NCBI RefSeq assembly: GCF_000959525.1
Contig: NZ_CP009831.1
Location: 1,054,001 to 1,118,000, forward strand
DNA length: 64,000 nucleotides
Direction: 5' to 3'
From: Burkholderia multivorans ATCC BAA-247
Lineage (GTDB): Bacteria > Pseudomonadota > Gammaproteobacteria > Burkholderiales > Burkholderiaceae
The stretch's first letter is position 1. The number at the start of each line of letters is the position of its first letter. Under the pieces are notes generated by a model. That model saw only the letters and a list, made by a program, of their open reading frames with translations, was not told the origin of the DNA and made no database searches. This document shows positions 1 through 64,000 of the stretch, piece by piece. The translations under genes and the position numbers were made by a program.

Positions 1-735
1 CGGCCACCATTCGCGGCGATGTGCGACGACGGGGACGTGGTTCAGCACGCGGCCGGTCGCGTCGTACGTCTTCACATAGACGCCGTTGCCGGTGCCGAGA
101 TTGTCCACGCCGCCGCCGTCGACCCAGCCTTCCGAATAGAACACGACGAAGCGGTCCGACGCGGTCGCGACGTGGCCGGAGTGGCCGCCCGCTTCGACGT
201 CGTTCGGATAGGGCTTGATCGGCCGCAGGTCGCGCCGATAGATTCCGTAGCGCTGGTTCACGACCTGCGGCGTGTTCCAGCCGTCCTCGAACGTGACGAA
301 GATGTCGCCGCGTGCGTTCTGCGCGATCGACACGGGCTCCTGCGCTTCCGGCCGGCTGATGAACGTGCGCACGCGCGCGATGCGCGGCTGGCCCGGGCTC
401 CACTGGCCGACGTACACGTCGTGCGGCCAGTTGCCGTCTTTCATCGCGCCGCGCGGCACGCGCCCCGAACTGCTGAAGAACACCCAGCGCTTGCCGTTGC
501 CCGCGTCGGCGACGCCGATGCCGTGCATGAAGCGGCGCGGGTCGCCGGTATCCTTCGCCGTGCCGTTCGGATCGACGGTGACGGTGTGCACGACCGGCGC
601 GCCGGCGCGTGCGGCCGGCGGCGCCGCGCCGACGCAGCATGCGCTGCAGACGATCGACGCGGCGATCCATGCCGCGGCGCGACGGCCGGCGCCCGGCCGC
701 GCGCCGGCGGAGGTGGCGACGCGCGGCGCCGTCAT
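1..735 (-). CDS. Exported protein of unknown function, last gene of the pga-glmS operon (3' end outside window)
   Basis: The reading frame is open from the ATG at 735 to the left edge, giving 245 codons with no stop, so the C-terminus is missing. The N-terminus is basic, followed by a hydrophobic Ala/Cys/Val-rich segment (about residues 20-50) that looks like a signal peptide. The rest is soluble and rich in Gly, Trp and Asp, with spaced aromatic and Asp residues that suggest a beta-propeller-like extracytoplasmic protein; I do not recognise a family. Its ATG overlaps the glmS stop as ATGA, so it is probably translationally coupled to glmS. Position suggests a role linked to cell-surface polysaccharide, but that is inference only. 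Confidence 0.7.
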
Positions 736-2555
736 TCGACCGTCACCGATTTCGCGAGGTTGCGCGGCTTGTCGACGTCCGCGCCGCGCGCGCAGCCGAC
801 GTGATACGCGAGCAGCTGCAACGGGATCACGTTGACGATCGGCGACAGCGCATCGCCCGATTCGCGCACGCGGATCAGATGCGTGTCGCGGTCGGCCTCG
901 AGTTCGAGCTGATCGCCGGCAAGCACGTACAGCCGCCCGCCGCGCGCGCGCACCTCGGCCATGTTCGACTTCAGCTTCTGGAACAGCTGGTCGTCGGGCG
1001 CGATCGTGACGACGGGCATCGCGCTCGTGACGAGCGCGAGCGGGCCGTGCTTGAGCTCGCCGGCCGGATAGCCTTCGGCGTGGATGTACGACACCTCCTT
1101 CAGCTTCAGCGCGCCTTCCATCGCGATCGGGAAATGAATGCCTCGCCCGAGGAACAGCGCGTTCTCGCTCTTCGCGAACTTCTCGGCCCAGCCCATGATC
1201 TGCGTCTCGAGCGCGAGCGCATGGCCGATGCGCGCGGGTAGCGCATGCAGCTGCTGCAGTCGTTCGGCCGCCTGTGCCGGGTCGAGCCGGCCGCGCATCT
1301 GGGCGAGCGTGAGCGTCAGCAGGTACAGCGCGACGAGCTGCGTCGTGAACGCCTTCGTCGACGCAACACCGAGCTCCGCGCCGGCGCGCGTCAAAAAGCG
1401 CAGCGGCGAGTTGCGCGCGATCGTGCTCGTCGCGACGTTGCAGATCGCCATCGACAGATCCTGGCCCGTCGTGCGCGCGCGTTCGAGCGCGCCGATCGTG
1501 TCGGCCGTCTCGCCGGACTGCGAAATGCCGACGACGAGCGTGCGCGGATCGGCAACCGCGTCGCGATAGCGGTATTCGCTCGCGATCTCGACCTGCGCGG
1601 GCACGCCGGCGATCGACTCGAGCCAGTATTTCGCGGTGAGCCCCGCGTAATAGCTGGTGCCGCAGCCGAGCAGCAGCACGCTTTTCACTTTCGACAGCAG
1701 CGCGCGCGTGTCCGCGTGCGCGTCGAAGAGGGCGGGCGAGATTTCCTCGATCCCTTCGAGCGTGTTCTCGATCGCCTTCGGCTGCTCGAAGATTTCCTTC
1801 TGCATGAAGTGCTGGTACGGGCCGAGCGCGGCATCGCTGTCGCGCGCGCGCACTTCGCAGAGCGGGCGGCGCGCTTCTTCGCCGAGCGCATCGACGACGT
1901 CGATACGGTCCGGCGTGATCAACGCGACGTCGCCGTCTTCGAGATAGACGAAGCGGTCGGTCAGGTCGCCGAGCGCCGCGCAGTCCGATGCCAGATAGTT
2001 CTGCGTCGCGCCGATGCCGATCACGAGCGGCGAGCCCGCGCGGGCGGCCACGAGCCGCTGCGGTTCATGCGCGCTCAGCACGGCGATCGCATACGCGCCG
2101 TGCAGCCGCTTGACCGCGCGCCGCACCGCGTCGAACAGATCGCCGCGATAGAGGCTGTGCACGAGATGCGCGATCACCTCGGTATCGGTCTCGCCGCGGA
2201 ACTCGTAGCCGCGCTGCCGCAGCTCCGCACGCAGCGTGTCGTGGTTTTCGATGATGCCGTTATGCACGACCGCGATCGTGTCGCGCGACACGATCGGATG
2301 CGCGTTTTTCTCCGACGGCGCGCCGTGCGTCGCCCAGCGCGTGTGGGCGATGCAGGTCTGCGCCTCGAGCCCGAGCGTCAGCACGCGATCCTGCAAGTCG
2401 GCGACGCGCCGCAGCGTGCGCTCGCTGCGCAGGCGCCCGTCGCGCAGCACCGCGATCCCGCATGAGTCGTAGCCGCGATACTCGAGCCGGCTGAGGGCAT
2501 TGACCAATTGCGGCACCTGATTGTTCAGGCCGCTTGCTCCGACGATTCCGCACAT
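732..2555 (-). CDS. glmS: Glutamine--fructose-6-phosphate aminotransferase (isomerizing)
   Basis: Makes glucosamine-6-phosphate from fructose-6-phosphate and glutamine, the first step towards UDP-GlcNAc. The 607-residue protein starts MCGIVG, which places the catalytic N-terminal cysteine of the Ntn glutaminase domain directly after Met; upstream in-frame codons would bury it, so the start is 2555, preceded by a GAGGTG ribosome site. The glutaminase domain covers about residues 1-220 and two SIS sugar-isomerase domains follow (CGTSYYAG near 310). Full length for the family. It lies 90 bp downstream of pgaD in the same direction, so it probably belongs to the pga operon and feeds poly-N-acetylglucosamine synthesis. 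Burkholderia normally carry another glmS near glmU, so this is likely a dedicated second copy. Confidence 0.95.
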
Positions 2556-2645
2556 GTTTTCACCTCGTCCAGAAGATGGTTCCGGCTTGCCTGCGCGGCG
2601 CGTCGGGACGGCGTCCCGACAAGGTCGCACCGCGCGGAAGACGTG

Positions 2646-3167
2646 TCATGCATTGCTTCCGGGTTCGCCCGTCGCCCATTCGCGCGGCGGCGGCCCCGCG
2701 TGGGCGATCCATTCGATGCCGCAGATCGATCCGTTCGCGTCGTGCGACGCGACGAGAATGCGCGACGCGCGCGGCGTGCCGCTGCGTCGCCGGTTGCCGG
2801 TGAGCAGGGCGGCCGGCACCGAGTGCGCCGTGACGCTGGCCGAGCGTCGCAGGATCTTCGATACGCGCAAGCGGTACGCGAGCGGATGCACGACGCGCCC
2901 GGCGATCAGCCAGGTGATCAGCGAGCCGCCGATCAGCGCGATACAGGTCACGTAGAACACGAGCTGCTCGATCGGCATCTCCGCTTCGTTGAACGGCAGC
3001 AGATAGCGATACGTGTAGATGCAGATCGATGCCCATACGCCGCCGACCAGCGCAGGTCGGCCGAAGCGGAACCAGGCGACCAGCAGCGGGCCGACGACGC
3101 CGCCTCGTTCAGCGATCATTTCGCGCGGCGTGCGCAGGGAGAGGTCAATAATCGGTGCTTTGTTCAT
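2646..3167 (-). CDS. pgaD: Poly-beta-1,6-N-acetylglucosamine synthesis protein PgaD
   Basis: Small inner-membrane partner of the PgaC glycosyltransferase; PgaC and PgaD together form the c-di-GMP-responsive PNAG synthase in E. coli (family knowledge). The 173-residue protein starts MNKAPIIDLSL at 3167 with GAGGC upstream, and overlaps the end of pgaC by 23 bp. Two hydrophobic segments follow (about residues 25-50 and 65-95), then a basic cytoplasmic tail with KILRR-like residues. It is longer than E. coli PgaD (137 residues) because of a polar Gly/Ala-rich C-terminus. Identification rests on position after pgaC plus the two-helix architecture. Confidence 0.85.
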   Translation of the reverse strand: MNKAPIIDLSLRTPREMIAERGGVVGPLLVAWFRFGRPALVGGVWASICIYTYRYLLPFNEAEMPIEQLVFYVTCIALIGGSLITWLIAGRVVHPLAYRLRVSKILRRSASVTAHSVPAALLTGNRRRSGTPRASRILVASHDANGSICGIEWIAHAGPPPREWATGEPGSNA

Positions 3168-4416
3168 GTTGAATGCCTCGGTCGGGACTGACCCACACGG
3201 CTCGCTTGCCACGGCCTCGCAGCACGACCGCCGGCAGCGCGACGACGGTAGTGATCATGCTGATCAGCCAGAAAGCGACGGGGTACCAAACGGTGTCAAG
3301 GAAATACATCAGCAGCTTCTCGTCGTAGCGACGATCGATCATGCTGCCGATGATCAGCTGCAGGATGCAGGTGGCGACCAGCAGCATCCCGTGCCAATGC
3401 GGTACGACGGAAACATGCCAGCTCGGCGGCAGCGGATAGACGACATCCACGAGCGCGAGCAGCAGAATGAACGACATCGCGTAGGCCCACGCGATGCCGA
3501 TCAGATACTCGATGAACAGCGGCCACATCATCATCCGCGTCGGCTTCGCGAGCGCGCCGGCGTACTTGATCAGCACCTGGATGCCGCCCTTCGCCCAGCG
3601 CAGGCGCTGCCGGTACAGGCCCTTCACGGTTTCCGGCATCAGGATCCAGCTCAGCGCATGCGGCTCGTACACGACGCGCCAGTCGCTGCACTGCAGCTTC
3701 CAGCTGATGTCGATGTCCTCGGTCAGCATGTCGGTGCTCCAGAATCCGACGTCGGCGAGTGCGGTCTTGCGGAACATCGTGACCACGCCCGATACCGTGA
3801 AGATGCGGCCGTACACCTGCTGCGTGCGCTTGATCAGCCCGACGATCGACGAGAACTCGCCGACCTGCATGCGGCCGAGCAGCGACGTGCGCGTGCGGAT
3901 GCGCGGATTGCCGGTCACCGCGCCGACGCCCGGATCGGTCAGGAAATGGTCGAGCATCCATTCGATCGCATCGTGGCCGAGCAGCGAGTCGCCATCGATG
4001 CAGAGCAGATACTCGGCGTTCGACATCGTGGCCGCGGTCGTGAGCCCGACCGCCTTGCCCTCGTTGCGCGCGTGATGAATCACGAGCAGCCGCGGGATCT
4101 CCACCGCGAGCTGGTTCAGGATTTCGCCGGTGCGGTCCTTGCTGCCGTCGTTGACCGCGATGATGTCGTAGTTCGGGTAGTCCATCGCATTCAGATGCTC
4201 GATCACGCTGCGTGCATTCGCCTCCTCGTTGAAGCACGGCACGACGATCGACACCTTCGGAAAGCCGCTCGCGGCGATCTTGCGCTTCGACAGCACGCGA
4301 CCCTCTTCGAGCAGGAAGTAGTGCACGACGCCGCCGATCATCCACAGGTACGACATGAAGAACGGATAGTAGAAAACGAAATCCTGCAGCTTCGTAATGA
4401 GGCCGTGCGTGGTCAT
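3145..4416 (-). CDS. pgaC: Poly-beta-1,6-N-acetyl-D-glucosamine synthase PgaC (GT2 glycosyltransferase)
   Basis: Processive family-2 glycosyltransferase that polymerises UDP-GlcNAc into PNAG at the inner membrane. The 423-residue protein has an N-terminal transmembrane segment (about 10-35), then the GT-A fold with NDGSKD (89-94), the DGD metal-binding motif (D141/D143), TED (232-234) holding the catalytic base, and QRLRW (270-274). Further transmembrane helices lie after residue 290. The ATG at 4416 overlaps the pgaB stop as ATGA, and E. coli PgaC is of similar length (441). In-frame sequence upstream of this ATG has no family resemblance. Confidence 0.95.
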   Translation of the reverse strand: MTTHGLITKLQDFVFYYPFFMSYLWMIGGVVHYFLLEEGRVLSKRKIAASGFPKVSIVVPCFNEEANARSVIEHLNAMDYPNYDIIAVNDGSKDRTGEILNQLAVEIPRLLVIHHARNEGKAVGLTTAATMSNAEYLLCIDGDSLLGHDAIEWMLDHFLTDPGVGAVTGNPRIRTRTSLLGRMQVGEFSSIVGLIKRTQQVYGRIFTVSGVVTMFRKTALADVGFWSTDMLTEDIDISWKLQCSDWRVVYEPHALSWILMPETVKGLYRQRLRWAKGGIQVLIKYAGALAKPTRMMMWPLFIEYLIGIAWAYAMSFILLLALVDVVYPLPPSWHVSVVPHWHGMLLVATCILQLIIGSMIDRRYDEKLLMYFLDTVWYPVAFWLISMITTVVALPAVVLRGRGKRAVWVSPDRGIQHEQSTDY

Positions 4417-6500
4417 GGTGTCTTGGTCCCGTTGCGGTGCATCTGCATCAGTGCATTGATCGAGGTCGGATCGAGACGCGATTTCAGCGACATCACGTCG
4501 CGCACCGTGTCGAGATTCGGCTGGTTGTTCAGAAAGTTGTCCGGGTAGTACCCGAAGTTCACCGCGCCTTCGCTGCGCAGTCTTCGCATCTGCGCGAGCA
4601 GCGTGTCGGCGCCGATGCTCTTGTTCGTGTGCCAGTCGTACGACTGCAGCTCGAACACGGTGCGCGACAGGCCGTTCGGTTTCGCGCGCACGGTGCGCAC
4701 GAGCCGGTCGAGCCAGCCTTCGGGATCGTCCGCGCGTTCCATGTACGGCATCGCCATCAGCGCGACGTAGTCGTAGGTGGCGAGGAAGTCCGCATAGTTC
4801 TGCGCGTACCACGCTTCGGACTCGGGCTTCAGCACCGGCATCGCGAAGATGTTGCGCGCGGTCAGTACGTCACCCGCGTTCTGATGCGAGAGCACGATCT
4901 TTTCGAGCTGCAGCGTGAAGTCGATCAGATGACGCGTCTTGCGCCGCGTCCAGCGCGCCATCAGGTCGGGATTGCCGCGGATCTTCGCGACGTCGGCGGG
5001 CAGCCCCCACTGCGCGTACGCGCGCAGCGCGTGGCGGCTCGCATCCTCGTAGTCGTCGAGCACCGCATCGTCGCTGAACAGGATGCCGCTGAACGACGCG
5101 TACTTGCTCAGGTCCTCGTAGATCTCCTCGATCATCAGCCGCGCATCGGGGTCGAAAGGACTGAGCCGGAACACGCGCGAGCCGTTTTCGCGGGCCGGTG
5201 CGCCATCGAGCGCGCGGACGGCTTCGAGCGCGCGATGCTTGTCCGCCGGCGGCTGGAACGCGAGCACCGGCATCCACGCATAGACCTGCACGTTCGAGCG
5301 CGTGTTGAGCTGCCACGCGGCGCGCGAGAACAGGTCCGAGCGCATCGGCAGATGGCGGTTCGGGAAGTACACGGCTTCGGCGACACCCGTGCCTTTCGGA
5401 TCCGCGTACGCCTGCAGGTAGACCGATTTCGGCTGCATCCGGTAGATGCGCTCGACGAGCACGCCGAGGTTCTTTTCCTGCTGCGCGGGGTTCGGGTCGT
5501 ACACCTGGTCGAGATCGACCTGCACGATACGCTCGACCGCGTCGACCGCGCCGCGGTTCGTCGCCGGCTCGCGCATCGACCGTTCGAAGCCGCCGATGTC
5601 GACGTCGTACATCATCAGGATCCGGCGCAGGCGATCGAGCGGCACGTCGGGCGTGTTCGGCCCCGCGTCGAGGCTGAACTGGATGCCCATCCCGAGCGAT
5701 GTCGAGATGTCGCGCACCGGCTGGTTCTCCGCGCCGTACGGCCACACCATCGAGCGAATGGTGATGCCGGTGCGCTCGCGCACCTGGTGGATGCAGGTCT
5801 GCAGGTCGTTGCGCACGCGTGCGTGGAATTCCTCGTCGGTTTCGTACCGCTTCTCGTCGGGCAGATACAGGTGCGACGTGGTCGCCGGCAGTTCGTTGCC
5901 CTGCGGATTCGCGATCGCGCCGTGATGCAGATTGTGCGTGTGGCACGCGAGCTCGATCAGGTCCGACGAGCCGAGCTTGCGCACGTCGTCCCACGACATG
6001 AAGTAGTCGCGCGGCACCGACACCTTGTCGCTGATCTTGATCGGCACGTCGGGCGGCGCATCGATCCACGACGTGACGATGCCCATCACGGCCGGATAGC
6101 GGAAGCGCTCGAGCAGCGGCAGCACTTTCGTGTAGTGGCTGCGGTAGCCGTCGTCGAACGTGAGCAGCACGGCGCGCGGCGGCAGCGGCTTGCCGCCGTG
6201 GCGCGACGCCTCGATCTGCTTGACCGTGATCGGGTGGTAGTTGTTCGTCTCGAGCCACGAGAAGATCGCGGTCAGCGTGCCGGTGTCGACCGCGAACGGG
6301 TCGACCATCGTCGACGATGAAAACGTCGACAGCAGATTGTCGCGGACATCGTGCAGGCAAATCACGCGAAACGTCTTGCCGTCGGCCGGGTCGGACGGCG
6401 GCAGCAGGTCGATCATCTTGGCCTTCGTCACGCCGGGAAACAACGAGCACGCGGCGAATGCCCCGAGGCATCCGCACATGAAGGTCCGTCTGGATTGCAT
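4413..6500 (-). CDS. pgaB: Poly-beta-1,6-N-acetyl-D-glucosamine N-deacetylase PgaB
   Basis: Periplasmic, outer-membrane-associated enzyme that partly deacetylates PNAG, which is needed for export. It has 695 residues. The N-terminus is a signal sequence with a cysteine at residue 18 that resembles a lipobox (Phe at -3 is not ideal). The polysaccharide deacetylase domain shows TFDDGY with metal/base residues D116 and D117 and the histidine cluster H187, H189, H192. The C-terminal half (about 310-690) corresponds to the glycoside-hydrolase-like domain of PgaB (GH153 in known members). It starts at 6500 after a GGAGCTCT ribosome site, 15 bp from pgaA, and overlaps pgaC by 4 bp. Confidence 0.95.
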   Translation of the reverse strand: MQSRRTFMCGCLGAFAACSLFPGVTKAKMIDLLPPSDPADGKTFRVICLHDVRDNLLSTFSSSTMVDPFAVDTGTLTAIFSWLETNNYHPITVKQIEASRHGGKPLPPRAVLLTFDDGYRSHYTKVLPLLERFRYPAVMGIVTSWIDAPPDVPIKISDKVSVPRDYFMSWDDVRKLGSSDLIELACHTHNLHHGAIANPQGNELPATTSHLYLPDEKRYETDEEFHARVRNDLQTCIHQVRERTGITIRSMVWPYGAENQPVRDISTSLGMGIQFSLDAGPNTPDVPLDRLRRILMMYDVDIGGFERSMREPATNRGAVDAVERIVQVDLDQVYDPNPAQQEKNLGVLVERIYRMQPKSVYLQAYADPKGTGVAEAVYFPNRHLPMRSDLFSRAAWQLNTRSNVQVYAWMPVLAFQPPADKHRALEAVRALDGAPARENGSRVFRLSPFDPDARLMIEEIYEDLSKYASFSGILFSDDAVLDDYEDASRHALRAYAQWGLPADVAKIRGNPDLMARWTRRKTRHLIDFTLQLEKIVLSHQNAGDVLTARNIFAMPVLKPESEAWYAQNYADFLATYDYVALMAMPYMERADDPEGWLDRLVRTVRAKPNGLSRTVFELQSYDWHTNKSIGADTLLAQMRRLRSEGAVNFGYYPDNFLNNQPNLDTVRDVMSLKSRLDPTSINALMQMHRNGTKTP

Positions 6501-6515
6501 GGAGAGCTCCTGTTA

Positions 6516-8894
6516 CTAGAACGGCAGGTTGACCGACAGGAAGCCCGTTTCCGAGCGTTCCCGCTGGCCGTCGTACGCATGGCTGCTGACTTCGATGCCG
6601 TAGCTGAGCGTGATGTCGCGCTTGAACGTCCACGCGTGCTCGAGGCGTGCGCTCCACAGCGCGCTCGTGCCGAAGCCGCGCTGGTTGAACGCGCCGCCCG
6701 ACGCGTACAGGCGCTGCTGCAGCGACATGTCGCCTTTCTTCCACAGCGTCATTTGATGCATCGCGGTGACGGCCGCGGCGTAGTCGCGCCTCGGGCTGAA
6801 GTAGGGCGTGTCCTGCCGCGAGTTGCTGTCGGTGCCAAGGCCGAGCGACACGTTGACGAGCTGGTTCGCGGACGTGTAGACGCGCTGCGTGCCGGTGGCG
6901 GCGATTTCCTGGTGGAAGTTCGAGTCGCTGAAGCGGCTCACGCCGTAGGTCAGCTTCACTTCGCGCCGGTCGTTCTGCCGGTATGCGATCTCGACGTTGG
7001 CCGAGCGGCCCCAGATGTGCGCGACATACGCTTTCCACGGCAGCGAGTTGTCGTTGCTGTCGACGGCGCCGCTCAGCGTCCAGTAGTCGTCGACGTTGTA
7101 GGTCACCGTGCCGCGTCCGCCGGTGCGACCGTCGCCGCCGAACGAGCGCGTCGCTTCGGCCTGGATCGTCAGCGGCCCGTGCCGATAGTCGCCGCCGACG
7201 CCCGTGCGCGTGCGGCTGATGCGGCCCGTATCGGTCTGCGCGAAGCCGTAGAACGTATGCGAGAACACGCGCCAGTTGTCGCCGAACGGCTGCGAGTAGA
7301 TGTAGCTGTCCGACGAGAAGCTGTTGTCGGCCAGCGCGCTGTTGCCGTGCTCGTAGCTGATGTCGGTCGTAAACACCGGGCTGCGGTACGCGTTGTAGTC
7401 GCGCTTGAACGAGCGCACCGCGGCGCTGTCCGGGAACGTGTTGTCGAGAATTTCGTCGGTCTCGCGCGCGGTCGCGTAGTCGTCCGCCGTCAGTGCGGCC
7501 CGGCCGAGCCCCGCCCGCATTTCGACGCTGTCCGGGTGATCGGTCAGCGTCGCCCTGTACATCGCCATCGCCTGACGCGGATGCGACTGCCCGGACACCG
7601 CGTCCGCATGCGCGGAGCGCACTTCGGCATTGAACGGCACCTCCTTTTCGAGCCGTTCGAGCTCGGCGATGCCTTCGTCGACGCGGCCCGTGTAGATCAG
7701 GTACTGCGCGCGCAGCCGGTAATAACGCAGGTAGTCCTCGTTTGCCGGATCCCACGGATGCACCTGACTCGCGGGCGGCAGGGCCGTGTCGATGTCGTTC
7801 AGTACGCGGCCCGCATCGGCGGCGCGCGCCTGATCGATATACGACCAGAACAGCCCCTCGCGCAGCTCGATCGGCCGCGTGCGCGAACCGTACTGGAAGC
7901 CGCGCGTCGCGCGGTCCGCGGCCGGCGCGCTCGCCTGCTTCAGCGCACGCTCGTAGACGGCGCTCGCCTTGCCCGGTTCGCTGACGTAGAGATATGCATC
8001 GCCGACCGCGGCCAGCGCGTCGATCGAGATCTCCGCGTCGGGCGGAATCGTCTCGAACGTCGCGATCGCCTTGTTCATGTCGCCGCGCGCGGCATAGGCG
8101 ATCGTGCGGTCGCCGGCGAGCGCCGTGCGCACCGACGAATACTCGGGCGTGACCGGCATGCGCGAGTCGAGATCGTCCGCGGCCTTCAGTGCCTGGTCGA
8201 TGCCGTCGAAGCGGTCGGTACTCGTCATCGAGCGCGCCTTGTCGCGGCCGCCGCGTACCTGCTGGCGGATCGACAGTTCCTCGAGTTGCGCGAGATCGAC
8301 GGCCGAGAACGCGTCGGGCCGCGCCTTCGCTTCGTCGAGCGCCTTGACCGCGCCGCCGCTGACCGCGAGCCCGAACACGTCGTTGCGGACGGTCGCGGGG
8401 TCGGCGGTGCGCAGATTCGGCGCCTGGGCGTTCGGCGCCTGCGCCTCCGGCGGCTGTTGGGGCGGGGGCGTTACGTCCGGGCGCTCGATCGACGGCGCGC
8501 CGATCATCGGCGCCGCGCCGGCCGGCGTCGGACTCGGCGCAGTCGGCATTGCCGTGCCCGACATTTGCGCGATCGCCGTCGGTGCGGTGGGCGGCTGTGC
8601 GGTGGGCGGCTGTGCGGACGGAGGCGTCGCGTGGGGCGTCGTTGCGTCAGGCGCCGTTGTATCGGGCGCCGTCGCGTCGTGCGACGTTGCGCCGGCTGTC
8701 GGCACATCCGCCGGCATGGTTTCGGACGCGCCCTGCGTGCCGGCGGTGCCGCTGGCGCCGACGGCGTCCGCCTCGCTGTCCGCGGCAAAACAGGAGCCGG
8801 AGGCGACGAGCAGCAAGACGAGCGGCGCGTGCACGAGCATCCGCCGGTTGGGCGGAGCGACGGTGGTGCATTGTTGTTTCGGATTGTTGGCCAC
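6516..8894 (-). CDS. pgaA: PNAG export outer-membrane porin PgaA
   Basis: Outer-membrane secretin for PNAG: N-terminal TPR repeats in the periplasm and a C-terminal beta-barrel. It has 792 residues (E. coli PgaA 807). The start is GTG at 8894 with GAGGACAC upstream; a hydrophobic signal segment covers about residues 19-38, so an internal ATG at residue 19 is a possible alternative start. Residues about 40-150 form an unusual Ala/Pro/Thr-rich low-complexity stretch with short repeats such as PPTAQ, not typical of E. coli PgaA. TPR-like helices follow to about 480, then alternating aromatic beta-strands ending in LPF, a typical barrel C-terminus. First core pga gene; upstream genes on this strand probably share the transcript. 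Confidence 0.93.
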   Translation of the reverse strand: MANNPKQQCTTVAPPNRRMLVHAPLVLLLVASGSCFAADSEADAVGASGTAGTQGASETMPADVPTAGATSHDATAPDTTAPDATTPHATPPSAQPPTAQPPTAPTAIAQMSGTAMPTAPSPTPAGAAPMIGAPSIERPDVTPPPQQPPEAQAPNAQAPNLRTADPATVRNDVFGLAVSGGAVKALDEAKARPDAFSAVDLAQLEELSIRQQVRGGRDKARSMTSTDRFDGIDQALKAADDLDSRMPVTPEYSSVRTALAGDRTIAYAARGDMNKAIATFETIPPDAEISIDALAAVGDAYLYVSEPGKASAVYERALKQASAPAADRATRGFQYGSRTRPIELREGLFWSYIDQARAADAGRVLNDIDTALPPASQVHPWDPANEDYLRYYRLRAQYLIYTGRVDEGIAELERLEKEVPFNAEVRSAHADAVSGQSHPRQAMAMYRATLTDHPDSVEMRAGLGRAALTADDYATARETDEILDNTFPDSAAVRSFKRDYNAYRSPVFTTDISYEHGNSALADNSFSSDSYIYSQPFGDNWRVFSHTFYGFAQTDTGRISRTRTGVGGDYRHGPLTIQAEATRSFGGDGRTGGRGTVTYNVDDYWTLSGAVDSNDNSLPWKAYVAHIWGRSANVEIAYRQNDRREVKLTYGVSRFSDSNFHQEIAATGTQRVYTSANQLVNVSLGLGTDSNSRQDTPYFSPRRDYAAAVTAMHQMTLWKKGDMSLQQRLYASGGAFNQRGFGTSALWSARLEHAWTFKRDITLSYGIEVSSHAYDGQRERSETGFLSVNLPF

Positions 8895-8998
8895 GGTGTG
8901 TCCTCACTTCGAGACGATCACGTCGATCGCATACCCGGCGACACGAGTCGCCGGTTGCCGTGCGGCCGGGATTAGGGCCCCGGCTGCGCTAGGTCGCC

Positions 8999-9727
8999 TT
9001 AAAGGCGATTGCGGATAGCTTGTCCGAGCAATGCGCGCGACTCGCTGTTCATCGGGTCGATCGCAAGCGCGCGGCTGGCGTTCTGCTCGACGCAATCCCA
9101 CTGGTCGAGCTGCGCGCACCAGCGCGCCCGCGCGAGCGCGCGTGCGCCTTCCACCTCGTCGCGCGACACGGCCGCCGGCTCCATCTGTGCGGCATCGCTG
9201 GCGTAGCGCTCGTGCTTCGGCGCGGCATACGAGCGTTTGTGCGTGCTCGCGAGCACCGATGCGCGCGGCCGATGCGCGTCGCGGCGACGCGTCGTCGAGT
9301 GACTCGACGTCGTTCCCGTACGCGGGGTCGCGGCGAGCGCCGCGGGTGTCGACGCGGCGTCGGCCGCCTGCGGCGGCGCGGTCCGTGCGTTCGAGGCGGC
9401 CGCTGGCACGGCGGCCGATATCGAGGCAGACGCAGACGCAGGCGCGCCCGGCGGCGCGTTTTGCGCGAGCTCGATCGCGGACGCCGAGTGCGCGCCGGAC
9501 ACTGCTGCGACGACGGCCTTGCCCGTCTTGTCGGCCGCGTTCCCGACCGCGCCGGAGATGTCGTGCGAGGCGCCTCCATGACCGACGCGCGCATCTCGCT
9601 CGATGTACGCGAAGCCGCCGAAGATCGCGGCAAACGCGACGATGCTCAATGCGGCGTTCTTTCCGGGTCCCCAGGTCGGCTTCTGCGGGGAGACGGCACG
9701 GTCGTCCGGTCGTTCTGCACGGGTCAT
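8999..9727 (-). CDS. Membrane-anchored protein with C-terminal TPR-like helices, in pga operon
   Basis: Unrecognised 242-residue protein. It has a short cytoplasmic N-terminus, one transmembrane helix (about residues 25-43), a long Ala/Pro/Ser-rich low-complexity linker (about 60-160) and a compact C-terminal helical segment (about 185-242) with a paired cysteine motif (WCAQLDQWDC) followed by a TPR-like repeat. This suggests a periplasmic scaffold anchored in the inner membrane. It starts at 9727 with GAGGAGC upstream and lies 104 bp before pgaA on the same strand, so it is probably co-transcribed. A role in PNAG assembly or export is inferred from location only. Confidence 0.75.
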   Translation of the reverse strand: MTRAERPDDRAVSPQKPTWGPGKNAALSIVAFAAIFGGFAYIERDARVGHGGASHDISGAVGNAADKTGKAVVAAVSGAHSASAIELAQNAPPGAPASASASISAAVPAAASNARTAPPQAADAASTPAALAATPRTGTTSSHSTTRRRDAHRPRASVLASTHKRSYAAPKHERYASDAAQMEPAAVSRDEVEGARALARARWCAQLDQWDCVEQNASRALAIDPMNSESRALLGQAIRNRL

Positions 9728-9807
9728 TCACTGCTCCTCTGATCGATGTCGTTATTGGCGAGCGGCGTCGTCGCGCGCTTCGCCGGTGGGCCGGCACGGC
9801 GTGCCGT

Positions 9808-10224
9808 TCACCATCGCAGCTGCGCGGTCAGCGATCCCGTTTCGACGATCGCGAACTGCATCGAGCCCTCGTACGTCCCCTCGACGCGGTAGCTCGCTTC
9901 CGGAAGACTGAACAGGCAGCGCGGGCCCGTTGCGTTGAATTCGACGAGCACGCGGCCGTGCCGTCGGAGCCGAACCTGCACGTTCGACAGCGGCTGTCCC
10001 GTCTGCGCGGACACGAAGGTCACGCCGAGGTTGTACGGGCGGCCGTCGGGCGGCAGTGGCGCGCTGCTGTCGATCTGCGTGTCGCCGCACACGTACGAGA
10101 TCACGTAGCGGCCCGTATCCGGCGCCGAGGCGGTCGCGCTCGTTTGCGCGTACGCGCCCGCGCACAGCGCCGACATGACCACCGCGATAAAAGGACCAGC
10201 GTGCTGGCGAAGCGTGGATGACAT
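9808..10224 (-). CDS. Small secreted protein of unknown function at the head of the pga operon
   Basis: 138 residues with a clear signal peptide (hydrophobic residues about 10-25, cleavage after AYA-Q). The mature part has one Cys near the middle and one near the end, and alternates beta-strand-like segments (NLGVTF, VQVRLRRHGR, YRVEGTY), suggesting a small beta-sandwich such as a carboxypeptidase-regulatory-like or Ig-like fold. I do not recognise it. It is the most upstream gene of the leftward pga block, 80 bp before the next gene, with a candidate promoter about 80 bp upstream of its ATG. Confidence 0.7.
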   Translation of the reverse strand: MSSTLRQHAGPFIAVVMSALCAGAYAQTSATASAPDTGRYVISYVCGDTQIDSSAPLPPDGRPYNLGVTFVSAQTGQPLSNVQVRLRRHGRVLVEFNATGPRCLFSLPEASYRVEGTYEGSMQFAIVETGSLTAQLRW

Positions 10225-10288
10225 TGCGGCCTCCGTCCGGATTGGGGGTGCGTGATTATTCAGAACAAAAAAATGCCGGCGTAATTTC

Positions 10289-10339
10289 GCGACACGCTAT
10301 TGATACACGAAGGGTTTTTAACAAACAACTGTGTGTCGC
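10289..10339 (-). promoter_or_regulatory. Candidate pga operon promoter flanked by an inverted repeat
   Basis: On the minus strand there is TTGTTT (10328-10323), a 17-bp spacer and TATCAA (10305-10300), about 75 bp upstream of the first pga-operon gene. The arms GCGACAC (10289-10295) and GTGTCGC (10333-10339) are perfect inverted copies that bracket this promoter. The promoter match is weak to moderate; the symmetrical flanks suggest an operator. Confidence 0.35.
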
Positions 10340-10498
10340 ACTGATGGGATGGATTATCGGCCTGTATTAAATGCGAAATCAGATGAAACCGAATTTCTCG
10401 CTTAATTATGATTAAAGGCGATATTGCCGGTGCGCCTGGAATGCGCCGGTAGAGATTGATCGGCTCGCAAATTATGGTCCCGGAACGCGGGGATTTTG

Positions 10499-10559
10499 TG
10501 CCGGAAAATAACGGCAGACAAAAGCAAGATTTGCCTGCAAAGCCCGGCCCGGCGGGCTT
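10499..10559. other. Two adjacent hairpin-forming sequences
   Basis: TGCCG (10499-10503) pairs with CGGCA (10512-10516), and AAGCCCG (10540-10546) pairs with CGGGCTT (10553-10559). No T-tract follows on either strand, so they do not look like simple terminators. They could be part of a structured leader or small RNA. I compared the second element with the c-di-GMP (GEMM) riboswitch core and did not find the rest of that motif. Confidence 0.3.
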
Positions 10560-12345
10560 CTGCGGAGTAATGGATCAGATGATTCGCGGCCGTCGGTGCG
10601 GTACCTTACATGACGCTGTCGGATGGTTCGCAAATCAAAATTTCTATTTCGGTTGTAACAAGGTATTTCCATACGATAGATCGGACGGAATTAGCCTTCA
10701 AACAGGTATGATGAAGTAAAAAATGCAACGCGGATCGGAAAACGTTTTCGGCTTAAAGTGAGTTTCATTATCGGCAGCGATTGTTATCTGGCGTACAGAC
10801 GAAAAGAAAAATGCTCGCCGGGTACATTGATTGCACTATTTCGCCGCACCCGTTTCGTATGCGGTTTTCAGTCGCGGCCGGGTATGTCGCGACGGGTCCG
10901 AGGACTTTCGTTCGTCGTTGAGTTGCGGCGGCTCGCGATCGTGGCGGCGCTTGGACCAGACCCCGCAATGCGCACGTGCGGGCGCGCCGGCATGGCGACG
11001 CTGCGCGGCGAGCTTCCGGCGATGCGTAGTGGTGTGCGACCCGTATCACGTTCGTCGATGGAGGCGGCCCGGTCGACTATGACGACCCGAGGGTCCGGAG
11101 ACGCCGCGCGGGGGCGAAGCAGTGTGCACGATTCAGTGGCGCGTTCGATCTCAACACGGCGACGCGGCCCGTCATACATTGGCGACCGCGGCGAATCGGC
11201 CGCGTGTAGTGGGCGTTGCCTGTAACGCGCCCGACAAGCGGCACAACGCCGGGTGTGCGGCGGGCGGAGCGGCGGCGGCCGGCTTGTTCCGACGAATGGG
11301 CGGTGCGGGGCTCACGCATGCAAGGATTGTCGATTGACGCGCTCGAGTTCTTGCCGGACGCGAGCTGCAGACAGGGCCGGGCGGCTTGCCGTTGTCACGG
11401 GCGCCGACGACAGGCAGATAGGCTGCGCGGGACGTCCAATAGCAAGGTGCGCATCCCGCGGAGTCACTGCCGCGCATGTTCGTGATCCGACCGCATCGTT
11501 GCCGTGTCGGCGCCGATGGACAGCATCGTCGAATTGACGCCGCCATTGCGGACCCACGTCATACCGCCGATCTTGTCGAGCGAAGCGGCGGTTGCAACGC
11601 GGGCGACCGGGAACCCGTTTCGATCGCGCCGCTACGACGAGCACGCGCTCGACCGTATGGTTGCGTATGCCGCGATCGAACGGCGGCCCGGCGACGGCGT
11701 CTCGCACCGCGTCGCATACGTTGAGTCGCGACGCGTGCTCAGCCGGGGCCGGGACGGCGCGCGTCCCGCGCATCGAATGCCGTCTACGTTGCGACGCGCA
11801 TTCCGTCACGCGTTCGCGGCGCCGCTCGAGTCCAGCGCGCGATCAACCGGAAGCCGAACAGCATCGACGTGGAAGTGCTTCAGTTGCTCGAGCGTTCCTG
11901 CTTCCATCGTCGTGTACGCGGTGTGATGCCGACGTCGCCATCTATGAAAACGACCGTCTGATCGCTTGTCCTCGAAGTGCAAGATTGAATTAACACAATT
12001 AAACGCTGTTCTGCATACGCGCAAACGTTTCAATACGAATGAATTGCGCAATTTAGACAAATCGAATGCAGGTCGGATTGTCCTGAGGCACATAACTGCG
12101 CGTGGACGAATTCGAATTGCGTGAAAGCCTAAAGGCGATCGCTGCGAGTCTCGTAGCACTGCAACATAAGTTGACCGGCCGGCATCTGCATATTGCAGCG
12201 CGCGGTCGTTCGCTGCCGAAAGCCGACCCGTTCATTCGGCGCAGTCGCCGCGGCCGGCAGGGCCCGTACGCTCCGCAGCCCGCGCGCGGCCTCCGTCTCC
12301 GCGCGGGGCGGCTGCAGCGCTAGTCGCGCCGGCAAATCGCAATAC

Positions 12346-12408
12346 TTTGTTATATCTATTTAATAGTTTGTTATATCCATTTAACAGTTTGTTATATCTA
12401 TTTATTAA
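12346..12408. repeat. Three 21-bp tandem direct repeats upstream of the fimbrial operon
   Basis: Three consecutive copies start at 12346, 12367 and 12388 with the core TTTGTTATATCTATTTA. Copies 1 and 2 differ at two positions; copy 3 diverges at its end. The 21-bp period is two helical turns, so a protein binding each copy would sit on one face of the helix. They end about 185 bp before the usher start. Confidence 0.8.
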
Positions 12409-12593
12409 TTCGCGATTCGTGGCGTGTCTCTATATCAAAAATTGACATTCTAAATTTGCCAGATACTTGGCGATTTTGATGGAAATTCGACCTATTAGGA
12501 CGAGTCTATATTTTCTAAACGAAAATTTCGAACTCGTATTATTTTTGCGATGAGGGTGACATGAAAGAATCGCCGCCGTAATTTGAATCGTTA

Positions 12594-15437
12594 GTGAATA
12601 TTTTGAAGTCGACGCGCCGTGAATCGGCACTACCGCCTGTGAGGCACGCCACGTTGCGAAGCGTGTTTGCCCGCATCCTCTCTGCCGTCGGTATCAGGCT
12701 CCTGTTCGTCGTCGTCGGCTTGGCGCTCGTCTCGGCCGGCGTGGCTTGCAACGCGATGCCCGCGCCGGCCGGGATGGTGTCGGAGCCTGCCGCCACGCCA
12801 GCGGGAGGCGTCGGCACCGTATCCGAGCCTGACGCCACACCGACGGAACCGGCCGACGCGCTTGCGGAGCCGACGACGACCGTACCCGCACGGCGTGTCG
12901 AATTCGACATCGAGACGCTGAAGGAGCGCGGTCTCGATCCGGCGCTCGCCCAGTACTTTGCGGAGAAGCCGCGCTTCGTCGGCGGCGTGCATCGTGTGTC
13001 GCTGTCCGTCAACGGTCAACCGCGCGGCACGGTCGACGTTCGCTTCGACGATCGCGGTAACGTCTGCTTCGACCGCACGTTGATCGGCCGCGCGCGCCTG
13101 CGCCTGCCGGACGAACTCACACCGCCGCGCCGGTGGAGCCTGCTCGCATTTCTGAGCGGACAGCAGCCGCTGCTTGCGGAGCCGGAGACGGTCGACACAC
13201 GCGAATCGGGCACCGACGGATCGGCATCGCGCGGCAACGACGCGGCGGGTGCCGCAGCGAACGATGCGCGTCGCGTTGCCGAATCCGAACGCCGGCTGGC
13301 ACAACCGTTCGCCGCGAACTGCTACGACTATCGGACGTTTCAGCCGCAGACCGAAGTCAGCGCCGATTCGGCGAAGGATATGGTCGAAATCGTCGTGCCG
13401 GCGGACGCGCTGACCCGGCCGCGTCCCGGCGATAACGCGTCGTCCGGCGGTGCCGGCGCGATGCTGAACTACAACGTCGTCGCAGGCGGCAGTCGCTCGA
13501 GCGGCAGCAGTACCGCGACGTTCCTGTCCGCGGATACCGAAGCCGGGTTCAATCTCGGCGACTGGGTCGTGCGCAGCGCGCAGACGTACTGGCGGCAGCA
13601 GGGCCAGGCCGAGTTTCAGATGCCGTACGCGTTTGCGCAGAAAACCGACGTCGAGACCGGCTATCTGGTGCAGGCGGGGCAGATCGGGATCCGGAACCCC
13701 GTGGTCAGCGGCATGCCGATCGAGGGCGTGCAGATCTTGCCCGACGACGCACTTGCGGCCAGCGACGGCGGCAGCACGATTCGCGGCGTCGCGACGCAGC
13801 AGTCGCGTGTCGAGGTCCGGCAGGCCGGCATTCTGATCTACACGACGCTGGTGCCGGCCGGGCCGTTTCTGCTGCGCAACGTGACGCTGATCGACCGCTC
13901 GTCGCTGATCGAAGTCACGCTGATCGACGACGCGAACAACAAGCGCAGCTTCACGGTCCCGCCTGCTTCGCTCGTCGCGCCGCGCGGCGCACCGCTCGGG
14001 CTGTCGCTCGCAATCGGCCGCGTGTACCAGTATCGCGGGCCGCGCGACATGGCGCGACCGATCGTGGTTTCCGTCGCGAAGGGATGGAACGTCGGCCGGC
14101 GGTCGAGCGTGGTGGCCGGCGCGATTGTCTCGTCGCGCCATCAGGGTGTCGGCGTCAGCCATTCGATGCCGCTGTTCGGAAACAGCGTATCGATGGGAAA
14201 CAACGCACAGCTCAGTCGTTCACCGACGCTCGGCGAGCGCGGCGCAAGCGTCGGACTCTCGTTGTCTGCGCAGCTGCCGGGCGACATATCGATGAACGTG
14301 CAGGCGAATCGACAGACGATCGGCTTTCGCTCACTGTCCGACACGCTGTATGACGTGCCCGATACCGTTCGCCGTTCGGCGTACTGGGAGATCATGCGCC
14401 ACTACCGGATCCGGGACGTGATGTCGGGCTCGGCGAGCTGGAACAGCAAGCAGCTCGGCGCGCTGTCGGCGTCGTTCAATCGCTTCTCGACGTACGCCGG
14501 CTTCTCCGGTCAGCACGTTGCCGCGTCCTGGAATCGTCAGTTCGGGCGAGCGAGCCTGTCGATCAACGTCGACCGTTCGCTCGGCCGCGGCACGACCGGC
14601 GACGATACGGCGATCTACGCGTCGCTGAGTTTTCCGCTTGGACCGGTTCACACGAGCACTTACGTGACTCGCAACGGCGGCATGCTGCGCGGCGGCGTGA
14701 ACGCGAGCCAGACCGTCAACGACTTCGTCAGTTACAACATCGGCGTCGAGCGTGGGCAGCACAGCGGCAGCGAGCGCGGATTCGCGACGCTGAGCTTGTG
14801 GCCGCGCTACACGCAGGTGTCGATCAGCGGTTCGGCGCAGCGCGACAGCGGATCGCTGTCTGCACAGGTGCAGGGCGGCATCGTCGCGACGAAGGCGGGC
14901 GTCACGCTGTCGCCGTACAGCATCGGCGAAACGTTCGGCATCGTGTCGACCGGTGAACTGTCGGGCGTGAGCATCAGCACGCCCGCGGGCATCGTGTGGA
15001 CCGATCCGCGCGGCAAGGCCGTGATCGGCAGCATTCCCGCGTATACCGAGGTCAGCACGGTAGTCCGTACCGAGACGTTGCCGCGCGACGTGGACGTGCG
15101 GAACGGCTATGCGGAGCTCAATGCGGGACGCGGATCGGTGAACTTCGTCGACATCGAGGTGCGCCGGACGAAAAGGATGCTGCTCAACGTGCATCTGCAA
15201 GACGGGAGCCCGCTGCCGGTCGGCGCATCGATTCGCGATGAGAAAGACCAGTACGTGACGACTGCCGTCGGCGACGGCGTCGTCTATCTCGATCAGGACC
15301 CGGCAGGGCCGCTCGTCGCGCGTTTGCCCGGCGGCGGTCGGTGCAACCTGCAGTTTCAGGTGCCCGACGCGCTGCGCGCGGACGCGACCGTCGCACAGAT
15401 CGACGCGACCTGCGATGCCGATTCCCATCCCAACTAG
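12594..15437 (+). CDS. Fimbrial outer-membrane usher protein
   Basis: Outer-membrane assembly platform that receives chaperone-subunit complexes and secretes the fimbria. About 947 residues from a GTG at 12594; no good ribosome site is visible, so the start is uncertain and could lie up to 70 bp downstream. A hydrophobic signal segment (about 34-50) is followed by an unusual low-complexity Ala/Pro/Thr/Glu stretch (about 52-100). The usher N-terminal domain then begins (VEFDIETLKERGLDP), followed by the central barrel and C-terminal beta-sandwich domains with two ADVRNGYAELNAGRG-like conserved turns. Family assignment rests on the barrel repeats, size and the neighbouring chaperone and pilin. 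The next gene starts 10 bp after its stop. Confidence 0.88.
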   Translation: MNILKSTRRESALPPVRHATLRSVFARILSAVGIRLLFVVVGLALVSAGVACNAMPAPAGMVSEPAATPAGGVGTVSEPDATPTEPADALAEPTTTVPARRVEFDIETLKERGLDPALAQYFAEKPRFVGGVHRVSLSVNGQPRGTVDVRFDDRGNVCFDRTLIGRARLRLPDELTPPRRWSLLAFLSGQQPLLAEPETVDTRESGTDGSASRGNDAAGAAANDARRVAESERRLAQPFAANCYDYRTFQPQTEVSADSAKDMVEIVVPADALTRPRPGDNASSGGAGAMLNYNVVAGGSRSSGSSTATFLSADTEAGFNLGDWVVRSAQTYWRQQGQAEFQMPYAFAQKTDVETGYLVQAGQIGIRNPVVSGMPIEGVQILPDDALAASDGGSTIRGVATQQSRVEVRQAGILIYTTLVPAGPFLLRNVTLIDRSSLIEVTLIDDANNKRSFTVPPASLVAPRGAPLGLSLAIGRVYQYRGPRDMARPIVVSVAKGWNVGRRSSVVAGAIVSSRHQGVGVSHSMPLFGNSVSMGNNAQLSRSPTLGERGASVGLSLSAQLPGDISMNVQANRQTIGFRSLSDTLYDVPDTVRRSAYWEIMRHYRIRDVMSGSASWNSKQLGALSASFNRFSTYAGFSGQHVAASWNRQFGRASLSINVDRSLGRGTTGDDTAIYASLSFPLGPVHTSTYVTRNGGMLRGGVNASQTVNDFVSYNIGVERGQHSGSERGFATLSLWPRYTQVSISGSAQRDSGSLSAQVQGGIVATKAGVTLSPYSIGETFGIVSTGELSGVSISTPAGIVWTDPRGKAVIGSIPAYTEVSTVVRTETLPRDVDVRNGYAELNAGRGSVNFVDIEVRRTKRMLLNVHLQDGSPLPVGASIRDEKDQYVTTAVGDGVVYLDQDPAGPLVARLPGGGRCNLQFQVPDALRADATVAQIDATCDADSHPN

Positions 15438-15447
15438 GGAGTATTCG

Positions 15448-15996
15448 ATGAACACGATTCGCACTTTGGCAATCGCGGCGTTCGTGCTGGGCGGTGTGAC
15501 GCTTGCCCGCGCCGAACGCTGCGCGATCGCCGTCAGCGATCCGAAGGTCGATTTCGGGCGCGTATTCGGCGACCGCATCGGCGCACCGCGCGGTGCCGAT
15601 CGCCGTCCGGTCGCGTCGGCGAACCGGGCGCTCGCCGTGCAGTGTCGACAGGAAAGCGTCGCGGCAATCCGCTTCGACGGCGTCCCGTCCGCGGACGGCA
15701 GCATCCGGCTCGGGGACGTAGCCCGCTACACGGTCACCGTGACGCGCGTCGCGCTCGACGGGCGCGACGTGATGGCGGGCGTTGCGCGAGGCGGCGATGC
15801 GGCGGCAGTCACGCCGGCCCCGCTGATCCTGATGCCGGGCGACATGCTCGTGCCGTACGACGCCAATCGTCCGGCAGCGGGCCGACGTCTCGACGTCTTT
15901 ATCCGGATCGACGCATTTCGAGCGGCCGAGACGACGCTGAGCGGCGAGGTGACGGTCACGTCCGAGCCGCGCTTCAGCGTCGTTTCCACGCCGTGA
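15448..15996 (+). CDS. Fimbrial minor subunit / tip-like protein
   Basis: 182-residue exported protein with a signal peptide cleaved after ARA. Its ATG at 15448 has AGGGAG upstream and lies 10 bp after the usher stop. The mature protein has a Cys near its N-terminus and another near residue 67, as in chaperone-usher subunits that form one disulphide, and a beta-rich pattern with VDFGRVFGD resembling the IDFG motif of the DUF1120 pilin downstream. Sequence similarity is weak and the call depends on its place between usher and chaperone. It may be the initiating or terminating subunit. Confidence 0.65.
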   Translation: MNTIRTLAIAAFVLGGVTLARAERCAIAVSDPKVDFGRVFGDRIGAPRGADRRPVASANRALAVQCRQESVAAIRFDGVPSADGSIRLGDVARYTVTVTRVALDGRDVMAGVARGGDAAAVTPAPLILMPGDMLVPYDANRPAAGRRLDVFIRIDAFRAAETTLSGEVTVTSEPRFSVVSTP

Positions 15997-16042
15997 GCGC
16001 GTTTCGTTCAACTTCGCTCTTTTCAAACCATATGGAGGACTG

Positions 16043-16891
16043 ATGTCTCATATCAATCGCATTCTGTCGGCACTGCTGCCGATCGCTCTGACTGCCGTCC
16101 CGGCAGCACCCGCGCATGCGGCCGGCATGGTGCCGGAAACGTCCGTCGTTCTGATCGACGAGGCCGTCGGCGAAACCGCAATGAAAGTCCGCAACACCGA
16201 CGACAAATCGGCGCTGCTGTACACGATCATCGAGCACGTGCCTGACGATCAGGAGAAGCTGTTCACCGTGACGCCGCCGGTCGCACGCGTCGACCCCGGT
16301 CAGACGCAGCTGGTTCGTTTCATCCTGACAAACAGGACGCCGCTGAAGACCGAGCGGCTCGCGCGCGTCGTCTTCGACACGATCGGCGAACGTAAGGACC
16401 CGGACGCAAGCATCGTCGCGATTCGCGTTCGTCAGAACCTGCCGGTGATCATGCACCCGAAAGGGCTCGCGGTGAATCGCGAGCCGTGGAAGCTGCTGAA
16501 GTGGGAAGCCGTCGACGGCAAGTTGCGCGTCGTGAATCCGAGCCCGTACGTCGTGCGTCTCGGCGCGACCGTCGAGGTGCTGCCGACGAAGAAGCAGGCG
16601 TACCTTCCGAACACGTACATGCTGCCCGGTCAGGCGACCTACGTGATGATGCCGAAAGACGACAAACGCAAGGGCGCGCCGCGCACGCCGTCCGCAAAGG
16701 ATGCTGCCATCACGGCCGAAGCGAAGGCCGAAATCGAAGAGATGCTGAAGCTCTACCCGGGCGCCACGTCGATTCGCTTCCAGCCGGCAACGAGCTACGG
16801 CTACATGGCCGACATCTACGAGGCGCGGATCGAAACGCCCGCAGGCAGCCATCAAACGAACGCCGCGCAAAGCGGTTCGGCATCGCGATGA
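16043..16891 (+). CDS. Periplasmic fimbrial chaperone (PapD family)
   Basis: 282 residues with an Ala-rich signal peptide cleaved near AHA-A. The mature protein has the PapD-like two-domain Ig fold pattern: subunit-binding strands with LLYTIIEHVPDD, then RVDPGQTQLVRF and ARVVFDTI, which correspond to the strand F/G region that donates the complementing strand. The C-terminal domain has NPSPYVVRL and the LPGQATYV turn. A polar tail after about residue 225 makes it longer than classical chaperones (about 230). A strong GGAGG site precedes the ATG. It keeps fimbrial subunits folded in the periplasm and hands them to the upstream usher. Confidence 0.88.
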   Translation: MSHINRILSALLPIALTAVPAAPAHAAGMVPETSVVLIDEAVGETAMKVRNTDDKSALLYTIIEHVPDDQEKLFTVTPPVARVDPGQTQLVRFILTNRTPLKTERLARVVFDTIGERKDPDASIVAIRVRQNLPVIMHPKGLAVNREPWKLLKWEAVDGKLRVVNPSPYVVRLGATVEVLPTKKQAYLPNTYMLPGQATYVMMPKDDKRKGAPRTPSAKDAAITAEAKAEIEEMLKLYPGATSIRFQPATSYGYMADIYEARIETPAGSHQTNAAQSGSASR

Positions 16892-16926
16892 CAATCGGGC
16901 CGGTCGCGGACGTCGTCAGGCAATTT

Positions 16927-17011
16927 AGAACTTGTTCTATATAAATTTGGATCACTGATCAATAGAATCTGTCACATCCGATATCGATGCCATTCTTTAT
17001 CGGATATTTTT
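16927..17011 (+). promoter_or_regulatory. Palindrome and hairpin in the gap before the major pilin
   Basis: The 151-bp gap between chaperone and pilin is AT-rich. It contains AGAAC-TT-GTTCT (16927-16938), next to a TATAAA-like hexamer. ATCCGATA (16976-16983) pairs with TATCGGAT (16998-17005) and is followed by ATTTTT (17006-17011), which resembles a weak rho-independent terminator. It may set separate or boosted pilin transcription, or process the operon mRNA. No function is proven. Confidence 0.45.
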
Positions 17012-17042
17012 GAGCAATCTGCTATACAACAGGAGAGCAGCA

Positions 17043-17945
17043 ATGAATCGAATGAAACTGAATCCGGCGCTGGGCGCGATCGCAATCGGCGTCGCGATGC
17101 TGGCCGCAGCACCTCAGGCATTCGCGCAGTCGTCCGCGGTGCTGAAGGTCACGGGCACGATCGTTCCGCCGGCATGCACGCCGACGTTCGAGGGCGGCAG
17201 CACGATCGACTTCGGCCAGGTGTCGCCCCGCGCGGATTTCACCAAGGTCGGCGAGAAGAAGACGTCGCTGCGCATCGCCTGTACGTCGCCTTCGTTCATC
17301 GCGTTCAAGGTCACCGACAACCGGAACGGTACGCAGGTCAATCGCGGTTTGCTGACGAACTCGAAGGACACGGTGATGAGCTGGCTGGTGCCGAACCTCG
17401 CGGATCAGGGCGGCGGCATCATGGGCTGGAACGACCAGCTGTTCGGCCTGGGCAAGACGACGAAGGGCGCGAAGATCGGCGCGTACTCGATGCAGCTTGG
17501 TGCGGCGAAGGTGTCGGGCTCGACGAGCGGCGGCCTCGGCTCGCTCACGAACCTGGCGGTCACGACCGGCGTCTCGCTGAGCGACTGGATGCCGGCCGTC
17601 GGCGGCATTGCCGATTCGACGTACAAGTCGATCGCCGGCATGGTGCCGGGCTTCAACGCATCGCATGGGCTGTGGATCACGCGCAGCGGGATGCTCGGTA
17701 AGCTGGATAGCGACACCGGTCTGTACATCGCGAAGAACTTCAAGTATTCGGCGGTGAACGCATTCAACATCGGCAATGCGCTGTCGATGGCGGTCGTCGG
17801 CGGCGGCGTCGCGCATGCGATCAACGGGACGAACTTCACGTTCCCGATCAAGGTGCGCGCGATGCTGAACTCGGCAAGCGAACTGGGTACCGGTACGGCC
17901 GAGAAGCTGGATGGTCAGGCGACGTTCGACCTCGTCTATATCTAA
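17043..17945 (+). CDS. Major fimbrial subunit, DUF1120-type pilin
   Basis: 300-residue exported protein. The ATG at 17043 follows AGGAGAGCAGCA, a better site than the in-frame GTG/TTG codons upstream. The signal peptide is cleaved after AFA-Q. The mature N-terminus VLKVTGTIVPPACTPTF with STIDFGQ matches the pattern of DUF1120 proteins (GltF/YhcF-like), which act as pilins in a subgroup of chaperone-usher fimbriae; cysteines near residues 43 and 82 probably form the subunit disulphide, and the C-terminus ends in the alternating hydrophobic DLVYI expected of a chaperone-binding last strand. It is long for a pilin because of a Gly/Ser-rich middle (about 125-240). Confidence 0.8.
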   Translation: MNRMKLNPALGAIAIGVAMLAAAPQAFAQSSAVLKVTGTIVPPACTPTFEGGSTIDFGQVSPRADFTKVGEKKTSLRIACTSPSFIAFKVTDNRNGTQVNRGLLTNSKDTVMSWLVPNLADQGGGIMGWNDQLFGLGKTTKGAKIGAYSMQLGAAKVSGSTSGGLGSLTNLAVTTGVSLSDWMPAVGGIADSTYKSIAGMVPGFNASHGLWITRSGMLGKLDSDTGLYIAKNFKYSAVNAFNIGNALSMAVVGGGVAHAINGTNFTFPIKVRAMLNSASELGTGTAEKLDGQATFDLVYI

Positions 17946-18056
17946 TCTAGGCGCGGAATCGCTCGCCGGTCAGGCGAACCCGGGCACGACAACGGACGCG
18001 GTCGCGTCGCACATGTCGTCGTGCCGCTCAGGCGAGCGACCACGCCGATGTAGCGT

Positions 18057-18102
18057 GCGCCGCCGTGGTCGCGATCCTGCGATCACGGCGGCGCTGTCTT
18101 TT
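18057..18102 (+). terminator. Rho-independent terminator of the fimbrial operon
   Basis: A 16-bp stem (18057-18072 with 18079-18094, one G-T pair) with a 6-nt loop is followed by TGTCTTTT. It lies 110 bp after the pilin stop. Apart from this hairpin, the stretch between the pilin and the next gene (17946-18407) holds nothing I can identify. Confidence 0.85.
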
Positions 18103-18407
18103 GAGCGGTCGCGCCGTTCGCGGGGGGCTTTCACGTCGGGATGGCTTGCGGCGCGGTCGCCGTGCCGCGAGAGCGCGGTATCGCAATCGACGCGCCGGCT
18201 TTGCAGGCCGCATTGCTCCCCGGTGCATGACGACGCTGGCCGCAAGCGGCGGGCGATGTTTAAGTCTTCGTTAATACTGCGCGCCTAGCATGACGGTGTC
18301 GGCGGCCGCGGTAGGTGGAGGTTCGGCGCCGATTGCACGCGCGGGTGCGTCGACGTGTTGGCGCCGCGCCCTCGCGCGTCGTCAGTCCATTGCAACGGCG
18401 GCCCAAC

Positions 18408-18680
18408 ATGATCAAGACTTTCGACTACCCGCTCGGCAACGACACGATTTCGCTTTGCGCAAGCTTCGGCGCCGGCCCGGCCTGGCGCCGCGTGCTCGTG
18501 AGCCGCGCCGATTCGATGGAGACGCTGGTGGTGCTCGACGCGCGCGGCCTGTCCGGGCTGCTGAAGGTCGCGACCGAGGCGCCTGAAGGGCTGCTGGACG
18601 ACGCGATCCGCAAGGTCGGCGACGAGCGGCTCGTCGAGCGCGCGATTCGCGGGAGAACGGTGGTGGAGGCGTCGTTGTGA
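18408..18680 (+). CDS. Small protein of unknown function
   Basis: 90-residue soluble acidic/basic mixed protein starting MIKTFDYPLG at 18408; upstream in-frame codons lack protein-like sequence. It has one Cys, no signal peptide and no membrane segment. Predicted pattern is beta-strands followed by a helical C-terminus (LLDDAIRKVGDERLVERAIRG). I do not recognise the family. It stands alone between the fimbrial terminator and a convergent gene. Confidence 0.55.
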   Translation: MIKTFDYPLGNDTISLCASFGAGPAWRRVLVSRADSMETLVVLDARGLSGLLKVATEAPEGLLDDAIRKVGDERLVERAIRGRTVVEASL

Positions 18681-18747
18681 CGACGTCGTCTGCGCGCTTG
18701 CGCGGTGCGCGCGGCGCCGCATCGTGCCGCGCGCCTTCGTGCGTGAA

Positions 18748-19710
<963 letters not shown>

Positions 19711-19795
19711 TTATGCGTGAAACGGCCGCGGTGTGTTCGGCGGGCGGCGTTTGCGCTAACCTGCGGGTTCTGAAAAAAAACACAACAGGGCCAAA

Positions 19796-22700
19796 ATGAT
19801 TCGCGACATGGAGGCTGTGCTCGACTATTGGCACAGTGTCGAATTCTTCAACAGCTACGATCTCGACGACCAGCTCGAGCAGGCACGCGGGCGCCGGCAG
19901 AACACGATCTGCGTGCGCGCCGACGCGACGGCGCGCGAAAGCTGGGAAGCCGCGGCCGGGCGAGCGGGGGCGCTGTACCTCGTCCCGTTCGACGTGTCGC
20001 TCGCGACACGGTTGATCGAAGCGCATGTCGCCGAGCGCTCGACGGCGCGCAGCGCCATCGAGCGGATTCGCGACGAGGAGATGGCGCCCGAGGGGCTGAC
20101 GTGCTTCGCGAAACTCGCGATCGGCGCGGGCGGTCGCTCGAGCGGTGACGCGTTGAGCGTGTCCGCGTTGCCGTGGGCGCTTGGACGGCTGCGCGACGGC
20201 GAGCTGTCCGACCTCAACGCCGCGGCGTTCGACGCGCATGCGGCCACGCTCAAGAGCGATGTCGACGCGTTGCTCGGCGGCGGCACGATCGTCATCGATT
20301 GCGACGTGCTGGCTGCAATGGCTGCACGTCTGCAGGCCTGGGCGGGGCTGGCGCCCAAAGACGGGCTGCTCGCGTGGATGGTGGTCGAGTCTTCCGATCG
20401 GAGTCGTCCGACGCGCCAGCTGCGCGATGCGCGCGTGCCGGCCGGCACGGTCGCGCCGAGCGCCGCCGACGAGCCCGCCGCACCATCGGACGCCGATACC
20501 GATACCGACGAGGACGATACTGCAGCCGGGCTGCCGATTCTGAACAGCTTCTACGTGCGCGATCTGGCGGACGCGCGCCGGCTACTGCGCGCGCCTGCGC
20601 CGCCGCGCGCACTGATCGCGTATCTGGCGACGCACGATGCGGCGAAAACGGATCTCGATGCGTATCCGGCCGGGCAGCGCGAAATCGTCGATGCGCTGCA
20701 CCCCGCGCACGGCGTCGCGGGACGCTGGCCGTCTCCGCCGGCGCACGTGCAGTCTCTGATGCAGCAGTATTCGCTGAACAAGATGAAGACGTTGGGCGTC
20801 GGCGAATTGCTCGCGGTCAACGGGCCGCCCGGCACCGGCAAGACGACGATGCTGCGCGATCTGATCGCGCATCTGGTCGTGGCGCGGGCGAGCGTGCTGG
20901 CGGCGTTGCCGGACTGGCGCGCCGGCCTGTCGGGGACGGTCGTCGAGGCGGACGTCGGGACGAAAACGTATCGGGTTCCCGCACTCGCGCCTGCGTTGAC
21001 GGGCTACGAGATCGTCGTCGCATCGACGAACAATGGAGCGGTCGAGAATCTGTCGCTCGAACTGCCGCAGCGTCGCCATCTCGATCCGGACCTTCGCGAG
21101 CGACTGTCTTACTTCGGTCCCGTCGCAACGAAGTATGCCGGCAGCCGGGCAGGGAAGCCCTGGCAGTTGTCCGAGCCGGTGTGGGGGCTCGTCGCCGCGG
21201 CACTCGGCAAGCGCGCGAACGGCCGGCGATTCAGCAACGTCTTCAGTCAGTATGCGGCCACGCCTGCCGACAAACCGCAGGACGCGATCCTGTCGAGCAA
21301 GGACGTCGATTTTCCGAGCTGGGAGGCCGTGGGCGCGATGACGTACTGGCGCTACCGCAGCCAGTGGCGTGCCGGCGCGGTCGCGCGCGTGCCGTTCGAC
21401 GTCGCGCAGCAGAATTTCCTGGCCGCACAGCGTACCTTCGACGCCGCGCGCCGCGAACTCGAACGGCTCGACGCGCGGCTCGATGCGATCGAGCAGGCGT
21501 GGCCGAAAGTGGTCGCCTGCTGTGCCGACCTCGCGCCGTTCGATCGTTGCATGCTGACATCCCAGCGCGAGACGCTCGATGCTCGTATCGAGCGTCTCGA
21601 TCGCGAGGCGCTGCAGTTCGAGCGCCAACTCGGTCCGTCGTGGTTGCGGTGGTTGTCGAAATGGCTGCGGCGCGACGCCTACCGCGGCTGGCGCGCCGCC
21701 ACCGATGCTGCACTCCTGCTGCGCAACGTTCGCGACGACTTGCGCGAAGCCGAGCAGATTCACGCGAAGTACGACGTGCCGCTATGGAACGGCGCCGATC
21801 TCGCACGCGGTGCGGAAGTCGAGCGCGCGAGCAGCCAGAAACATGCGTTCTGGCAAGGCGCGGTTATCAACGTATTGAGAAACGAACTCTTCGTTGCGGC
21901 GATGGCCTTGCACGAAGCGTTCTTCCTGACCGTCCACGCGGAAAAGCCGGCCTTCGACGAGCTCGTCTACGCCTTGTCCAATCAGCTGTCGCGACCGCCG
22001 ACGCGCGGCGCAAACACACTGTGGCAATGGTTCTTCATGCTGACGCCCGTCGTGTCGAGCACGTTTGCATCGATTCGGCGGCAATTCGCCGGCGTCGATG
22101 CGGAGGGACTCGGCTGGCTCGTGATCGACGAGGCTGGACAGGCCGTGCCGCAGGCCGCGGTGGGCGCGTTGATGCGTGCGCAACGCATCGTCGTCGTCGG
22201 CGATCCGCAGCAGATTCCTCCTGTCGTCACGCAGTCCACGCAACTGCTCGCGAACCTCGGCGAGCACTGGCTCGGCGAACTGCGCGCGCGGTATGCGGTC
22301 GACCGTCAGTCCGTGCAGACGCTGGCCGATCGCGTCTGCGCGTTCGGCGTCAGGCATCCGACGATGCCGGACCGGTTCATCGGTGTGCCGCTGATCATTC
22401 ATCGGCGGTGTCACGATCCGATGTTCGATATCGCAAACGCGATCGCTTACGGCGGCCGCATGCTGCACGAGCGGAAGATGCGGACGACTGACGTCTGTTT
22501 GCCGGCACCGCATCCCGCGCTCGGCCCGAGCGCCTGGTGGGACGTGCGTGCGGTGGCCGATGCGGAGTCGAAGTACGTGCCGGAGCAGGGCGAGCGCGTG
22601 TTCGATGCGCTGGTCCGGCTATTCGTGCAGTCGGCGGACACGACCGACGCGATGCCCGATGCGTTCGTCATCACGCCGTTCCGGCAAGTGAAGCGCGGTC

Positions 22701-23059
22701 TCGTCGAACGGCTCGGCGATCGCGATCGTTGGACGCGGGCGCTTGCCGGAACGGGAAAGCGCGTGCCGGCCGATCTGACGGACTGGATCCGTAAGTGTGT
22801 CGGTACCGTGCATACGTTTCAGGGCAAGGAGAGCGAAATCGTGTTTTTCGTGCTCGGCTGCGATCGACGGCATGAAGGCGCGATGAACTGGGCTTCGGCG
22901 GAAGCAAATCTGCTGAACGTTGCCGTCACGCGCGCGAAGTCCTATCTCTACGTGATCGGCGATGCGACGCTCTGGGGAGACAAACCGTACTTCGACGTCG
23001 CGCTGAATCGGCTGACGCGCAACGCGCAGCACATCGAGCGTTGCGCGGCGGCCGGTTGA
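19796..23059 (+). CDS. Large superfamily I (Upf1-like) DNA/RNA helicase
   Basis: 1087-residue protein with Walker A GPPGTGKT (343-350), Walker B DEAGQ (778-782), GDPQQIPP just after it (motif III) and the C-terminal helicase motifs TFQGKESE (about 1007-1014) and VAVTRAKS (1042-1049). The motor is split by a long insert (about 480-740) that is partly coiled-coil and Arg-rich. The N-terminal 300 residues have no recognised domain. This organisation resembles AAA_11/AAA_12 helicases, which occur both as nucleic-acid repair factors and in phage-defence loci. No nuclease motif is evident. The start is ATG 19796; a second ATG lies four codons in. It has no partner gene. Confidence 0.85.
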   Translation: MIRDMEAVLDYWHSVEFFNSYDLDDQLEQARGRRQNTICVRADATARESWEAAAGRAGALYLVPFDVSLATRLIEAHVAERSTARSAIERIRDEEMAPEGLTCFAKLAIGAGGRSSGDALSVSALPWALGRLRDGELSDLNAAAFDAHAATLKSDVDALLGGGTIVIDCDVLAAMAARLQAWAGLAPKDGLLAWMVVESSDRSRPTRQLRDARVPAGTVAPSAADEPAAPSDADTDTDEDDTAAGLPILNSFYVRDLADARRLLRAPAPPRALIAYLATHDAAKTDLDAYPAGQREIVDALHPAHGVAGRWPSPPAHVQSLMQQYSLNKMKTLGVGELLAVNGPPGTGKTTMLRDLIAHLVVARASVLAALPDWRAGLSGTVVEADVGTKTYRVPALAPALTGYEIVVASTNNGAVENLSLELPQRRHLDPDLRERLSYFGPVATKYAGSRAGKPWQLSEPVWGLVAAALGKRANGRRFSNVFSQYAATPADKPQDAILSSKDVDFPSWEAVGAMTYWRYRSQWRAGAVARVPFDVAQQNFLAAQRTFDAARRELERLDARLDAIEQAWPKVVACCADLAPFDRCMLTSQRETLDARIERLDREALQFERQLGPSWLRWLSKWLRRDAYRGWRAATDAALLLRNVRDDLREAEQIHAKYDVPLWNGADLARGAEVERASSQKHAFWQGAVINVLRNELFVAAMALHEAFFLTVHAEKPAFDELVYALSNQLSRPPTRGANTLWQWFFMLTPVVSSTFASIRRQFAGVDAEGLGWLVIDEAGQAVPQAAVGALMRAQRIVVVGDPQQIPPVVTQSTQLLANLGEHWLGELRARYAVDRQSVQTLADRVCAFGVRHPTMPDRFIGVPLIIHRRCHDPMFDIANAIAYGGRMLHERKMRTTDVCLPAPHPALGPSAWWDVRAVADAESKYVPEQGERVFDALVRLFVQSADTTDAMPDAFVITPFRQVKRGLVERLGDRDRWTRALAGTGKRVPADLTDWIRKCVGTVHTFQGKESEIVFFVLGCDRRHEGAMNWASAEANLLNVAVTRAKSYLYVIGDATLWGDKPYFDVALNRLTRNAQHIERCAAAG

Positions 23060-23150
23060 TGACGCACTCGCGCGCGTCGAGCGGAGAGACGCGAGCTGCA
23101 TTGGGCCGCGGCGTGCGCTGCGGCACGCAGCACGGGCTGCCACACCCAAC

Positions 23151-23172
23151 AAAAAAGGCCCTCGCGGGCCTT
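23151..23172 (-). terminator. Rho-independent terminator of the phosphonate operon
   Basis: Read leftward, GGCCC (23157-23161) and GGGCC (23166-23170) form a stem with a TCGC loop, extended by two A-T pairs and followed by a run of six T on the minus strand (23156-23151). It sits 22 bp after the phnW stop. Confidence 0.85.
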
Positions 23173-23193
23173 CGTCAACCGAACTGACGCAGC

Positions 23194-24258
23194 CTACCGC
23201 GTCAGCTCGCTGAACCCGTCCAGCAGCCGCTCGACGTCGGCCGCTTCGATCGCGCCCATCGTCGAGATGCGGAACAGTTCCTTCGACAACCCGCCTTGCC
23301 CCGCGTAAATCACGAAGCCGCGCGCCTTCAGCCCGTCGTGCAGCGCTTCATACGCGACGCCTTGCGGCAGCCGGTATGCGCGCAGCACGACCGACGACGC
23401 GCTTTCCGGCAGCACGAGCGGCATCCCGCGTGCGGCGAGCCCGGCCTGCGCCTGATCGGCGAGCGCCTTGTAGCGCGCATGACGCGCGCGCCAACCGCCC
23501 GCTTCGTCGAATTCGCGCAGCGCCTCGACGAGCGCGTAGTACGCATGCACGGACGGCGTGAACGGCGTGTTGCGCTGATCCTGCAGCTTCGCGAGACGGC
23601 CGAGGTCGAGATAGTAGGTGCGGCTCGCGGCGTTCGCGAGCGCGCTGCGGCGCACGATCACGAACGCCGCGCCCGGCACGCCGTGCAGGCACTTGTTGGC
23701 AGTCGCGGCGACGGCATCGATGTCGCCGCCCGCAAAATCGATCGCTTCCGCGCCGAAGCTGCTGACGCCGTCGACGAGCAGCTTCACGCCGCGTGCACGA
23801 CAGACGCCGGCGATCGCGCCGAGATCGTTCAGGCGGCCGGTCGTCGTCTCGTGATGGATCACCGCGACGTGCGAGTAGCCGCCTGCATCGAGCCGCGCGG
23901 CGATCTGCGCGAGATCGGGCGCCTGCATCCATTCGTGCTTGAGCACGTCGTGTGCGATCCCGTACTGCGTCGCGATCTGCGTGATGCGTTCACCGTACAC
24001 GCCGTTCTCGATCACGAGCAGCTTGCCGTCCTTCGGCACGAGCGCGGCGATCATGCTTTCGACGGCGGCCGTGCCCGAACCGGTCATCAGCACGGCAGTC
24101 CATTCGGCCGGATCGAGTTCGTATGCGGCGACGAGACGCGCACGCGCCTCGTCCTGCAGATCGAAGAATTCGCTTTCGCGATGGCACAGGTCCGGTTGCA
24201 GCAGGCTGCGGCGCACGCGTTCGGTCAGCGTGACCGGGCCAGGGTTCAGCAGCAGCAT
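23194..24258 (-). CDS. phnW: 2-Aminoethylphosphonate--pyruvate transaminase
   Basis: PLP-dependent class V aminotransferase interconverting phosphonoacetaldehyde/alanine and 2-aminoethylphosphonate (AEP)/pyruvate. The 354-residue protein starts LLLNPGPVTLT, typical for PhnW, with GSGTAAVE (60-67), the PLP-ring Asp163 in DGVSSFG and the Schiff-base Lys189 in ATANKCLHG. The enzyme is best known from AEP breakdown, but here it is the last gene of an operon that begins AEP synthesis with PEP mutase, so the direction is probably towards AEP. Its ATG overlaps the upstream decarboxylase stop by 1 bp (TGATG). No phnX phosphonatase is nearby, which supports a biosynthetic role. Confidence 0.95.
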   Translation of the reverse strand: MLLLNPGPVTLTERVRRSLLQPDLCHRESEFFDLQDEARARLVAAYELDPAEWTAVLMTGSGTAAVESMIAALVPKDGKLLVIENGVYGERITQIATQYGIAHDVLKHEWMQAPDLAQIAARLDAGGYSHVAVIHHETTTGRLNDLGAIAGVCRARGVKLLVDGVSSFGAEAIDFAGGDIDAVAATANKCLHGVPGAAFVIVRRSALANAASRTYYLDLGRLAKLQDQRNTPFTPSVHAYYALVEALREFDEAGGWRARHARYKALADQAQAGLAARGMPLVLPESASSVVLRAYRLPQGVAYEALHDGLKARGFVIYAGQGGLSKELFRISTMGAIEAADVERLLDGFSELTR

Positions 24259-25442
24259 CAGTGGGCTCCTTCAGGGGCTTCGGTCAGGGCGGCGGCGCCG
24301 ATGTGGCGCATCAGGCGCGTCTTCACGTCGACCGGCGTGACGGTCGGCCGCGGCAGCCCGTCGGGCACGCCCGTGCGGATCGCGAGCCGCACGAACTGTG
24401 CGCCGTCGGTGCGCGGCGCAGCCAGCGCCGCATCGAGCACGTCGAGCGTGTCGCCTTCGACTGCACTCGCATAGCCGCACGCGGCCGCGACGCCTGCGAA
24501 CGACACATGCTGCGACACGGTTGCCTGGCCGCCGGTCGATTCGTGCGCGCCGTTGTCGAGCAGCACATGCGTGAGGTTCGACGGGCCGTACGTGCCGAGC
24601 GTCGCGAACGCACCCATGCGCATCAGCGCGGCGCCGTCGCCGTCGACGGCCACCACGCGCAGATCGGGCCGCGCCAGCGCGAGGCCGAGCGCGAGCGGCG
24701 TCACGCAGCCCATCGAGCCGACCATGTAGAGCTGGTTCGGCCGATCGTCGAGCGCGTACAGCTCGCGGCCGCAGAAACCGGTAGAGGCGAGCACGACGGT
24801 CGAGTCGACCGGCGTATGCGCGATCACGCGCTGCAGCGCGTCGTGACGCGTCGGCCATGCATCGGGCGACGCCGCACGCGACGACGACCGCGCGGCGACA
24901 TGCGCGCGCGGCTGCGCGGCCGGATTCGCCTTCAGCTCATACGGCGCGACGCTGCCTTTCTGCATCACGAGTGCGTACGGGCGGCCCGTCGCGTCCATGT
25001 GCGCGATCGCGCGGTCGAGCGCCGGACCGACCTGTTCGGGGTCGGTCGGGAACGTCTCCCACGGGATCTCCATCGTGTCGAGCATCGCGGGCGTGATCGG
25101 CCCCATCAGCGCGTGCTGCGGCTCGTCGGCGACGCCCGGCTGGCCGCGCCAGGTGACGATCAGCAACTGCGGCAGGCGGAACGTCCACGTGAGCGACGTG
25201 AGCGGGCTGACGGCGTTGCCGAGCCCCGAGTTCTGCATCATCGCGATCCCGCGCTTGCCGCCGAGCGTCGCGCCGGCGATCAGCGCAACGGCGTCGCCTT
25301 CGTTCGCGGCCGACAGGTAGTGCAGCGTCGGGTCCTGCAGCACGTAGTTGATGAACGGCGTCAGGTACGAGCAGGGCACGCCCGCGTACCAGTCGAAGCC
25401 GCGTGCGCGTGCGGCCTCGACGAACTGGGCCGCTTCGATCAT
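24258..25442 (-). CDS. ppd: Phosphonopyruvate decarboxylase
   Basis: Thiamine-diphosphate enzyme that decarboxylates phosphonopyruvate to phosphonoacetaldehyde, the irreversible step that pulls the unfavourable PEP mutase reaction forward. 394 residues, family length. The N-terminal domain has GVPCSYL and the TPP-activating Glu in NEGDAV. The C-terminal domain has the Mg/TPP-binding motif VDGDGAALM with the paired Asn in [13 protein letters not shown]. The ATG at 25442 overlaps the pepM stop as ATGA. Also called aepY in some organisms. Confidence is high from motifs and context. Confidence 0.95.
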
Positions 25443-27127
25443 TGCGCGCCTCCGTTGCCGGCGCCCGGTTCGGACAGCGGCGTTTGTCCATGCGCGAAGT
25501 CGCCCGCGCGGCGGAAGTCTTCGAGATCGTTGACGCCGCGCCAGTGGCCGTGCACGTACTGCACCTCGATTTTCTCGCCGGCGTCGATCAGCGCGTTGAG
25601 CAGCGCGGGGATGTCGAGCGTGTCGAAATCGGCGCGTGCCTGCAGCGTCGCGAGCATCGCCTTCAGGCGCTCGACGCCGGCGCCGCGCACGTTCAGCAGC
25701 CCGATCCAGCGGCCGTGCGGCGTGCCGGCGGCGGCATCGCTCGACACGCGCTGGAGTAGCACCTTCTGGCCGAACAGCCCGCGGTCGTCGGCGGCCGAGC
25801 AGAACGCGAAGTCGCGCACGCTCTGGTTGGTCGGCTCGGTCAGCGACGAATCGACGACAACGCTGAACTCGGCCTCGCTTTCCGCGAGATCGCGCAGGAT
25901 GTAGCTGCGGAACAGGAGGTCGCCGTACGAGATCACGGTGTCGCCGGTCAGGCGCTCGGCCGCGCAGGCGAGCGATGCGAGCTCGCCCGTTTCGGCGTGG
26001 CGTTCGTTGACGACGAGCTTGATGCCCGACGTGTCGATCGCATCGGCGCGATAGCCGCCGACCACCGTGATGTCGTTCACGCCGTGCTTCTTGAAGCCGT
26101 CGACGAGCCAGCGCAGCAGCGGCTTGCCGGCAACGGGCAGCATCACCTTCGGCTTGTCCTCGGTGACGGCTTCGAGCCCCTTGCCGCGGCTCGCGGCGAG
26201 CACGACCGCCGCGTTCGACGCGCGCGACGACGACGACAGGTAGATGCGCTCGGCGGCCGAGTATTCGTCGGCGTCCTGCAGACGGAAGATCTCGTTGACC
26301 GACGCGACGCGATCCTCGACGTTGATCAGCGTTTCGCTCTCGTGGATCTCGCGCGCGACGGCCTGCATCGCCGACGCCGACGCGCGGATCAGATGGTTCG
26401 CCCAGATCACGGTGCTGATGCCGGCCTGGCGGAACACGTCGGTCGGCGTGCTGTAGTACTTGGTCGGCACGATCACGAGCGGCGCCTTGCCGCTCCATTC
26501 GCGCGCGAACTGCAGGATTTCGTCGGGACGCGACAGCTTGCTGTGGATCAGGATCGCGTCGGCGCCGGCTTCCGCATAGGCGTTCGCGCGGCGCAGCGCC
26601 TCGTCCATGCCCCAGCCCGCGATCAGCGCTTCGACGCGCGCGACGATCGAGAAGTCGGGGTCGCTTTGCGAATCCTTGCCGGCCTTGATCTTGCCGCAGA
26701 ATTCGTCGATCTCGGCGAGCGGCTGGCGCTCGCCGTCGATGAAGCTGTTCGTCTTCGGGAACTGCTTGTCCTCGATGCAGACGCCGGCGATGCCGCGCTG
26801 CTCGAGCTTCTTCACGAGGCGGCGCACGTTGTTGAAGTTGCCGTAGCCGGTGTCGCCGTCGAGCAGGATCGGCAGATCGCTCGCGTCGGCCATGAATTCG
26901 AGCACGTCGACGACCTGCGTCCAGCTCGCCTCGTTGTTGTCGCGTACGCCGAACTGCGCGGAGATCGCGAGGCCGGACGCCCAGATGCCCTTGAAGCCGG
27001 CTTCGCGCACGATGCGTGCGGACAGGCCGTTGTGGGCTTCCATCAGAAATTCGAGCTCGTCGCTGACGAGCATGCGGCGCAGGCGTGCGCTGCGCGATTC
27101 GGTGAAGTTGGGTTCGCGTGCATTCAT
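25439..27127 (-). CDS. pepM: Phosphoenolpyruvate mutase fused to a nucleotidyltransferase-like domain
   Basis: 562 residues. Residues 1-300 are an isocitrate-lyase-superfamily PEP mutase, with the diagnostic EDK-x5-NS motif (E119, D120, K121 ... N127, S128) and DGDTGYGN (90-97); it converts PEP to phosphonopyruvate by making the C-P bond. Residues about 305-562 are a NTP-transferase-type domain with [16 protein letters not shown] (323-338), but its nucleotide loop (311-318) lacks the usual G-x-G-x-R signature, so this half may be non-catalytic or altered. PEP mutase-cytidylyltransferase fusions are known from phosphonoglycan and phosphonolipid loci. The start is ATG 27127, overlapping the upstream nucleotidyltransferase stop (ATGA). 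Confidence 0.95.
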
Positions 27128-27891
27128 CGTGCGGCTCCCGCAGTGGTGCGTTGAATCAGGGGGAGGACGTCCTGCGCGGCGCGCGCGACGTCGTTCGGGA
27201 AATCGATTTCGATCCAGGGCGCGCCCGTGACGTCGGCGACGTCGAACGTGTGGCCGCCTTCGAGCAGCAGGTCGCGCACGGCTTCTTCGTGCGGCATGTT
27301 CGCGCGGCCGCTGTCGACGTAGCCCGCGACGATCGCCGCGAGGCGGCGCGCGGTGCCTTCGGTGAAGCGGAAGAAGCCGACCGACTCGCCGATCGTGTCG
27401 TAGTCGAGGTCGACCGCGAGCTGCTTGCGCAGCTCGACCGGCACGCCGTTCTTCAGGCACAGCTTGACGGGCTCGTCGCCGGCCTCGAAGTCGCGGTCGA
27501 TCAACAGGCGGTCGACCGGCTTGTCCGCGTCGGCCACGAGCGCGTGGAGAATGCTGTCGTCGTAGAGCACGTCGGCGTCCATCAGCAGCACGTCGCCGCC
27601 GCGCGTCATCGCATCGGCGACGGTATGCACGGTCAGCACGCTGCCCAGATCGTAGCGCTCGTTCAGCACGATCTCGGCGCGGCGGCCGAGGCGCTGCAGT
27701 TCCTGCTCGACCTTCTCGGCCTGGAAGCCGAGCCCGAGCACGATTTCGTCGACGCCGACGGCATCGAGCAGGCGCAGATGACGCTCGAGCAGCGACACGT
27801 CGTCGAAGCGCAGCAGGCACTTCGGAAACTGCGCTTCGGGCGGTTGTTGCAGGCGCAAGCCGAGGCCTGCCGCAAGAATGATGGCTCGCAT
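27124..27891 (-). CDS. Sugar/alcohol-phosphate nucleotidyltransferase, candidate AEP cytidylyltransferase
   Basis: 255-residue NTP-transferase (GT-A-like) starting [14 protein letters not shown], the intact nucleotide-binding signature, with KCLLRF downstream and [10 protein letters not shown] holding the metal-binding Asp (about residue 103-106). It resembles LicC/PntC-type cytidylyltransferases. In this operon the expected substrate is 2-aminoethylphosphonate, giving CMP-AEP; this specificity is inferred from neighbours. A GGAGAA site precedes the ATG at 27891. Its stop overlaps pepM by ATGA. It is more likely than the degenerate domain fused to PepM to carry the activity, or the two may act together. 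Confidence 0.85.
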
Positions 27892-27934
27892 GGGTTCTCC
27901 AACCAAAAAGCCGGCGGATCGGTGCGTGGACCGG

Positions 27935-28936
27935 TCAGTCGGCGAGCGGCTGCGGCGCACGGCGCCGCTGCCAGTTTCTTTCACTGAAATGCAGATAGAG
28001 CAGGCCGGGCAGGCCGAGCGCGAGTTCGCGCGCGCGTTTCGCGAGCGACAGCGCGAGCGCCGCGTCGGGCGGCAGACCGACGAGCGGCGCGAGGAGCAGG
28101 TAGCCGCCTTCCTGTGCGCCGAGCGAGCCGGGGATCGCGAAGGCCGCGCCGCGGATCGCCTGACCGACGCTTTCGAGCAGCAGTGCGTCGAGCCAGCCGA
28201 CCGGGTGACCGAGGAAGTGCAGCGCGAGCCACACCTCGACGGTGCCGACGATCCAGCCGGCGAGGCTCAAGGCGAAGGTCTGCGCGACCTTCGCGCGATC
28301 GCGGTACAGCGCGCCGACCGCATCGTCGATCGCGTCGGCGCGCGTCGCGAGCGACGACCAGTCGCGCGGGCCGAGCAGCTTCGACGCGAGCCGCAGCCCG
28401 TGTCCGAACAGCCCGCGCCGCTGTGCCGCATAGAACGCGACCGCGAGGCCGCCGAGCACGCCCGTCGCGATCAGCGCCGGCGTGCGCAGATAGGCGACCG
28501 AATCGTGCGTCGCATAGAGGCTGAACGCGGCGATGCCGATCAGCGCGAACGCCATCTGCGCGAGCGCCTGCATCGTCGTGCTGACCGTGATCGCGGCGGC
28601 CGAGTCGGCCATGCGCGTGCCGCGCTGCGCGAGATGGCGCACCATCAGCACCGGGCCGCCGATCTGGCCGGCCGGCAGCAGGCTGTTCACCGATTCGCCG
28701 ACCCAGCGCGCGCGCAGCGCGTTGCCGAGATCGGCGCCCGGCTGGCCGCGGCGGAACATCACCGAAATCGCGCCCGCGTCGATCGCGAGCGGCACCACGT
28801 GGAATGCCGCGACGAGCGCGAGCCCCCAGCCGGCCGCGAGCAGCGTCGACGCGACCGCGCCGACGCCCTGCCACGCGAGCAGTGCGATGAACAGCGCCGT
28901 CCCGAGGGACAGCAGAATCAGGCCCGCGCGCGTCAT
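27935..28936 (-). CDS. Flippase-like integral membrane protein (LPG_synthase_TM / UPF0104 family)
   Basis: 333 residues with about seven to eight hydrophobic helices and the family's conserved blocks: SLLPAGQIGGPVLM near residue 95 and GSLGAQEGGYLLLAPLVG near residue 275. Related proteins include the transmembrane part of MprF and HpnL-like proteins, which move or handle lipids across the inner membrane. In this operon it could translocate the phosphonate-headgroup lipid (inference). Its ATG overlaps the stop of the upstream oxygenase gene as ATGA, and 43 bp separate it from the nucleotidyltransferase downstream, the only sizeable gap in the operon. Confidence 0.85.
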   Translation of the reverse strand: MTRAGLILLSLGTALFIALLAWQGVGAVASTLLAAGWGLALVAAFHVVPLAIDAGAISVMFRRGQPGADLGNALRARWVGESVNSLLPAGQIGGPVLMVRHLAQRGTRMADSAAAITVSTTMQALAQMAFALIGIAAFSLYATHDSVAYLRTPALIATGVLGGLAVAFYAAQRRGLFGHGLRLASKLLGPRDWSSLATRADAIDDAVGALYRDRAKVAQTFALSLAGWIVGTVEVWLALHFLGHPVGWLDALLLESVGQAIRGAAFAIPGSLGAQEGGYLLLAPLVGLPPDAALALSLAKRARELALGLPGLLYLHFSERNWQRRRAPQPLAD

Positions 28937-29742
28937 GACCCCGTCGAGCGCCGCGGCGCCAGCTGCTTGAAGACCTGACGGAAGCCGAAATACGCGATCG
29001 CGTCCTTCATGTTCGAGATGAAGCGCTTCCACGGCCGCATGCCGGGGTTCGTCACGTATTCGAAGGTCAGCGACACGCGAATCTCGTCCTGGCCGAGCGG
29101 CGTGATGCGATGGCGCAGCTTGTCGCCGTCGAACAGCACGATGCCGCCGTCGGCAATCTGCACGGAGCCCGGTTCGTCGGGCACGTCCGGATTGCGCGTG
29201 TGCAGTTCGTAGTCGAGCCGGCACGACGATTCGTCGATCACGCCGATCAGCAGCGTATAGCGGCGGCCGTCGTAGTACGAGGTGTCGTAGTGCCAGCCGA
29301 TGTGGTCGCCCGGCTTCGTGTAGTAGTAGAGCGCGTACGCGTGCGGGTCGTCGTCGGGCGACAGCATCAGCTTGTCGCCGGTGATCTGTTCGAGAAAGCC
29401 GATCAGCGCCTTCGAGCGGTACAGCTCGGCGATGTACGGCGCCTGCTCGTCGATCGTGTGCCGGCTCACGCTGCCGCCCTGCTTGTGGCCGGGCAGGTAA
29501 TTGCGGTTCAGGCCGGCCTGCAGCGCGCGGGCGGCGTCGGCGAGTTTCGCGTGCGCCTCGGGCGGCAGGAACGTGTCGAGGTACAGGAACGAGCCCTGGC
29601 GCGTGTAGTCGCTGCGCAGGCGCTCGAGGTCGAGGCGGCCGACGCTGGCGGCCACGGTTCGATCGGGGTCGGAGACGGCCGCGCGCGCGGGCGCGGGACG
29701 TGCCGGAGCCAGCACGGAATCGTCGCGCGTGCTAGGAGTCAT
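28933..29742 (-). CDS. Fe(II)/2-oxoglutarate-dependent oxygenase, HalD/BesD-like family
   Basis: 269 residues. The cupin core has the iron ligands H151 and D153 (WHYDTSYYDG) and a distal His211 (KLRHRITPL), with Arg222 (EIRVSLTF) placed to bind 2-oxoglutarate. The overall sequence looks like the family that contains amino-acid halogenases of the BesD/HalD type, but those have Gly in place of the Asp ligand. The intact H-x-D predicts a hydroxylase. In this operon the plausible reaction is hydroxylation of AEP or of a lipid-linked AEP headgroup. The first 35 residues are Ala/Pro-rich and probably disordered. It overlaps both neighbours by ATGA, so it is an integral part of the operon. Confidence 0.85.
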   Translation of the reverse strand: MTPSTRDDSVLAPARPAPARAAVSDPDRTVAASVGRLDLERLRSDYTRQGSFLYLDTFLPPEAHAKLADAARALQAGLNRNYLPGHKQGGSVSRHTIDEQAPYIAELYRSKALIGFLEQITGDKLMLSPDDDPHAYALYYYTKPGDHIGWHYDTSYYDGRRYTLLIGVIDESSCRLDYELHTRNPDVPDEPGSVQIADGGIVLFDGDKLRHRITPLGQDEIRVSLTFEYVTNPGMRPWKRFISNMKDAIAYFGFRQVFKQLAPRRSTGS

Positions 29743-30419
29743 TTGGAAGCCTGGATTTCGGTTGAATTCTGCGGAACGTTGCCGCGCCTGACGATGCGCC
29801 ACCAGTCGATCACGACCCACGCGGCGAACAGCGGCGCGCCGATCGACGCCGCGAGCAGGAACGGCTCGACGCCGTCGGTCAGCGTGACGAGCGGCAGCAG
29901 ATACAGCACGTCCTCGGTTTCGAAGCCGCCGACGAACGCCTGCCGCGTGCCGGCCTTGCCGGCGAACGATTCGATGCGCATCCGCAGATAGAAGATCAGC
30001 GCGACCGCCGCGCCGGCCGCCGCGCCGAGCAGCACAGGCGACGCGGCCATCCGGCCGCCTTGCGCGACGATCCCGACGCCCATGCTGACGAACAGCGCGA
30101 TCGTCACGAGCGCGTCGGCGGCGAGGTCGTAAAAATGACCGATCTTGCTCGACTTGCCGCTGATGCGCGCGAGCTCGCCGTCGGTATGGTCGACGAAGTT
30201 CGACAGCACGATCAGGAACGCGCCCGCGTTGCTCCAGCCGAAACCGCCTTGCGCCAGGCACCAGGCGCCGGCGAGGCCGATCAGCAGACGGACGGTAGTG
30301 AGGTGATTCGGGGTGACCGGCGTGTCGACGAGCGGCCGGACAAGCGAGCGCGCGAGCCGCGCATCCCAGGTGCGCGGCAGGGGTGGCTCGGAGCGTGTTG
30401 CGGTTTTTCTGTGGTCCAT
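29739..30419 (-). CDS. CDP-alcohol phosphatidyltransferase family membrane protein
   Basis: 226-residue inner-membrane enzyme with the complete family signature D-x2-D-G-x2-A-R-x8-G-x3-D-x3-D (D77, D80, G81, A84, R85, G94, D98, D102) and about six hydrophobic helices. Family members transfer a phospho-alcohol from a CDP/CMP-activated donor to a lipid or alcohol acceptor. With AEP synthesis and a nucleotidyltransferase encoded in the same operon, the likely donor is CMP-AEP and the acceptor diacylglycerol or a similar lipid, giving a phosphonolipid. This is inference. It is the first gene of the operon, with the start at 30419, and its stop overlaps the oxygenase start. Confidence 0.88.
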   Translation of the reverse strand: MDHRKTATRSEPPLPRTWDARLARSLVRPLVDTPVTPNHLTTVRLLIGLAGAWCLAQGGFGWSNAGAFLIVLSNFVDHTDGELARISGKSSKIGHFYDLAADALVTIALFVSMGVGIVAQGGRMAASPVLLGAAAGAAVALIFYLRMRIESFAGKAGTRQAFVGGFETEDVLYLLPLVTLTDGVEPFLLAASIGAPLFAAWVVIDWWRIVRRGNVPQNSTEIQASK

Positions 30420-30437
30420 CGGCGAAATATATACGGA

Positions 30438-30467
30438 TTTGTAATTTGTTGCTTTTTATTCATTCAA
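30438..30467 (-). promoter_or_regulatory. Candidate promoter of the phosphonate operon
   Basis: On the minus strand TTGAAT (30467-30462), an 18-bp spacer and TACAAA (30443-30438) lie in a short AT-rich patch directly upstream of the first operon gene at 30419. The hexamers are moderate matches to sigma70 sites; the implied leader would be very short. Confidence 0.4.
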
Positions 30468-30621
30468 TGTCCCGACATGTGCGAGTGTTACCGTGTATTG
30501 CGCACAACGCGCGCCGCCGGCCGGACCCGCACGGCGCGCGTCCGAAACGTTGACCTGGATCAGACCCGAAAAATGTGCGCCGAGCACAATCGGTCTGCCG
30601 CGCGCCTGTCACAGATCGGCC

Positions 30622-30670
30622 GCCGGATATCCGGCAAATTCGGGAAGGTTGTTTTGCATCCGGCGGATAT
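30622..30670. promoter_or_regulatory. Perfect 14-bp palindrome and partial copy upstream of the CoA-transferase gene
   Basis: GCCGGATATCCGGC (30622-30635) is a perfect palindrome, and a related CCGGCGGATAT occurs at 30660-30670. They lie within the 390-bp intergenic region 30420-30809, 140-190 bp before the CoA-transferase start. They look like operator half-sites. The rest of this intergenic region shows nothing else I can name. Confidence 0.4.
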
Positions 30671-30809
30671 TTCAGGGCGACGCGGTCTGCGATACTCCGG
30701 CCGTGCCTGTGGTGCCGGCCGCCCAACGCGGCCCCAAGGGCTTCACGTCGCTCAGGAGACACCCCCCGCGACGTCAACGACAGACCGAAACGCGTCAGAA
30801 ATCCCACCC

Positions 30810-32324
30810 ATGACTTCATCACGCATCCTCGCTCCCGCGCTGCGTTCGCTCGTCCGCACTGCCGACCAGGCCGCCGCGCTGATCCGTCCCGGCATGACCG
30901 TCGCGATGAGCGGTTTCACCGGCTCGGGCTACCCGAAGGCCGTGCCGGCCGCGCTCGCCGCCCAAATCGAGGCCGCCCATGCGCGCGGCGAAGACTTCCG
31001 GATCAACGTGCTGACCGGCGCCTCGACCGCGCCCGAACTCGACGGCGCGCTCGCGCGCACGAACGGCATCTCGATGCGGCTGCCGTACCAGTCCGACCCG
31101 ACGCTGCGCGACAAGATCAACGGCGGAGAAGTCGACTACCAGGACATCCACCTGAGCCACGTCGCGCAGTACGCATGGTTCGGGCTATTTGGCGAGCTGG
31201 ACGTCGCGATCGTCGAAGTCGCCGGCATTCGCGAGGACGGACTGCTGATTCCGTCGGCGTCGGTCGGCAACAACAAGACGTGGCTCGAACAGGCGAAGCA
31301 CGTGATTCTCGAGGTCAACGCACGTCAGCCGCTCGGCCTCGACGGGATGCACGACATCTATTACGGCACCGCGTTGCCGCCGAACCGCAAGCCGATTCCG
31401 CTGACGAAAAGCGACGACCGCATCGGCGAGCCGTATCTGCGCTGCCCGGCCGAGAAGATCGTCGCGATCGTCGAGACCGACGCGCCCGACCGCAGCAACG
31501 CGTTCTCCGCGCCGGACGACACGTCGAAGCAGATCGCCACGCGCCTGATCGACTTCCTGCGCCACGAAGTGAAGCGCGGGCGTCTGCCCGCGAATCTGCT
31601 GCCGCTGCAGTCCGGCGTCGGCAACATCACGAACGCGGTGCTCGCCGAACTGAGCTCGGCCGGCTTCTCCGATCTGACCGCGTACACGGAAGTGATCCAG
31701 GACGGCATGCTCGACCTGCTCGCCGACGGCACGCTGCGTTTCGCATCGGCGACCGCGCTATCGTTGAGCCCGCCCGCCGTGCAACGCTTCGCCGACCAGA
31801 TCGCGATGTTCCGCGAGAAGATCCTGCTGCGGCCGCAGGAGATCAGCAACCATCCGGAGCTCGTGCGCCGGCTCGGCTGCATCGCGATGAACGGCATGAT
31901 CGAGGCCGACATCTACGGCAACGTGAACTCGACGCACGTGATGGGCACGAAGATCCAGAACGGCATCGGCGGCTCGGGCGACTTCGCGCGCAACGGCTAT
32001 CTGTCGTGCTTCATGTCGGCGAGCACCGCGAAGGGCGGCGCGATTTCGCGGATCGTGCCGATGGCAAGCCATGTCGACCATACCGAGCACGACGTCGCCG
32101 TGGTCGTCACCGAGCAGGGGCTCGCCGATCTGCGCGGGCTCTCGCCGAAGCAGCGCGCACGCAAGATCATCGCGACCTGCGCGCATCCGGATTACCGGCC
32201 GATGCTCGAGGACTACTTCGAGCGCGCGTCGCACGAGAGCTTCGGCAAGCACACGCCGCATCTGCTCGCCGAAGCGCTGTCGTGGCACGAGCGCTTCGTG
32301 CGTACCGGCACGATGAAGGCCTGA
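30810..32324 (+). CDS. Acetyl-CoA hydrolase / succinate CoA-transferase
   Basis: 504-residue class I CoA-transferase of the acetyl-CoA hydrolase/succinyl-CoA:acetate CoA-transferase group. The catalytic Glu lies in YTEVIQDGM (about residue 291-299); LQSGVGNITNAVLAEL and IYGNVNSTHVMGTKIQNGIGGSGDFARN are characteristic blocks. Family length (about 500). It probably recycles acetate or propionate to the CoA ester using succinyl-CoA. The ATG at 30810 is preceded only by a weak purine stretch. Single gene, divergent from the phosphonate operon; nothing links it to phosphonate metabolism. Confidence 0.92.
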   Translation: MTSSRILAPALRSLVRTADQAAALIRPGMTVAMSGFTGSGYPKAVPAALAAQIEAAHARGEDFRINVLTGASTAPELDGALARTNGISMRLPYQSDPTLRDKINGGEVDYQDIHLSHVAQYAWFGLFGELDVAIVEVAGIREDGLLIPSASVGNNKTWLEQAKHVILEVNARQPLGLDGMHDIYYGTALPPNRKPIPLTKSDDRIGEPYLRCPAEKIVAIVETDAPDRSNAFSAPDDTSKQIATRLIDFLRHEVKRGRLPANLLPLQSGVGNITNAVLAELSSAGFSDLTAYTEVIQDGMLDLLADGTLRFASATALSLSPPAVQRFADQIAMFREKILLRPQEISNHPELVRRLGCIAMNGMIEADIYGNVNSTHVMGTKIQNGIGGSGDFARNGYLSCFMSASTAKGGAISRIVPMASHVDHTEHDVAVVVTEQGLADLRGLSPKQRARKIIATCAHPDYRPMLEDYFERASHESFGKHTPHLLAEALSWHERFVRTGTMKA

Positions 32325-32352
32325 TCGCGCCGCACCCGGCGCGCACGCGGCG

Positions 32353-32525
32353 TCAGTCCATCGCCGCGTGCGCGACGTCGACGTCCGCGCCCTTGCGCGG
32401 CGGGCGGATTGGCAGCAGCAACGGAATCATCGGCAGCGTCGCGACGAACATCAGCTTGAAATCGTTGAGGTACGCGATCATCGCGGCCTGCTGGTTGATC
32501 GTGCGGTCGAGCAGCGCTATGTCGA
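32353..32525 (-). pseudogene. C-terminal remnant of a DHA2/EmrB-type MFS efflux transporter
   Basis: The minus-strand frame ending at 32353 encodes a typical EmrB C-terminus: LLDRTINQQAAMIAYLNDF, then a final transmembrane helix (LMFVATLPMIPLLLPI) and a basic/acidic tail. Upstream of about 32525 the similarity stops abruptly and the sequence turns into a MarR-like fragment on the opposite strand. Only about 55 residues of an expected 500 remain, so this is a deletion remnant. Confidence 0.75.
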
Positions 32526-32636
32526 GGTCATGGCCTGCACGAGCGCGATACGCTGGTCCGGCTGCTCGGCCGTGTGCGGCACAACCTGATCGACTCCGGC
32601 GGCGACCGAGTGCCGTCCCCGACTTCCGCCTGCTAG
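32526..32636 (+). pseudogene. C-terminal remnant of a MarR-family regulator
   Basis: The plus-strand frame GHGLHERDTLVRLLGRVRHNL... runs 36 codons to a TAG at 32634-32636 and resembles the last helix of MarR regulators, which often neighbour EmrAB-type pumps. The winged-helix domain is missing. It abuts the MFS remnant tail to tail, indicating a deletion that fused the ends of a regulator and a pump gene. Short, so the family call is tentative. Confidence 0.5.
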
Positions 32637-33121
32637 GCGGCGAGCGCGAGCGCCGCGAGATAGAGCCCGACACCATACGACAGATGCGCGACGAGGCTGC
32701 GCCGCCGTGCGACGGCCGGCTGCGGCGTGCGTGATGCCGCGATGCCGAACCCGAGCGCCGGCTGCATCACGAGAAACGGTGCGGCGACGCTGACGAGTCC
32801 GGCCGCGAGTGCGGGCGCGAGCGTCGGCGTGTCGACCCAGTGCGGTCCGGCGAGCGCGATCGGCAATCCCGCGAACGCGATGCCGGTCGCGTAATGCGCG
32901 GCCCAGCCGAGCGCGCGCTCGCCGCGCAGCGGCGCGGCGGCCGCGATCGACGCGTGCCGGAAGCGTCCGTGCGCCATATGGCCGAGCCAGCGGCCGACCA
33001 GCGCGAGATCCAGCGACGGCACGCCGAACACGTGCCGACACAACAGCGCCCACAGATCCATCACCAGCGTCGCACCGACACCGATTGCCGCGATGTGCAG
33101 CAGCAGGGCGGGCGCGCTCAT
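32633..33121 (-). CDS. DUF2938 integral membrane protein
   Basis: 162 residues with four hydrophobic helices. The N-terminal block MDLWALLCRHVFGVPSLD, then GRWLGHMAHGRFRH and GWAAHYATGIAFAGLP, are characteristic of DUF2938 proteins, whose function is unknown. I use the ATG at 33121 (MSAPALLLH); a longer in-frame version would add an Arg-rich non-membrane start. A MerR regulator gene is divergent, and the MerR-type operator at 33259-33289 points to this gene. The stop codon overlaps the MarR remnant. Confidence 0.85.
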   Translation of the reverse strand: MSAPALLLHIAAIGVGATLVMDLWALLCRHVFGVPSLDLALVGRWLGHMAHGRFRHASIAAAAPLRGERALGWAAHYATGIAFAGLPIALAGPHWVDTPTLAPALAAGLVSVAAPFLVMQPALGFGIAASRTPQPAVARRRSLVAHLSYGVGLYLAALALAA

Positions 33122-33258
33122 CGTGCATCTCGTCCGGATCGAGCGAGGCGGGCGGCGCGGCATCGCGCACGCGTCGGCGCGCAGTTGCGGCGCGCGGCAG
33201 GCAGCGGGCAGGCGGGCTTCATCGGTGGTCGGGCTTGTCGTCGTGGATCGCGGCGGCT

Positions 33259-33289
33259 ATCTTGCAACTTCAAGCTCACTTGAGGTCAA
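33259..33289 (-). promoter_or_regulatory. MerR-type elongated-spacer promoter driving the DUF2938 gene
   Basis: On the minus strand TTGACC (33289-33284) is followed by a 19-bp spacer and CAAGAT (33264-33259). The spacer region carries the near-perfect inverted repeat ACCTCAAG/CTTGAAGT (33286-33279 and 33274-33267). Long 19-20-bp spacers containing a dyad are the hallmark of MerR-activated promoters. It sits directly before the merR-like gene start. Confidence 0.7.
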
Positions 33290-33291
33290 GC

Positions 33292-33717
33292 ATGGGACGA
33301 CTGGATATCGCCGAGGTCGCGCGGCGCACGGGGCTGCCCGCGTCGACGCTGCGTTTTTACGAGGAAAAGGGGCTGATCGAGCCGACCGGGCGCGCCGGCC
33401 TACGGCGCCAGTACGACGAGTCGGTGCTCGAGCGGCTCGCATTGATCGCGCTCGGCCGCGAGGCCGGTTTTTCGCTCGACGAGATCGTCGCGATGTTCGG
33501 CGCGGACGGCCGCCCCGCGATCGACCGCGAGAAGCTCGAGGAGAAGGCCGATGCGATCGATCGGACGATCCGTCGGCTCGCGGCCGTGCGCGACGCATTG
33601 CGCTACGCGGCGTCGTGTCCGGCGCCGAGCCATCTCGAGTGTCCGTCGTTCCGGCAGTTGATGCGCGTCGCCGCGCACCGGCATCCTGCGCATCGCGCGA
33701 AGACCGAGCGCGCTTAG
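33292..33717 (+). CDS. MerR-family transcriptional regulator
   Basis: 141 residues. The N-terminal winged HTH reads LDIAEVARRTGLPASTLRFYEEKGLI, the canonical MerR start, followed by ALIALGREAGFSLDEI and a dimerisation coiled coil (about 80-112). The C-terminal effector region has CPAPSHLECPSF with two cysteines that could sense a metal or oxidant, but the spacing does not match CueR, ZntR or SoxR. It is divergent from DUF2938 with its likely operator in between, so it probably controls that gene and itself. Confidence 0.9.
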   Translation: MGRLDIAEVARRTGLPASTLRFYEEKGLIEPTGRAGLRRQYDESVLERLALIALGREAGFSLDEIVAMFGADGRPAIDREKLEEKADAIDRTIRRLAAVRDALRYAASCPAPSHLECPSFRQLMRVAAHRHPAHRAKTERA

Positions 33718-33746
33718 TGCGGGTGGGGCGTGTGGGCGTGTGCGGG

Positions 33747-34625
33747 TCAGCGCGTGTAATACGCGCGGCACTCCATCTCGCGTCCGCGCACGATGCGTTT
33801 GCCGACGAGCGCACCGAGCGTTTCGGTGACGACGATGCGCTGATGTTCGCGCTGCAGCGCGTCGTAGAAGTAGAGCGCGACCCAGTTGATCGTGCGGCCC
33901 GACGCGCATGCGGGCGCGCCGGACGCACAGAGCGCGGTGAAGTGCCAGCCGCCTTTCGTCATGTGCATCACCGGCGAGCGTACGTCGCTGTCCAGGTGCG
34001 CGCGCGTCGATGCGAGTGCCGGCAGCGTGCCGGCTGCCGCCTGACGGCGATACAGACGGTCGACGTACAGCAGCAATTCGACGGGTGGCTCCGCGCCGAG
34101 GCCGGCATCGTCGAGGCGGCCCTGCCAGCGGCGGCGGCGCGTGAGCACGTCGTCGAGCGCCGCGCGGATGCCGGCCGCCCGACGCGGGCCGACGCCCGCG
34201 ATCGTTTCGAGCCGGCCGCTGCGCGCGGCGCTTTCGAGTGCCTCGAGCGTATCGATATGCAACACGTCGTGAATCCGCAGCGCGAGCGAGCGGCCGATGC
34301 CGGGCACCGCTTCGAACGCGGACGCGCGTTCCGGATCGCCGCGCAGGCGTTCGAGCTGACGCCAGCGTCCGGTGACGAGCCACTCCGCGATCGCCTGCGC
34401 GACGCCCGCGCCGATTTCGGGTATCGCGGCCAGCGCCTCGACGCCGCCCGCGTCGAACAGCGTGCGCGCACCGCCATCGAGCGCATCGACCGCGTCGGCC
34501 GCCGCACCATACGCGGCGACGCGGTACGGATTGGCCCCCTGATCGGCGAGCCGCAGCGCCGCCTCGCGCAGGCAAGCCGCGATCTGCCGGTTTTCGTCGT
34601 GCGTCGGGTTGCTGCGCGTCGACAT
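33747..34625 (-). CDS. Helix-hairpin-helix DNA-binding protein related to the PolX N-terminus
   Basis: 292 residues. The N-terminal part (about 10-80) is a PolX-like 8-kDa domain (NPYRVAAYGAAADAV), followed by HhH motifs AIPEIGAGVAQAIAEWL (about 66-82), VPGIGRSLALRI (about 109-120) and IAGVGPRRAAGI (about 143-154). The PolX catalytic Gly-Ser and Asp triad are absent; the C-terminal third is unrecognised, with WHFTALCASGAPAC and a conserved VVTETLG. It may bind DNA ends, but no polymerase activity is expected. Start 34625 with GAGGT upstream. Same strand as, and 148 bp downstream of, the sigma factor gene. Confidence 0.8.
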   Translation of the reverse strand: MSTRSNPTHDENRQIAACLREAALRLADQGANPYRVAAYGAAADAVDALDGGARTLFDAGGVEALAAIPEIGAGVAQAIAEWLVTGRWRQLERLRGDPERASAFEAVPGIGRSLALRIHDVLHIDTLEALESAARSGRLETIAGVGPRRAAGIRAALDDVLTRRRRWQGRLDDAGLGAEPPVELLLYVDRLYRRQAAAGTLPALASTRAHLDSDVRSPVMHMTKGGWHFTALCASGAPACASGRTINWVALYFYDALQREHQRIVVTETLGALVGKRIVRGREMECRAYYTR

Positions 34626-34773
34626 CGCGAGTGACCTCGGAAGGCACCAACGGAGGCGGGCGCGCGGCCGCGCGCCCGGTCCTTCGACGATTGTCGCGGT
34701 GCGTGTCGAACGGCGATTGACGTGCATCAATGGCAAACGTTGCACGTTGCCGGACGCGCGCCGCGTACGACGA

Positions 34774-36339
34774 TTATGCGTCCAGAAACGCGTGCGCGCC
34801 TTCGGCTTCGGCGGCCGTGCGCAGCGCGGCGAGCGCGCGCTTCTCGATCTGGCGCACGCGCTCGCGAGACATCCCGGCATCCTTCGCGATCGCGTCGTAG
34901 GTGTCCGGCTCGGTGCCGCCGAGACCGAAGCGCCGGCGCAGCACGTCGGCCTCGGCCGGCGTGACCGAACGCAGCAGCGATCGCACGCATTCGCGCATGC
35001 GCGCGCCGGCCAGCTGTTCGAACGGGCTCGCGGATGTTTCGTCCTCGATCAGGTCGACGAGGCCGGTGTCGGCGTCCGGCAGCGGCGTGTCGAGCGAGAC
35101 CGGCTCGGCCGGCAGCGCGAGAATCGCGCGCAGCTTGTCCTCCGCCAGGCCGGTTTCGGCCGCGAGTTCGGCCGGCGTCGGCTGACGGCCCGTGCGCTGA
35201 CGGAAGCGCAGCGCTTGCCGCCGCACGCGCTGATGCTGATCGCCGACGTGGACGGGCACGCGGATCGTCCGCGCGCGGTCCGCGACCGCACGTGCGATCG
35301 CCTGCCGGATCCACCAGGTCGCATACGTCGAAAACTTGAATCCGCGCCGGTATTCGAACTTCTCGATCGCGCGCATCAGCCCGATGCAGCCGTCCTGCAC
35401 GAGGTCGGACAGATCGACGCCGCGGTTCAGGTACTTGCGCGCGATCGACAGCACGAGCCGCAGATTTGCCTCGAGCATCGCGCGCGTCGCGTCGCGCACC
35501 TTCTGCTGCCCGTCGTTCAGCGCCGCGACCAGTGCGCGGCGCGCAACGGCGTCGAAGCACGCGGCGTCCGCGCCGGCGATCGCGCGCGCCGCGTCGTCGC
35601 GCGACGCGGCCGCAAGCGCGCGTACGACGCGGCTTGCGTCGTCGACGGCCGATGTGACCCAGGTCAGCGCGCCGAGCTCGGCCGCGAGACGATCGCGGGC
35701 GTCGCGATAGGCGCTCGATCGGCAGCCGTGCGCATGCAGCGCGCGCCGCACGTCGGCGAGGGCATCGCGTACCGCGTCGAAGCGGGCGGCTGCCGGTGCG
35801 TCGGCGCTGTCGTTCGCGTCGTCGGCGTCGCCGTCGCTGCGGTCGGGCGCGCTCGCCGCCGTCGTGCCGATGCGCGCCAGCAGCGCGTCGACCGCCGGCG
35901 GACAACCGGCGAGCGCATGCAGCATCTGGTGGCGCCCGGTTTCGAGCTCGCGCGCAAGCGCGATTTCGTCTTCGCGCGTGAGCAGCGGCACTGCGTGCAT
36001 GCGACGCATGTACAGCGCGAGCGGATCGGTCGACGCGCTCGCGCCGCGCGCGAGATCGCCGAGCAGCGCGCGACCCTCTTCGAGCGCGTCGCGATCGACG
36101 TCGACCGCGGGCGCGGCCGCGAACGGCGGCGGCGCGGCCGGCTCGTCGAGCACGGTGATCCCGATGTCCGCGAGCGCGGCGCGCACGACATCGAGCGCAT
36201 CGGGGCTGTCGCTTTCGGGCGGCAGCGCGTCGACGAGATCGGCGTGCGTCAGATAACCCTGCTCGCTGGCCAGCGCGAGCAGCTGGATGATCGGATCGAG
36301 GGGCGTGTCCGCCCGGGACGTGGGGCGTGGCGTAGTCAT
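34774..36339 (-). CDS. RpoD-like (group 1/2) sigma-70 family RNA polymerase sigma factor
   Basis: 521 residues with all regions of a primary-type sigma factor. Region 1.1 (about 15-65, [19 protein letters not shown]), region 1.2 (about 103-135, [12 protein letters not shown]), a shortened non-conserved region, region 2 ([21 protein letters not shown], then [14 protein letters not shown]), region 3, and region 4.2 with the [20 protein letters not shown]. coli RpoD is 613 residues; this one has a shorter Ala-rich insert between 1.2 and 2.1. Regions 2.3-2.4 nearly match RpoD but region 4.2 differs more. It is likely a second, paralogous sigma70 rather than the housekeeping copy, since dnaG/rpsU are not adjacent. 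Confidence 0.9.
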
Positions 36340-36698
36340 GTCGATGGCGGCGCGGGCCGCGTTCCTTGTGAGGCGGACCGAGGCCCGCCGGTTGGGGGCC
36401 GCCGGGTGTTCGCGAACGCCTGTTCGTTCACGCCGGCCGGCCCGACTGTATTCAACGTGAGGGCATTCGCCTGGACTTCAACGTCGGCCCGGCACACGCG
36501 CGAGCACGCGCCGTACCCGCGGCGCGCGCTACTGCCGGCGACGGGGCGCAATCCGCGTGCGGCCGCGCCACGCGGGGCGCGCCGCGCGGCGCCGTGAAAC
36601 AAACAGTAACGGATCATACCCGCGGAAATCTGCAGGGGACGTAAGCTAGAGTCAGGCGCGCCGCCGATGCGGCGCACGAATGGATGCCGGAGTACCCG
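36340..36698. other. Intergenic region between sigma factor and lipoprotein genes
   Basis: 359 bp between two divergent genes. It must hold both promoters, but I see no convincing -35/-10 pair. The rightward half contains a less GC-rich stretch (36595-36655) where a promoter for the lipoprotein gene is most likely. Confidence 0.4.
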
Positions 36699-37127
36699 AT
36701 GAGTCGCCTTTCCGCCGCAAGGCCGGGCGTCGTCGCGCTGGTCGCGCTGACGCTCGGCGGCTGCTACTACACCAGTCCCTACGGCTATGCGCCGTATTAC
36801 ACGCCGGTGCCGGCCGTGGCATCGCAGCGCGAAGTGCCGGTTGCGCCGGCGGCTTCCGCTGCTGCTGCGCCGCCGCCCGCGTCGTCGTCCGATGCCGCGG
36901 GCGCCGCCACGTACGACACCGCTGTCGTGCCGGCACCCGTCTACGTCGCGCCGGCCTACGTGCCGTACCCGTATTACTACCCTGCGTACTATCCGGCCTG
37001 GTACGGGCCGCCGGTCGCGATCGGCTTCGGGTTCTGGGGACACTGGGGCGGCGGCCATTGGCGCGGCGGCGGCGGTCACTGGGGCCGCCCGTGGGGCGGC
37101 GGACACGGGGGCGGCCATCGGCACTGA
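36699..37127 (+). CDS. Small Tyr/Gly/His-rich lipoprotein
   Basis: 142 residues starting MSRLSAARPG at 36699 with GGAG seven bases upstream. The signal sequence ends in a lipobox (TLGG-C, Cys about residue 22). The mature protein has a Pro/Ala-rich middle, a tyrosine-rich patch (PYPYYYPAYYPAWYGPP) and a Gly/His/Trp-rich tail (GHWGGGHWRGGGGHW). Such low-complexity lipoproteins are common in Burkholderia; function unknown, the His-rich tail could bind metal. 27 bp upstream of the next gene and probably co-transcribed. Confidence 0.8.
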   Translation: MSRLSAARPGVVALVALTLGGCYYTSPYGYAPYYTPVPAVASQREVPVAPAASAAAAPPPASSSDAAGAATYDTAVVPAPVYVAPAYVPYPYYYPAYYPAWYGPPVAIGFGFWGHWGGGHWRGGGGHWGRPWGGGHGGGHRH

Positions 37128-37154
37128 CGCGCGGCCGCGCCGCGGGAGAGCAAC

Positions 37155-37997
37155 ATGAAAAAGACGATTGTCGGCAGCCTGTCCGCCATTGCGTTTGCGC
37201 TGGCTGCCGTACCGGGCGTCGCGCATGCGCAGGGCGATGCCTATACGAACGCGCCGGCCGAGCTGTTCGCCGGGCCGGCGCCCGACTATCCGGTCGTCGC
37301 GGAGCTGCCGCCCGGCACCGCGCTCGACGTGTTCGGCTGTCTGAGCGACTACACGTGGTGCGACGTCGCGCTGCCGGGCGTCCGCGGATGGATCGACGCG
37401 CAACTGCTCGACTATCCGTACCAGGGCAGCTACGTGCCGATGCTCGAGTACGGCGCGATGATCGGCGTGCCGATTACGGGCTTCGCGATCGGCGCGTACT
37501 GGGATCGCTATTACCGCAACCGGCCGTGGTATCACGACCGCGATCGCTGGATGCATCGTCCGGAACCGAGGGTCGGCCCGGGCGGCTTCCCGCCCGCGCG
37601 CGGGCGCCCCGAGCCAGGCGGGCCCGTGTTGCAGCCGCCGGCGCCCGGCGCGGCGCCGCACGATGCGCGTCCGTCGGCGACGCGCGGCGGCTGGAACGGT
37701 GCGGTGCGTGGGCCGGCGCCTGCGCCTGCGCAGCATCAGGCTCCCGCGCAGGGGCTTCCGCCGGTTCTGCGTCCAGCGCCGGCACCCGCGCCTTCACCTG
37801 CACCGGCGCCCGCACCGAACATGTCAGGCAACGGCCGCGCACCGGGGTTGCCGCCCGTTCTTCGGCCGCCGGGCGCGCCGGGCGGCGGCGCACCCGCGAT
37901 GCAGCCGCGTCAGGGCGGCGGTGGCGGTCATCAGCAGGGCGGCGGCGGGAACGCGGGCGGCGGTCGTGGCGGGGGCGGGGACGAGTTCCGTCATTGA
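37155..37997 (+). CDS. Exported protein with bacterial SH3-like domain and Pro/Gly-rich tail
   Basis: 280 residues. Signal peptide cleaved at AHA-Q (about residue 24). Residues about 28-80 form an SH3-like domain (NAPAELFAGPAPDYPVVAELPPGTALDVFGC...WCDVALPGVRGWIDAQLL), a fold that often binds peptidoglycan. A conserved segment with DRYYRNRPWYHDRDRW follows. The last 140 residues are Pro/Ala/Gly-rich with two copies of GLPPVLRP and Gln/Gly repeats. Cell-wall-associated role is inferred. Follows the small lipoprotein by 27 bp and starts at ATG 37155 after GGGAGAGC. Confidence 0.82.
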   Translation: MKKTIVGSLSAIAFALAAVPGVAHAQGDAYTNAPAELFAGPAPDYPVVAELPPGTALDVFGCLSDYTWCDVALPGVRGWIDAQLLDYPYQGSYVPMLEYGAMIGVPITGFAIGAYWDRYYRNRPWYHDRDRWMHRPEPRVGPGGFPPARGRPEPGGPVLQPPAPGAAPHDARPSATRGGWNGAVRGPAPAPAQHQAPAQGLPPVLRPAPAPAPSPAPAPAPNMSGNGRAPGLPPVLRPPGAPGGGAPAMQPRQGGGGGHQQGGGGNAGGGRGGGGDEFRH

Positions 37998-38291
37998 GCG
38001 CGTGCGGCAGCGTGCGCGAATGGCCGAGGGCGGTGAAAAGCGGGGACGTCGGCGGATTACGTGGACACCGCTTGCTCGCTCGTTGCGGCGCGTCATCCCG
38101 AGGCAACATTTAAGCGTGCCTTGGACGGACAACACTCGCTCGCTTCCACAGATCCGAATGCTTCCCCTCCCGTCGGAAAGCGTGTCCTTCGATTGAAGCG
38201 GTGACAACAAGCGGTGCCCGGGGCGCCGCTTGCCCGCCCGCACACGGATCGCGCATCCGGCATCGCTGGGAGCCTAAAGCACACGCGACGC

Positions 38292-38675
38292 TCAAAGATC
38301 CCCGCGCACTTCACCGGTTCCCAGCGCATTGCGCTGTCGATTGACTTCCGCCCACAGCGCATCGCTGTCGTCGTTGCGCAGCACGATCATGCAGTCCAGC
38401 TGATCGTCGGTCACGCCGAAGTAGTCGAGGATTTCGCGGCGCATCGCATCGATGAACGCCGCGTATTCCGGCGTTGCCTGCGCTTGCGCGTGCAATGCGT
38501 CGTATTCCGCATCGTCCGCGCCGCCGCCGTGCTCGTCGATATAGCGCGAGATCCACTCGTCCCGCTCGCGGTCGTAATCGGCCTCGGCGCGCATCGCCTG
38601 CACGGCCGTGTAGAAATCCAGTTGCGCAAAAGCCGCGATCGCTGCCGTGGTCGCGTCGTCGAATGTCGTCGTCAT
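38292..38675 (-). CDS. Acidic protein of unknown function
   Basis: 127 residues from the ATG at 38675 (MTTTFDDATT); an in-frame TTG four codons upstream is possible. Strongly acidic and helical, without signal peptide or membrane segment. Conserved-looking parts are YDRERDEWISRYIDEHG and AMRREILDYFGVTDDQLDCMIVLRNDDSDALWAEVNRQR. I do not recognise the family. It is isolated: 294 bp of featureless sequence to its left, apart from an unpaired-tail hairpin (38209-38231), and 61 bp to its right. Confidence 0.6.
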   Translation of the reverse strand: MTTTFDDATTAAIAAFAQLDFYTAVQAMRAEADYDRERDEWISRYIDEHGGGADDAEYDALHAQAQATPEYAAFIDAMRREILDYFGVTDDQLDCMIVLRNDDSDALWAEVNRQRNALGTGEVRGDL

Positions 38676-38736
38676 GCCATCGATCAAGTGGGTCGTCGAC
38701 CGTCGATTTTAGCGCGTGCGATCGCTTCGAGACGCT

Positions 38737-39498
38737 TTAGCGCTGCGGCGCATCGAACAGCTTGTCGAACGGATCGACCTGGGCCATCAGGCCTTCCTCG
38801 AGTCCGTCGATGGCATGTTGAAGATCGCTTCCCAGCGCGTCGACCGACGCGTAGCGGTAGGCGTCGTCGGACTGCTTCCAGTTGACGTGTTGGCTCAGAA
38901 TCGCCTCGTAGGTGTCGCTCTTGAACATCACGATGTTGCCGATCGCTCTGCGCGTGTAGGCGTGATAGCGACCGGGCGATACGTAGCCTGTTCCGACGCG
39001 AACGAACAGAACCGCATCGCTTCCCTGATAGGGCGCGCCGCTTGCGTGCAACGAGAAATGCTCGTCCGGCTTGATCGTCGGGAGACCCGGCGCAGACGCA
39101 TCGACTTCCCTGACGGTGAAGCCATGGTTGCGCAGGACCGTCTCGATGCGGTCGGTGAAGCGCCGGTTCAGCCCCGTATCGCCGAATCGGGCGGTGACCA
39201 GATCGTTCAGCAAGGTGGGCGAATGATCGTCGCTCTTGCCGAGTTCGGCGTTGACCGCGCCGGCCGCGGCGCCTGCTGCCAGCGCGCCGACCACGCCCGC
39301 ACCCGGAAGCGGAATGGGGATGTGAACGGGGCCGGACGGCCCGAACGCGATATACACCGGCTTACCGGGATAGACGACCGTCACGGATTTGACGGCCGCC
39401 AGTTGTTCGCGATTGACCTCGGAGGTCGTATCGCTGGCATGGCTCGAGATCGAAATCACGAGCATCAACGCGGCGAAGCGCTGCTTGTTGAATAACAT
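38737..39498 (-). CDS. Exported protein of unknown function, possible lipoprotein-like stress protein
   Basis: 253 residues from ATG 39498. Signal peptide (about 1-22, ending SHA-S). A Gly/Ala-rich hydrophobic segment (about 62-82, GVVGALAAGAAAGAVNAELG) may insert in or associate with a membrane. The rest has NDLVTARFGDTGLNRRFTDRIETVLRNHGFTVREV and an aromatic C-terminal half. I do not recognise it. It is the only gene between the acidic protein and the ilvD terminator and is separated from ilvD by 242 bp, so it is likely its own transcription unit. Confidence 0.72.
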   Translation of the reverse strand: MLFNKQRFAALMLVISISSHASDTTSEVNREQLAAVKSVTVVYPGKPVYIAFGPSGPVHIPIPLPGAGVVGALAAGAAAGAVNAELGKSDDHSPTLLNDLVTARFGDTGLNRRFTDRIETVLRNHGFTVREVDASAPGLPTIKPDEHFSLHASGAPYQGSDAVLFVRVGTGYVSPGRYHAYTRRAIGNIVMFKSDTYEAILSQHVNWKQSDDAYRYASVDALGSDLQHAIDGLEEGLMAQVDPFDKLFDAPQR

Positions 39499-39680
39499 GT
39501 GCGTCCAATCTCCGTGCCTGTTCGTTGGCTGAAGGTTATGAGACGCACGCGTTAACGGATCGTCCGCGAAAAGCTTGAGCGCGTGCCGGCGGACGACGTG
39601 CGGGGGGCGCAGAAGCCTGTCGACGCCGAGCCGATCTTCACGGTGCTGCGACGGCGTTCCCTTGCTATCGGCGACGACGC

Positions 39681-39704
39681 AAAAAAGCCGCTCCGTGGAG
39701 CGGC
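39681..39704 (-). terminator. Rho-independent terminator of ilvD
   Basis: Read leftward, GCCGCTC pairs with GAGCGGC around a 4-nt CGTG/CACG loop (39687-39704), followed by six T on the minus strand (39686-39681). It sits about 36 bp after the ilvD stop. Confidence 0.85.
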
Positions 39705-39740
39705 TTCGCAGACCCGCGGGCAGACGCCCGCGAGCCGGCA

Positions 39741-41600
39741 TCAGTCGTCGAGCAGCGAGAGGTCGCGCACGGCGCCCTTGTCGGCCGACATCACGAGCTT
39801 CGCGTACGCCTTCAGCGCCGCGGACACCTTGCGCGGCCGCGGCTTCGCCGGCTTCCAGCCCTTTGCGTTCTGCTCCTCGCGACGGCGCGCCAGTTCCTCG
39901 TCCGACACCAGCACGTCGATCGTGCGGTTCGGGATGTCGATGCGGATCTTGTCGCCGTCGCGCACGAGACCGATCGCGCCGCCGGCCGCCGCTTCGGGCG
40001 AGCAGTGGCCGATCGACAGACCGGACGTGCCACCCGAGAAGCGGCCGTCCGTCAGCAGCGCGCACGCCTTGCCGAGACCCTTCGACTTGATGTAGCTGGT
40101 CGGGTACAGCATTTCCTGCATCCCCGGGCCGCCCTTCGGGCCTTCGTAGCGGACGATCACGACGTCGCCGGCCTTCACCTTGTCGTTCAGGATGTGCTCG
40201 ACCGCTTCGTCCTGCGATTCGGTCACGTGCGCGGTGCCTTCGAAGACGAGGATGCTCTCGTCGACGCCGGCCGTCTTCACCACGCAGCCGTCGAGCGCGA
40301 TGTTGCCGGTCAGCACCGCGAGCCCGCCTTCCTTCGAGAACGCGTGCTCGTACGAGCGGATGCAACCTTCGGCGCGATCGAGGTCGAGGCTCGGCCAGCG
40401 CGTGTCCTGGCTGAACGCGACCTGCGTCGGGATGCCGGCCGGGCCGGCCAGATAGAACTTGCGGACCGCCTCGTCCTGCGTACGGACGATGTCCCACTGA
40501 TCGAGCGCGTCCTTCAGCGTCGGTGCGTGCACGGTCGGCACGTCGGTGTGCAGCTTGCCGGCGCGATCGAGTTCGCCGAGGATCGCCATGATCCCGCCGG
40601 CGCGATGCACGTCTTCGATGTGGTACTTGTTCGTGTTCGGTGCGACCTTGCAAAGCTGCGGAACGACGCGCGACAGGCGATCGATGTCCTTCATCGTGAA
40701 CGCGATCCCTGCTTCCTGCGCGACCGCGAGCAGGTGCAGGATCGTGTTGGTCGAGCCGCCCATCGCGATGTCGAGCGTCATCGCGTTCTCGAACGCCTTG
40801 AAGCCGACCGAGCGCGGCAGCACGCGCTCGTCGTCCTGCTCGTAGTACTGGCGCGTCAGTTCGACGATGCGGCGGCCGGCGCGCTTGAACAGCTGTTCGC
40901 GATCGGCGTGCGTCGCGACGACCGTGCCGTTGCCCGGCAGCGACAGGCCGAGTGCTTCGGTCAGGCAGTTCATCGAGTTCGCGGTGAACATCCCCGAGCA
41001 CGAGCCGCAGGTCGGGCAGGCGGAGCGTTCGACTTCGGCGACGTCGGCATCGGAGTAGGACTGGTCGGCTGCGATCACCATCGCGTCGACGAGGTCGAGC
41101 TTCTTCAGCTCGACGGTCTTCGTGACGGGGTTCGCGAGGCGCGTCTTGCCGGCCTCCATCGGGCCGCCCGACACGAAGATCACCGGAATGTTCAGGCGCA
41201 TCGCGGCCATCAGCATGCCCGGCGTGATCTTGTCGCAGTTCGAGATGCAGACCATCGCGTCCGCGCAGTGCGCGTTGACCATGTATTCGACCGAGTCGGC
41301 GATGATGTCGCGGCTCGGCAGCGAATAGAGCATCCCGTCGTGACCCATCGCGATGCCGTCGTCGACGGCGATCGTGTTGAATTCCTTCGCGACGCCGCCG
41401 GCGGCTTCGATCTCGCGCGCGACGAGCTGGCCGAGATCCTTCAGGTGCACGTGCCCGGGCACGAACTGCGTGAACGAGTTGACGACGGCGATGATCGGTT
41501 TCTGGAAATCGTCGTCTTTCATGCCGGTGGCGCGCCACAGCGAGCGCGCGCCCGCCATGTTGCGGCCGGCGGTGGAGGTTTTGGAACGGTATGTGGGCAT
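39741..41600 (-). CDS. ilvD: Dihydroxy-acid dehydratase
   Basis: Fe-S enzyme of valine, isoleucine and leucine synthesis, converting dihydroxy-acids to 2-keto acids. 619 residues from ATG 41600 ([20 protein letters not shown], the usual start). Cluster ligands are visible in [10 protein letters not shown] and [19 protein letters not shown]. The substrate/Mg region [18 protein letters not shown] is intact and the family length (about 615) is met. Single-gene unit with its own terminator. Burkholderia typically have a second, shorter ilvD/edd paralogue elsewhere. Confidence 0.97.
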
Positions 41601-41784
41601 TGTGGTTGCTGAAGAAAGATCGCGGAAAAGGGTGGGGGCACGGGATTGAGGCCCCTCGCGCGCCCGTGCGAACAACCTCTTGAGCTGCGCCCTGGGCAAA
41701 CCCGGCGATTATCCCACAGGCGCCGCGCGGGTGGGGGCGGCGGCCCGCGCCAGCCCGCCCGCGCCGCCGCCAGCCGCCAGCCGT

Positions 41785-42807
41785 TCAGTCGAGCAGCGCG
41801 ACGATTTCGTCGTACAGCGCGCGCGGGATGCGCACGCCGTTCGCGATGCTGCGTGCGCGCGCATCGAAGCGCCGCTGCGACGGCAGCCGCGCACCCTGCG
41901 CGACGATCGAGTCGAACATCCGCTCGCCGCGCGCGAGGCCGGCGTCGAGATCGTCGCCGAGGAACACCTTCGGATCGAACGCGATCACGAGCTCGCCATG
42001 GCACGGCGTCGCGCCGACGCCTTCGTCGAAGTCCATCGATTCGCGGCTCGTCAGGTCGCCGATCAACGCGCCGCCGAGCAGCTCGACCATCGCCGCGAGC
42101 GCCGATCCCTTGTGGCCGCCGAACGTGCGCATCGCGCCCTGCAGCGCGGCTCGCGGATCGGTGGTCGGCCGGCCTTGCGCGTCGATCGCCCATTCGGGCG
42201 GGATCGGCTTGCCTTGCTTCGCGTGCAGCTCGATGTCGCCGCGCGCGATCGCACTGGTCGCGAAATCGAACACGAACGGCATGCCGCTCGGCCGCGGCCA
42301 CGCGAACGCGATCGGGTTCGTGCCGAATACCGGCTCCTTGCCGCCTTCCGGCGCGACCCAGCTGTGACTCGGATTCATCGCGATGCCGACGAGCCCTTCC
42401 GCCGCGATGGCCTCGACCTCAGGCCAGAGCGCGGAGAAGTGATAGCAGCGGTTGATCACCATCGCGGCGATCCCGTGCTGCTTCGTCATCTGGACGAGCA
42501 CGGGCAGGCCCGTCTCGAAGCTCAGCAGCGAGAAGCCGCGATGGGCGTCGACGGCGACGATCGACGACGAGAGCCGCCGCAGCGTCGGCACCGCCTGCGG
42601 ATCGACCTTGCCCTTGCGCAGCGAGCGCACGCAGACGAGCAGCCGGTAGACGCCGTGCGAGTGGCACTCGTCGCGCTGGCCTTGCGTGATGACGTTCGCG
42701 ATCGCGCGCGCATGCGCGTCCGACAGCCCGTGATGCGTGAGCACGCGCAGCGCGAGCGCGTGCACTTCATCGAGCGACAGGACGACGGCGTCGATCGGCT
42801 CAGCCAT
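41785..42807 (-). CDS. Delta1-pyrroline-2-carboxylate/piperideine-2-carboxylate reductase (malate/L-lactate dehydrogenase family)
   Basis: 340-residue NAD(P)H-dependent reductase of the LDH2/MDH2 fold, recognisable from [42 protein letters not shown] and [11 protein letters not shown]. Members such as DpkA reduce cyclic imines formed from D-proline, D-lysine or 3-hydroxyproline. Here it sits in a hydroxyproline cluster, so a pyrroline-2-carboxylate substrate (from trans-3-hydroxyproline or D-proline) fits. Specificity is inferred. It overlaps the preceding aldehyde dehydrogenase stop by 8 bp, hence is part of the leftward operon. Start ATG 42807 ([10 protein letters not shown]). Confidence 0.85.
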
Positions 42808-44392
42808 TGCGCGCCTCGCGCGGCATCGGCACGCCATCGATGCGTTGCGGCACGTTCAGCGGATTCGCATCGCGGATCGCGTCGGGCAGCAGCGCGTCCG
42901 GCACGTCCTGGTACGAGACGGGGCGCAGAAAGCGCTCGATCGCGCGTGCGCCGACCGACGTCGTGCGCGTGTCGGACGTCGCCGGGAACGGACCGCCGTG
43001 CACCATCGCGTGCCCGACTTCGACGCCGGTGCCGAAACCGTTGACGAGTATGCGCCCGGCCTTGCGCTCGAGCGTCGCGCGCAGCGCGGCGAACAGCGGC
43101 GCGTCGCCGTCGGCGAGGTGCGCGGCGATCGTCAGCTGGCCTTCGAGCGACTTGAGCACGCGATGCAGCGTTTCGGCGTCCGGGCAGCGGACGATCAGCG
43201 ACGCGGGGCCGAACACCTCGTCGCGCAGCGCGCGGTGTGCCATGAACGCGTCGGCCGACGTGGCGAACAATGCGGCGCGCGCCTGATGACGGCCGCCTTC
43301 GGCGCCTTGCGCGAGCGATTCGACCGCTTCGTGGTCGCTCAGCGCGGCGACGCCGCGCGCGTAGCTCGCGTGGATGTGCGGCGTCAGCATCGTCTGCGCG
43401 GCGGCCGCGCGAACGGCGCTCGCGGCGGCCGCTTCGAATGCCCGCAGCGCGGGGCCGTCGACCGCGAGCACGAGGCCCGGATTTGTGCAGAACTGACCGG
43501 CGCCGAGCGTCAGCGACGCGACGAACTGCTGCGCGATCGCATCGTGTCGCGCATCGAGCGCGGCCGGCAACAGCAGCACCGGATTGATCGAGCTCATTTC
43601 CGCGTAGACGGGGATCGGCTCGTGGCGCGCGGCCGCGATATGCATCAGCGCGACGCCGCCGCCGCGCGAGCCGGTGAAGCCGACGGCCTTGATGCGCGGA
43701 TCGGCGACGAGCGCCTGACCGATTTCGCGCGACGCGTCGAACAGCAGCGAGAACACGCCGGCCGGCAGACCGCATTCCTGCACGGCTTGCTGGATCGCAC
43801 GGCCGACCAGTTCCGACGTGCCGGGGTGCGCGGAGTGCGCCTTGACGATGACGGGGCAGCCGGCGGCCAGCGCCGATGCGGTATCGCCGCCGGCGACCGA
43901 AAACGCGAGCGGGAAGTTCGACGCGCCGAAGACTGCAACCGGCCCGATCGCGACATTGCGCAGGCGCAGATCGACGCGCGGCAGCGGCTTGCGATCGGGG
44001 CGCGCGGGATCGATGCGCGCGTCGAGAAAGCCGCCGTCGCGCACGAGCGACGCGAACAGCGCAAGCTGGCCGACCGTGCGGCCGCGTTCGCCCTCGACGC
44101 GTGCGCGCGGCAGCCCCGATTCGGCGACGCAGCGTTCGATCAGTGCATCGCCGAGCGCCATGATGTTGCGGCCGATCGCGTCGAGAAACGCGGCGCGCGC
44201 GTCGAGGCTCGTTTCGCGATAGAGGTCGAAGGCGTCGTCGGCGAGCGCGCAGGCCGTCTCGAGGTCCTGCAGGCTTGCGCCGCCGAACGCCGGTTCGAGC
44301 GGTTCGCCCGTTGCGGCGGCGATCGCGTGGAAGGTGCCGTTCTGTCCGGCGACGGCCGACCGGCCGATCAACAGCTGACCTGTGAGTTGCAT
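42800..44392 (-). CDS. Alpha-ketoglutarate semialdehyde dehydrogenase (aldehyde dehydrogenase family)
   Basis: 530 residues from ATG 44392 with GAGGAGAA upstream. Catalytic Cys in [10 protein letters not shown] (about residue 298-307), the Glu in [12 protein letters not shown], and the NAD(P)-binding FTGSRGGG. The N-terminal [16 protein letters not shown] and C-terminal [20 protein letters not shown] blocks match the type III ketoglutarate semialdehyde dehydrogenases used in hydroxyproline and sugar-acid catabolism. It oxidises 2-oxoglutarate semialdehyde to 2-oxoglutarate. First gene after the permease on the same strand (70 bp). Confidence 0.9.
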
Positions 44393-44462
44393 GGTTCTCC
44401 TCGGAAAAATGCAGGGCCGGGCGCGATCGCCCGGCCGGCGGATGATGGGAAAGGCGCGCGCG

Positions 44463-46088
44463 TCAGCCTTCGTCGTCCTCGAGCTGCAGCTTCTCGGAAC
44501 GGACGCCCGTATGCGCTCCCCAGTAGTAGATGACGAGCGCGACCGCGGCGACGACGACCGTGTCGTACGGATGCGCAAGCTGGCCGGTACCGCCGAAGCC
44601 GCCGAAATACGACAGCACGATCATGGCCGCGTAGAACGCGATCAGCCACGCAGACGAGCGCACCTGTTCGGCGAGGCTCAGATGCGCGGTGGGCACCCAG
44701 CGGCGGCACGCGAGATAGATCGCGAACATCGCGATCTGCAGGCCGAGCAGCCAGGACACCGTGTGCCAGCCCGACCAGTAGACGATCAGCGCGGCGATCA
44801 CGAACGACGCCGGGCCGGTGATCGCGAACGCGCTCGCGCGGAACGGCCGCGGCAGATCGGGCGCCGTGCGGCGCAGCGCGGCGACCGACACCGGCGCGAC
44901 CGCGTAGCTGAGCACGAGCGCCGCCGACACGATGTTGATCAGCGCTTCCCACGACGGGAACGGCATCGTCCAGAAGATCGAGAGGCCGAACGTGAGCCAC
45001 AGGCCCGCGCGCGGAATGCCCGACGCCTCGTCGACGCGCGTGAAGACCTTGAAGAACGTGCCCGTCTTCGCCCAGCCGTACACGACGCGCGGCGTCGCGT
45101 TCATGTAGATGTTGCCGCAGCCGCTCGGCGAGATCATCGCGTCGGCGACGACCATCACCGCGAGCCAGCCGACGCCGAGAGCGAGCGCGATGTCGCGGTA
45201 CGGCAGCGAAAAGGCCTTGCTGACGTCGTGCCAGCCGGCGGCGAGCATGTCGGTCGGAATGCTGCCGATGAACGCGAGCTGCAGCAGCACGTAGATCAGC
45301 GTCGACAGCAGGATCGAGAGGATCAGCGCGATCGGAATCGTGCGCTGCGGATTGCGCACTTCGCTCGCGACCGACACGATCGGCGTGAGGCCGAGATACG
45401 CGAAGATGATGCCGCCGGCGGACACGGCCATTTCGATGCCCGGCATGCCGAACGGCGCGAAGCCGTGCACGGTAAGGTTGGCGGGCTTGAAGAACGTGAA
45501 CAGCACCGCGATCACCGCCAGCGGCACGATGAACTTGAAGATGCTGATGATGTTGTTCGCCTTCGCGAACGTCTTCACGCTCGAGTAGTTCAGATAAAAG
45601 AAGAAGCAGAGCAGGGCCGCCTGCACGAGCCAGCCGAGCGTCGTCGGATCGCTCGACCCTTCGACGGTGAGCCCCGGAAACCATGCGGCCGCATATTGCC
45701 GCGCGGCTACCACCTCGATCGCGATCAGGCTCGAGAACGCGATCAGCGTGATGAAGCCCATCAGATAGCCGAGCAGCGGGCCGTGCGAGAACACCGGATA
45801 GCGCACGACGCCGCCCGCGCGCGGCAGCGCGGCGCCGAGCTCGCAGTAGACGATGCCGAGCAGCAGCACCGCGAAGCCGCCGAGCAGCCACGAGAAGATG
45901 CCGGCCGGGCCGGCGATCGTCGACACGTGGCTCGCGGCGAACAGCCAGCCGGAACCGAAGATGGCGCCGAGACCGATGAAGGTCAGGTCGGTGAGCGACA
46001 GCTGTTTCTTGAATTTGCCGTGGCCCGCGTCGGGGTGCGCGGAACCGGAAAGCGGGACGGACGATTGAGCGTTGCCTTGGCCTGGCAT
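44463..46088 (-). CDS. APC-family amino acid permease, probable (hydroxy)proline transporter
   Basis: 541 residues with about 12-14 hydrophobic helices; the family start is [27 protein letters not shown] with the GAIFGSGW substrate loop. It resembles the YhdG/AspT-like bacterial amino acid-polyamine-organocation group. Its place at the head of the leftward half of the hydroxyproline cluster, divergent from the epimerase, suggests uptake of hydroxyproline or proline; substrate is inferred. ATG 46088 has ATAGGAGACAC upstream. The short tail ends in an acidic EDDEG. Confidence 0.88.
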
Positions 46089-46372
46089 GGGCGTGTCTCC
46101 TATGGGAATGTCGGCACAGGCTTCGTGTGCGCCGCGCTCCGACGGAGCAGCGGCGCACGCCTGCCGGTCGGCGTAATCCGGTTCGAGCGACCGGACGGCC
46201 CGCGGGCATTCGTGCAGCGCCGGCAGGCGCCGATACGAACGTCCCGCGGGCCTGGCCGGACCGAAGACGACGGCGCGAAGGGGGGAAGACCTGCATGCCG
46301 CCGTCGGGGGAACGGAAACCAGTATCGCCGCGCAAACCACTATCGCGCTTGAGCGGTTTACCGGAGCAGAAT

Positions 46373-46435
46373 GACGAAATCGGCACAGCGCTTCGGGTCG
46401 CGTACAACGCGCTTGTGCGCTATGCCGATTTCGTC
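46373..46435. promoter_or_regulatory. Long inverted repeat in the divergent hydroxyproline promoter region
   Basis: GACGAAATCGGCACAGCGC (46373-46391) and its inverted copy at 46417-46435 match at 18 of 19 positions, with a 25-bp spacer. It lies within the 427-bp gap (46089-46515) between the leftward permease operon and the rightward epimerase operon, about 80 bp before the epimerase start. Half-site centres are 44 bp apart (about four turns), as for a looped or tetrameric regulator. The remainder of the gap shows nothing else clear. Confidence 0.7.
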
Positions 46436-46515
46436 GCCGTCCTCATTGAAAACCCACAAGCGGCCGGACGCGCGACGGAGGAAGCTATGCCCCTTTCCCC
46501 ACTTTCGGACGACGC

Positions 46516-47451
46516 ATGATGAAGCGCATCCAGATCATCGATTCGCACACGGGCGGCGAACCCACGCGGCTCGTCGTGTCCGGCTTTCCGTCGCTCGGCA
46601 CCGGCACGATGGCCGAGCGGCGCGACCTGCTCGCGCGCGAGTACGACCGCTATCGCACCGCGTGCATTCTCGAACCGCGCGGCAGCGACGTACTCGTCGG
46701 CGCGCTGCTGTGCGAGCCCGTGTCGCCCGACGCCGCGGCCGGCGTGATCTTCTTCAACAACAGCGGTTATCTCGGCATGTGCGGCCACGGCACGATCGGC
46801 GTCGTGCGCACGCTGCATCACATGGGCCGCATCGGGCCCGGCGTGCACCGGATCGAAACGCCGGTCGGCACCGTCGAGGCGACGCTGCACGACGATCTGT
46901 CGGTCAGCGTGCGCAACGTGCTCGCGTATCGCCACGCGAAGGACGTCGCGCTCGACGTGCCGGGCTACGGCCCGGTGCGCGGCGACATCGCGTGGGGCGG
47001 CAACTGGTTCTTCCTGATCAGCGATCACGGGCAGCGCGTCGCCGGCGACAACGTCGCGGCGCTGACGGCGTACGCGAGCGCGGTGCGCGAAGGGCTCGAA
47101 CGCGCGGGCATCACGGGCGCGAACGGCGGCGAGATCGATCACATCGAACTGTTCGCGGACGATTCCGAACACGACAGCCGCAGCTTCGTGCTGTGCCCCG
47201 GTCTCGCCTACGATCGCTCGCCGTGCGGCACCGGCACCAGCGCGAAGCTCGCGTGCCTCGCGGCCGACGGCAAGCTCGCGCCGGGGGCGGTGTGGCGCCA
47301 GGCGAGCGTGATCGGCAGCGTGTTCCACGCGAGCTATGTGGAAGCCGACGGCGGCATCGTGCCGACGATTCGCGGCAGCGCGCATCTGAGCGCCGAAGCG
47401 ACGCTGCTGATCGAGGACGACGATCCGTTCGGCTGGGGCATCGTGTCGTGA
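46516..47451 (+). CDS. lhpA: 4-Hydroxyproline 2-epimerase
   Basis: 311-residue member of the proline racemase superfamily. Both catalytic cysteines are present: C89 in MCGHGTIG and C237 in [10 protein letters not shown]. This two-Cys pattern fits epimerase/racemase rather than trans-3-hydroxyproline dehydratase (which has Ser/Thr in one position). It converts trans-4-hydroxy-L-proline to cis-4-hydroxy-D-proline, the substrate of the dehydrogenase encoded directly downstream. Start ATG 46516 (a second ATG follows immediately). Its stop overlaps the next gene's GTG start (GTGA). Confidence 0.93.
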
Positions 47452-48575
47452 GCGAAGCGGCAACCGACGTCGTCGTGATCGGCGCGGGCATCGTCGGCGC
47501 CGCGTGCGCGCACGAGCTCGCGCAGCGCGGGCTGCGCGTGATCGTCGTCGACGATGCGAGCGGCGGCGCGACGGGGGCCGGCATGGGGCACCTGGTCGCG
47601 ATGGACGACAACGCGGCCGAACTCGCGCTCAGCCATTATTCGATCGAACTGTGGCGCGCACTGAGCGGCGACATGCCGGACGGCTGCGCGTATCGCAACT
47701 GCGGCACGCTGTGGCTCGCCGCCGATGCGCACGAGATGGATCTCGCGCGCGCGAAGCAGGCGACGCTGGCCGCGCATGGTGTGGCCGGCGAACTGCTCGA
47801 CGCGGCCGCGCTCGCGCGGCTCGAGCCGATGCTGCGGCCCGGCCTCGGCGGGGCGCTGAAGATTCCCGGCGACGGGATTCTCTACGCGCCGGTGACCGCG
47901 AACTGGCTGCTGCAGCGCGGGCCCGGCATCGTGCTGCGGCGCGACCGCGCGGTCGGCGTCGACGGCGCGCGCGTCACGCTGGCGAGCGGCGACGTGCTGC
48001 GCGCACAACGCGTCGTCGTCGCGAACGGCGTCGCCGCGCGTACGCTGCTGCCCGAGCTGCCGCTGCGCCCGAAGAAGGGACATCTGCTGATTACCGATCG
48101 TTATCCGGGGCGCGTCGCGCACCAGCTCGTCGAGCTCGGCTATGCGGCGAGCGCGCATGCGAGCGACGGCACGTCGGTCGCGTTCAACGTGCAGCCGCGG
48201 CCGACGGGCCAACTGCTGATCGGGTCGTCGCGCCAGTTCGACACCGAGGATCCGCGCATCGAGCCGCCGGTGCTCGCGCGGATGCTGCGCCGCGCGGCCG
48301 GCTACCTGCCCGATCTCGCCGAGCTGAACGCGATCCGCGCATGGACCGGTTTCCGTGCCGCGAGCCCGGACGGCCTGCCGCTGCTCGGCGAACATCCGGC
48401 GCGGCCCGGCGTATGGCTCGCCGTCGGCCACGAAGGGCTCGGCGTGACGACCGCGCCGGGCAGTGCGCGGCTGCTGGCCGCGCAGATGGCGGGCGAGCGG
48501 CCCGCGATCGACATCGAACCGTATTTGCCGGGACGTTTTCTGACGACGTCCCCCGTAGCCGGAGCGCTTTCATGA
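47448..48575 (+). CDS. D-hydroxyproline dehydrogenase, FAD-dependent catalytic subunit (beta-type)
   Basis: 375-residue DAO-family oxidoreductase. GTG start at 47448 overlapping the epimerase stop. The FAD-binding Rossmann motif [19 protein letters not shown] lies at residues 9-28, the C-terminal DAO signature is [15 protein letters not shown], and substrate-loop blocks such as [18 protein letters not shown] fit a D-amino-acid substrate. With the next two genes it forms a heteromeric dehydrogenase (FAD subunit, 2Fe-2S subunit, FAD/NAD-like subunit) that oxidises cis-4-hydroxy-D-proline to the pyrroline at the membrane. Confidence 0.88.
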
Positions 48576-48805
48576 TCATTCATCTCGACGGCCGCGCGCT
48601 GACGGTGGCGGACGGCGTGACCGTCGCGGCCGCCGTGGCGGCGAGCGGCGACGACACGACGCGCGTGTCGTGCACCGGCGCGCCGCGCGCGCCGTTTTGC
48701 GGAATGGGCGTCTGCCAGGAGTGCAGGATGACGATCGACGGCCGTCGGCGGCTCGCGTGCCAGACGCTGTGCCGCGACGGCATGCAGGTGGAGCGCACAC
48801 GATGA
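48572..48805 (+). CDS. D-hydroxyproline dehydrogenase, small 2Fe-2S subunit (gamma-type)
   Basis: 77-residue ferredoxin-like protein with cysteines C34, C43, C48, C51 and C63 (CTGAPRAPFCGMGVCQEC ... RRLACQT); the C-x4-C-x2-C...C set binds a plant-type 2Fe-2S cluster. Such very small subunits occur in the heterotrimeric hydroxyproline and octopine/nopaline oxidases and carry electrons between the FAD subunits. Its ATG overlaps the upstream stop and its stop overlaps the downstream ATG (both 4 bp), giving coupled translation. Confidence 0.9.
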   Translation: MIIHLDGRALTVADGVTVAAAVAASGDDTTRVSCTGAPRAPFCGMGVCQECRMTIDGRRRLACQTLCRDGMQVERTR

Positions 48806-50070
48806 AGCAGGAACGACTGAGCGTCGACATCGCGATCGTCGGCGCGGGCCCGGCCGGGCTGTCGGCCGCGCGCGCCGCGGCCCGCAGCGGCGTGACGATC
48901 GCCATCGTCGACGACAATCCGCGTGCAGGCGGCCAGATCTGGCGTCAGCCGGCGGCGGCGACGCCGGTACCGGCGGCCGCCGAGCGGCTTGCCGTGCTGC
49001 GGCTGCCGAACGTCAGGCATCTCGCGGCCACGCGCATCGTCGCGGAATCGCAGCCGCATACGCTGCTGCTCGAAGACGACGAACGCGCACTGCTGCTCGA
49101 ATACCGGGCGCTGATTCTGTGCTGCGGCGCGCGCGAACTGCTGCTGCCGTTCCCCGGCTGGACGCTGCCCGGCGTGACAGGCGCCGGCGGGCTGCAGGCG
49201 CTGATCAAGTACGGCCTCGACGTGCGCGGCCGGCACATCGTGATCGCAGGCAGCGGCCCGCTGCTGCTCGCGAGCGCGGCCACCGCGCGCCAGGCCGGCG
49301 CGCAGGTGTCGCACGTGCTCGAGCAGGCCGCCTGGCGCGACGTGGCTGCGTTCGGCGCCGGATTGTGGCGCTGGCCGTCAAAGCTCGCGCAGGCCGCGCA
49401 CCTGTTCACGGCGGCCTATCGGCCCGATGCGCACGTCGTCGCGGCGTTCGGCGACAAACGGCTCGAAGGCGTGCGGATTCGCCGCGGCGACCGCGAATTC
49501 GACGTCGAGTGCGACCGGCTCGCGTGCGGCTTCGGCCTCGTGCCGAACACCGTGCTGCCGAGTCATCTCGGATGCCGGGTCGAAAACGGCGCGGTGGCCG
49601 TCGACGCGCATCAGCGCACGAGCCGCGACGGACATTTCGCGGCCGGCGAGTGCACGGGCGTCGGCGGCAGCGAGCTCGCGATGGTCGAAGGCGAAATCGC
49701 GGGCTGCGCGGCGACCGGGCAGACCGATGTGCTGCCGGCGCTCGTCGCGCGCCGCGCGCAGTGGCAGGCGTTCGCCGACGCGGTGCGCACGCGCTTCGCG
49801 ATTCGCGAGCCGATTCGCCGGCTCGCGAAGCCCGATACGCTGCTGTGCCGATGCGAGGACGTGCGTTTCGACGCGGTGGCCGCTGCGCCCGGCTGGACGG
49901 CCGCGAAGCTGCAGTCGCGCTGCGGAATGGGGGCGTGTCAGGGGCGCGTATGCGGTGCGGCCGCGCAAGCGCTGTTCGGCTGGACGCCGCCCGTGCCGCG
50001 CTCGCCGCTCGTGCCGGCCCGAGTCGGCACGTTGATGCTCGACGGCGCCGCCGCCGACGAATGCGCGTGA
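48802..50070 (+). CDS. D-hydroxyproline dehydrogenase, FAD/NAD-binding subunit (alpha-type)
   Basis: 422-residue pyridine-nucleotide-disulphide-oxidoreductase-like subunit. N-terminal FAD motif IVGAGPAGLSAARAAARSG, a second dinucleotide fold IAGSGPLLLASAA, and the G-D motif in HFAAGECTGVGG. The C-terminus has a Cys-rich BFD-like 2Fe-2S region (LLCRCEDV ... RCGMGACQGRVCG). Same architecture as the large subunit of octopine/nopaline-type and hydroxyproline dehydrogenases. Last gene of the rightward operon; a convergent LysR gene follows 49 bp later. Confidence 0.9.
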   Translation: MKQERLSVDIAIVGAGPAGLSAARAAARSGVTIAIVDDNPRAGGQIWRQPAAATPVPAAAERLAVLRLPNVRHLAATRIVAESQPHTLLLEDDERALLLEYRALILCCGARELLLPFPGWTLPGVTGAGGLQALIKYGLDVRGRHIVIAGSGPLLLASAATARQAGAQVSHVLEQAAWRDVAAFGAGLWRWPSKLAQAAHLFTAAYRPDAHVVAAFGDKRLEGVRIRRGDREFDVECDRLACGFGLVPNTVLPSHLGCRVENGAVAVDAHQRTSRDGHFAAGECTGVGGSELAMVEGEIAGCAATGQTDVLPALVARRAQWQAFADAVRTRFAIREPIRRLAKPDTLLCRCEDVRFDAVAAAPGWTAAKLQSRCGMGACQGRVCGAAAQALFGWTPPVPRSPLVPARVGTLMLDGAAADECA

Positions 50071-50119
50071 CGCACGGTGGCGCACGCAGCGCGGCGCATG
50101 CTGCCTGCCTGCGCCGCCG

Positions 50120-51064
50120 CTAATCCGCCGTTTCCTTTTCCCATCCACCGATCTGCGGCGCGGCGCATGCGCGCAGGCATTCGATCGCGGCCGCGACGGC
50201 CGCGCGGTTCGCGCTGTCCGGGTGCCAGTACATCGCGACCGCGCCCTGGCCTTCGAGCCGCATCGGCAGGATCCGGATCGCATTCAGTTGCTCGAAACGT
50301 CGCGCGGCACGTTGCGACGCGACGCCGAGCAGGTCCGTATTGTTCAGCAGCGTCAGATTGAGGAGCGACGAGTTCGATTCGACGCAATGCGGCGGCTGCG
50401 TGCGGCCGGCCGCCGATAGCGCCGCCTGCAGCGCATTGTGCACCGGCGTGCCGGCCGGCCACACGATCCACGTGTACGACAGCACCTCGTCCCAGCCGAC
50501 CGAAGCCGCGCCGGCGAGCGGGTGATCGGGCCGCGCGACGAACACGACCGGATCGACGTACAGCGTTTCGACCTGCAGCAGCGGATCGACCGACGCGGAG
50601 CCGGTGCGGCCGACGACGATGTCCAGTTCGCCGCGCGCGAGCTGTGGCATCAGCTGCACCAGCGTGCTTTCGTTGAGCCGCACCTGCGCGCGCGGCATCC
50701 GTTTCAGCAATTGCGACACCGCGAGCGGCACCGTGTCGGCGGCCGCGACGCCCGATGTGCCGATCGTCACGAGGCCGCTGCCGCCTTCGCGCAGTGCGGC
50801 CATGTCGTCGCGCGCGACGTCGAGTTGCGCCTCCACGCGGCGCGCGTGCTCGATCAGCGCGTCGCCGTACGGCGTCGGCCGCAACCCGCGCGCATGCCGC
50901 TCGAAGAGCGGCAGCCCGACGTCCTCTTCGAGTTCCTTCAGCCACTTCGACAACGCCGGCTGCGTGGTCGCGAGCGCCGCCGCCGACTGGCTCAGATTGC
51001 CGGTGCTCGCCAGACTCAGGAGCACCTGCAGATGCCGCAGCCGCAGACGGTAAGTCCAGTCCAT
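50120..51064 (-). CDS. LysR-family transcriptional regulator of the gentisate operon
   Basis: 314 residues from ATG 51064 (MDWTYRLRLRHLQVLLSLA). N-terminal HTH with GNLSQSAAALATTQPALSKWLKELEEDVGLPLFERHARGLRPTPYG, then a LysR effector domain (about 95-305). It is convergent with the hydroxyproline operon and divergent from the gentisate dioxygenase gene across 165 bp containing dyads, so it most likely activates the 3-hydroxybenzoate/gentisate genes. The inducer is unknown. Confidence 0.88.
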   Translation of the reverse strand: MDWTYRLRLRHLQVLLSLASTGNLSQSAAALATTQPALSKWLKELEEDVGLPLFERHARGLRPTPYGDALIEHARRVEAQLDVARDDMAALREGGSGLVTIGTSGVAAADTVPLAVSQLLKRMPRAQVRLNESTLVQLMPQLARGELDIVVGRTGSASVDPLLQVETLYVDPVVFVARPDHPLAGAASVGWDEVLSYTWIVWPAGTPVHNALQAALSAAGRTQPPHCVESNSSLLNLTLLNNTDLLGVASQRAARRFEQLNAIRILPMRLEGQGAVAMYWHPDSANRAAVAAAIECLRACAAPQIGGWEKETAD

Positions 51065-51082
51065 TGCGTGCCTCGTATCGAG

Positions 51083-51138
51083 AGATATATCCAGAACCAT
51101 ATGGATTAGATGATTTGATCATTTTACGGGATATGTCT
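51083..51138. promoter_or_regulatory. Dyads in the LysR/gentisate intergenic region
   Basis: AGATATATCC (51083-51092) and GGATATGTCT (51129-51138) are inverted copies matching at 9 of 10 positions; between them ATGAT-TTG-ATCAT (51110-51122) is a perfect dyad. Spacing and AT content suit LysR recognition and activation sites, but I cannot tell which element is bound. Confidence 0.45.
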
Positions 51139-51229
51139 GGTCGCATATAAATCCGTCAACAGGCCGCATCGTGCGGCCGCCGCCCAGAACGAGCGCCGAT
51201 GCCGCGATCGGCCGATACCAGGAGACACC

Positions 51230-52276
51230 ATGACGACCCGACATCCGGACCCGTCGCGCGCCGCCTATTACGCGCGCATCGCCGAGCAGCGCCTGACGCC
51301 GCTGTGGGAGTCGCTGCACAGCCTCGTGCCGAAGACGCCGCAACCGGCCGCCCGGCCCGCGATCTGGAAGTACGCGCAGGTGCGCGATCTGGTGATGCAG
51401 GCTGGCGACGTGATCAGCGCCGAAGAGGCCGTGCGCCGCGTGCTGGTGCTGGAGAATCCGGGGCTGCCCGGCCGTTCGAGCATGACGCCGAACCTGTACG
51501 CGGGCCTGCAGCTGATCCTGCCCGGCGAGATCGCGCCGAGCCATCGCCATACGCAATCGGCGCTGCGCTTCATCGTCGAAGGGGGCGGCGCGTGGACCGC
51601 GGTGAACGGCGAGCGCACGACGATGCATCCGGGCGACTTCATCATCACGCCGTCGTGGACCTGGCACGACCACGGCAATCCGTCCGTGGAAGCGGGCGGC
51701 GAGCCGGTCGTGTGGCTCGACGGGCTCGACATCCCGCTCGTCGCGCATCTCGACGCGGGGTTCGCGGAGAACTACCCGGAAGCCGTGCAGCCCGTCAGCC
51801 GGCCCGAAGGCGACAGCTTCGCGCGCTACGGCCACAACATGGTGCCGGTGCGGCATCGCGCGACCGATCCGACCTCGCCGATCTTCAGCTACCCGTATGC
51901 GCGCAGCCGCGAGGCGCTCGACGCGCTGTACCGGAACGGCGAACTCGACGCTTGGGACGGCGTGAAGCTGCGCTACGTGAACCCGGCGACCGGCGGCTGG
52001 CCGATGCCGACGATCGCGACCTTCATGCAGTTCCTGCCGGCCGGCTTCGACGGCCGCACCTATCGCAGCACCGACGCGACGATCTACTGCGTCGTCGAAG
52101 GCAGCGGCACCGCGCATATCGGCGGCGACGCGTTCGCGTTCGAGCCGCACGACATCTTCGTCGCGCCGTCGTGGGCGCCGGTGCGGCTGTCGGCATCGTC
52201 CGACAGCGTGCTGTTCAGCTATTCCGACCGGCCCGTGCTGTCCGCGCTGAACCTGCTGCGCGAAGCGCGCGACTGA
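51230..52276 (+). CDS. Gentisate 1,2-dioxygenase
   Basis: 348-residue bicupin ring-cleavage enzyme that opens gentisate to maleylpyruvate using Fe(II). First cupin: [16 protein letters not shown] with H105 and H107 as ligands and a third His in TWHDHG (about 144-148). The second cupin (about 250-340, [20 protein letters not shown]) lacks the full ligand set, as is common. Family length about 350. Starts at ATG 51230 with AGGAGAC upstream. First gene of a five-gene operon whose enzymes cover 3-hydroxybenzoate to fumarate and pyruvate. Confidence 0.95.
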
Positions 52277-52363
52277 CGCCGGCGGCTGTCCACGATCCGT
52301 TTTCCGCGCGCCGCCGAAGTCGCGGCGCGCGCCCCTTCATTCATGTCTACGCTGGAGCCGTTC

Positions 52364-53062
52364 ATGACTTTCGTTTTCCCGCCCGAAGCCCCGGTCGCAC
52401 TTCCTGTCGCCGGCAGCGATGCCCGTTTTCCGGTGCGCCGCGTCTACTGCGTCGGCCGCAACTATGCCGCCCATGCGCGCGAGATGGGCTTCGATCCCGA
52501 TCGCGAGCCGCCGTTCTTCTTCTGCAAGCCGGCCGACGCCGTCGTGCCGGTCGCATACGGCGAAACGCTCGAACTCGCGTATCCGTCGCAGACGCAGAAC
52601 TATCACTACGAAGCCGAACTGGTCGCGGTAATCGGCAAGGGCGGGGCCGACATTCCGCTCGACAGCGCGCTCGACCACGTGTGGGGCTATGCGGTCGGCC
52701 TCGACATGACGCGCCGCGACCTGCAGATGAAGATGCGCGAGATGGGCCGCCCGTGGGAAATCGGCAAGGCGTTCGACCGCTCGGCGCCGATCGGCCCGGT
52801 GCATCGGGCGAGCGCAGTCGGCCATTTCGAGCAGGGCGGCCTGTGGCTGACCGTCAACGGTGCGACGAAGCAGAAGAGCGACGTGTCGCACCTGATCTGG
52901 TCGGTCGCGGAGACGGTCGCGGACCTGTCGAAATTCTTCCGCCTCGAACCGGGCGACGTGATCTTTACCGGCACGCCGGAAGGCGTGGGCGCGGTCGTGC
53001 GCGGCGACGAGATGAAGGTCGGTGTCGAGCGGCTCGGCGAACTCACCGTGCGCGTCGTCTGA
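52364..53062 (+). CDS. Fumarylpyruvate hydrolase (FAH family)
   Basis: 232-residue fumarylacetoacetate-hydrolase-fold protein that splits fumarylpyruvate into fumarate and pyruvate. Metal ligands are visible in YHYEAELVAVIG (two Glu) and the Asp of VGLDMTRRDLQ; VGRNYAAHAREMG and TGTPEGVGAV are family blocks. The ATG at 52364 with GGAG seven bases upstream is preferred over one 7 codons earlier. It follows the dioxygenase by 87 bp and precedes the isomerase by 24 bp. Confidence 0.93.
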   Translation: MTFVFPPEAPVALPVAGSDARFPVRRVYCVGRNYAAHAREMGFDPDREPPFFFCKPADAVVPVAYGETLELAYPSQTQNYHYEAELVAVIGKGGADIPLDSALDHVWGYAVGLDMTRRDLQMKMREMGRPWEIGKAFDRSAPIGPVHRASAVGHFEQGGLWLTVNGATKQKSDVSHLIWSVAETVADLSKFFRLEPGDVIFTGTPEGVGAVVRGDEMKVGVERLGELTVRVV

Positions 53063-53086
53063 CGCCCGTTTTCGAAAGGTCCCATC

Positions 53087-53728
53087 GTGCAACTGCATAG
53101 CTTCTTCAACAGTTCGACGTCCTACCGGGTGCGCATTGCGCTCGCGCTGAAAGGGCTGTCTTACGACACGCTGCCGGTGAACATCCGCATCGGCGCGCAT
53201 CGCGACGCGCACTACGTCGACGACGTCAATCCCTCCGCGTCGGTGCCCGCGCTCGTCGACGGCGATTTCCGCCTCGGTCAGTCGCTCGCGATCATCGACT
53301 ATCTCGACGCAACGCATCCGCAGCCGCGGCTGATTCCCGTCGATCCGCGACAGCGTGCGCGCGTGCTCGAGCTTGCGCTGCTGATCGCCTGCGACATCCA
53401 TCCGGTGAACAACCTGCGCGTGCTGCGCTATCTCGACGGCGAACTCGACGTGACGCCGCAGCAGAAGAGCGCGTGGTACCGGCACTGGATCGCCGAAGGG
53501 ATGGCGGGCGTCGAGCGCCTGCTCGCGCGCGCCGACACGGGGCCGTGGTGCTTCGGCGATGCGCCGACGCTGGCCGACGTGTGCCTCGTCCCGCAGGTCG
53601 CGAACGCGCTGCGGATGGACTGCGATCTGAGCGCGTATCCGCGCAGCCTCGCGGTGTACGAACATGCGCAGCGCGAGCCGGCCTTCTTGGCCGCCCAGCC
53701 GCAGCGGCAACCGGATTACGTCGCCTGA
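53087..53728 (+). CDS. Maleylpyruvate isomerase (zeta-class glutathione transferase)
   Basis: 213 residues from a GTG at 53087. The zeta-class signature SSTSYRVRIALALKG (residues 8-22) contains the glutathione-activating Ser, and the cis-Pro region NPSASVPALVDG and SLAIIDYLD are typical. It isomerises maleylpyruvate to fumarylpyruvate with glutathione as cofactor, between the dioxygenase and hydrolase steps encoded just upstream. MaiA (maleylacetoacetate isomerase) is a close alternative by sequence, but the operon settles the role. Confidence 0.92.
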   Translation: MQLHSFFNSSTSYRVRIALALKGLSYDTLPVNIRIGAHRDAHYVDDVNPSASVPALVDGDFRLGQSLAIIDYLDATHPQPRLIPVDPRQRARVLELALLIACDIHPVNNLRVLRYLDGELDVTPQQKSAWYRHWIAEGMAGVERLLARADTGPWCFGDAPTLADVCLVPQVANALRMDCDLSAYPRSLAVYEHAQREPAFLAAQPQRQPDYVA

Positions 53729-53748
53729 GGCGATCGGGGGAGACAGAC

Positions 53749-54957
53749 ATGAATCAGGCAGGAGACAAGGGTCGCCGCGTGCTCGTGATCGGCGGCGGCA
53801 TCGGCGGGCTGGCGACGGCGCTCGCGCTCGCGCGGCAGGGCATCCGCGTGAAGCTGCTCGAGCAGGCCGCGCAGATCGGCGAGATCGGGGCGGGCATCCA
53901 GCTCGCCGCGAACGCGTTCAATGCGCTGGACGCGCTCGGCGTCGGCGAGGCGGCGCGCAGCCGCGCGGTGTTTACCGACCGGCTGCAGCTGATGGATGCG
54001 GTCGATGCGCACGAAGTCGCGCGCATCGATACCGGCGCCGCGTATCGCGCACGGTTCGGCAATCCGTATGCGGTGATTCATCGCGCGGACATCCATCTGT
54101 CGATCTACGAGGCGGTCAGGAATCATCCGCTGATCGAATTTCGCACCAGCACGCAGGTGTGCGGCTTTGAACAGGACGGCAACGGCGTGACCGTGGTCGA
54201 TCAGCACGGCGAACGCTATCGCGCCGAGGCGGTGATCGGCTGCGACGGCGTGAAATCGGCGATCCGCCACGCGCTGATCGGCGACGCGCATCGCGTGACG
54301 GGGCACGTGGTCTACCGCGCGGTCGTCGACGTCGAGAACATGCCGGCCGATCTGCAGATCAATGCGCCCGTCGTATGGGCCGGCCCGCATTGCCATCTCG
54401 TCCACTATCCGCTGCGCGGCGGCCGCCAGTACAACCTCGTCGTCACGTTCCACAGCCGCGAGCAGGAAACCTGGGGCGTGCGCGACGGCAGCAAGGAGGA
54501 AGTGCTGTCGTATTTCGAGGGCATTCATGCGCTGCCCAGGCAGATGCTCGATCGGCCGACGTCGTGGAAGCGCTGGGCGACGGCCGACCGCGATCCGGTC
54601 GAGCGCTGGAGCGCGGGCCGCGCGACGGTGCTCGGCGACGCCGCGCATCCGATGACGCAGTACATCGCGCAGGGCGCCTGTCAGGCGCTCGAGGATGCGG
54701 TCACGCTCGGCGCGGCCGTCGCGCAGACCGATGGCGATTTCGAGGCCGCGTTCGCGCTGTACGAACGCGTGCGGATTCCGCGTACCGCGCGCGTGCTGTA
54801 TTCGGCGCGCGAAATGGGGCGCATCTATCACGCGAAGGGCGTCGAGCGGCAGGTGCGCAATGCGCTGTGGGTCGGACGCACGCAGTCGCAGTTCTACGAC
54901 GCGCTCGAGTGGCTGCATGGATGGCGCGCCGACGACTGCCTGAAGCCGGTCGCGTAA
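53749..54957 (+). CDS. 3-Hydroxybenzoate 6-monooxygenase (FAD-dependent)
   Basis: 402-residue class A flavoprotein hydroxylase that makes gentisate from 3-hydroxybenzoate with NADH. FAD motif VLVIGGGIGGLATALALARQG (about 12-32), the DG motif VIGCDGVKSAIR (about 163-174) and the GD motif VLGDAAHPMTQY (about 294-305) are all present. Salicylate 1-hydroxylase is a sequence relative, but the gentisate genes around it indicate 6-hydroxylation of 3-hydroxybenzoate (salicylate 5-hydroxylation uses a Rieske enzyme). ATG 53749 follows GGGGGAGACAG. Confidence 0.9.
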   Translation: MNQAGDKGRRVLVIGGGIGGLATALALARQGIRVKLLEQAAQIGEIGAGIQLAANAFNALDALGVGEAARSRAVFTDRLQLMDAVDAHEVARIDTGAAYRARFGNPYAVIHRADIHLSIYEAVRNHPLIEFRTSTQVCGFEQDGNGVTVVDQHGERYRAEAVIGCDGVKSAIRHALIGDAHRVTGHVVYRAVVDVENMPADLQINAPVVWAGPHCHLVHYPLRGGRQYNLVVTFHSREQETWGVRDGSKEEVLSYFEGIHALPRQMLDRPTSWKRWATADRDPVERWSAGRATVLGDAAHPMTQYIAQGACQALEDAVTLGAAVAQTDGDFEAAFALYERVRIPRTARVLYSAREMGRIYHAKGVERQVRNALWVGRTQSQFYDALEWLHGWRADDCLKPVA

Positions 54958-55017
54958 CGCGCACGACGGCCCCCGCGCGCCGGCCGAGCCGCGCGCGTTC
55001 CTGGAGGAGACATCATC

Positions 55018-56379
55018 ATGAATACCACGCTGTCCGTCGACGTCAGCGAATGGATCGACCGGCGTCGCGTGTCGCCGTTTCAGATCGCGATCGTCGTGCT
55101 GTGCTTTCTCATCGTCGCGATCGACGGGTTCGACACCGCGTCGATCGGATTCGTCGCGCCCGTGATCCGGGCGGAATGGCAACTGTCGCCTGCGCAGCTC
55201 GCGCCGGTGTTCGGCGCGGGGCTGGCCGGGCTGATGGCCGGCGCACTGGCGTTCGGGCCGTTCGGCGACCGGTTCGGGCGGAAGCGGCTGCTGCTCGCCT
55301 GCGTCGCATGCTTCGGCGTCGCGAGCGCCGCGTCCGCGAGTGCGGGCGGTGTCACGGAACTGATCGCGTGGCGCTTCGTGACAGGGCTCGGGCTTGGCGG
55401 TGCAATGCCGAACGCGATCACGCTGACGTCCGAACACTGTCCCGCGCGTCGCCGTTCGCTGCTCGTGACGACGATGTTCTGCGGCTTCACGATCGGCTCG
55501 GCGCTCGGCGGCCTCGTCGCCGCATCGCTGATCGAACGCGACGGCTGGCGCGCGGTGCTCGTCGTCGGCGGTGTCGCGCCGCTGCTGTTGCTGCCGGTGC
55601 TCGCATGGCGGCTGCCGGAATCGGTGCGCTATCTGGTGAACAGCGGCGCGGCGCGCGAGCGGATCGCGGCGCTGCTGAGCCGCATCGCGCCGGATCCGCA
55701 TCTCGCGCACGCGTCGTTCGTCGCGCCGCGCGGCAAGCCGGCGGCGTCGCCGCTCGGCCGGCTGTTCGGGCCCGATCTGCTGCGCGGTACGCTGCTGCTG
55801 TGGCTCGCATTCTTCATGAGTCTGCTCGTGATCTACCTGCTGTCGAGCTGGCTGCCGACGCTGCTGCGCACGACCGGCGCGACGCTGCAGACCGCCGCGC
55901 GCGTGACCGCGATGTTTCAGATCGGCGGTACGCTCGGTGCGATCGTGCTCGGCTGGCTGATGGACCGCTTCGATCCGCATCGCGTGCTGGCCTGCAGCTA
56001 CGTGGCGGCCGGCGTGTTCGTCGCGGCGATCGGCATCTGCGCGGCATCGCCGTGGGGCGCCGCGCTGGCCGTGTTCGCAGCCGGCTTCTGCGTGTCTGGC
56101 TCGCAGGTGGGGGCGAATGCGCTATCGGCGGCGTTCTATCCGACCGACTGCCGGACGACGGGCGTCAGCTGGGCCAACGGGATCGGGCGCGGCGGGTCGG
56201 TGGTCGGCTCGATGGCGGGCGGCGCAATGCTCGCGGCGGGGCTGCCGCTGCCGACCGCCTTTGCCGTCGTCGCGGTGCCGTGTGTGGTTGCGGGGCTTGC
56301 CGTTCTCGTGCTCGGCGCGGTGCGCGGCGGCACGCGGCGCGAGGCCGGCGCCGACGCGATCGCGGGCGAGAACGTGTGA
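55018..56379 (+). CDS. MFS aromatic acid transporter (AAHS family)
   Basis: 453 residues with 12 hydrophobic helices. Motif A of the major facilitator fold reads GPFGDRFGRKRLL; DGFDTASIGFVAP in helix 1 carries the aspartate typical of aromatic acid:H+ symporters such as BenK, PcaK and MhbT. Last gene of the operon, so it probably imports 3-hydroxybenzoate or gentisate. Starts at ATG 55018 with GGAGGAGAC upstream. Confidence 0.92.
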   Translation: MNTTLSVDVSEWIDRRRVSPFQIAIVVLCFLIVAIDGFDTASIGFVAPVIRAEWQLSPAQLAPVFGAGLAGLMAGALAFGPFGDRFGRKRLLLACVACFGVASAASASAGGVTELIAWRFVTGLGLGGAMPNAITLTSEHCPARRRSLLVTTMFCGFTIGSALGGLVAASLIERDGWRAVLVVGGVAPLLLLPVLAWRLPESVRYLVNSGAARERIAALLSRIAPDPHLAHASFVAPRGKPAASPLGRLFGPDLLRGTLLLWLAFFMSLLVIYLLSSWLPTLLRTTGATLQTAARVTAMFQIGGTLGAIVLGWLMDRFDPHRVLACSYVAAGVFVAAIGICAASPWGAALAVFAAGFCVSGSQVGANALSAAFYPTDCRTTGVSWANGIGRGGSVVGSMAGGAMLAAGLPLPTAFAVVAVPCVVAGLAVLVLGAVRGGTRREAGADAIAGENV

Positions 56380-56527
56380 CCGGGCGTCGGGCGATCGCGA
56401 GACTGCGTCGACGCGGCGGGACGTTTCGGCATCGGTCGATGCCGGCGTCCCCGGTTATATCGGCGTCATGGCGCAGGCCGCGATCCGGCATAGGGCCAGC
56501 CCCGCGGACAGACGACGCACCGTAGCG

Positions 56528-56878
56528 TCACGACCGCTCGTGCGCGCGCGGCGATGCGGTGAGCCGGGCGGGCAGCCGACTCAACCACGCGTGCAGCCGG
56601 TCGCGCCAGCTGTATCGACCGGCGGGCGTGACGATTGTCACGCGTACGTCTGCGCCGGCACCGGCCGCGAGTGCAACGTGACCCGGCGCATCCATCGTCA
56701 GACATTCGCCTTCGGTCAGCACGCGACGGACCGTCAGAGGCGCGTCGGGCAGCCAGTCGAGCGTGCGGTCCCGCCACGTGACGGCAAGCGCGCCGTCCAG
56801 CACGATCAATCGACAGCCCTTGTCGAGCCACGCAAAGTGGCTTTGCCCGGCGTCGAGCCGGATGTCCTGCGTTTGCAT
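56528..56878 (-). CDS. DUF2917 protein
   Basis: 116 residues from ATG 56878 (MQTQDIRLDAG); an in-frame GTG 18 codons upstream looks untranslated. Contains the DUF2917 cupin-like core CRLIVLDGALAVTWRDRTLDWLP...LTEGECLTMDAPGHVALAA and a basic tail (YSWRDRLHAWLSRLPARL). Function unknown. DUF2917 genes are regularly divergent from a MocR-type regulator, as here; the dyad between the two is the probable operator. Confidence 0.82.
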   Translation of the reverse strand: MQTQDIRLDAGQSHFAWLDKGCRLIVLDGALAVTWRDRTLDWLPDAPLTVRRVLTEGECLTMDAPGHVALAAGAGADVRVTIVTPAGRYSWRDRLHAWLSRLPARLTASPRAHERS

Positions 56879-56956
56879 CGCGAATCCTTTCCCGGTAACG
56901 CAGCCCCGCGACGGCGAGGCGACAGCGTGCACTCAGGTTAGGGAAACGGGCACAAG

Positions 56957-57043
56957 CGCAACAGATTCAGCCGACGAGAATCTGTTGCGGTGCAGGCCGC
57001 GATTTTTGCGGGCTGTATCGGTCGGTTTGCCTCGAATCTGTAT
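56957..57043. promoter_or_regulatory. MocR-type operator between the DUF2917 and MocR genes
   Basis: CGCAACAGATTC (56957-56968) and GAATCTGTTGCG (56978-56989) are perfect inverted copies with a 9-bp spacer. A third partial copy, GAATCTGTAT (57034-57043), is in direct orientation 56 bp downstream. Inverted plus direct repeats are a known arrangement for MocR/PdxR-type regulators; binding here is inferred. Confidence 0.7.
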
Positions 57044-57080
57044 CTGGCGTGCACTGCGCGCGGCCGGCACGATCGCTCGC

Positions 57081-58565
57081 ATGACACCCTTTGCCGAGAT
57101 CGCCCGAGAAGCCTTGCCGATGGACGGCGAGCCGTTGTACGAACGGCTCGCCGAGCATTACCGCCGCATCATCGCGGCCGGCACACTGTCGCCCGGCGAC
57201 CGGATGCCGTCCGTGCGCACGTTCATGGCGCAGCACGGCGTGAGCCTGTCGACGGCGATCCAGACGTTCCGGCGGCTCGAGGATGCGGGCTGGTGCGAGG
57301 CAAGGCCGCGGTCCGGGTATTTCGTGCGCCGCCGCGCATCGCCGGTGCTCGACGCGCTGCCGGAAGGCGATGCGGCGCCGCTCGCCATCGCGCCGCCGTT
57401 CGCGGGGCTGCACGAACGCGTGTCGCGTGTGATCGACCGCGGCCACACGGCGACCGATGCGCTGAACCTCGGCGGCGCGTCCGCCGCCGCGTCGCTGTAT
57501 CCGACAGAACGTCTGCAGGCGCTCGCGATCCGCCTGCTGCGGCGCAAGCCGACGCTGTTGACCGACGCGGGGCGCATCGACGCCCTGCCGGAGTTCCGCC
57601 ACGCGATGGCGAAGCGCGCGCTGTCGTACGGCGTAACGGTATCGCCGGACGACGTGATGTCGACGAGCGGCGGCGTCGACGCAGTCAATCTCGCGCTGCG
57701 CGCAGTCGCGCAGCCCGGCGACACGATCGCGATCGAATCGCCGGCGTTCTTCGGGCTGCTTCAACTGCTCGAAAGCCTCGGGATGCGCGCGCTCGAAATT
57801 CCGGCGAGCCCGACGACGGGGCTGTCGATCGAGGCGCTCGAAGTCGCGCTGAACGCCTATCCGGACATTCGCGCCGTCGTGGTCGTGCCGAACCTGCAGA
57901 ACCCGCTCGGCAGCGTAATGCCCGACGAACGCAAGGCGGCGCTCGTCGCGCTGTGCGCGAGCCGCGGCGTGGCCGTGATCGAGGACGAGCCGTACCGCGA
58001 ACTCGTCGACGTGCCGCAGGCGGTGAAGCCCGTGAAGGCATGGGACCGGGACGGCACAGTCATCTATTGCCCGTCGTTCAACAAGGTGCTCGCGCCGGGA
58101 ATGCGACTCGGCTGGATGAGCGGCGGGCGTTGGCACGCGCGCGTGAAGATGCTGAAGTTCGCGCACAGCCGTCACAACGCGGCGCTGCTCCAGGCAGTGG
58201 CAGCCGAATTCGTCGGTTCGGGCGCGTTCGACCGCCATCTGCGCCGATTCCGCGAGCAACTGCGCGTACAGCGCGACGCAACAGCGGATGCGATTGCGCG
58301 GCATTTCCCCGCCGGTACACGGATGAACCGGCCGCCGGGCGGAATGCTGCTCTGGATCGCGCTGCCCGACGGCGTCCATTCGGACGCATTGTTCGATGCC
58401 GCGCTCGCTCGAGGCATCAGGATCGCGCCCGGTTCGATCTTTTCGAACTCGAATCGCTTCGATGCCTATATCCGGATCGGCTGCACGCGGGCCTTCGACG
58501 CGGCACAGGAGGCGGCATTCGACACGCTGGGCCGGCTCGTGCGCGACGCGATCGCGGCGGGCTGA
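57081..58565 (+). CDS. MocR-family regulator (GntR HTH fused to class I aminotransferase domain)
   Basis: 494 residues. The winged HTH (about 18-85) reads YERLAEHYRRIIAAGTLSPGDRMPSVRTFMAQHGVSLSTAIQTFRRLEDAGW, then a fold-type I aminotransferase domain (about 120-490) with the PLP-binding Asp/Tyr region (VIEDEPYREL) and the Schiff-base Lys in CPSFNKVLAPGMRLGW. Such proteins use PLP as effector or act on an amino-compound ligand; target unknown. Divergent from DUF2917, its likely target, and preceded by the paired dyads. ATG 57081 (MTPFAEIARE). Confidence 0.92.
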   Translation: MTPFAEIAREALPMDGEPLYERLAEHYRRIIAAGTLSPGDRMPSVRTFMAQHGVSLSTAIQTFRRLEDAGWCEARPRSGYFVRRRASPVLDALPEGDAAPLAIAPPFAGLHERVSRVIDRGHTATDALNLGGASAAASLYPTERLQALAIRLLRRKPTLLTDAGRIDALPEFRHAMAKRALSYGVTVSPDDVMSTSGGVDAVNLALRAVAQPGDTIAIESPAFFGLLQLLESLGMRALEIPASPTTGLSIEALEVALNAYPDIRAVVVVPNLQNPLGSVMPDERKAALVALCASRGVAVIEDEPYRELVDVPQAVKPVKAWDRDGTVIYCPSFNKVLAPGMRLGWMSGGRWHARVKMLKFAHSRHNAALLQAVAAEFVGSGAFDRHLRRFREQLRVQRDATADAIARHFPAGTRMNRPPGGMLLWIALPDGVHSDALFDAALARGIRIAPGSIFSNSNRFDAYIRIGCTRAFDAAQEAAFDTLGRLVRDAIAAG

Positions 58566-58616
58566 GCGGACGCGATCGCTCGCACGAACGGCGCGCGAGC
58601 GGGAGGGCGCGCACGA

Positions 58617-58892
58617 TCAGCGGCCCGCGCTATGTGAGGCGAGGTGTTCGCGAATCAGGGACAGATAGCGATCGCCGACGGAAAAGTCGCGCGCCACGCG
58701 CGGCCGATGCGCATGCCGCAGCGTGGCCGGTGCACTCATCCCCAGATACCGGCATACCGCGGACGGGTAAGGCTTGCGCGTATGGCCGAGCTGACGGGCA
58801 GCGCGCTCGACGCGCGCATCGCCGACCTGCGCCCGCAGCCATGCCAATACCTGGCGGTCGGTGTCGTTGACGATACGGACCAGATGTTCCAT
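58617..58892 (-). CDS. 91-residue basic protein, predicted SOS-regulated
   Basis: Starts at ATG 58892 with a perfect GGAGGT site and is convergent with the MocR gene. Helical, basic (many Arg/His), no signal peptide or membrane segment. The segment DARVERAARQLGHTRKPYPSAVCRYLGM resembles a helix-turn-helix, and a final helix DRYLSLIREHL follows. I do not recognise a family. Two adjacent LexA-type boxes lie immediately upstream (58905-58938), so expression is probably tightly repressed and induced by DNA damage. That pattern is seen for toxic or cell-cycle-blocking products and for colicins, but the function here is unknown. Confidence 0.72.
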   Translation of the reverse strand: MEHLVRIVNDTDRQVLAWLRAQVGDARVERAARQLGHTRKPYPSAVCRYLGMSAPATLRHAHRPRVARDFSVGDRYLSLIREHLASHSAGR

Positions 58893-58904
58893 CGCACACC
58901 TCCA

Positions 58905-58938
58905 CTGTTCATTGATACAGTACTGTAAATATAAACAG
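58905..58938 (-). promoter_or_regulatory. Two adjacent LexA-type SOS boxes
   Basis: CTGT-N8-ACAG occurs twice: 58905-58920 and 58923-58938, only 2 bp apart. The second has an AT-rich centre and extends to TACTGT...ACAGTG, close to the E. coli-type consensus that LexA of beta-proteobacteria also recognises. They lie directly upstream of the ribosome site of the 91-residue gene. By chance, two perfect copies this close are improbable. Confidence 0.8.
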
Positions 58939-58990
58939 TGTTTGAGGCGACTGCAAGCGAGCACGCACGCTCCTGGCCATCCGGCCAGGG

Positions 58991-60499
58991 TCAGCGCGCC
59001 GGCGCGGCGGCAGCGGCGCGCACGGCCGAGGCAGGCGCCTGCGCGCGCGCCACATTGGCCGCCGTTCCGCCACGCGCCGCAGCGAGCCCCGCATAGCGCG
59101 CATCGGTCAGCGTGCCGAGGAACGCGACGATGTCGTCGATTTCGGCGTCGGTCAGTGCGGGCACGGTGCCCGGCCGGCGGTTCATCGGCGTCGAATTGAC
59201 GTTGATGTTGCCGCGATACGCGGCCGGCACGTCGTCGAACGTCGCCGCGCCGTGATACCAGCGGCGCGGATCGGTCGACCGCGTGTTGTAGAACGCGACC
59301 GCGTCGCGCAAGTTGGCGAACACGCCGTTGTGCATGAACGTCTGCTTCACCGCGACGTTGCGCAGCCCCGGCGTGCGCAGATAACCGCACCATTGCGTCG
59401 GCTCGGGCCAGCGCAGCCGGCGCGCGGTATCGCACAGCCCGTTGTCGAAGTGCCGCGGGTCGCGATTCGCCGGGAGCGCGCGATTGCGCGGCACCGCGAT
59501 CGCGTCGTAGCCGAAGTCGGTGAACAGCGAGCGCTCCGGGCGGCTCGACGTTTCCGACAGCGTATGGCAGCTCATGCAGTTGCCCTTGTCGGGATTCCGA
59601 AACAGAGCGAGCCCGCGCATCTCGGCCGGCGCGAGGGGCGTGCGCGTGCGCAGATACGCGTCGAAGCGCGACGTGAACGGCGCCATTTCGTCGCTCTGCA
59701 AATACGCTTCGACGGCGGTCCCGAGCGCGCGTACGAGCTGCTCGGGGTCGCGCCGCACCGAGATGCCGAAGCGGGCGGCCAGATCGGCACCGAGATCGGT
59801 CGCGTCGACCTTGCGCAGCAGCGCGGCCGGCGAACGGTTGTTCATCTCGTTCGGATCGAACAGCGGGCCGCGGATCTGCTCGGCGAGCGTGTCGGCACGG
59901 CCGTCGCTGAACAGCCCGCCGAACGGCGACGGCGCGGGTGCATCGTCGTCTTGATAGAAGTGGCGGCGCGGCACATAGCGCACGTACAGCAGCGACGGCG
60001 CGTTGCGCGCGCTGAAGCGGCCGGGGCGGCTGCCTTGCGGCACGCCGGGCCCCGCGAGCGAAGCCGCCGACAGCGTCGGCGCGAACGCGCGGCCCGGATC
60101 GTGGCACCCCGCGCACGACATGCCGCGCGGCTCGGACAGCCGCGTGTCGAAGAAGATCCGGCGGCCGAGCGCGACGAGCATGGGCTCGGGCGCGAAGCGC
60201 GCGGTTGCCGCGTCGATCTTGCCGGCGACCTGCGGTGTGCCGTTGCCGACGACGCCGACCACGCGCGACGGCGGCGCACCGGGCAGCAGGACCGTTTCCG
60301 AAGGCGGCGCGGCGCTTGCCGTAAGCGCCAGCCCGGCAAGCGTCGCGACCGCACATGCGAGCAGCATGCGTTTTCGACGGGCGCGCGCGGGAACGGAAGT
60401 CGCGCCCGGCGCAGGCGCGGCGGCCCGGCCTGCCGAAGCGGCGGAAGCGGCCGAAGCGGCAGCCGGAGCGGACGTCTCGAACGGAACGGCGTCTGCCAT
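58991..60499 (-). CDS. Di-haem cytochrome c peroxidase / MauG-family protein
   Basis: 502 residues. Two c-type haem sites: CAGCH (C129-H133) and a CMSCH about 180 residues later. It has the CCP-like core LSEPRGMSCAGCHDPGRAFAP and LRNVAVKQTFMHNGVF. The first 44 residues are Ala/Pro-rich and basic, followed by a hydrophobic segment (45-64) that is an uncleaved anchor or a late signal; a start at the ATG of residue 45 (60367) is an alternative. Periplasmic location is expected. Such proteins reduce peroxide or modify proteins. It follows the phosphoesterase gene on the same strand, with overlap depending on the start chosen. Confidence 0.85.
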   Translation of the reverse strand: MADAVPFETSAPAAASAASAASAGRAAAPAPGATSVPARARRKRMLLACAVATLAGLALTASAAPPSETVLLPGAPPSRVVGVVGNGTPQVAGKIDAATARFAPEPMLVALGRRIFFDTRLSEPRGMSCAGCHDPGRAFAPTLSAASLAGPGVPQGSRPGRFSARNAPSLLYVRYVPRRHFYQDDDAPAPSPFGGLFSDGRADTLAEQIRGPLFDPNEMNNRSPAALLRKVDATDLGADLAARFGISVRRDPEQLVRALGTAVEAYLQSDEMAPFTSRFDAYLRTRTPLAPAEMRGLALFRNPDKGNCMSCHTLSETSSRPERSLFTDFGYDAIAVPRNRALPANRDPRHFDNGLCDTARRLRWPEPTQWCGYLRTPGLRNVAVKQTFMHNGVFANLRDAVAFYNTRSTDPRRWYHGAATFDDVPAAYRGNINVNSTPMNRRPGTVPALTDAEIDDIVAFLGTLTDARYAGLAAARGGTAANVARAQAPASAVRAAAAAPAR

Positions 60500-60597
60500 C
60501 GCAGCGGAAACTCGCGCCGAATCCGTGAGCGACTTCGTCACGGCGGCGCAGCGATCGCGCAAATGCGCCGGACGACGCGCATATCGAACCTCGTCGA

Positions 60598-62061
60598 TCA
60601 CGGTGCAATGAATCCCGTCTTGTCGCATGCGAGCGTCGTCCCCGACTGATCGCATGACGCGAGCAGCTTGCCCGCCGCCGAATACGCGTGGAATACCCAG
60701 CCGGTCGCCGGCGCCGCGCGCCGCTCCATGATCAGAAAGCCGAAACTGTTGTTGTGCGACAGCCGCTGGATCACCGCGCCGGGCGCGGGCGTCAGGCCGG
60801 CCGGGAACGGATCGGGCAGCGCGACGTCGAGGTTGTCGCCGCCGTTGCCGGACACGATCGTCGCCGGATGGCCGGACGAGAAGTCGATCGCCTGGAAGTC
60901 GTGCACGTGGCCGTGCAGCGCGACGTGCACGCCGGGCGGATAGTACGCCTGCGCGTTGAGGCTCGACATCACCGACTGCAGCGCGAGGTTGCCGGGTGCG
61001 GGCGTGCTGCCTGCGATCGGCGCGAACGCGAGGATCGGATGATGGTTCGTGAAGATCGTCGTCGTCATGCCGGCCTTCGACGCGAGCGCGGCCACCGTCT
61101 GGAACTGCTTCTGGTAGATGCGGAACTGCGCGTCGGTCGGCTTCAGCGCGTTGCGGCCCACCTTCGCGCTATCGAACACGATGACCTGCGTACCGCCGCC
61201 GAGCGACACCGCGTAAGGCTCCGAATAGTTCGCGTCGTTGTCGTTCGCCGGATCGTCGCACGAGCGGGACGCCGAGTACGGGCGCGGATCGAGGAAGCGG
61301 AACCAGCCCTGACCGGCGCGCGCGCATTCCTCGTGGTTGCCGCGCACGACGACCCACGGCGCTTTCGCCATGAGCGGCGCCGCCGGCCGGAACAGATCGG
61401 CCTGCCAGGTATCCCAGCCGTAGCCCCACGGGCTGTCCTTGCAGCCCGCGATGTCGGGCGGGCACGCGTTTTCGCGGTAGTGATAGTCGCCGACGTGCAG
61501 CACGAGATCCGGCGACAGCTTCGCGACGCTGGCCGCGATCGTGTCGAACGGCCATACCGTCGGGTCGTTGCACGCCTGCCATGCGTTGTCGGCCTTTTTC
61601 ATCCGGCAGCCGGTGTCGGCGATGATCGCGATGCGCTGCGGCTGCGCTTTCGGCAGCGGCAACGTGCGGCCCGCGACGCTGGCCGTCTGCGCGTCGGCCG
61701 GCAGCGTCGCTTCGCAGACGCTGACCGGAAAACTCGACGGCTTCGAATCGGCCGGGTCGCTCGCCGTCGGGCGTTGCGGCACCGTCGCGGCGCCCGCGCG
61801 CAGCGTCATCCGCGACAGCTTGCCGTCGACGATCAGCTGCGGACACAGCGGATCGTCGGACGACGCCGGCTGATAGGCCGTGATCGCGCGCGCGATCGCC
61901 TGGTTCGCATCGCCGATCTCGACCCACGCGGCCTGCACGTTGATGGCGGCGCTGGCCGGATCGGCGGGCGCATCGATGTGGTTCGAACACGCGGACAGTG
62001 ACGCGAAGGCCGCAAGGGCCGCGCAGTGCGCGCGCAACGCGCGAGAGAGGAGTCGTCGCAT
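60598..62061 (-). CDS. Secreted metallophosphoesterase lipoprotein
   Basis: 487 residues with a signal peptide and a lipobox (SLSAC, Cys about 25). The calcineurin-type metal site is recognisable in IIADTGCR, LHVGDYHYREN, VVRGNHEEC, TNHHPI and the final HGHVHDF. The N-terminal region (about 30-135) is a separate beta-rich domain. It probably hydrolyses phosphate esters at the cell surface. Start ATG 62061. Next gene on this strand is the di-haem protein; the methyltransferase gene is divergent across 170 bp. Confidence 0.88.
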   Translation of the reverse strand: MRRLLSRALRAHCAALAAFASLSACSNHIDAPADPASAAINVQAAWVEIGDANQAIARAITAYQPASSDDPLCPQLIVDGKLSRMTLRAGAATVPQRPTASDPADSKPSSFPVSVCEATLPADAQTASVAGRTLPLPKAQPQRIAIIADTGCRMKKADNAWQACNDPTVWPFDTIAASVAKLSPDLVLHVGDYHYRENACPPDIAGCKDSPWGYGWDTWQADLFRPAAPLMAKAPWVVVRGNHEECARAGQGWFRFLDPRPYSASRSCDDPANDNDANYSEPYAVSLGGGTQVIVFDSAKVGRNALKPTDAQFRIYQKQFQTVAALASKAGMTTTIFTNHHPILAFAPIAGSTPAPGNLALQSVMSSLNAQAYYPPGVHVALHGHVHDFQAIDFSSGHPATIVSGNGGDNLDVALPDPFPAGLTPAPGAVIQRLSHNNSFGFLIMERRAAPATGWVFHAYSAAGKLLASCDQSGTTLACDKTGFIAP

Positions 62062-62231
62062 GGGGAGCACCGTACGAAAGCCGCCAACGTTACGCAGCGC
62101 AAATGTAAGAAATATGAAAATAAGGCGCAACGCGGGCGTGTCGGGACGCGCCGCGACAGGGTTGACTTCAAGCCGCCTTGAGGCAGCACAGTGTGATGGA
62201 CGATCGACGAAGCAGACAACGGGAGCCGCGA

Positions 62232-63086
62232 ATGAAACAGAACCACGCCAACGAAGAACAGTCCGCGCTGTGGAACGGCCCGTCGGGACGCGCGTGGGTG
62301 GACATCCAGGCGTCGCTCGACCGGCTGTTCGAGCCGTTCGCGACACTGCTCGCGGATGCCGCAGCCGCATCGTCCGCGCGCGCCGTGCTGGATGTCGGCT
62401 GCGGGACGGGCGCGGTCACGCTCGACATCGCGCGGCGGCTCGGCGCGGACGCACAGTGCACGGGCGTCGATATTTCGGCGCGGATGATCGACGCGGCGCA
62501 CGAGCGTGGGAAGCGCAGCGGCCTGCGCGTGCACTTCGTGTGCGCGGATGCGCAGACGCATGCGTTCGTGCCCGCCAGTGTCGATCTGATCGTGTCGCGT
62601 TTCGGCGTGATGTTTTTCGACGATCCGGTCCGCGCGTTCGCGAATCTGCGGCGTGCGGCGCGCACCGACGCGGCGTTGCGGTTCGTCGCGTGGCGCAGTG
62701 CGGCCGAGAATCCGTTCATGACGACCGCCGAGCGGGCCGCGGCGCCGCTGCTGCCGGACCTGCCGCCGCGACGGCCCGGCGCGCCCGGGCAGTTCGCGTT
62801 CGGCGACCGGCAGCGCATTGCAGCGGTGCTGTCCGACAGCGGCTGGGCCGACATCGCGATCGAGCCCGTCGATATCGCATGCGCGCTGCCGGAACCCGCG
62901 CTGAACGACTACATCGGGCGGCTGGGGCCGGTCGGCCTGGCGCTGCAGCAGGTGGACGATGCGACGCGGCGCCGCGTGGTCGAAACGATCCGCAACGCGT
63001 TCGAACCTTACGTGCAGGGCGCCGACGTGCGGTTCGAGGCGGCGTGCTGGCTGGTCACCGCACGCGCGCCATCGTCGGCCGCGTAA
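62232..63086 (+). CDS. SAM-dependent class I methyltransferase
   Basis: 284 residues from ATG 62232, with GGGAG upstream; an earlier in-frame ATG (62178) lacks a site. Motif I is VLDVGCGTGAVTLDIARRLG, motif II VDISARMIDAA, and VSRFGVMFFDDPVRAFANLRRA follows. The N-terminal NEEQSALWNGPSGRAWVDIQ is typical of a group of Burkholderia/Pseudomonas methyltransferases of unknown substrate. No partner gene. Divergent from the phosphoesterase. Confidence 0.87.
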   Translation: MKQNHANEEQSALWNGPSGRAWVDIQASLDRLFEPFATLLADAAAASSARAVLDVGCGTGAVTLDIARRLGADAQCTGVDISARMIDAAHERGKRSGLRVHFVCADAQTHAFVPASVDLIVSRFGVMFFDDPVRAFANLRRAARTDAALRFVAWRSAAENPFMTTAERAAAPLLPDLPPRRPGAPGQFAFGDRQRIAAVLSDSGWADIAIEPVDIACALPEPALNDYIGRLGPVGLALQQVDDATRRRVVETIRNAFEPYVQGADVRFEAACWLVTARAPSSAA

Positions 63087-63164
63087 GGCGCGGCGCGGGC
63101 AGCCGCGCGCACCATGGGCGCGCCGTTCGTGCGCGATGCCGCGCCGCGCGACCGCGCATGCAGG

Positions 63165-63476
63165 TCAGCGACGCCGGGCGCGCAGCATCAGCCACGCGCA
63201 GCCCATCGCGACGAGCGCGAGTCCGAGCAGGCTCGCCTCGACGCCGAGCGCGAAGCCCGGCGGCATCTCGCCGCTGTTCGGCACGGGCGCGAGGTTGCCG
63301 GCGATCGCGACCGCGCCGCCGGCCAGCAGCGCCACGCAGACGATCCAGTAGAGCTTGCCGCGCGGCGCAGCGGCGCGGATGCGCCACAGCGCGACGCCGA
63401 AGCCGCCGAGATAGAGCAGGACGAGCGTGCCGAGCGCGACGAAGTCGGCAGTGCGATCGTGCAGGATGCCGCTCAT
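63165..63476 (-). CDS. Small integral membrane protein of unknown function
   Basis: 103 residues with three hydrophobic segments (about 10-32, 42-62, 74-97) and an arginine-rich C-terminus (RARRR). No family recognised. It lies 43 bp after the BetT-like gene on the same strand and may be co-transcribed with it. Confidence 0.7.
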   Translation of the reverse strand: MSGILHDRTADFVALGTLVLLYLGGFGVALWRIRAAAPRGKLYWIVCVALLAGGAVAIAGNLAPVPNSGEMPPGFALGVEASLLGLALVAMGCAWLMLRARRR

Positions 63477-63519
63477 CGCACGGATCCTGCATGCGTCGCG
63501 GGCGGGATGGGGCGCGCGT

Positions 63520-64000
63520 TCATTCCGACTCCGTCGCGTGTCCCGGCGCGCGGCTCAGCAGATGCGTGCGCTTGTCGGCCGCGAGCGACACGTAGCGCTC
63601 GTACTGGCGCAGCACGTCGGCGATCACTTCGTCGCCGCGCAGGTATTCGATGTCGTAACCGAGCCGCCCGTCCTCGAAGAACGTGATGATGCCGTACACG
63701 TGCGGGCGCGCCGACTGCGGCTCCGCCGCTTCGCGCATCAGGAATGCGGGCGCGGTTTTCGCGGTCACGCGCACGCCGTAGACAAAATCGCGCTGCTCGG
63801 CGGTCGGCACCGTGAGCCGCACCGCATCGTCGCCGTCGCGCTGCACGTGCGCCTCGACGCCGCCCGCGCGCAATTCGTCGGCGACCTTGCGCAGCGCGGG
63901 CATCACGGTGTCGGCGACGAACTGGCGCGCATCGGCCTCGGTCGTCTGGCGCAGGATGTGCGTCAGACGATGGCGCCAGTGCTGGCCGGTCCAGAAGCTC
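63520..64000 (-). CDS. BCCT-family (BetT-like) choline/betaine transporter, C-terminal part
   Basis: The frame is open from the right edge (64000) to the stop at 63520, 160 codons, with the membrane part outside the window. The visible part is the long cytoplasmic tail found in BetT: WRHRLTHILRQTTEADARQFVADTVMPALRKVADELRAGGVEA, a FVYGVRVTA block, then YDIEYLRGDEVIADVLRQYERYVSL. That tail regulates BetT by osmotic state in other bacteria. Identity as choline rather than betaine transporter cannot be settled here. Confidence 0.8.
   Translation of the reverse strand, partial: SFWTGQHWRHRLTHILRQTTEADARQFVADTVMPALRKVADELRAGGVEAHVQRDGDDAVRLTVPTAEQRDFVYGVRVTAKTAPAFLMREAAEPQSARPHVYGIITFFEDGRLGYDIEYLRGDEVIADVLRQYERYVSLAADKRTHLLSRAPGHATESE

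What the first reader, a model, noticed from the sequence alone, without database searches (positions are those of the whole stretch)
23194..30419. Seven-gene, translationally coupled operon predicted to make a (hydroxylated) phosphonolipid
PepM, Ppd and PhnW make 2-aminoethylphosphonate; an intact nucleotidyltransferase and a canonical CDP-alcohol phosphatidyltransferase can activate and transfer it to a lipid; a flippase-like protein and an Fe/2OG oxygenase complete the set. Six of seven junctions are 1-4-bp overlaps, so the unit is under selection as a whole. The chemistry of the full pathway is not something I know to be described for Burkholderia.
Basis: partly seen in the sequence, partly recalled or inferred. 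Interest (0 to 1): 0.88.

Follow-up and report, generated by a model that had tools for sequence, protein, structure and literature searches.

The report
Hopanoid-linked phosphonate lipid operon
A seven-gene bacterial operon probably makes a carbon-phosphorus head group and fixes it to a membrane lipid; in many species it keeps company with the genes for hopanoids, the bacterial counterparts of cholesterol, so the lipid may be an undescribed phosphonate-bearing hopanoid.

Summary
The operon is real and almost as described: seven genes for making aminoethylphosphonate (AEP), activating it and transferring it to an alcohol, with an Fe/2OG oxygenase and an HpnL-family membrane protein. Five of six junctions overlap, not six of seven. 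PepM is in 64 of 65 Burkholderia genomes. The gene set is in print: a 2018 Nostoc paper shows the Burkholderia cluster and discusses phosphonolipids.

New is the hopanoid connection. The "flippase" is HpnL, a hopanoid-associated family. In four of eleven Burkholderiaceae genera the operon lies near the hopanoid island. A scan with only the PepM-fused domain gave 80 alphaproteobacterial-type loci; with 8 kb held on both sides, a hopanoid gene was nearby in 22 of 27 with the phosphotransferase and 2 of 12 without. Squalene-hopene cyclase is in 73 of 73 operon-marker-positive Burkholderiaceae genomes tested and 5 of 24 negatives. In the window's own genome the two lie 857 kb apart.

I favour AEP transfer to a bacteriohopanepolyol (about 0.45) over diacylglycerol (about 0.35). 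No chemistry tests either. A Roseomonas linkage was noted in print in 2021. The PepM-fused domain lacks a catalytic arginine in 100 of 104 proteins parsed.

The parts
29739..30419 (-). CDP-alcohol phosphotransferase, 226 aa, canonical DGxxARx8GxxxDxxxD motif; predicted to transfer the AEP/hydroxy-AEP phosphonate from its CMP ester to a lipid alcohol
   Evidence: PF01066 53.2 bits, cut-off 22; motif read in the translation; nearest solved relative AF2299, 4o6m
28933..29742 (-). Fe(II)/2-oxoglutarate oxygenase, HalD/BesD-like, 269 aa, with H151-Y-D153, H211, R222: a hydroxylase-type facial triad (that halogenases have Gly in place of the Asp is recalled); predicted AEP or AEP-lipid hydroxylase
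   Evidence: PF23169 52.3 bits; H151, D153, H211, R222 invariant in 25 aligned sequences; HYD in 31 of 32 rows, the other row being cut short; HalD alignment
27935..28936 (-). HpnL-family membrane protein, 333 aa, predicted lipid translocase
   Evidence: TIGR03476 HpnL 369.2 bits, cut-off 195.65; a second HpnL of the same genome lies in an hpnI/J/K/L-like group (those gene names are mine, from the translations)
27124..27891 (-). stand-alone nucleotidyltransferase, 255 aa, GxGxR...PK kept; predicted CTP:AEP cytidylyltransferase (PntC-like)
   Evidence: PF12804; best solved match is T. denticola Tde1415 (PntC) 6pd1/6pd2, E 6.6e-12
25439..27127 (-). PepM (phosphoenolpyruvate mutase, [10 protein letters not shown]) with fused C-terminal PF12804 domain that lacks the Arg of GxGxR; the fused domain is probably not a working nucleotidyltransferase
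   Evidence: TIGR02320 408.6 bits; motif comparisons
24258..25442 (-). Ppd, phosphonopyruvate decarboxylase
   Evidence: TIGR03297 482.6 bits, cut-off 312.5
23194..24258 (-). AEP aminotransferase (PhnW/AepZ type)
   Evidence: TIGR03301 400.8 bits, cut-off 360.8
23154..23173 (-). terminator-like hairpin followed by a T run just after the last gene
   Evidence: consensus scan: 8 such sites found in the region, 4.3 expected from shuffles, so weak evidence by itself; no promoter-like site was found

Best explanation
The operon makes AEP (PepM, Ppd, aminotransferase), activates it as CMP-AEP (the stand-alone nucleotidyltransferase, not the fused domain), transfers it to a membrane lipid alcohol (CDP-alcohol phosphotransferase), hydroxylates the head group at some stage (Fe/2OG enzyme) and turns the product over in the inner membrane (HpnL). 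The lipid most likely belongs to the hopanoid system. The favoured acceptor is a C35 bacteriohopanepolyol such as bacteriohopanetetrol, giving an AEP- or hydroxy-AEP-hopanoid that HpnN could carry to the outer membrane. Shown here: the genes, their motifs, conserved order, and association with hopanoid genes. Inferred: every reaction, above all the acceptor and the hydroxylation step.
For: Families and motifs. HpnL is hopanoid-associated: PMC12583986 (passages) lists hpnL among hopanoid genes of unestablished function. Mycetohabitans rhizoxinica: the seven genes, then dxs, two hypothetical genes, an MMPL transporter, an ABC substrate-binding protein, ispH, hpnH, hpnA, a glycosyltransferase, a hypothetical gene, shc, hpnD. 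pepM-shc gap 11.6-33.6 kb in 9 of 41 PepM-positive family genomes tested, in 4 of 11 genera. Roseomonas marmotae: the set without the oxygenase lies inside the hopanoid island. Scan with the PepM-fused domain alone: best 80 of 181 loci; hopanoid gene in the locus in 33 of 46 with the phosphotransferase and 8 of 34 without; with 8 kb or more on both sides 22 of 27 against 2 of 12 (Fisher p 2e-4, not corrected for relatedness). Of 46 loci with the phosphotransferase 44 have the stand-alone nucleotidyltransferase. In ten marine-type loci that I picked, hpnA and the nucleotidyltransferase share a strand in all ten and lie within about 110 bp in 8, with stop and start overlapping in L224. Curated models confirm Shc, HpnH, HpnA and HpnN in L233. 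shc in 77 of the 80 genomes, hpnH in 49 of 50 tested, against shc in 50 of 398 Pseudomonadota. All 6 genomes titled Caulobacterales, Caulobacter or Phenylobacterium have both, while PMC12583986 Table 2 gives Shc in 3 of 55 Caulobacter and 3 of 61 Phenylobacterium (passage). Burkholderiaceae: shc in 73 of 73 operon-marker-positive and 5 of 24 negative genomes tested. A differently ordered set in another Burkholderiales family (G778) also comes with shc.
Against: No chemical data. In the window's own genome shc is 857 kb away. In 7 of 11 family genera no linkage was seen: of 41 PepM-positive genomes 11 have shc on the same contig but 114 kb or more away, and in 21 it is on another contig. The Burkholderiaceae linkage keeps one gene order and may be one inherited event. 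5 of 27 well-covered phosphotransferase-bearing alpha loci have no hopanoid gene in the locus. The identity thresholds were set after I had seen; weak hpnA-like matches (23-34%), many of them in loci without the phosphotransferase, were not counted. The 80 loci are those nearest a Roseomonas query; 101 others were not seen. Hopanoid genes are usual in Acetobacteraceae (PMC8776678 passages), so shc presence there says little. The tree-based test of phosphotransferase against linkage is only suggestive (7 independent pairs, median p 0.0625). Burkholderiaceae negatives are mostly small genomes, which would lose both. In L233 the HpnL is below its cut-off (159.2/195.65). Nearest named relatives of the phosphotransferase (archaetidylinositol-phosphate and PI-phosphate synthases, below cut-off) are not known to use hopanoids (recalled). 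The survey passages seen report only one BHP at 0.1 mg/g for Muricoccus pecuniae DSM 25622, the strain of locus L176, and no phosphonate.
Confidence: 0.45

Rival explanations
1. The product is a glycerophosphonolipid: CMP-AEP is transferred to diacylglycerol in a Kennedy-type reaction, and hydroxylated to hydroxy-AEP-diacylglycerol. The hopanoid link reflects co-regulation of two membrane lipids, not a covalent bond. This is close to the published proposal and to the first reader's.
For: Phosphonolipid synthesis proposed for Nostoc with the Burkholderia cluster for comparison (PMC5987646 passages); [quoted passage not shown] diacylglycerol is always available; AEP-specific PntC activity is proven in relatives (PMC6697681, sections 6-10).
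Against: Does not predict that phosphotransferase-bearing clusters, more than the others, sit near hopanoid genes (22 of 27 against 2 of 12), nor an HpnL-family translocase, nor that no operon-marker-positive Burkholderiaceae genome tested lacks shc (0 of 73).
Confidence: 0.35
2. The phosphonate is put on a glycan, lipopolysaccharide or protein, or released as a soluble compound; the CDP-alcohol phosphotransferase acts on a sugar or polyol phosphate as some relatives do.
For: Many PepM clusters are thought to decorate cell-surface glycans (PMC6697681); the curated models matched, below cut-off, by both the nucleotidyltransferase and the phosphotransferase include a bifunctional inositol-phosphate enzyme (NF041135); PMC8776678 speaks of an 'undiscovered terpene-phosphonate' without a structure (passages).
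Against: No glycosyltransferase or LicD-like gene among the seven by Pfam; an HpnL-type membrane protein and, in relatives, hopanoid neighbours instead.
Confidence: 0.12
3. A separate question from the acceptor: the Fe/2OG enzyme does something other than hydroxylate AEP, for example act on the lipid chain or hopanoid side chain, or halogenate.
For: Its closest solved relatives are halogenases and lysine hydroxylases at weak E-values (2.6e-4 and worse); substrate cannot be read from sequence.
Against: HYD triad, not the halogenase HxG, in all 25 sequences; an unrelated PhyH-type Fe/2OG gene stands close by in 34 of 80 alpha clusters, as if the same step were filled twice.
Confidence: 0.3

Closest known systems
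Nostoc II lichen cyanobiont phosphonate cluster and its Burkholderia homologue (PMC5987646, Fig. 7 legend; passages seen)
   Same: Same gene set: CDP-alcohol phosphotransferase, 2OG-Fe(II), NTP transferase, pepM, ppd, AEP aminotransferase, hpnL; hydroxy-AEP among the abbreviations; shown beside a Burkholderia cluster
   Different: Presented as phosphonolipid synthesis adapted from earlier work; the passages seen say nothing of a hopanoid acceptor or of linkage to hopanoid islands
Roseomonas shc-pepM hybrid clusters (PMC8776678; passages seen)
   Same: shc linked to pepM; suggests an undiscovered terpene-phosphonate
   Different: Acetobacteraceae only; no assignment of phosphotransferase, HpnL or nucleotidyltransferase and no link to Burkholderia in the passages seen
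PntC cytidylyltransferases of Treponema denticola (Tde1415) and A. rimae (Ari1348) (PMC6697681, sections 6-10)
   Same: The stand-alone nucleotidyltransferase is most similar, among solved structures, to Tde1415; Arg and Lys of GxGxR...PK kept
   Different: There the genomic context is LicD- or glycosyltransferase-like; here a CDP-alcohol phosphotransferase. PepM-fused PF12804 domains, counted there among nucleotidyltransferases, lack the Arg in nearly all of the set examined here
hpnIJKL genes of bacteriohopanetetrol cyclitol ether synthesis (recalled; hpnI, hpnJ, hpnK roles also in PMC12583986 passages)
   Same: Both contain an HpnL membrane protein next to head-group enzymes
   Different: The HpnL of the window's operon belongs to another clade than the genome's second HpnL

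Membership tests
AEP biosynthesis (PepM-Ppd-aminotransferase) | PepM with EDKxxxxxNS | tested here: met
   [14 protein letters not shown]02320 above cut-off
AEP biosynthesis (PepM-Ppd-aminotransferase) | Ppd and AEP aminotransferase above curated cut-offs | tested here: met
PntC phosphonate cytidylyltransferase | GxG(T/S)RX4-8PK loop with Arg and Lys | tested here: inconclusive
   Stand-alone enzyme [16 protein letters not shown]: Arg and Lys kept, but Leu for T/S and 9 residues before PK; a looser GxGxR..PK pattern fits 96 of 98 stand-alone rows, one of the two misses being a fused domain picked up in error
PntC phosphonate cytidylyltransferase | CTP:AEP activity | not testable with these tools
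   needs assay
PntC phosphonate cytidylyltransferase (the PepM-fused domain) | Arg of GxGxR | tested here: not met
   absent in the window's protein; Arg or Lys there in only 4 of 104 proteins parsed, of 112
CDP-alcohol phosphotransferase | DGxxARx8GxxxDxxxD | tested here: met
   in the window's protein; 73 of 86 rows in the wider set, 3 of the 13 misses being fragments
HpnL | TIGR03476 above cut-off | tested here: met
   369.2 bits, cut-off 195.65
Fe/2OG halogenase (HalD/BesD) | Gly or Ala in place of the facial-triad Asp (recalled) | tested here: not met
   HYD in all 25 aligned
Glycerophosphonolipid pathway | diacylglycerol is the acceptor | not testable with these tools
   needs lipid analysis
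Hopanoid pathway | genomic linkage to hopanoid genes | tested here: inconclusive
   met in 4 of 11 Burkholderiaceae genera and in 33 of 46 phosphotransferase-bearing alpha loci; not met in the window's own genome (857 kb)
Hopanoid pathway | hopanoid genes present in the same genome | tested here: met
   shc at G000:C2:220142-222028

The most novel reading that the evidence does not exclude
The operon makes phosphonohopanoids: CMP-AEP (or CMP-hydroxy-AEP) is transferred to a bacteriohopanepolyol, and HpnL and HpnN move the product outward. This would be a class of carbon-phosphorus triterpenoids that is core in Burkholderia, recurs in Alphaproteobacteria, and has escaped notice in hopanoid surveys.
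Probability: 0.42. Interest if true: 0.88.

Novelty: new variant of a known kind. Interest (0 to 1): 0.72.

Why it matters
Hopanoids are the bacterial sterol analogues and the source of major molecular fossils, yet the role of HpnL is unestablished (PMC12583986 passages). If their polar ends can carry AEP, that would explain what a core Burkholderia operon does, give HpnL a substrate, link phosphonate chemistry to hopanoid biology and supply concrete masses to look for. Even if the acceptor is diacylglycerol, the prediction is testable and shows why mass spectrometry alone could have missed it: the hydroxylated head group is an isomer of phosphoethanolamine. The likely loss of activity in the PepM-fused domain also bears on a published inference that such fusions signify nucleotidyl activation.

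Tried and rejected
Rejected: 'six of seven overlaps' (five of six). Rejected: the fused PepM domain as the AEP activator, because its Arg is missing and because in one genus (g20, 4 of 4 genomes read) the stand-alone enzyme stays with the phosphotransferase, oxygenase and HpnL where the operon is split, while the fused protein goes with Ppd. Rejected: halogenation (HYD triad). Left open: whether hydroxylation comes before or after activation.

Led nowhere or weak: a plasmid search with the oxygenase gave only Burkholderiaceae (14 records). PepM hits outside the family with a fused domain (G435, G443, G494, G580, G608) had no phosphotransferase match at E 1e-6 in the fetched stretches, some of them short; of these five genomes only G608 has shc. 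G658 has shc and an HpnL near PepM, but no phosphotransferase was found. In the HpnL tree five of twelve 'other HpnL' rows were not used: L089 was dropped by the program, and L093, L112, L114, L116 look misread (wrong frame). Seven rows remain in one clade, two of them the same gene. In one search eight of 112 fused domains could not be parsed. Rfam, PHROGs, PADLOC and fold searches were not run. Yu et al. 2013 (PNAS), cited by others for the pathway, was not held and was not seen.

Paper searches behind 'hopanoid link of the Burkholderia operon not found in print': in the open-licence PMC library only; apart from the papers cited, I saw listings.


Full report
WHAT IS THERE. Seven intact minus-strand ORFs fill 23194-30419: CDP-alcohol phosphotransferase, Fe/2OG oxygenase, HpnL-family membrane protein, nucleotidyltransferase, PepM with a fused C-terminal PF12804 domain, Ppd, and AEP aminotransferase. 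Junctions are 4, 4, a 43-bp gap, 4, 4 and 1 bp: five overlaps of six, not six of seven. A terminator-like hairpin follows the last gene and no promoter-like site was found. The divergent neighbour upstream is a succinyl-CoA:acetate CoA-transferase. The window is from Burkholderia multivorans or a near relative: a B. multivorans record matches the oxygenase at 99.3% and PepM at 99.6%.

HOW COMMON. PepM (562-aa query, E 1e-60) is in 64 of 65 Burkholderia genomes. The oxygenase is in 179 of 299 family genomes. I read stretches from 31 other family genomes: 25 hold all seven genes in the same order, two more agree as far as the contig or stretch goes, and in genus g20 all 4 are split into [phosphotransferase, oxygenase, HpnL, nucleotidyltransferase] and [PepM, Ppd, aminotransferase], the aminotransferase not being seen in one. 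In G102 a short match to the nucleotidyltransferase lies beside PepM, as if the split came after the joined state. The split is informative: the stand-alone nucleotidyltransferase goes with the lipid end of the pathway.

ACTIVATION STEP. Among solved structures the stand-alone enzyme is most like T. denticola Tde1415 (6pd1/6pd2, E 6.6e-12), an AEP cytidylyltransferase (PMC6697681; abstract and sections 6-10 seen). It keeps the Arg and Lys that matter there. The PepM-fused domain is nearer LicC (1jyk, E 7.1e-14; 6pd1, E 6.3e-4) and has lost the Arg of GxGxR: none of 38 aligned proteins has it, and in a wider set 4 of 104 parsed proteins (of 112) have Arg or Lys at that place. Arg15Ala in Tde-PntC left under 10% activity (PMC6697681 section 9). 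I infer that the fused domain is a pseudo-nucleotidyltransferase. In the sections read, that paper tests no PepM-fused PF12804 domain.

OXYGENASE. It is HalD/BesD-like but has HYD, H211 and R222, invariant in 25 aligned sequences: a hydroxylase signature (the rule is recalled). It was found in none of the 80 alphaproteobacterial-type loci. There a PhyH-family Fe/2OG gene lies close by in 34 of 80, one further weak partial match being left out. Two different Fe/2OG families at a like place suggest the same chemical step. Oxidation of AEP to 1-hydroxy-AEP has precedent in PhnY* (PMC8154272 passages).

THE HOPANOID LINK. HpnL is a hopanoid-associated family (PMC12583986 passages). The window's genome has a second HpnL in a neighbourhood whose ORFs read as hpnI, hpnJ, hpnK (my naming). 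In Mycetohabitans rhizoxinica the operon runs into dxs and then the hopanoid island with hpnH, hpnA, shc and hpnD. Related arrangements were read in genera g11, g16 and g7, with dxs absent in some. The pepM-shc gap is 11.6-33.6 kb in 9 of 41 PepM-positive family genomes; in 11 it is 114 kb or more, and in 21 the two are on different contigs. Roseomonas marmotae has the set without the oxygenase inside its hopanoid island, in another order; its HpnL passes TIGR03476 and its HpnN passes TIGR03480 while just missing NF052374.

I then scanned genome contigs (one genome for each of 84,980 species) with an alignment of the PepM-fused domain only, so that the query carried no hopanoid information. 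181 loci were confirmed and the best 80, nearest a Roseomonas first sequence, were kept: 76 with titles naming alphaproteobacterial groups, three titled only Proteobacteria and one titled Mycobacterium. At identity thresholds that I set, a hopanoid gene was in the locus in 41 of 80: 33 of 46 with a phosphotransferase, 8 of 34 without (many of these cut short by contig ends). Where at least 8 kb was held on both sides, 22 of 27 against 2 of 12. Weak hpnA-like matches of 23-34% were taken as ordinary epimerases and not counted. About five arrangements differ from the Burkholderiaceae one. In ten marine-type loci that I picked, hpnA runs into the nucleotidyltransferase on the same strand, within about 110 bp in 8, with a stop/start overlap in L224. 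Curated models confirm Shc, HpnH, HpnA and HpnN in L233 and HpnN in Caulobacter sp. S45; the HpnL of L233 is below its cut-off.

CO-OCCURRENCE. shc is in 77 of the 80 genomes (48 of 50; 29 of 30), hpnH in 49 of 50 tested. Over 398 Pseudomonadota genomes shc is in 50, 47 of them over the cut-off. Most of the 80 come from groups where hopanoids are usual; the telling ones are the six titled Caulobacterales, Caulobacter or Phenylobacterium, all with both genes, while a published table gives Shc in 3 of 55 Caulobacter and 3 of 61 Phenylobacterium genomes (PMC12583986, passage). In Burkholderiaceae 73 of 73 tested genomes positive for PepM (41) or the oxygenase (32) have shc, and 5 of 24 negatives do (8 without PepM, 16 without the oxygenase). 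I chose these from the lists; one of the 8, G194, lacks PepM but has an oxygenase match, and another, G071, has only a broken shc match. The negatives are largely small genomes, so this is an implication, not proof. A set in another Burkholderiales family (G778) has the oxygenase and a different order, and its genome has shc. Conversely, fused PepM without a phosphotransferase match in the fetched stretch was found in G435, G443, G494 and G580, none with shc.

INDEPENDENCE. On a PepM tree of 112 proteins linkage changes at least 11 times. In 7 independent pairs that differ in the phosphotransferase, linkage goes the same way in 4.6 on average, the other way in none (median p 0.0625). This is suggestive only; the tree is a quick one with long branches. 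The HpnLs of 13 Burkholderiaceae phosphonate operons form one clade apart from the seven usable other HpnL rows.

AGAINST. In the window's own genome shc lies 857 kb away. Seven of eleven family genera show no linkage. The Burkholderiaceae linkage keeps one order and may be one event. No chemical measurement supports any product. Muricoccus (Roseomonas) pecuniae DSM 25622, the strain of locus L176, was in a published BHP survey with a single BHP at 0.1 mg/g (passages); that can be read either as no phosphonohopanoid or as hopanoid that was not seen.

WHAT IS KNOWN ALREADY. PMC5987646 (passages) shows the same gene set in Nostoc and Burkholderia and discusses phosphonolipids. PMC8776678 (passages) notes shc linked to pepM in some Roseomonas and suggests a terpene-phosphonate. 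A search for hopene cyclase with phosphoenolpyruvate mutase finds only that paper in this library. PMC12871164 (passages) concerns another Burkholderia phosphonate cluster. I found no paper that links the Burkholderia operon with hopanoids (searches listed under Tried and rejected).

VERDICT. A real, core operon for a phosphonate lipid head group, already recognised as such. The new element is its tie to hopanoids, which makes a phosphonohopanoid the reading I favour by a small margin over diacylglycerol.

Noticed in passing
window 25439-26209 (C-terminal domain of PepM): The PepM-fused PF12804 domain lacks the catalytic Arg of GxGxR here and in 100 of 104 proteins parsed, which questions counting such fusions as nucleotidyl activation.
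   Followed up: partly
L233:8127-8885 and 33 other alphaproteobacterial-type loci: A PhyH-family Fe/2OG gene lies close to the nucleotidyltransferase or PepM in 34 of 80 clusters, seemingly in place of the HalD/BesD-like enzyme of Burkholderiaceae.
   Followed up: partly
G058, G024, G016: PepM has an in-frame TAG in one Burkholderia genome, is in three pieces in a second and was not found in a third.
   Followed up: no
L145 (G143): In one g20 genome no aminotransferase match was found after PepM-Ppd, although the rest of the set exists elsewhere.
   Followed up: no
L190: A record titled Mycobacterium sp. KBS0706 carries an Inquilinus-type cluster; probably a mislabelled genome.
   Followed up: no
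L233, L221, L225: Some loci hold two or more CDP-alcohol phosphotransferase matches.
   Followed up: no
L171, L176, L179, L213-L216, L219, L230, L235: An MlaA/VacJ lipoprotein gene match lies near the cluster, beside hpnN in several, suggesting an outer-membrane lipid transport context.
   Followed up: no
window 34774-36339: A 521-aa sigma-70 factor, RpoD-like and partly like MzaA of an anti-phage system, below the cut-offs of both models.
   Followed up: no
window 12594-17945: Fimbrial usher-like and chaperone genes.
   Followed up: no
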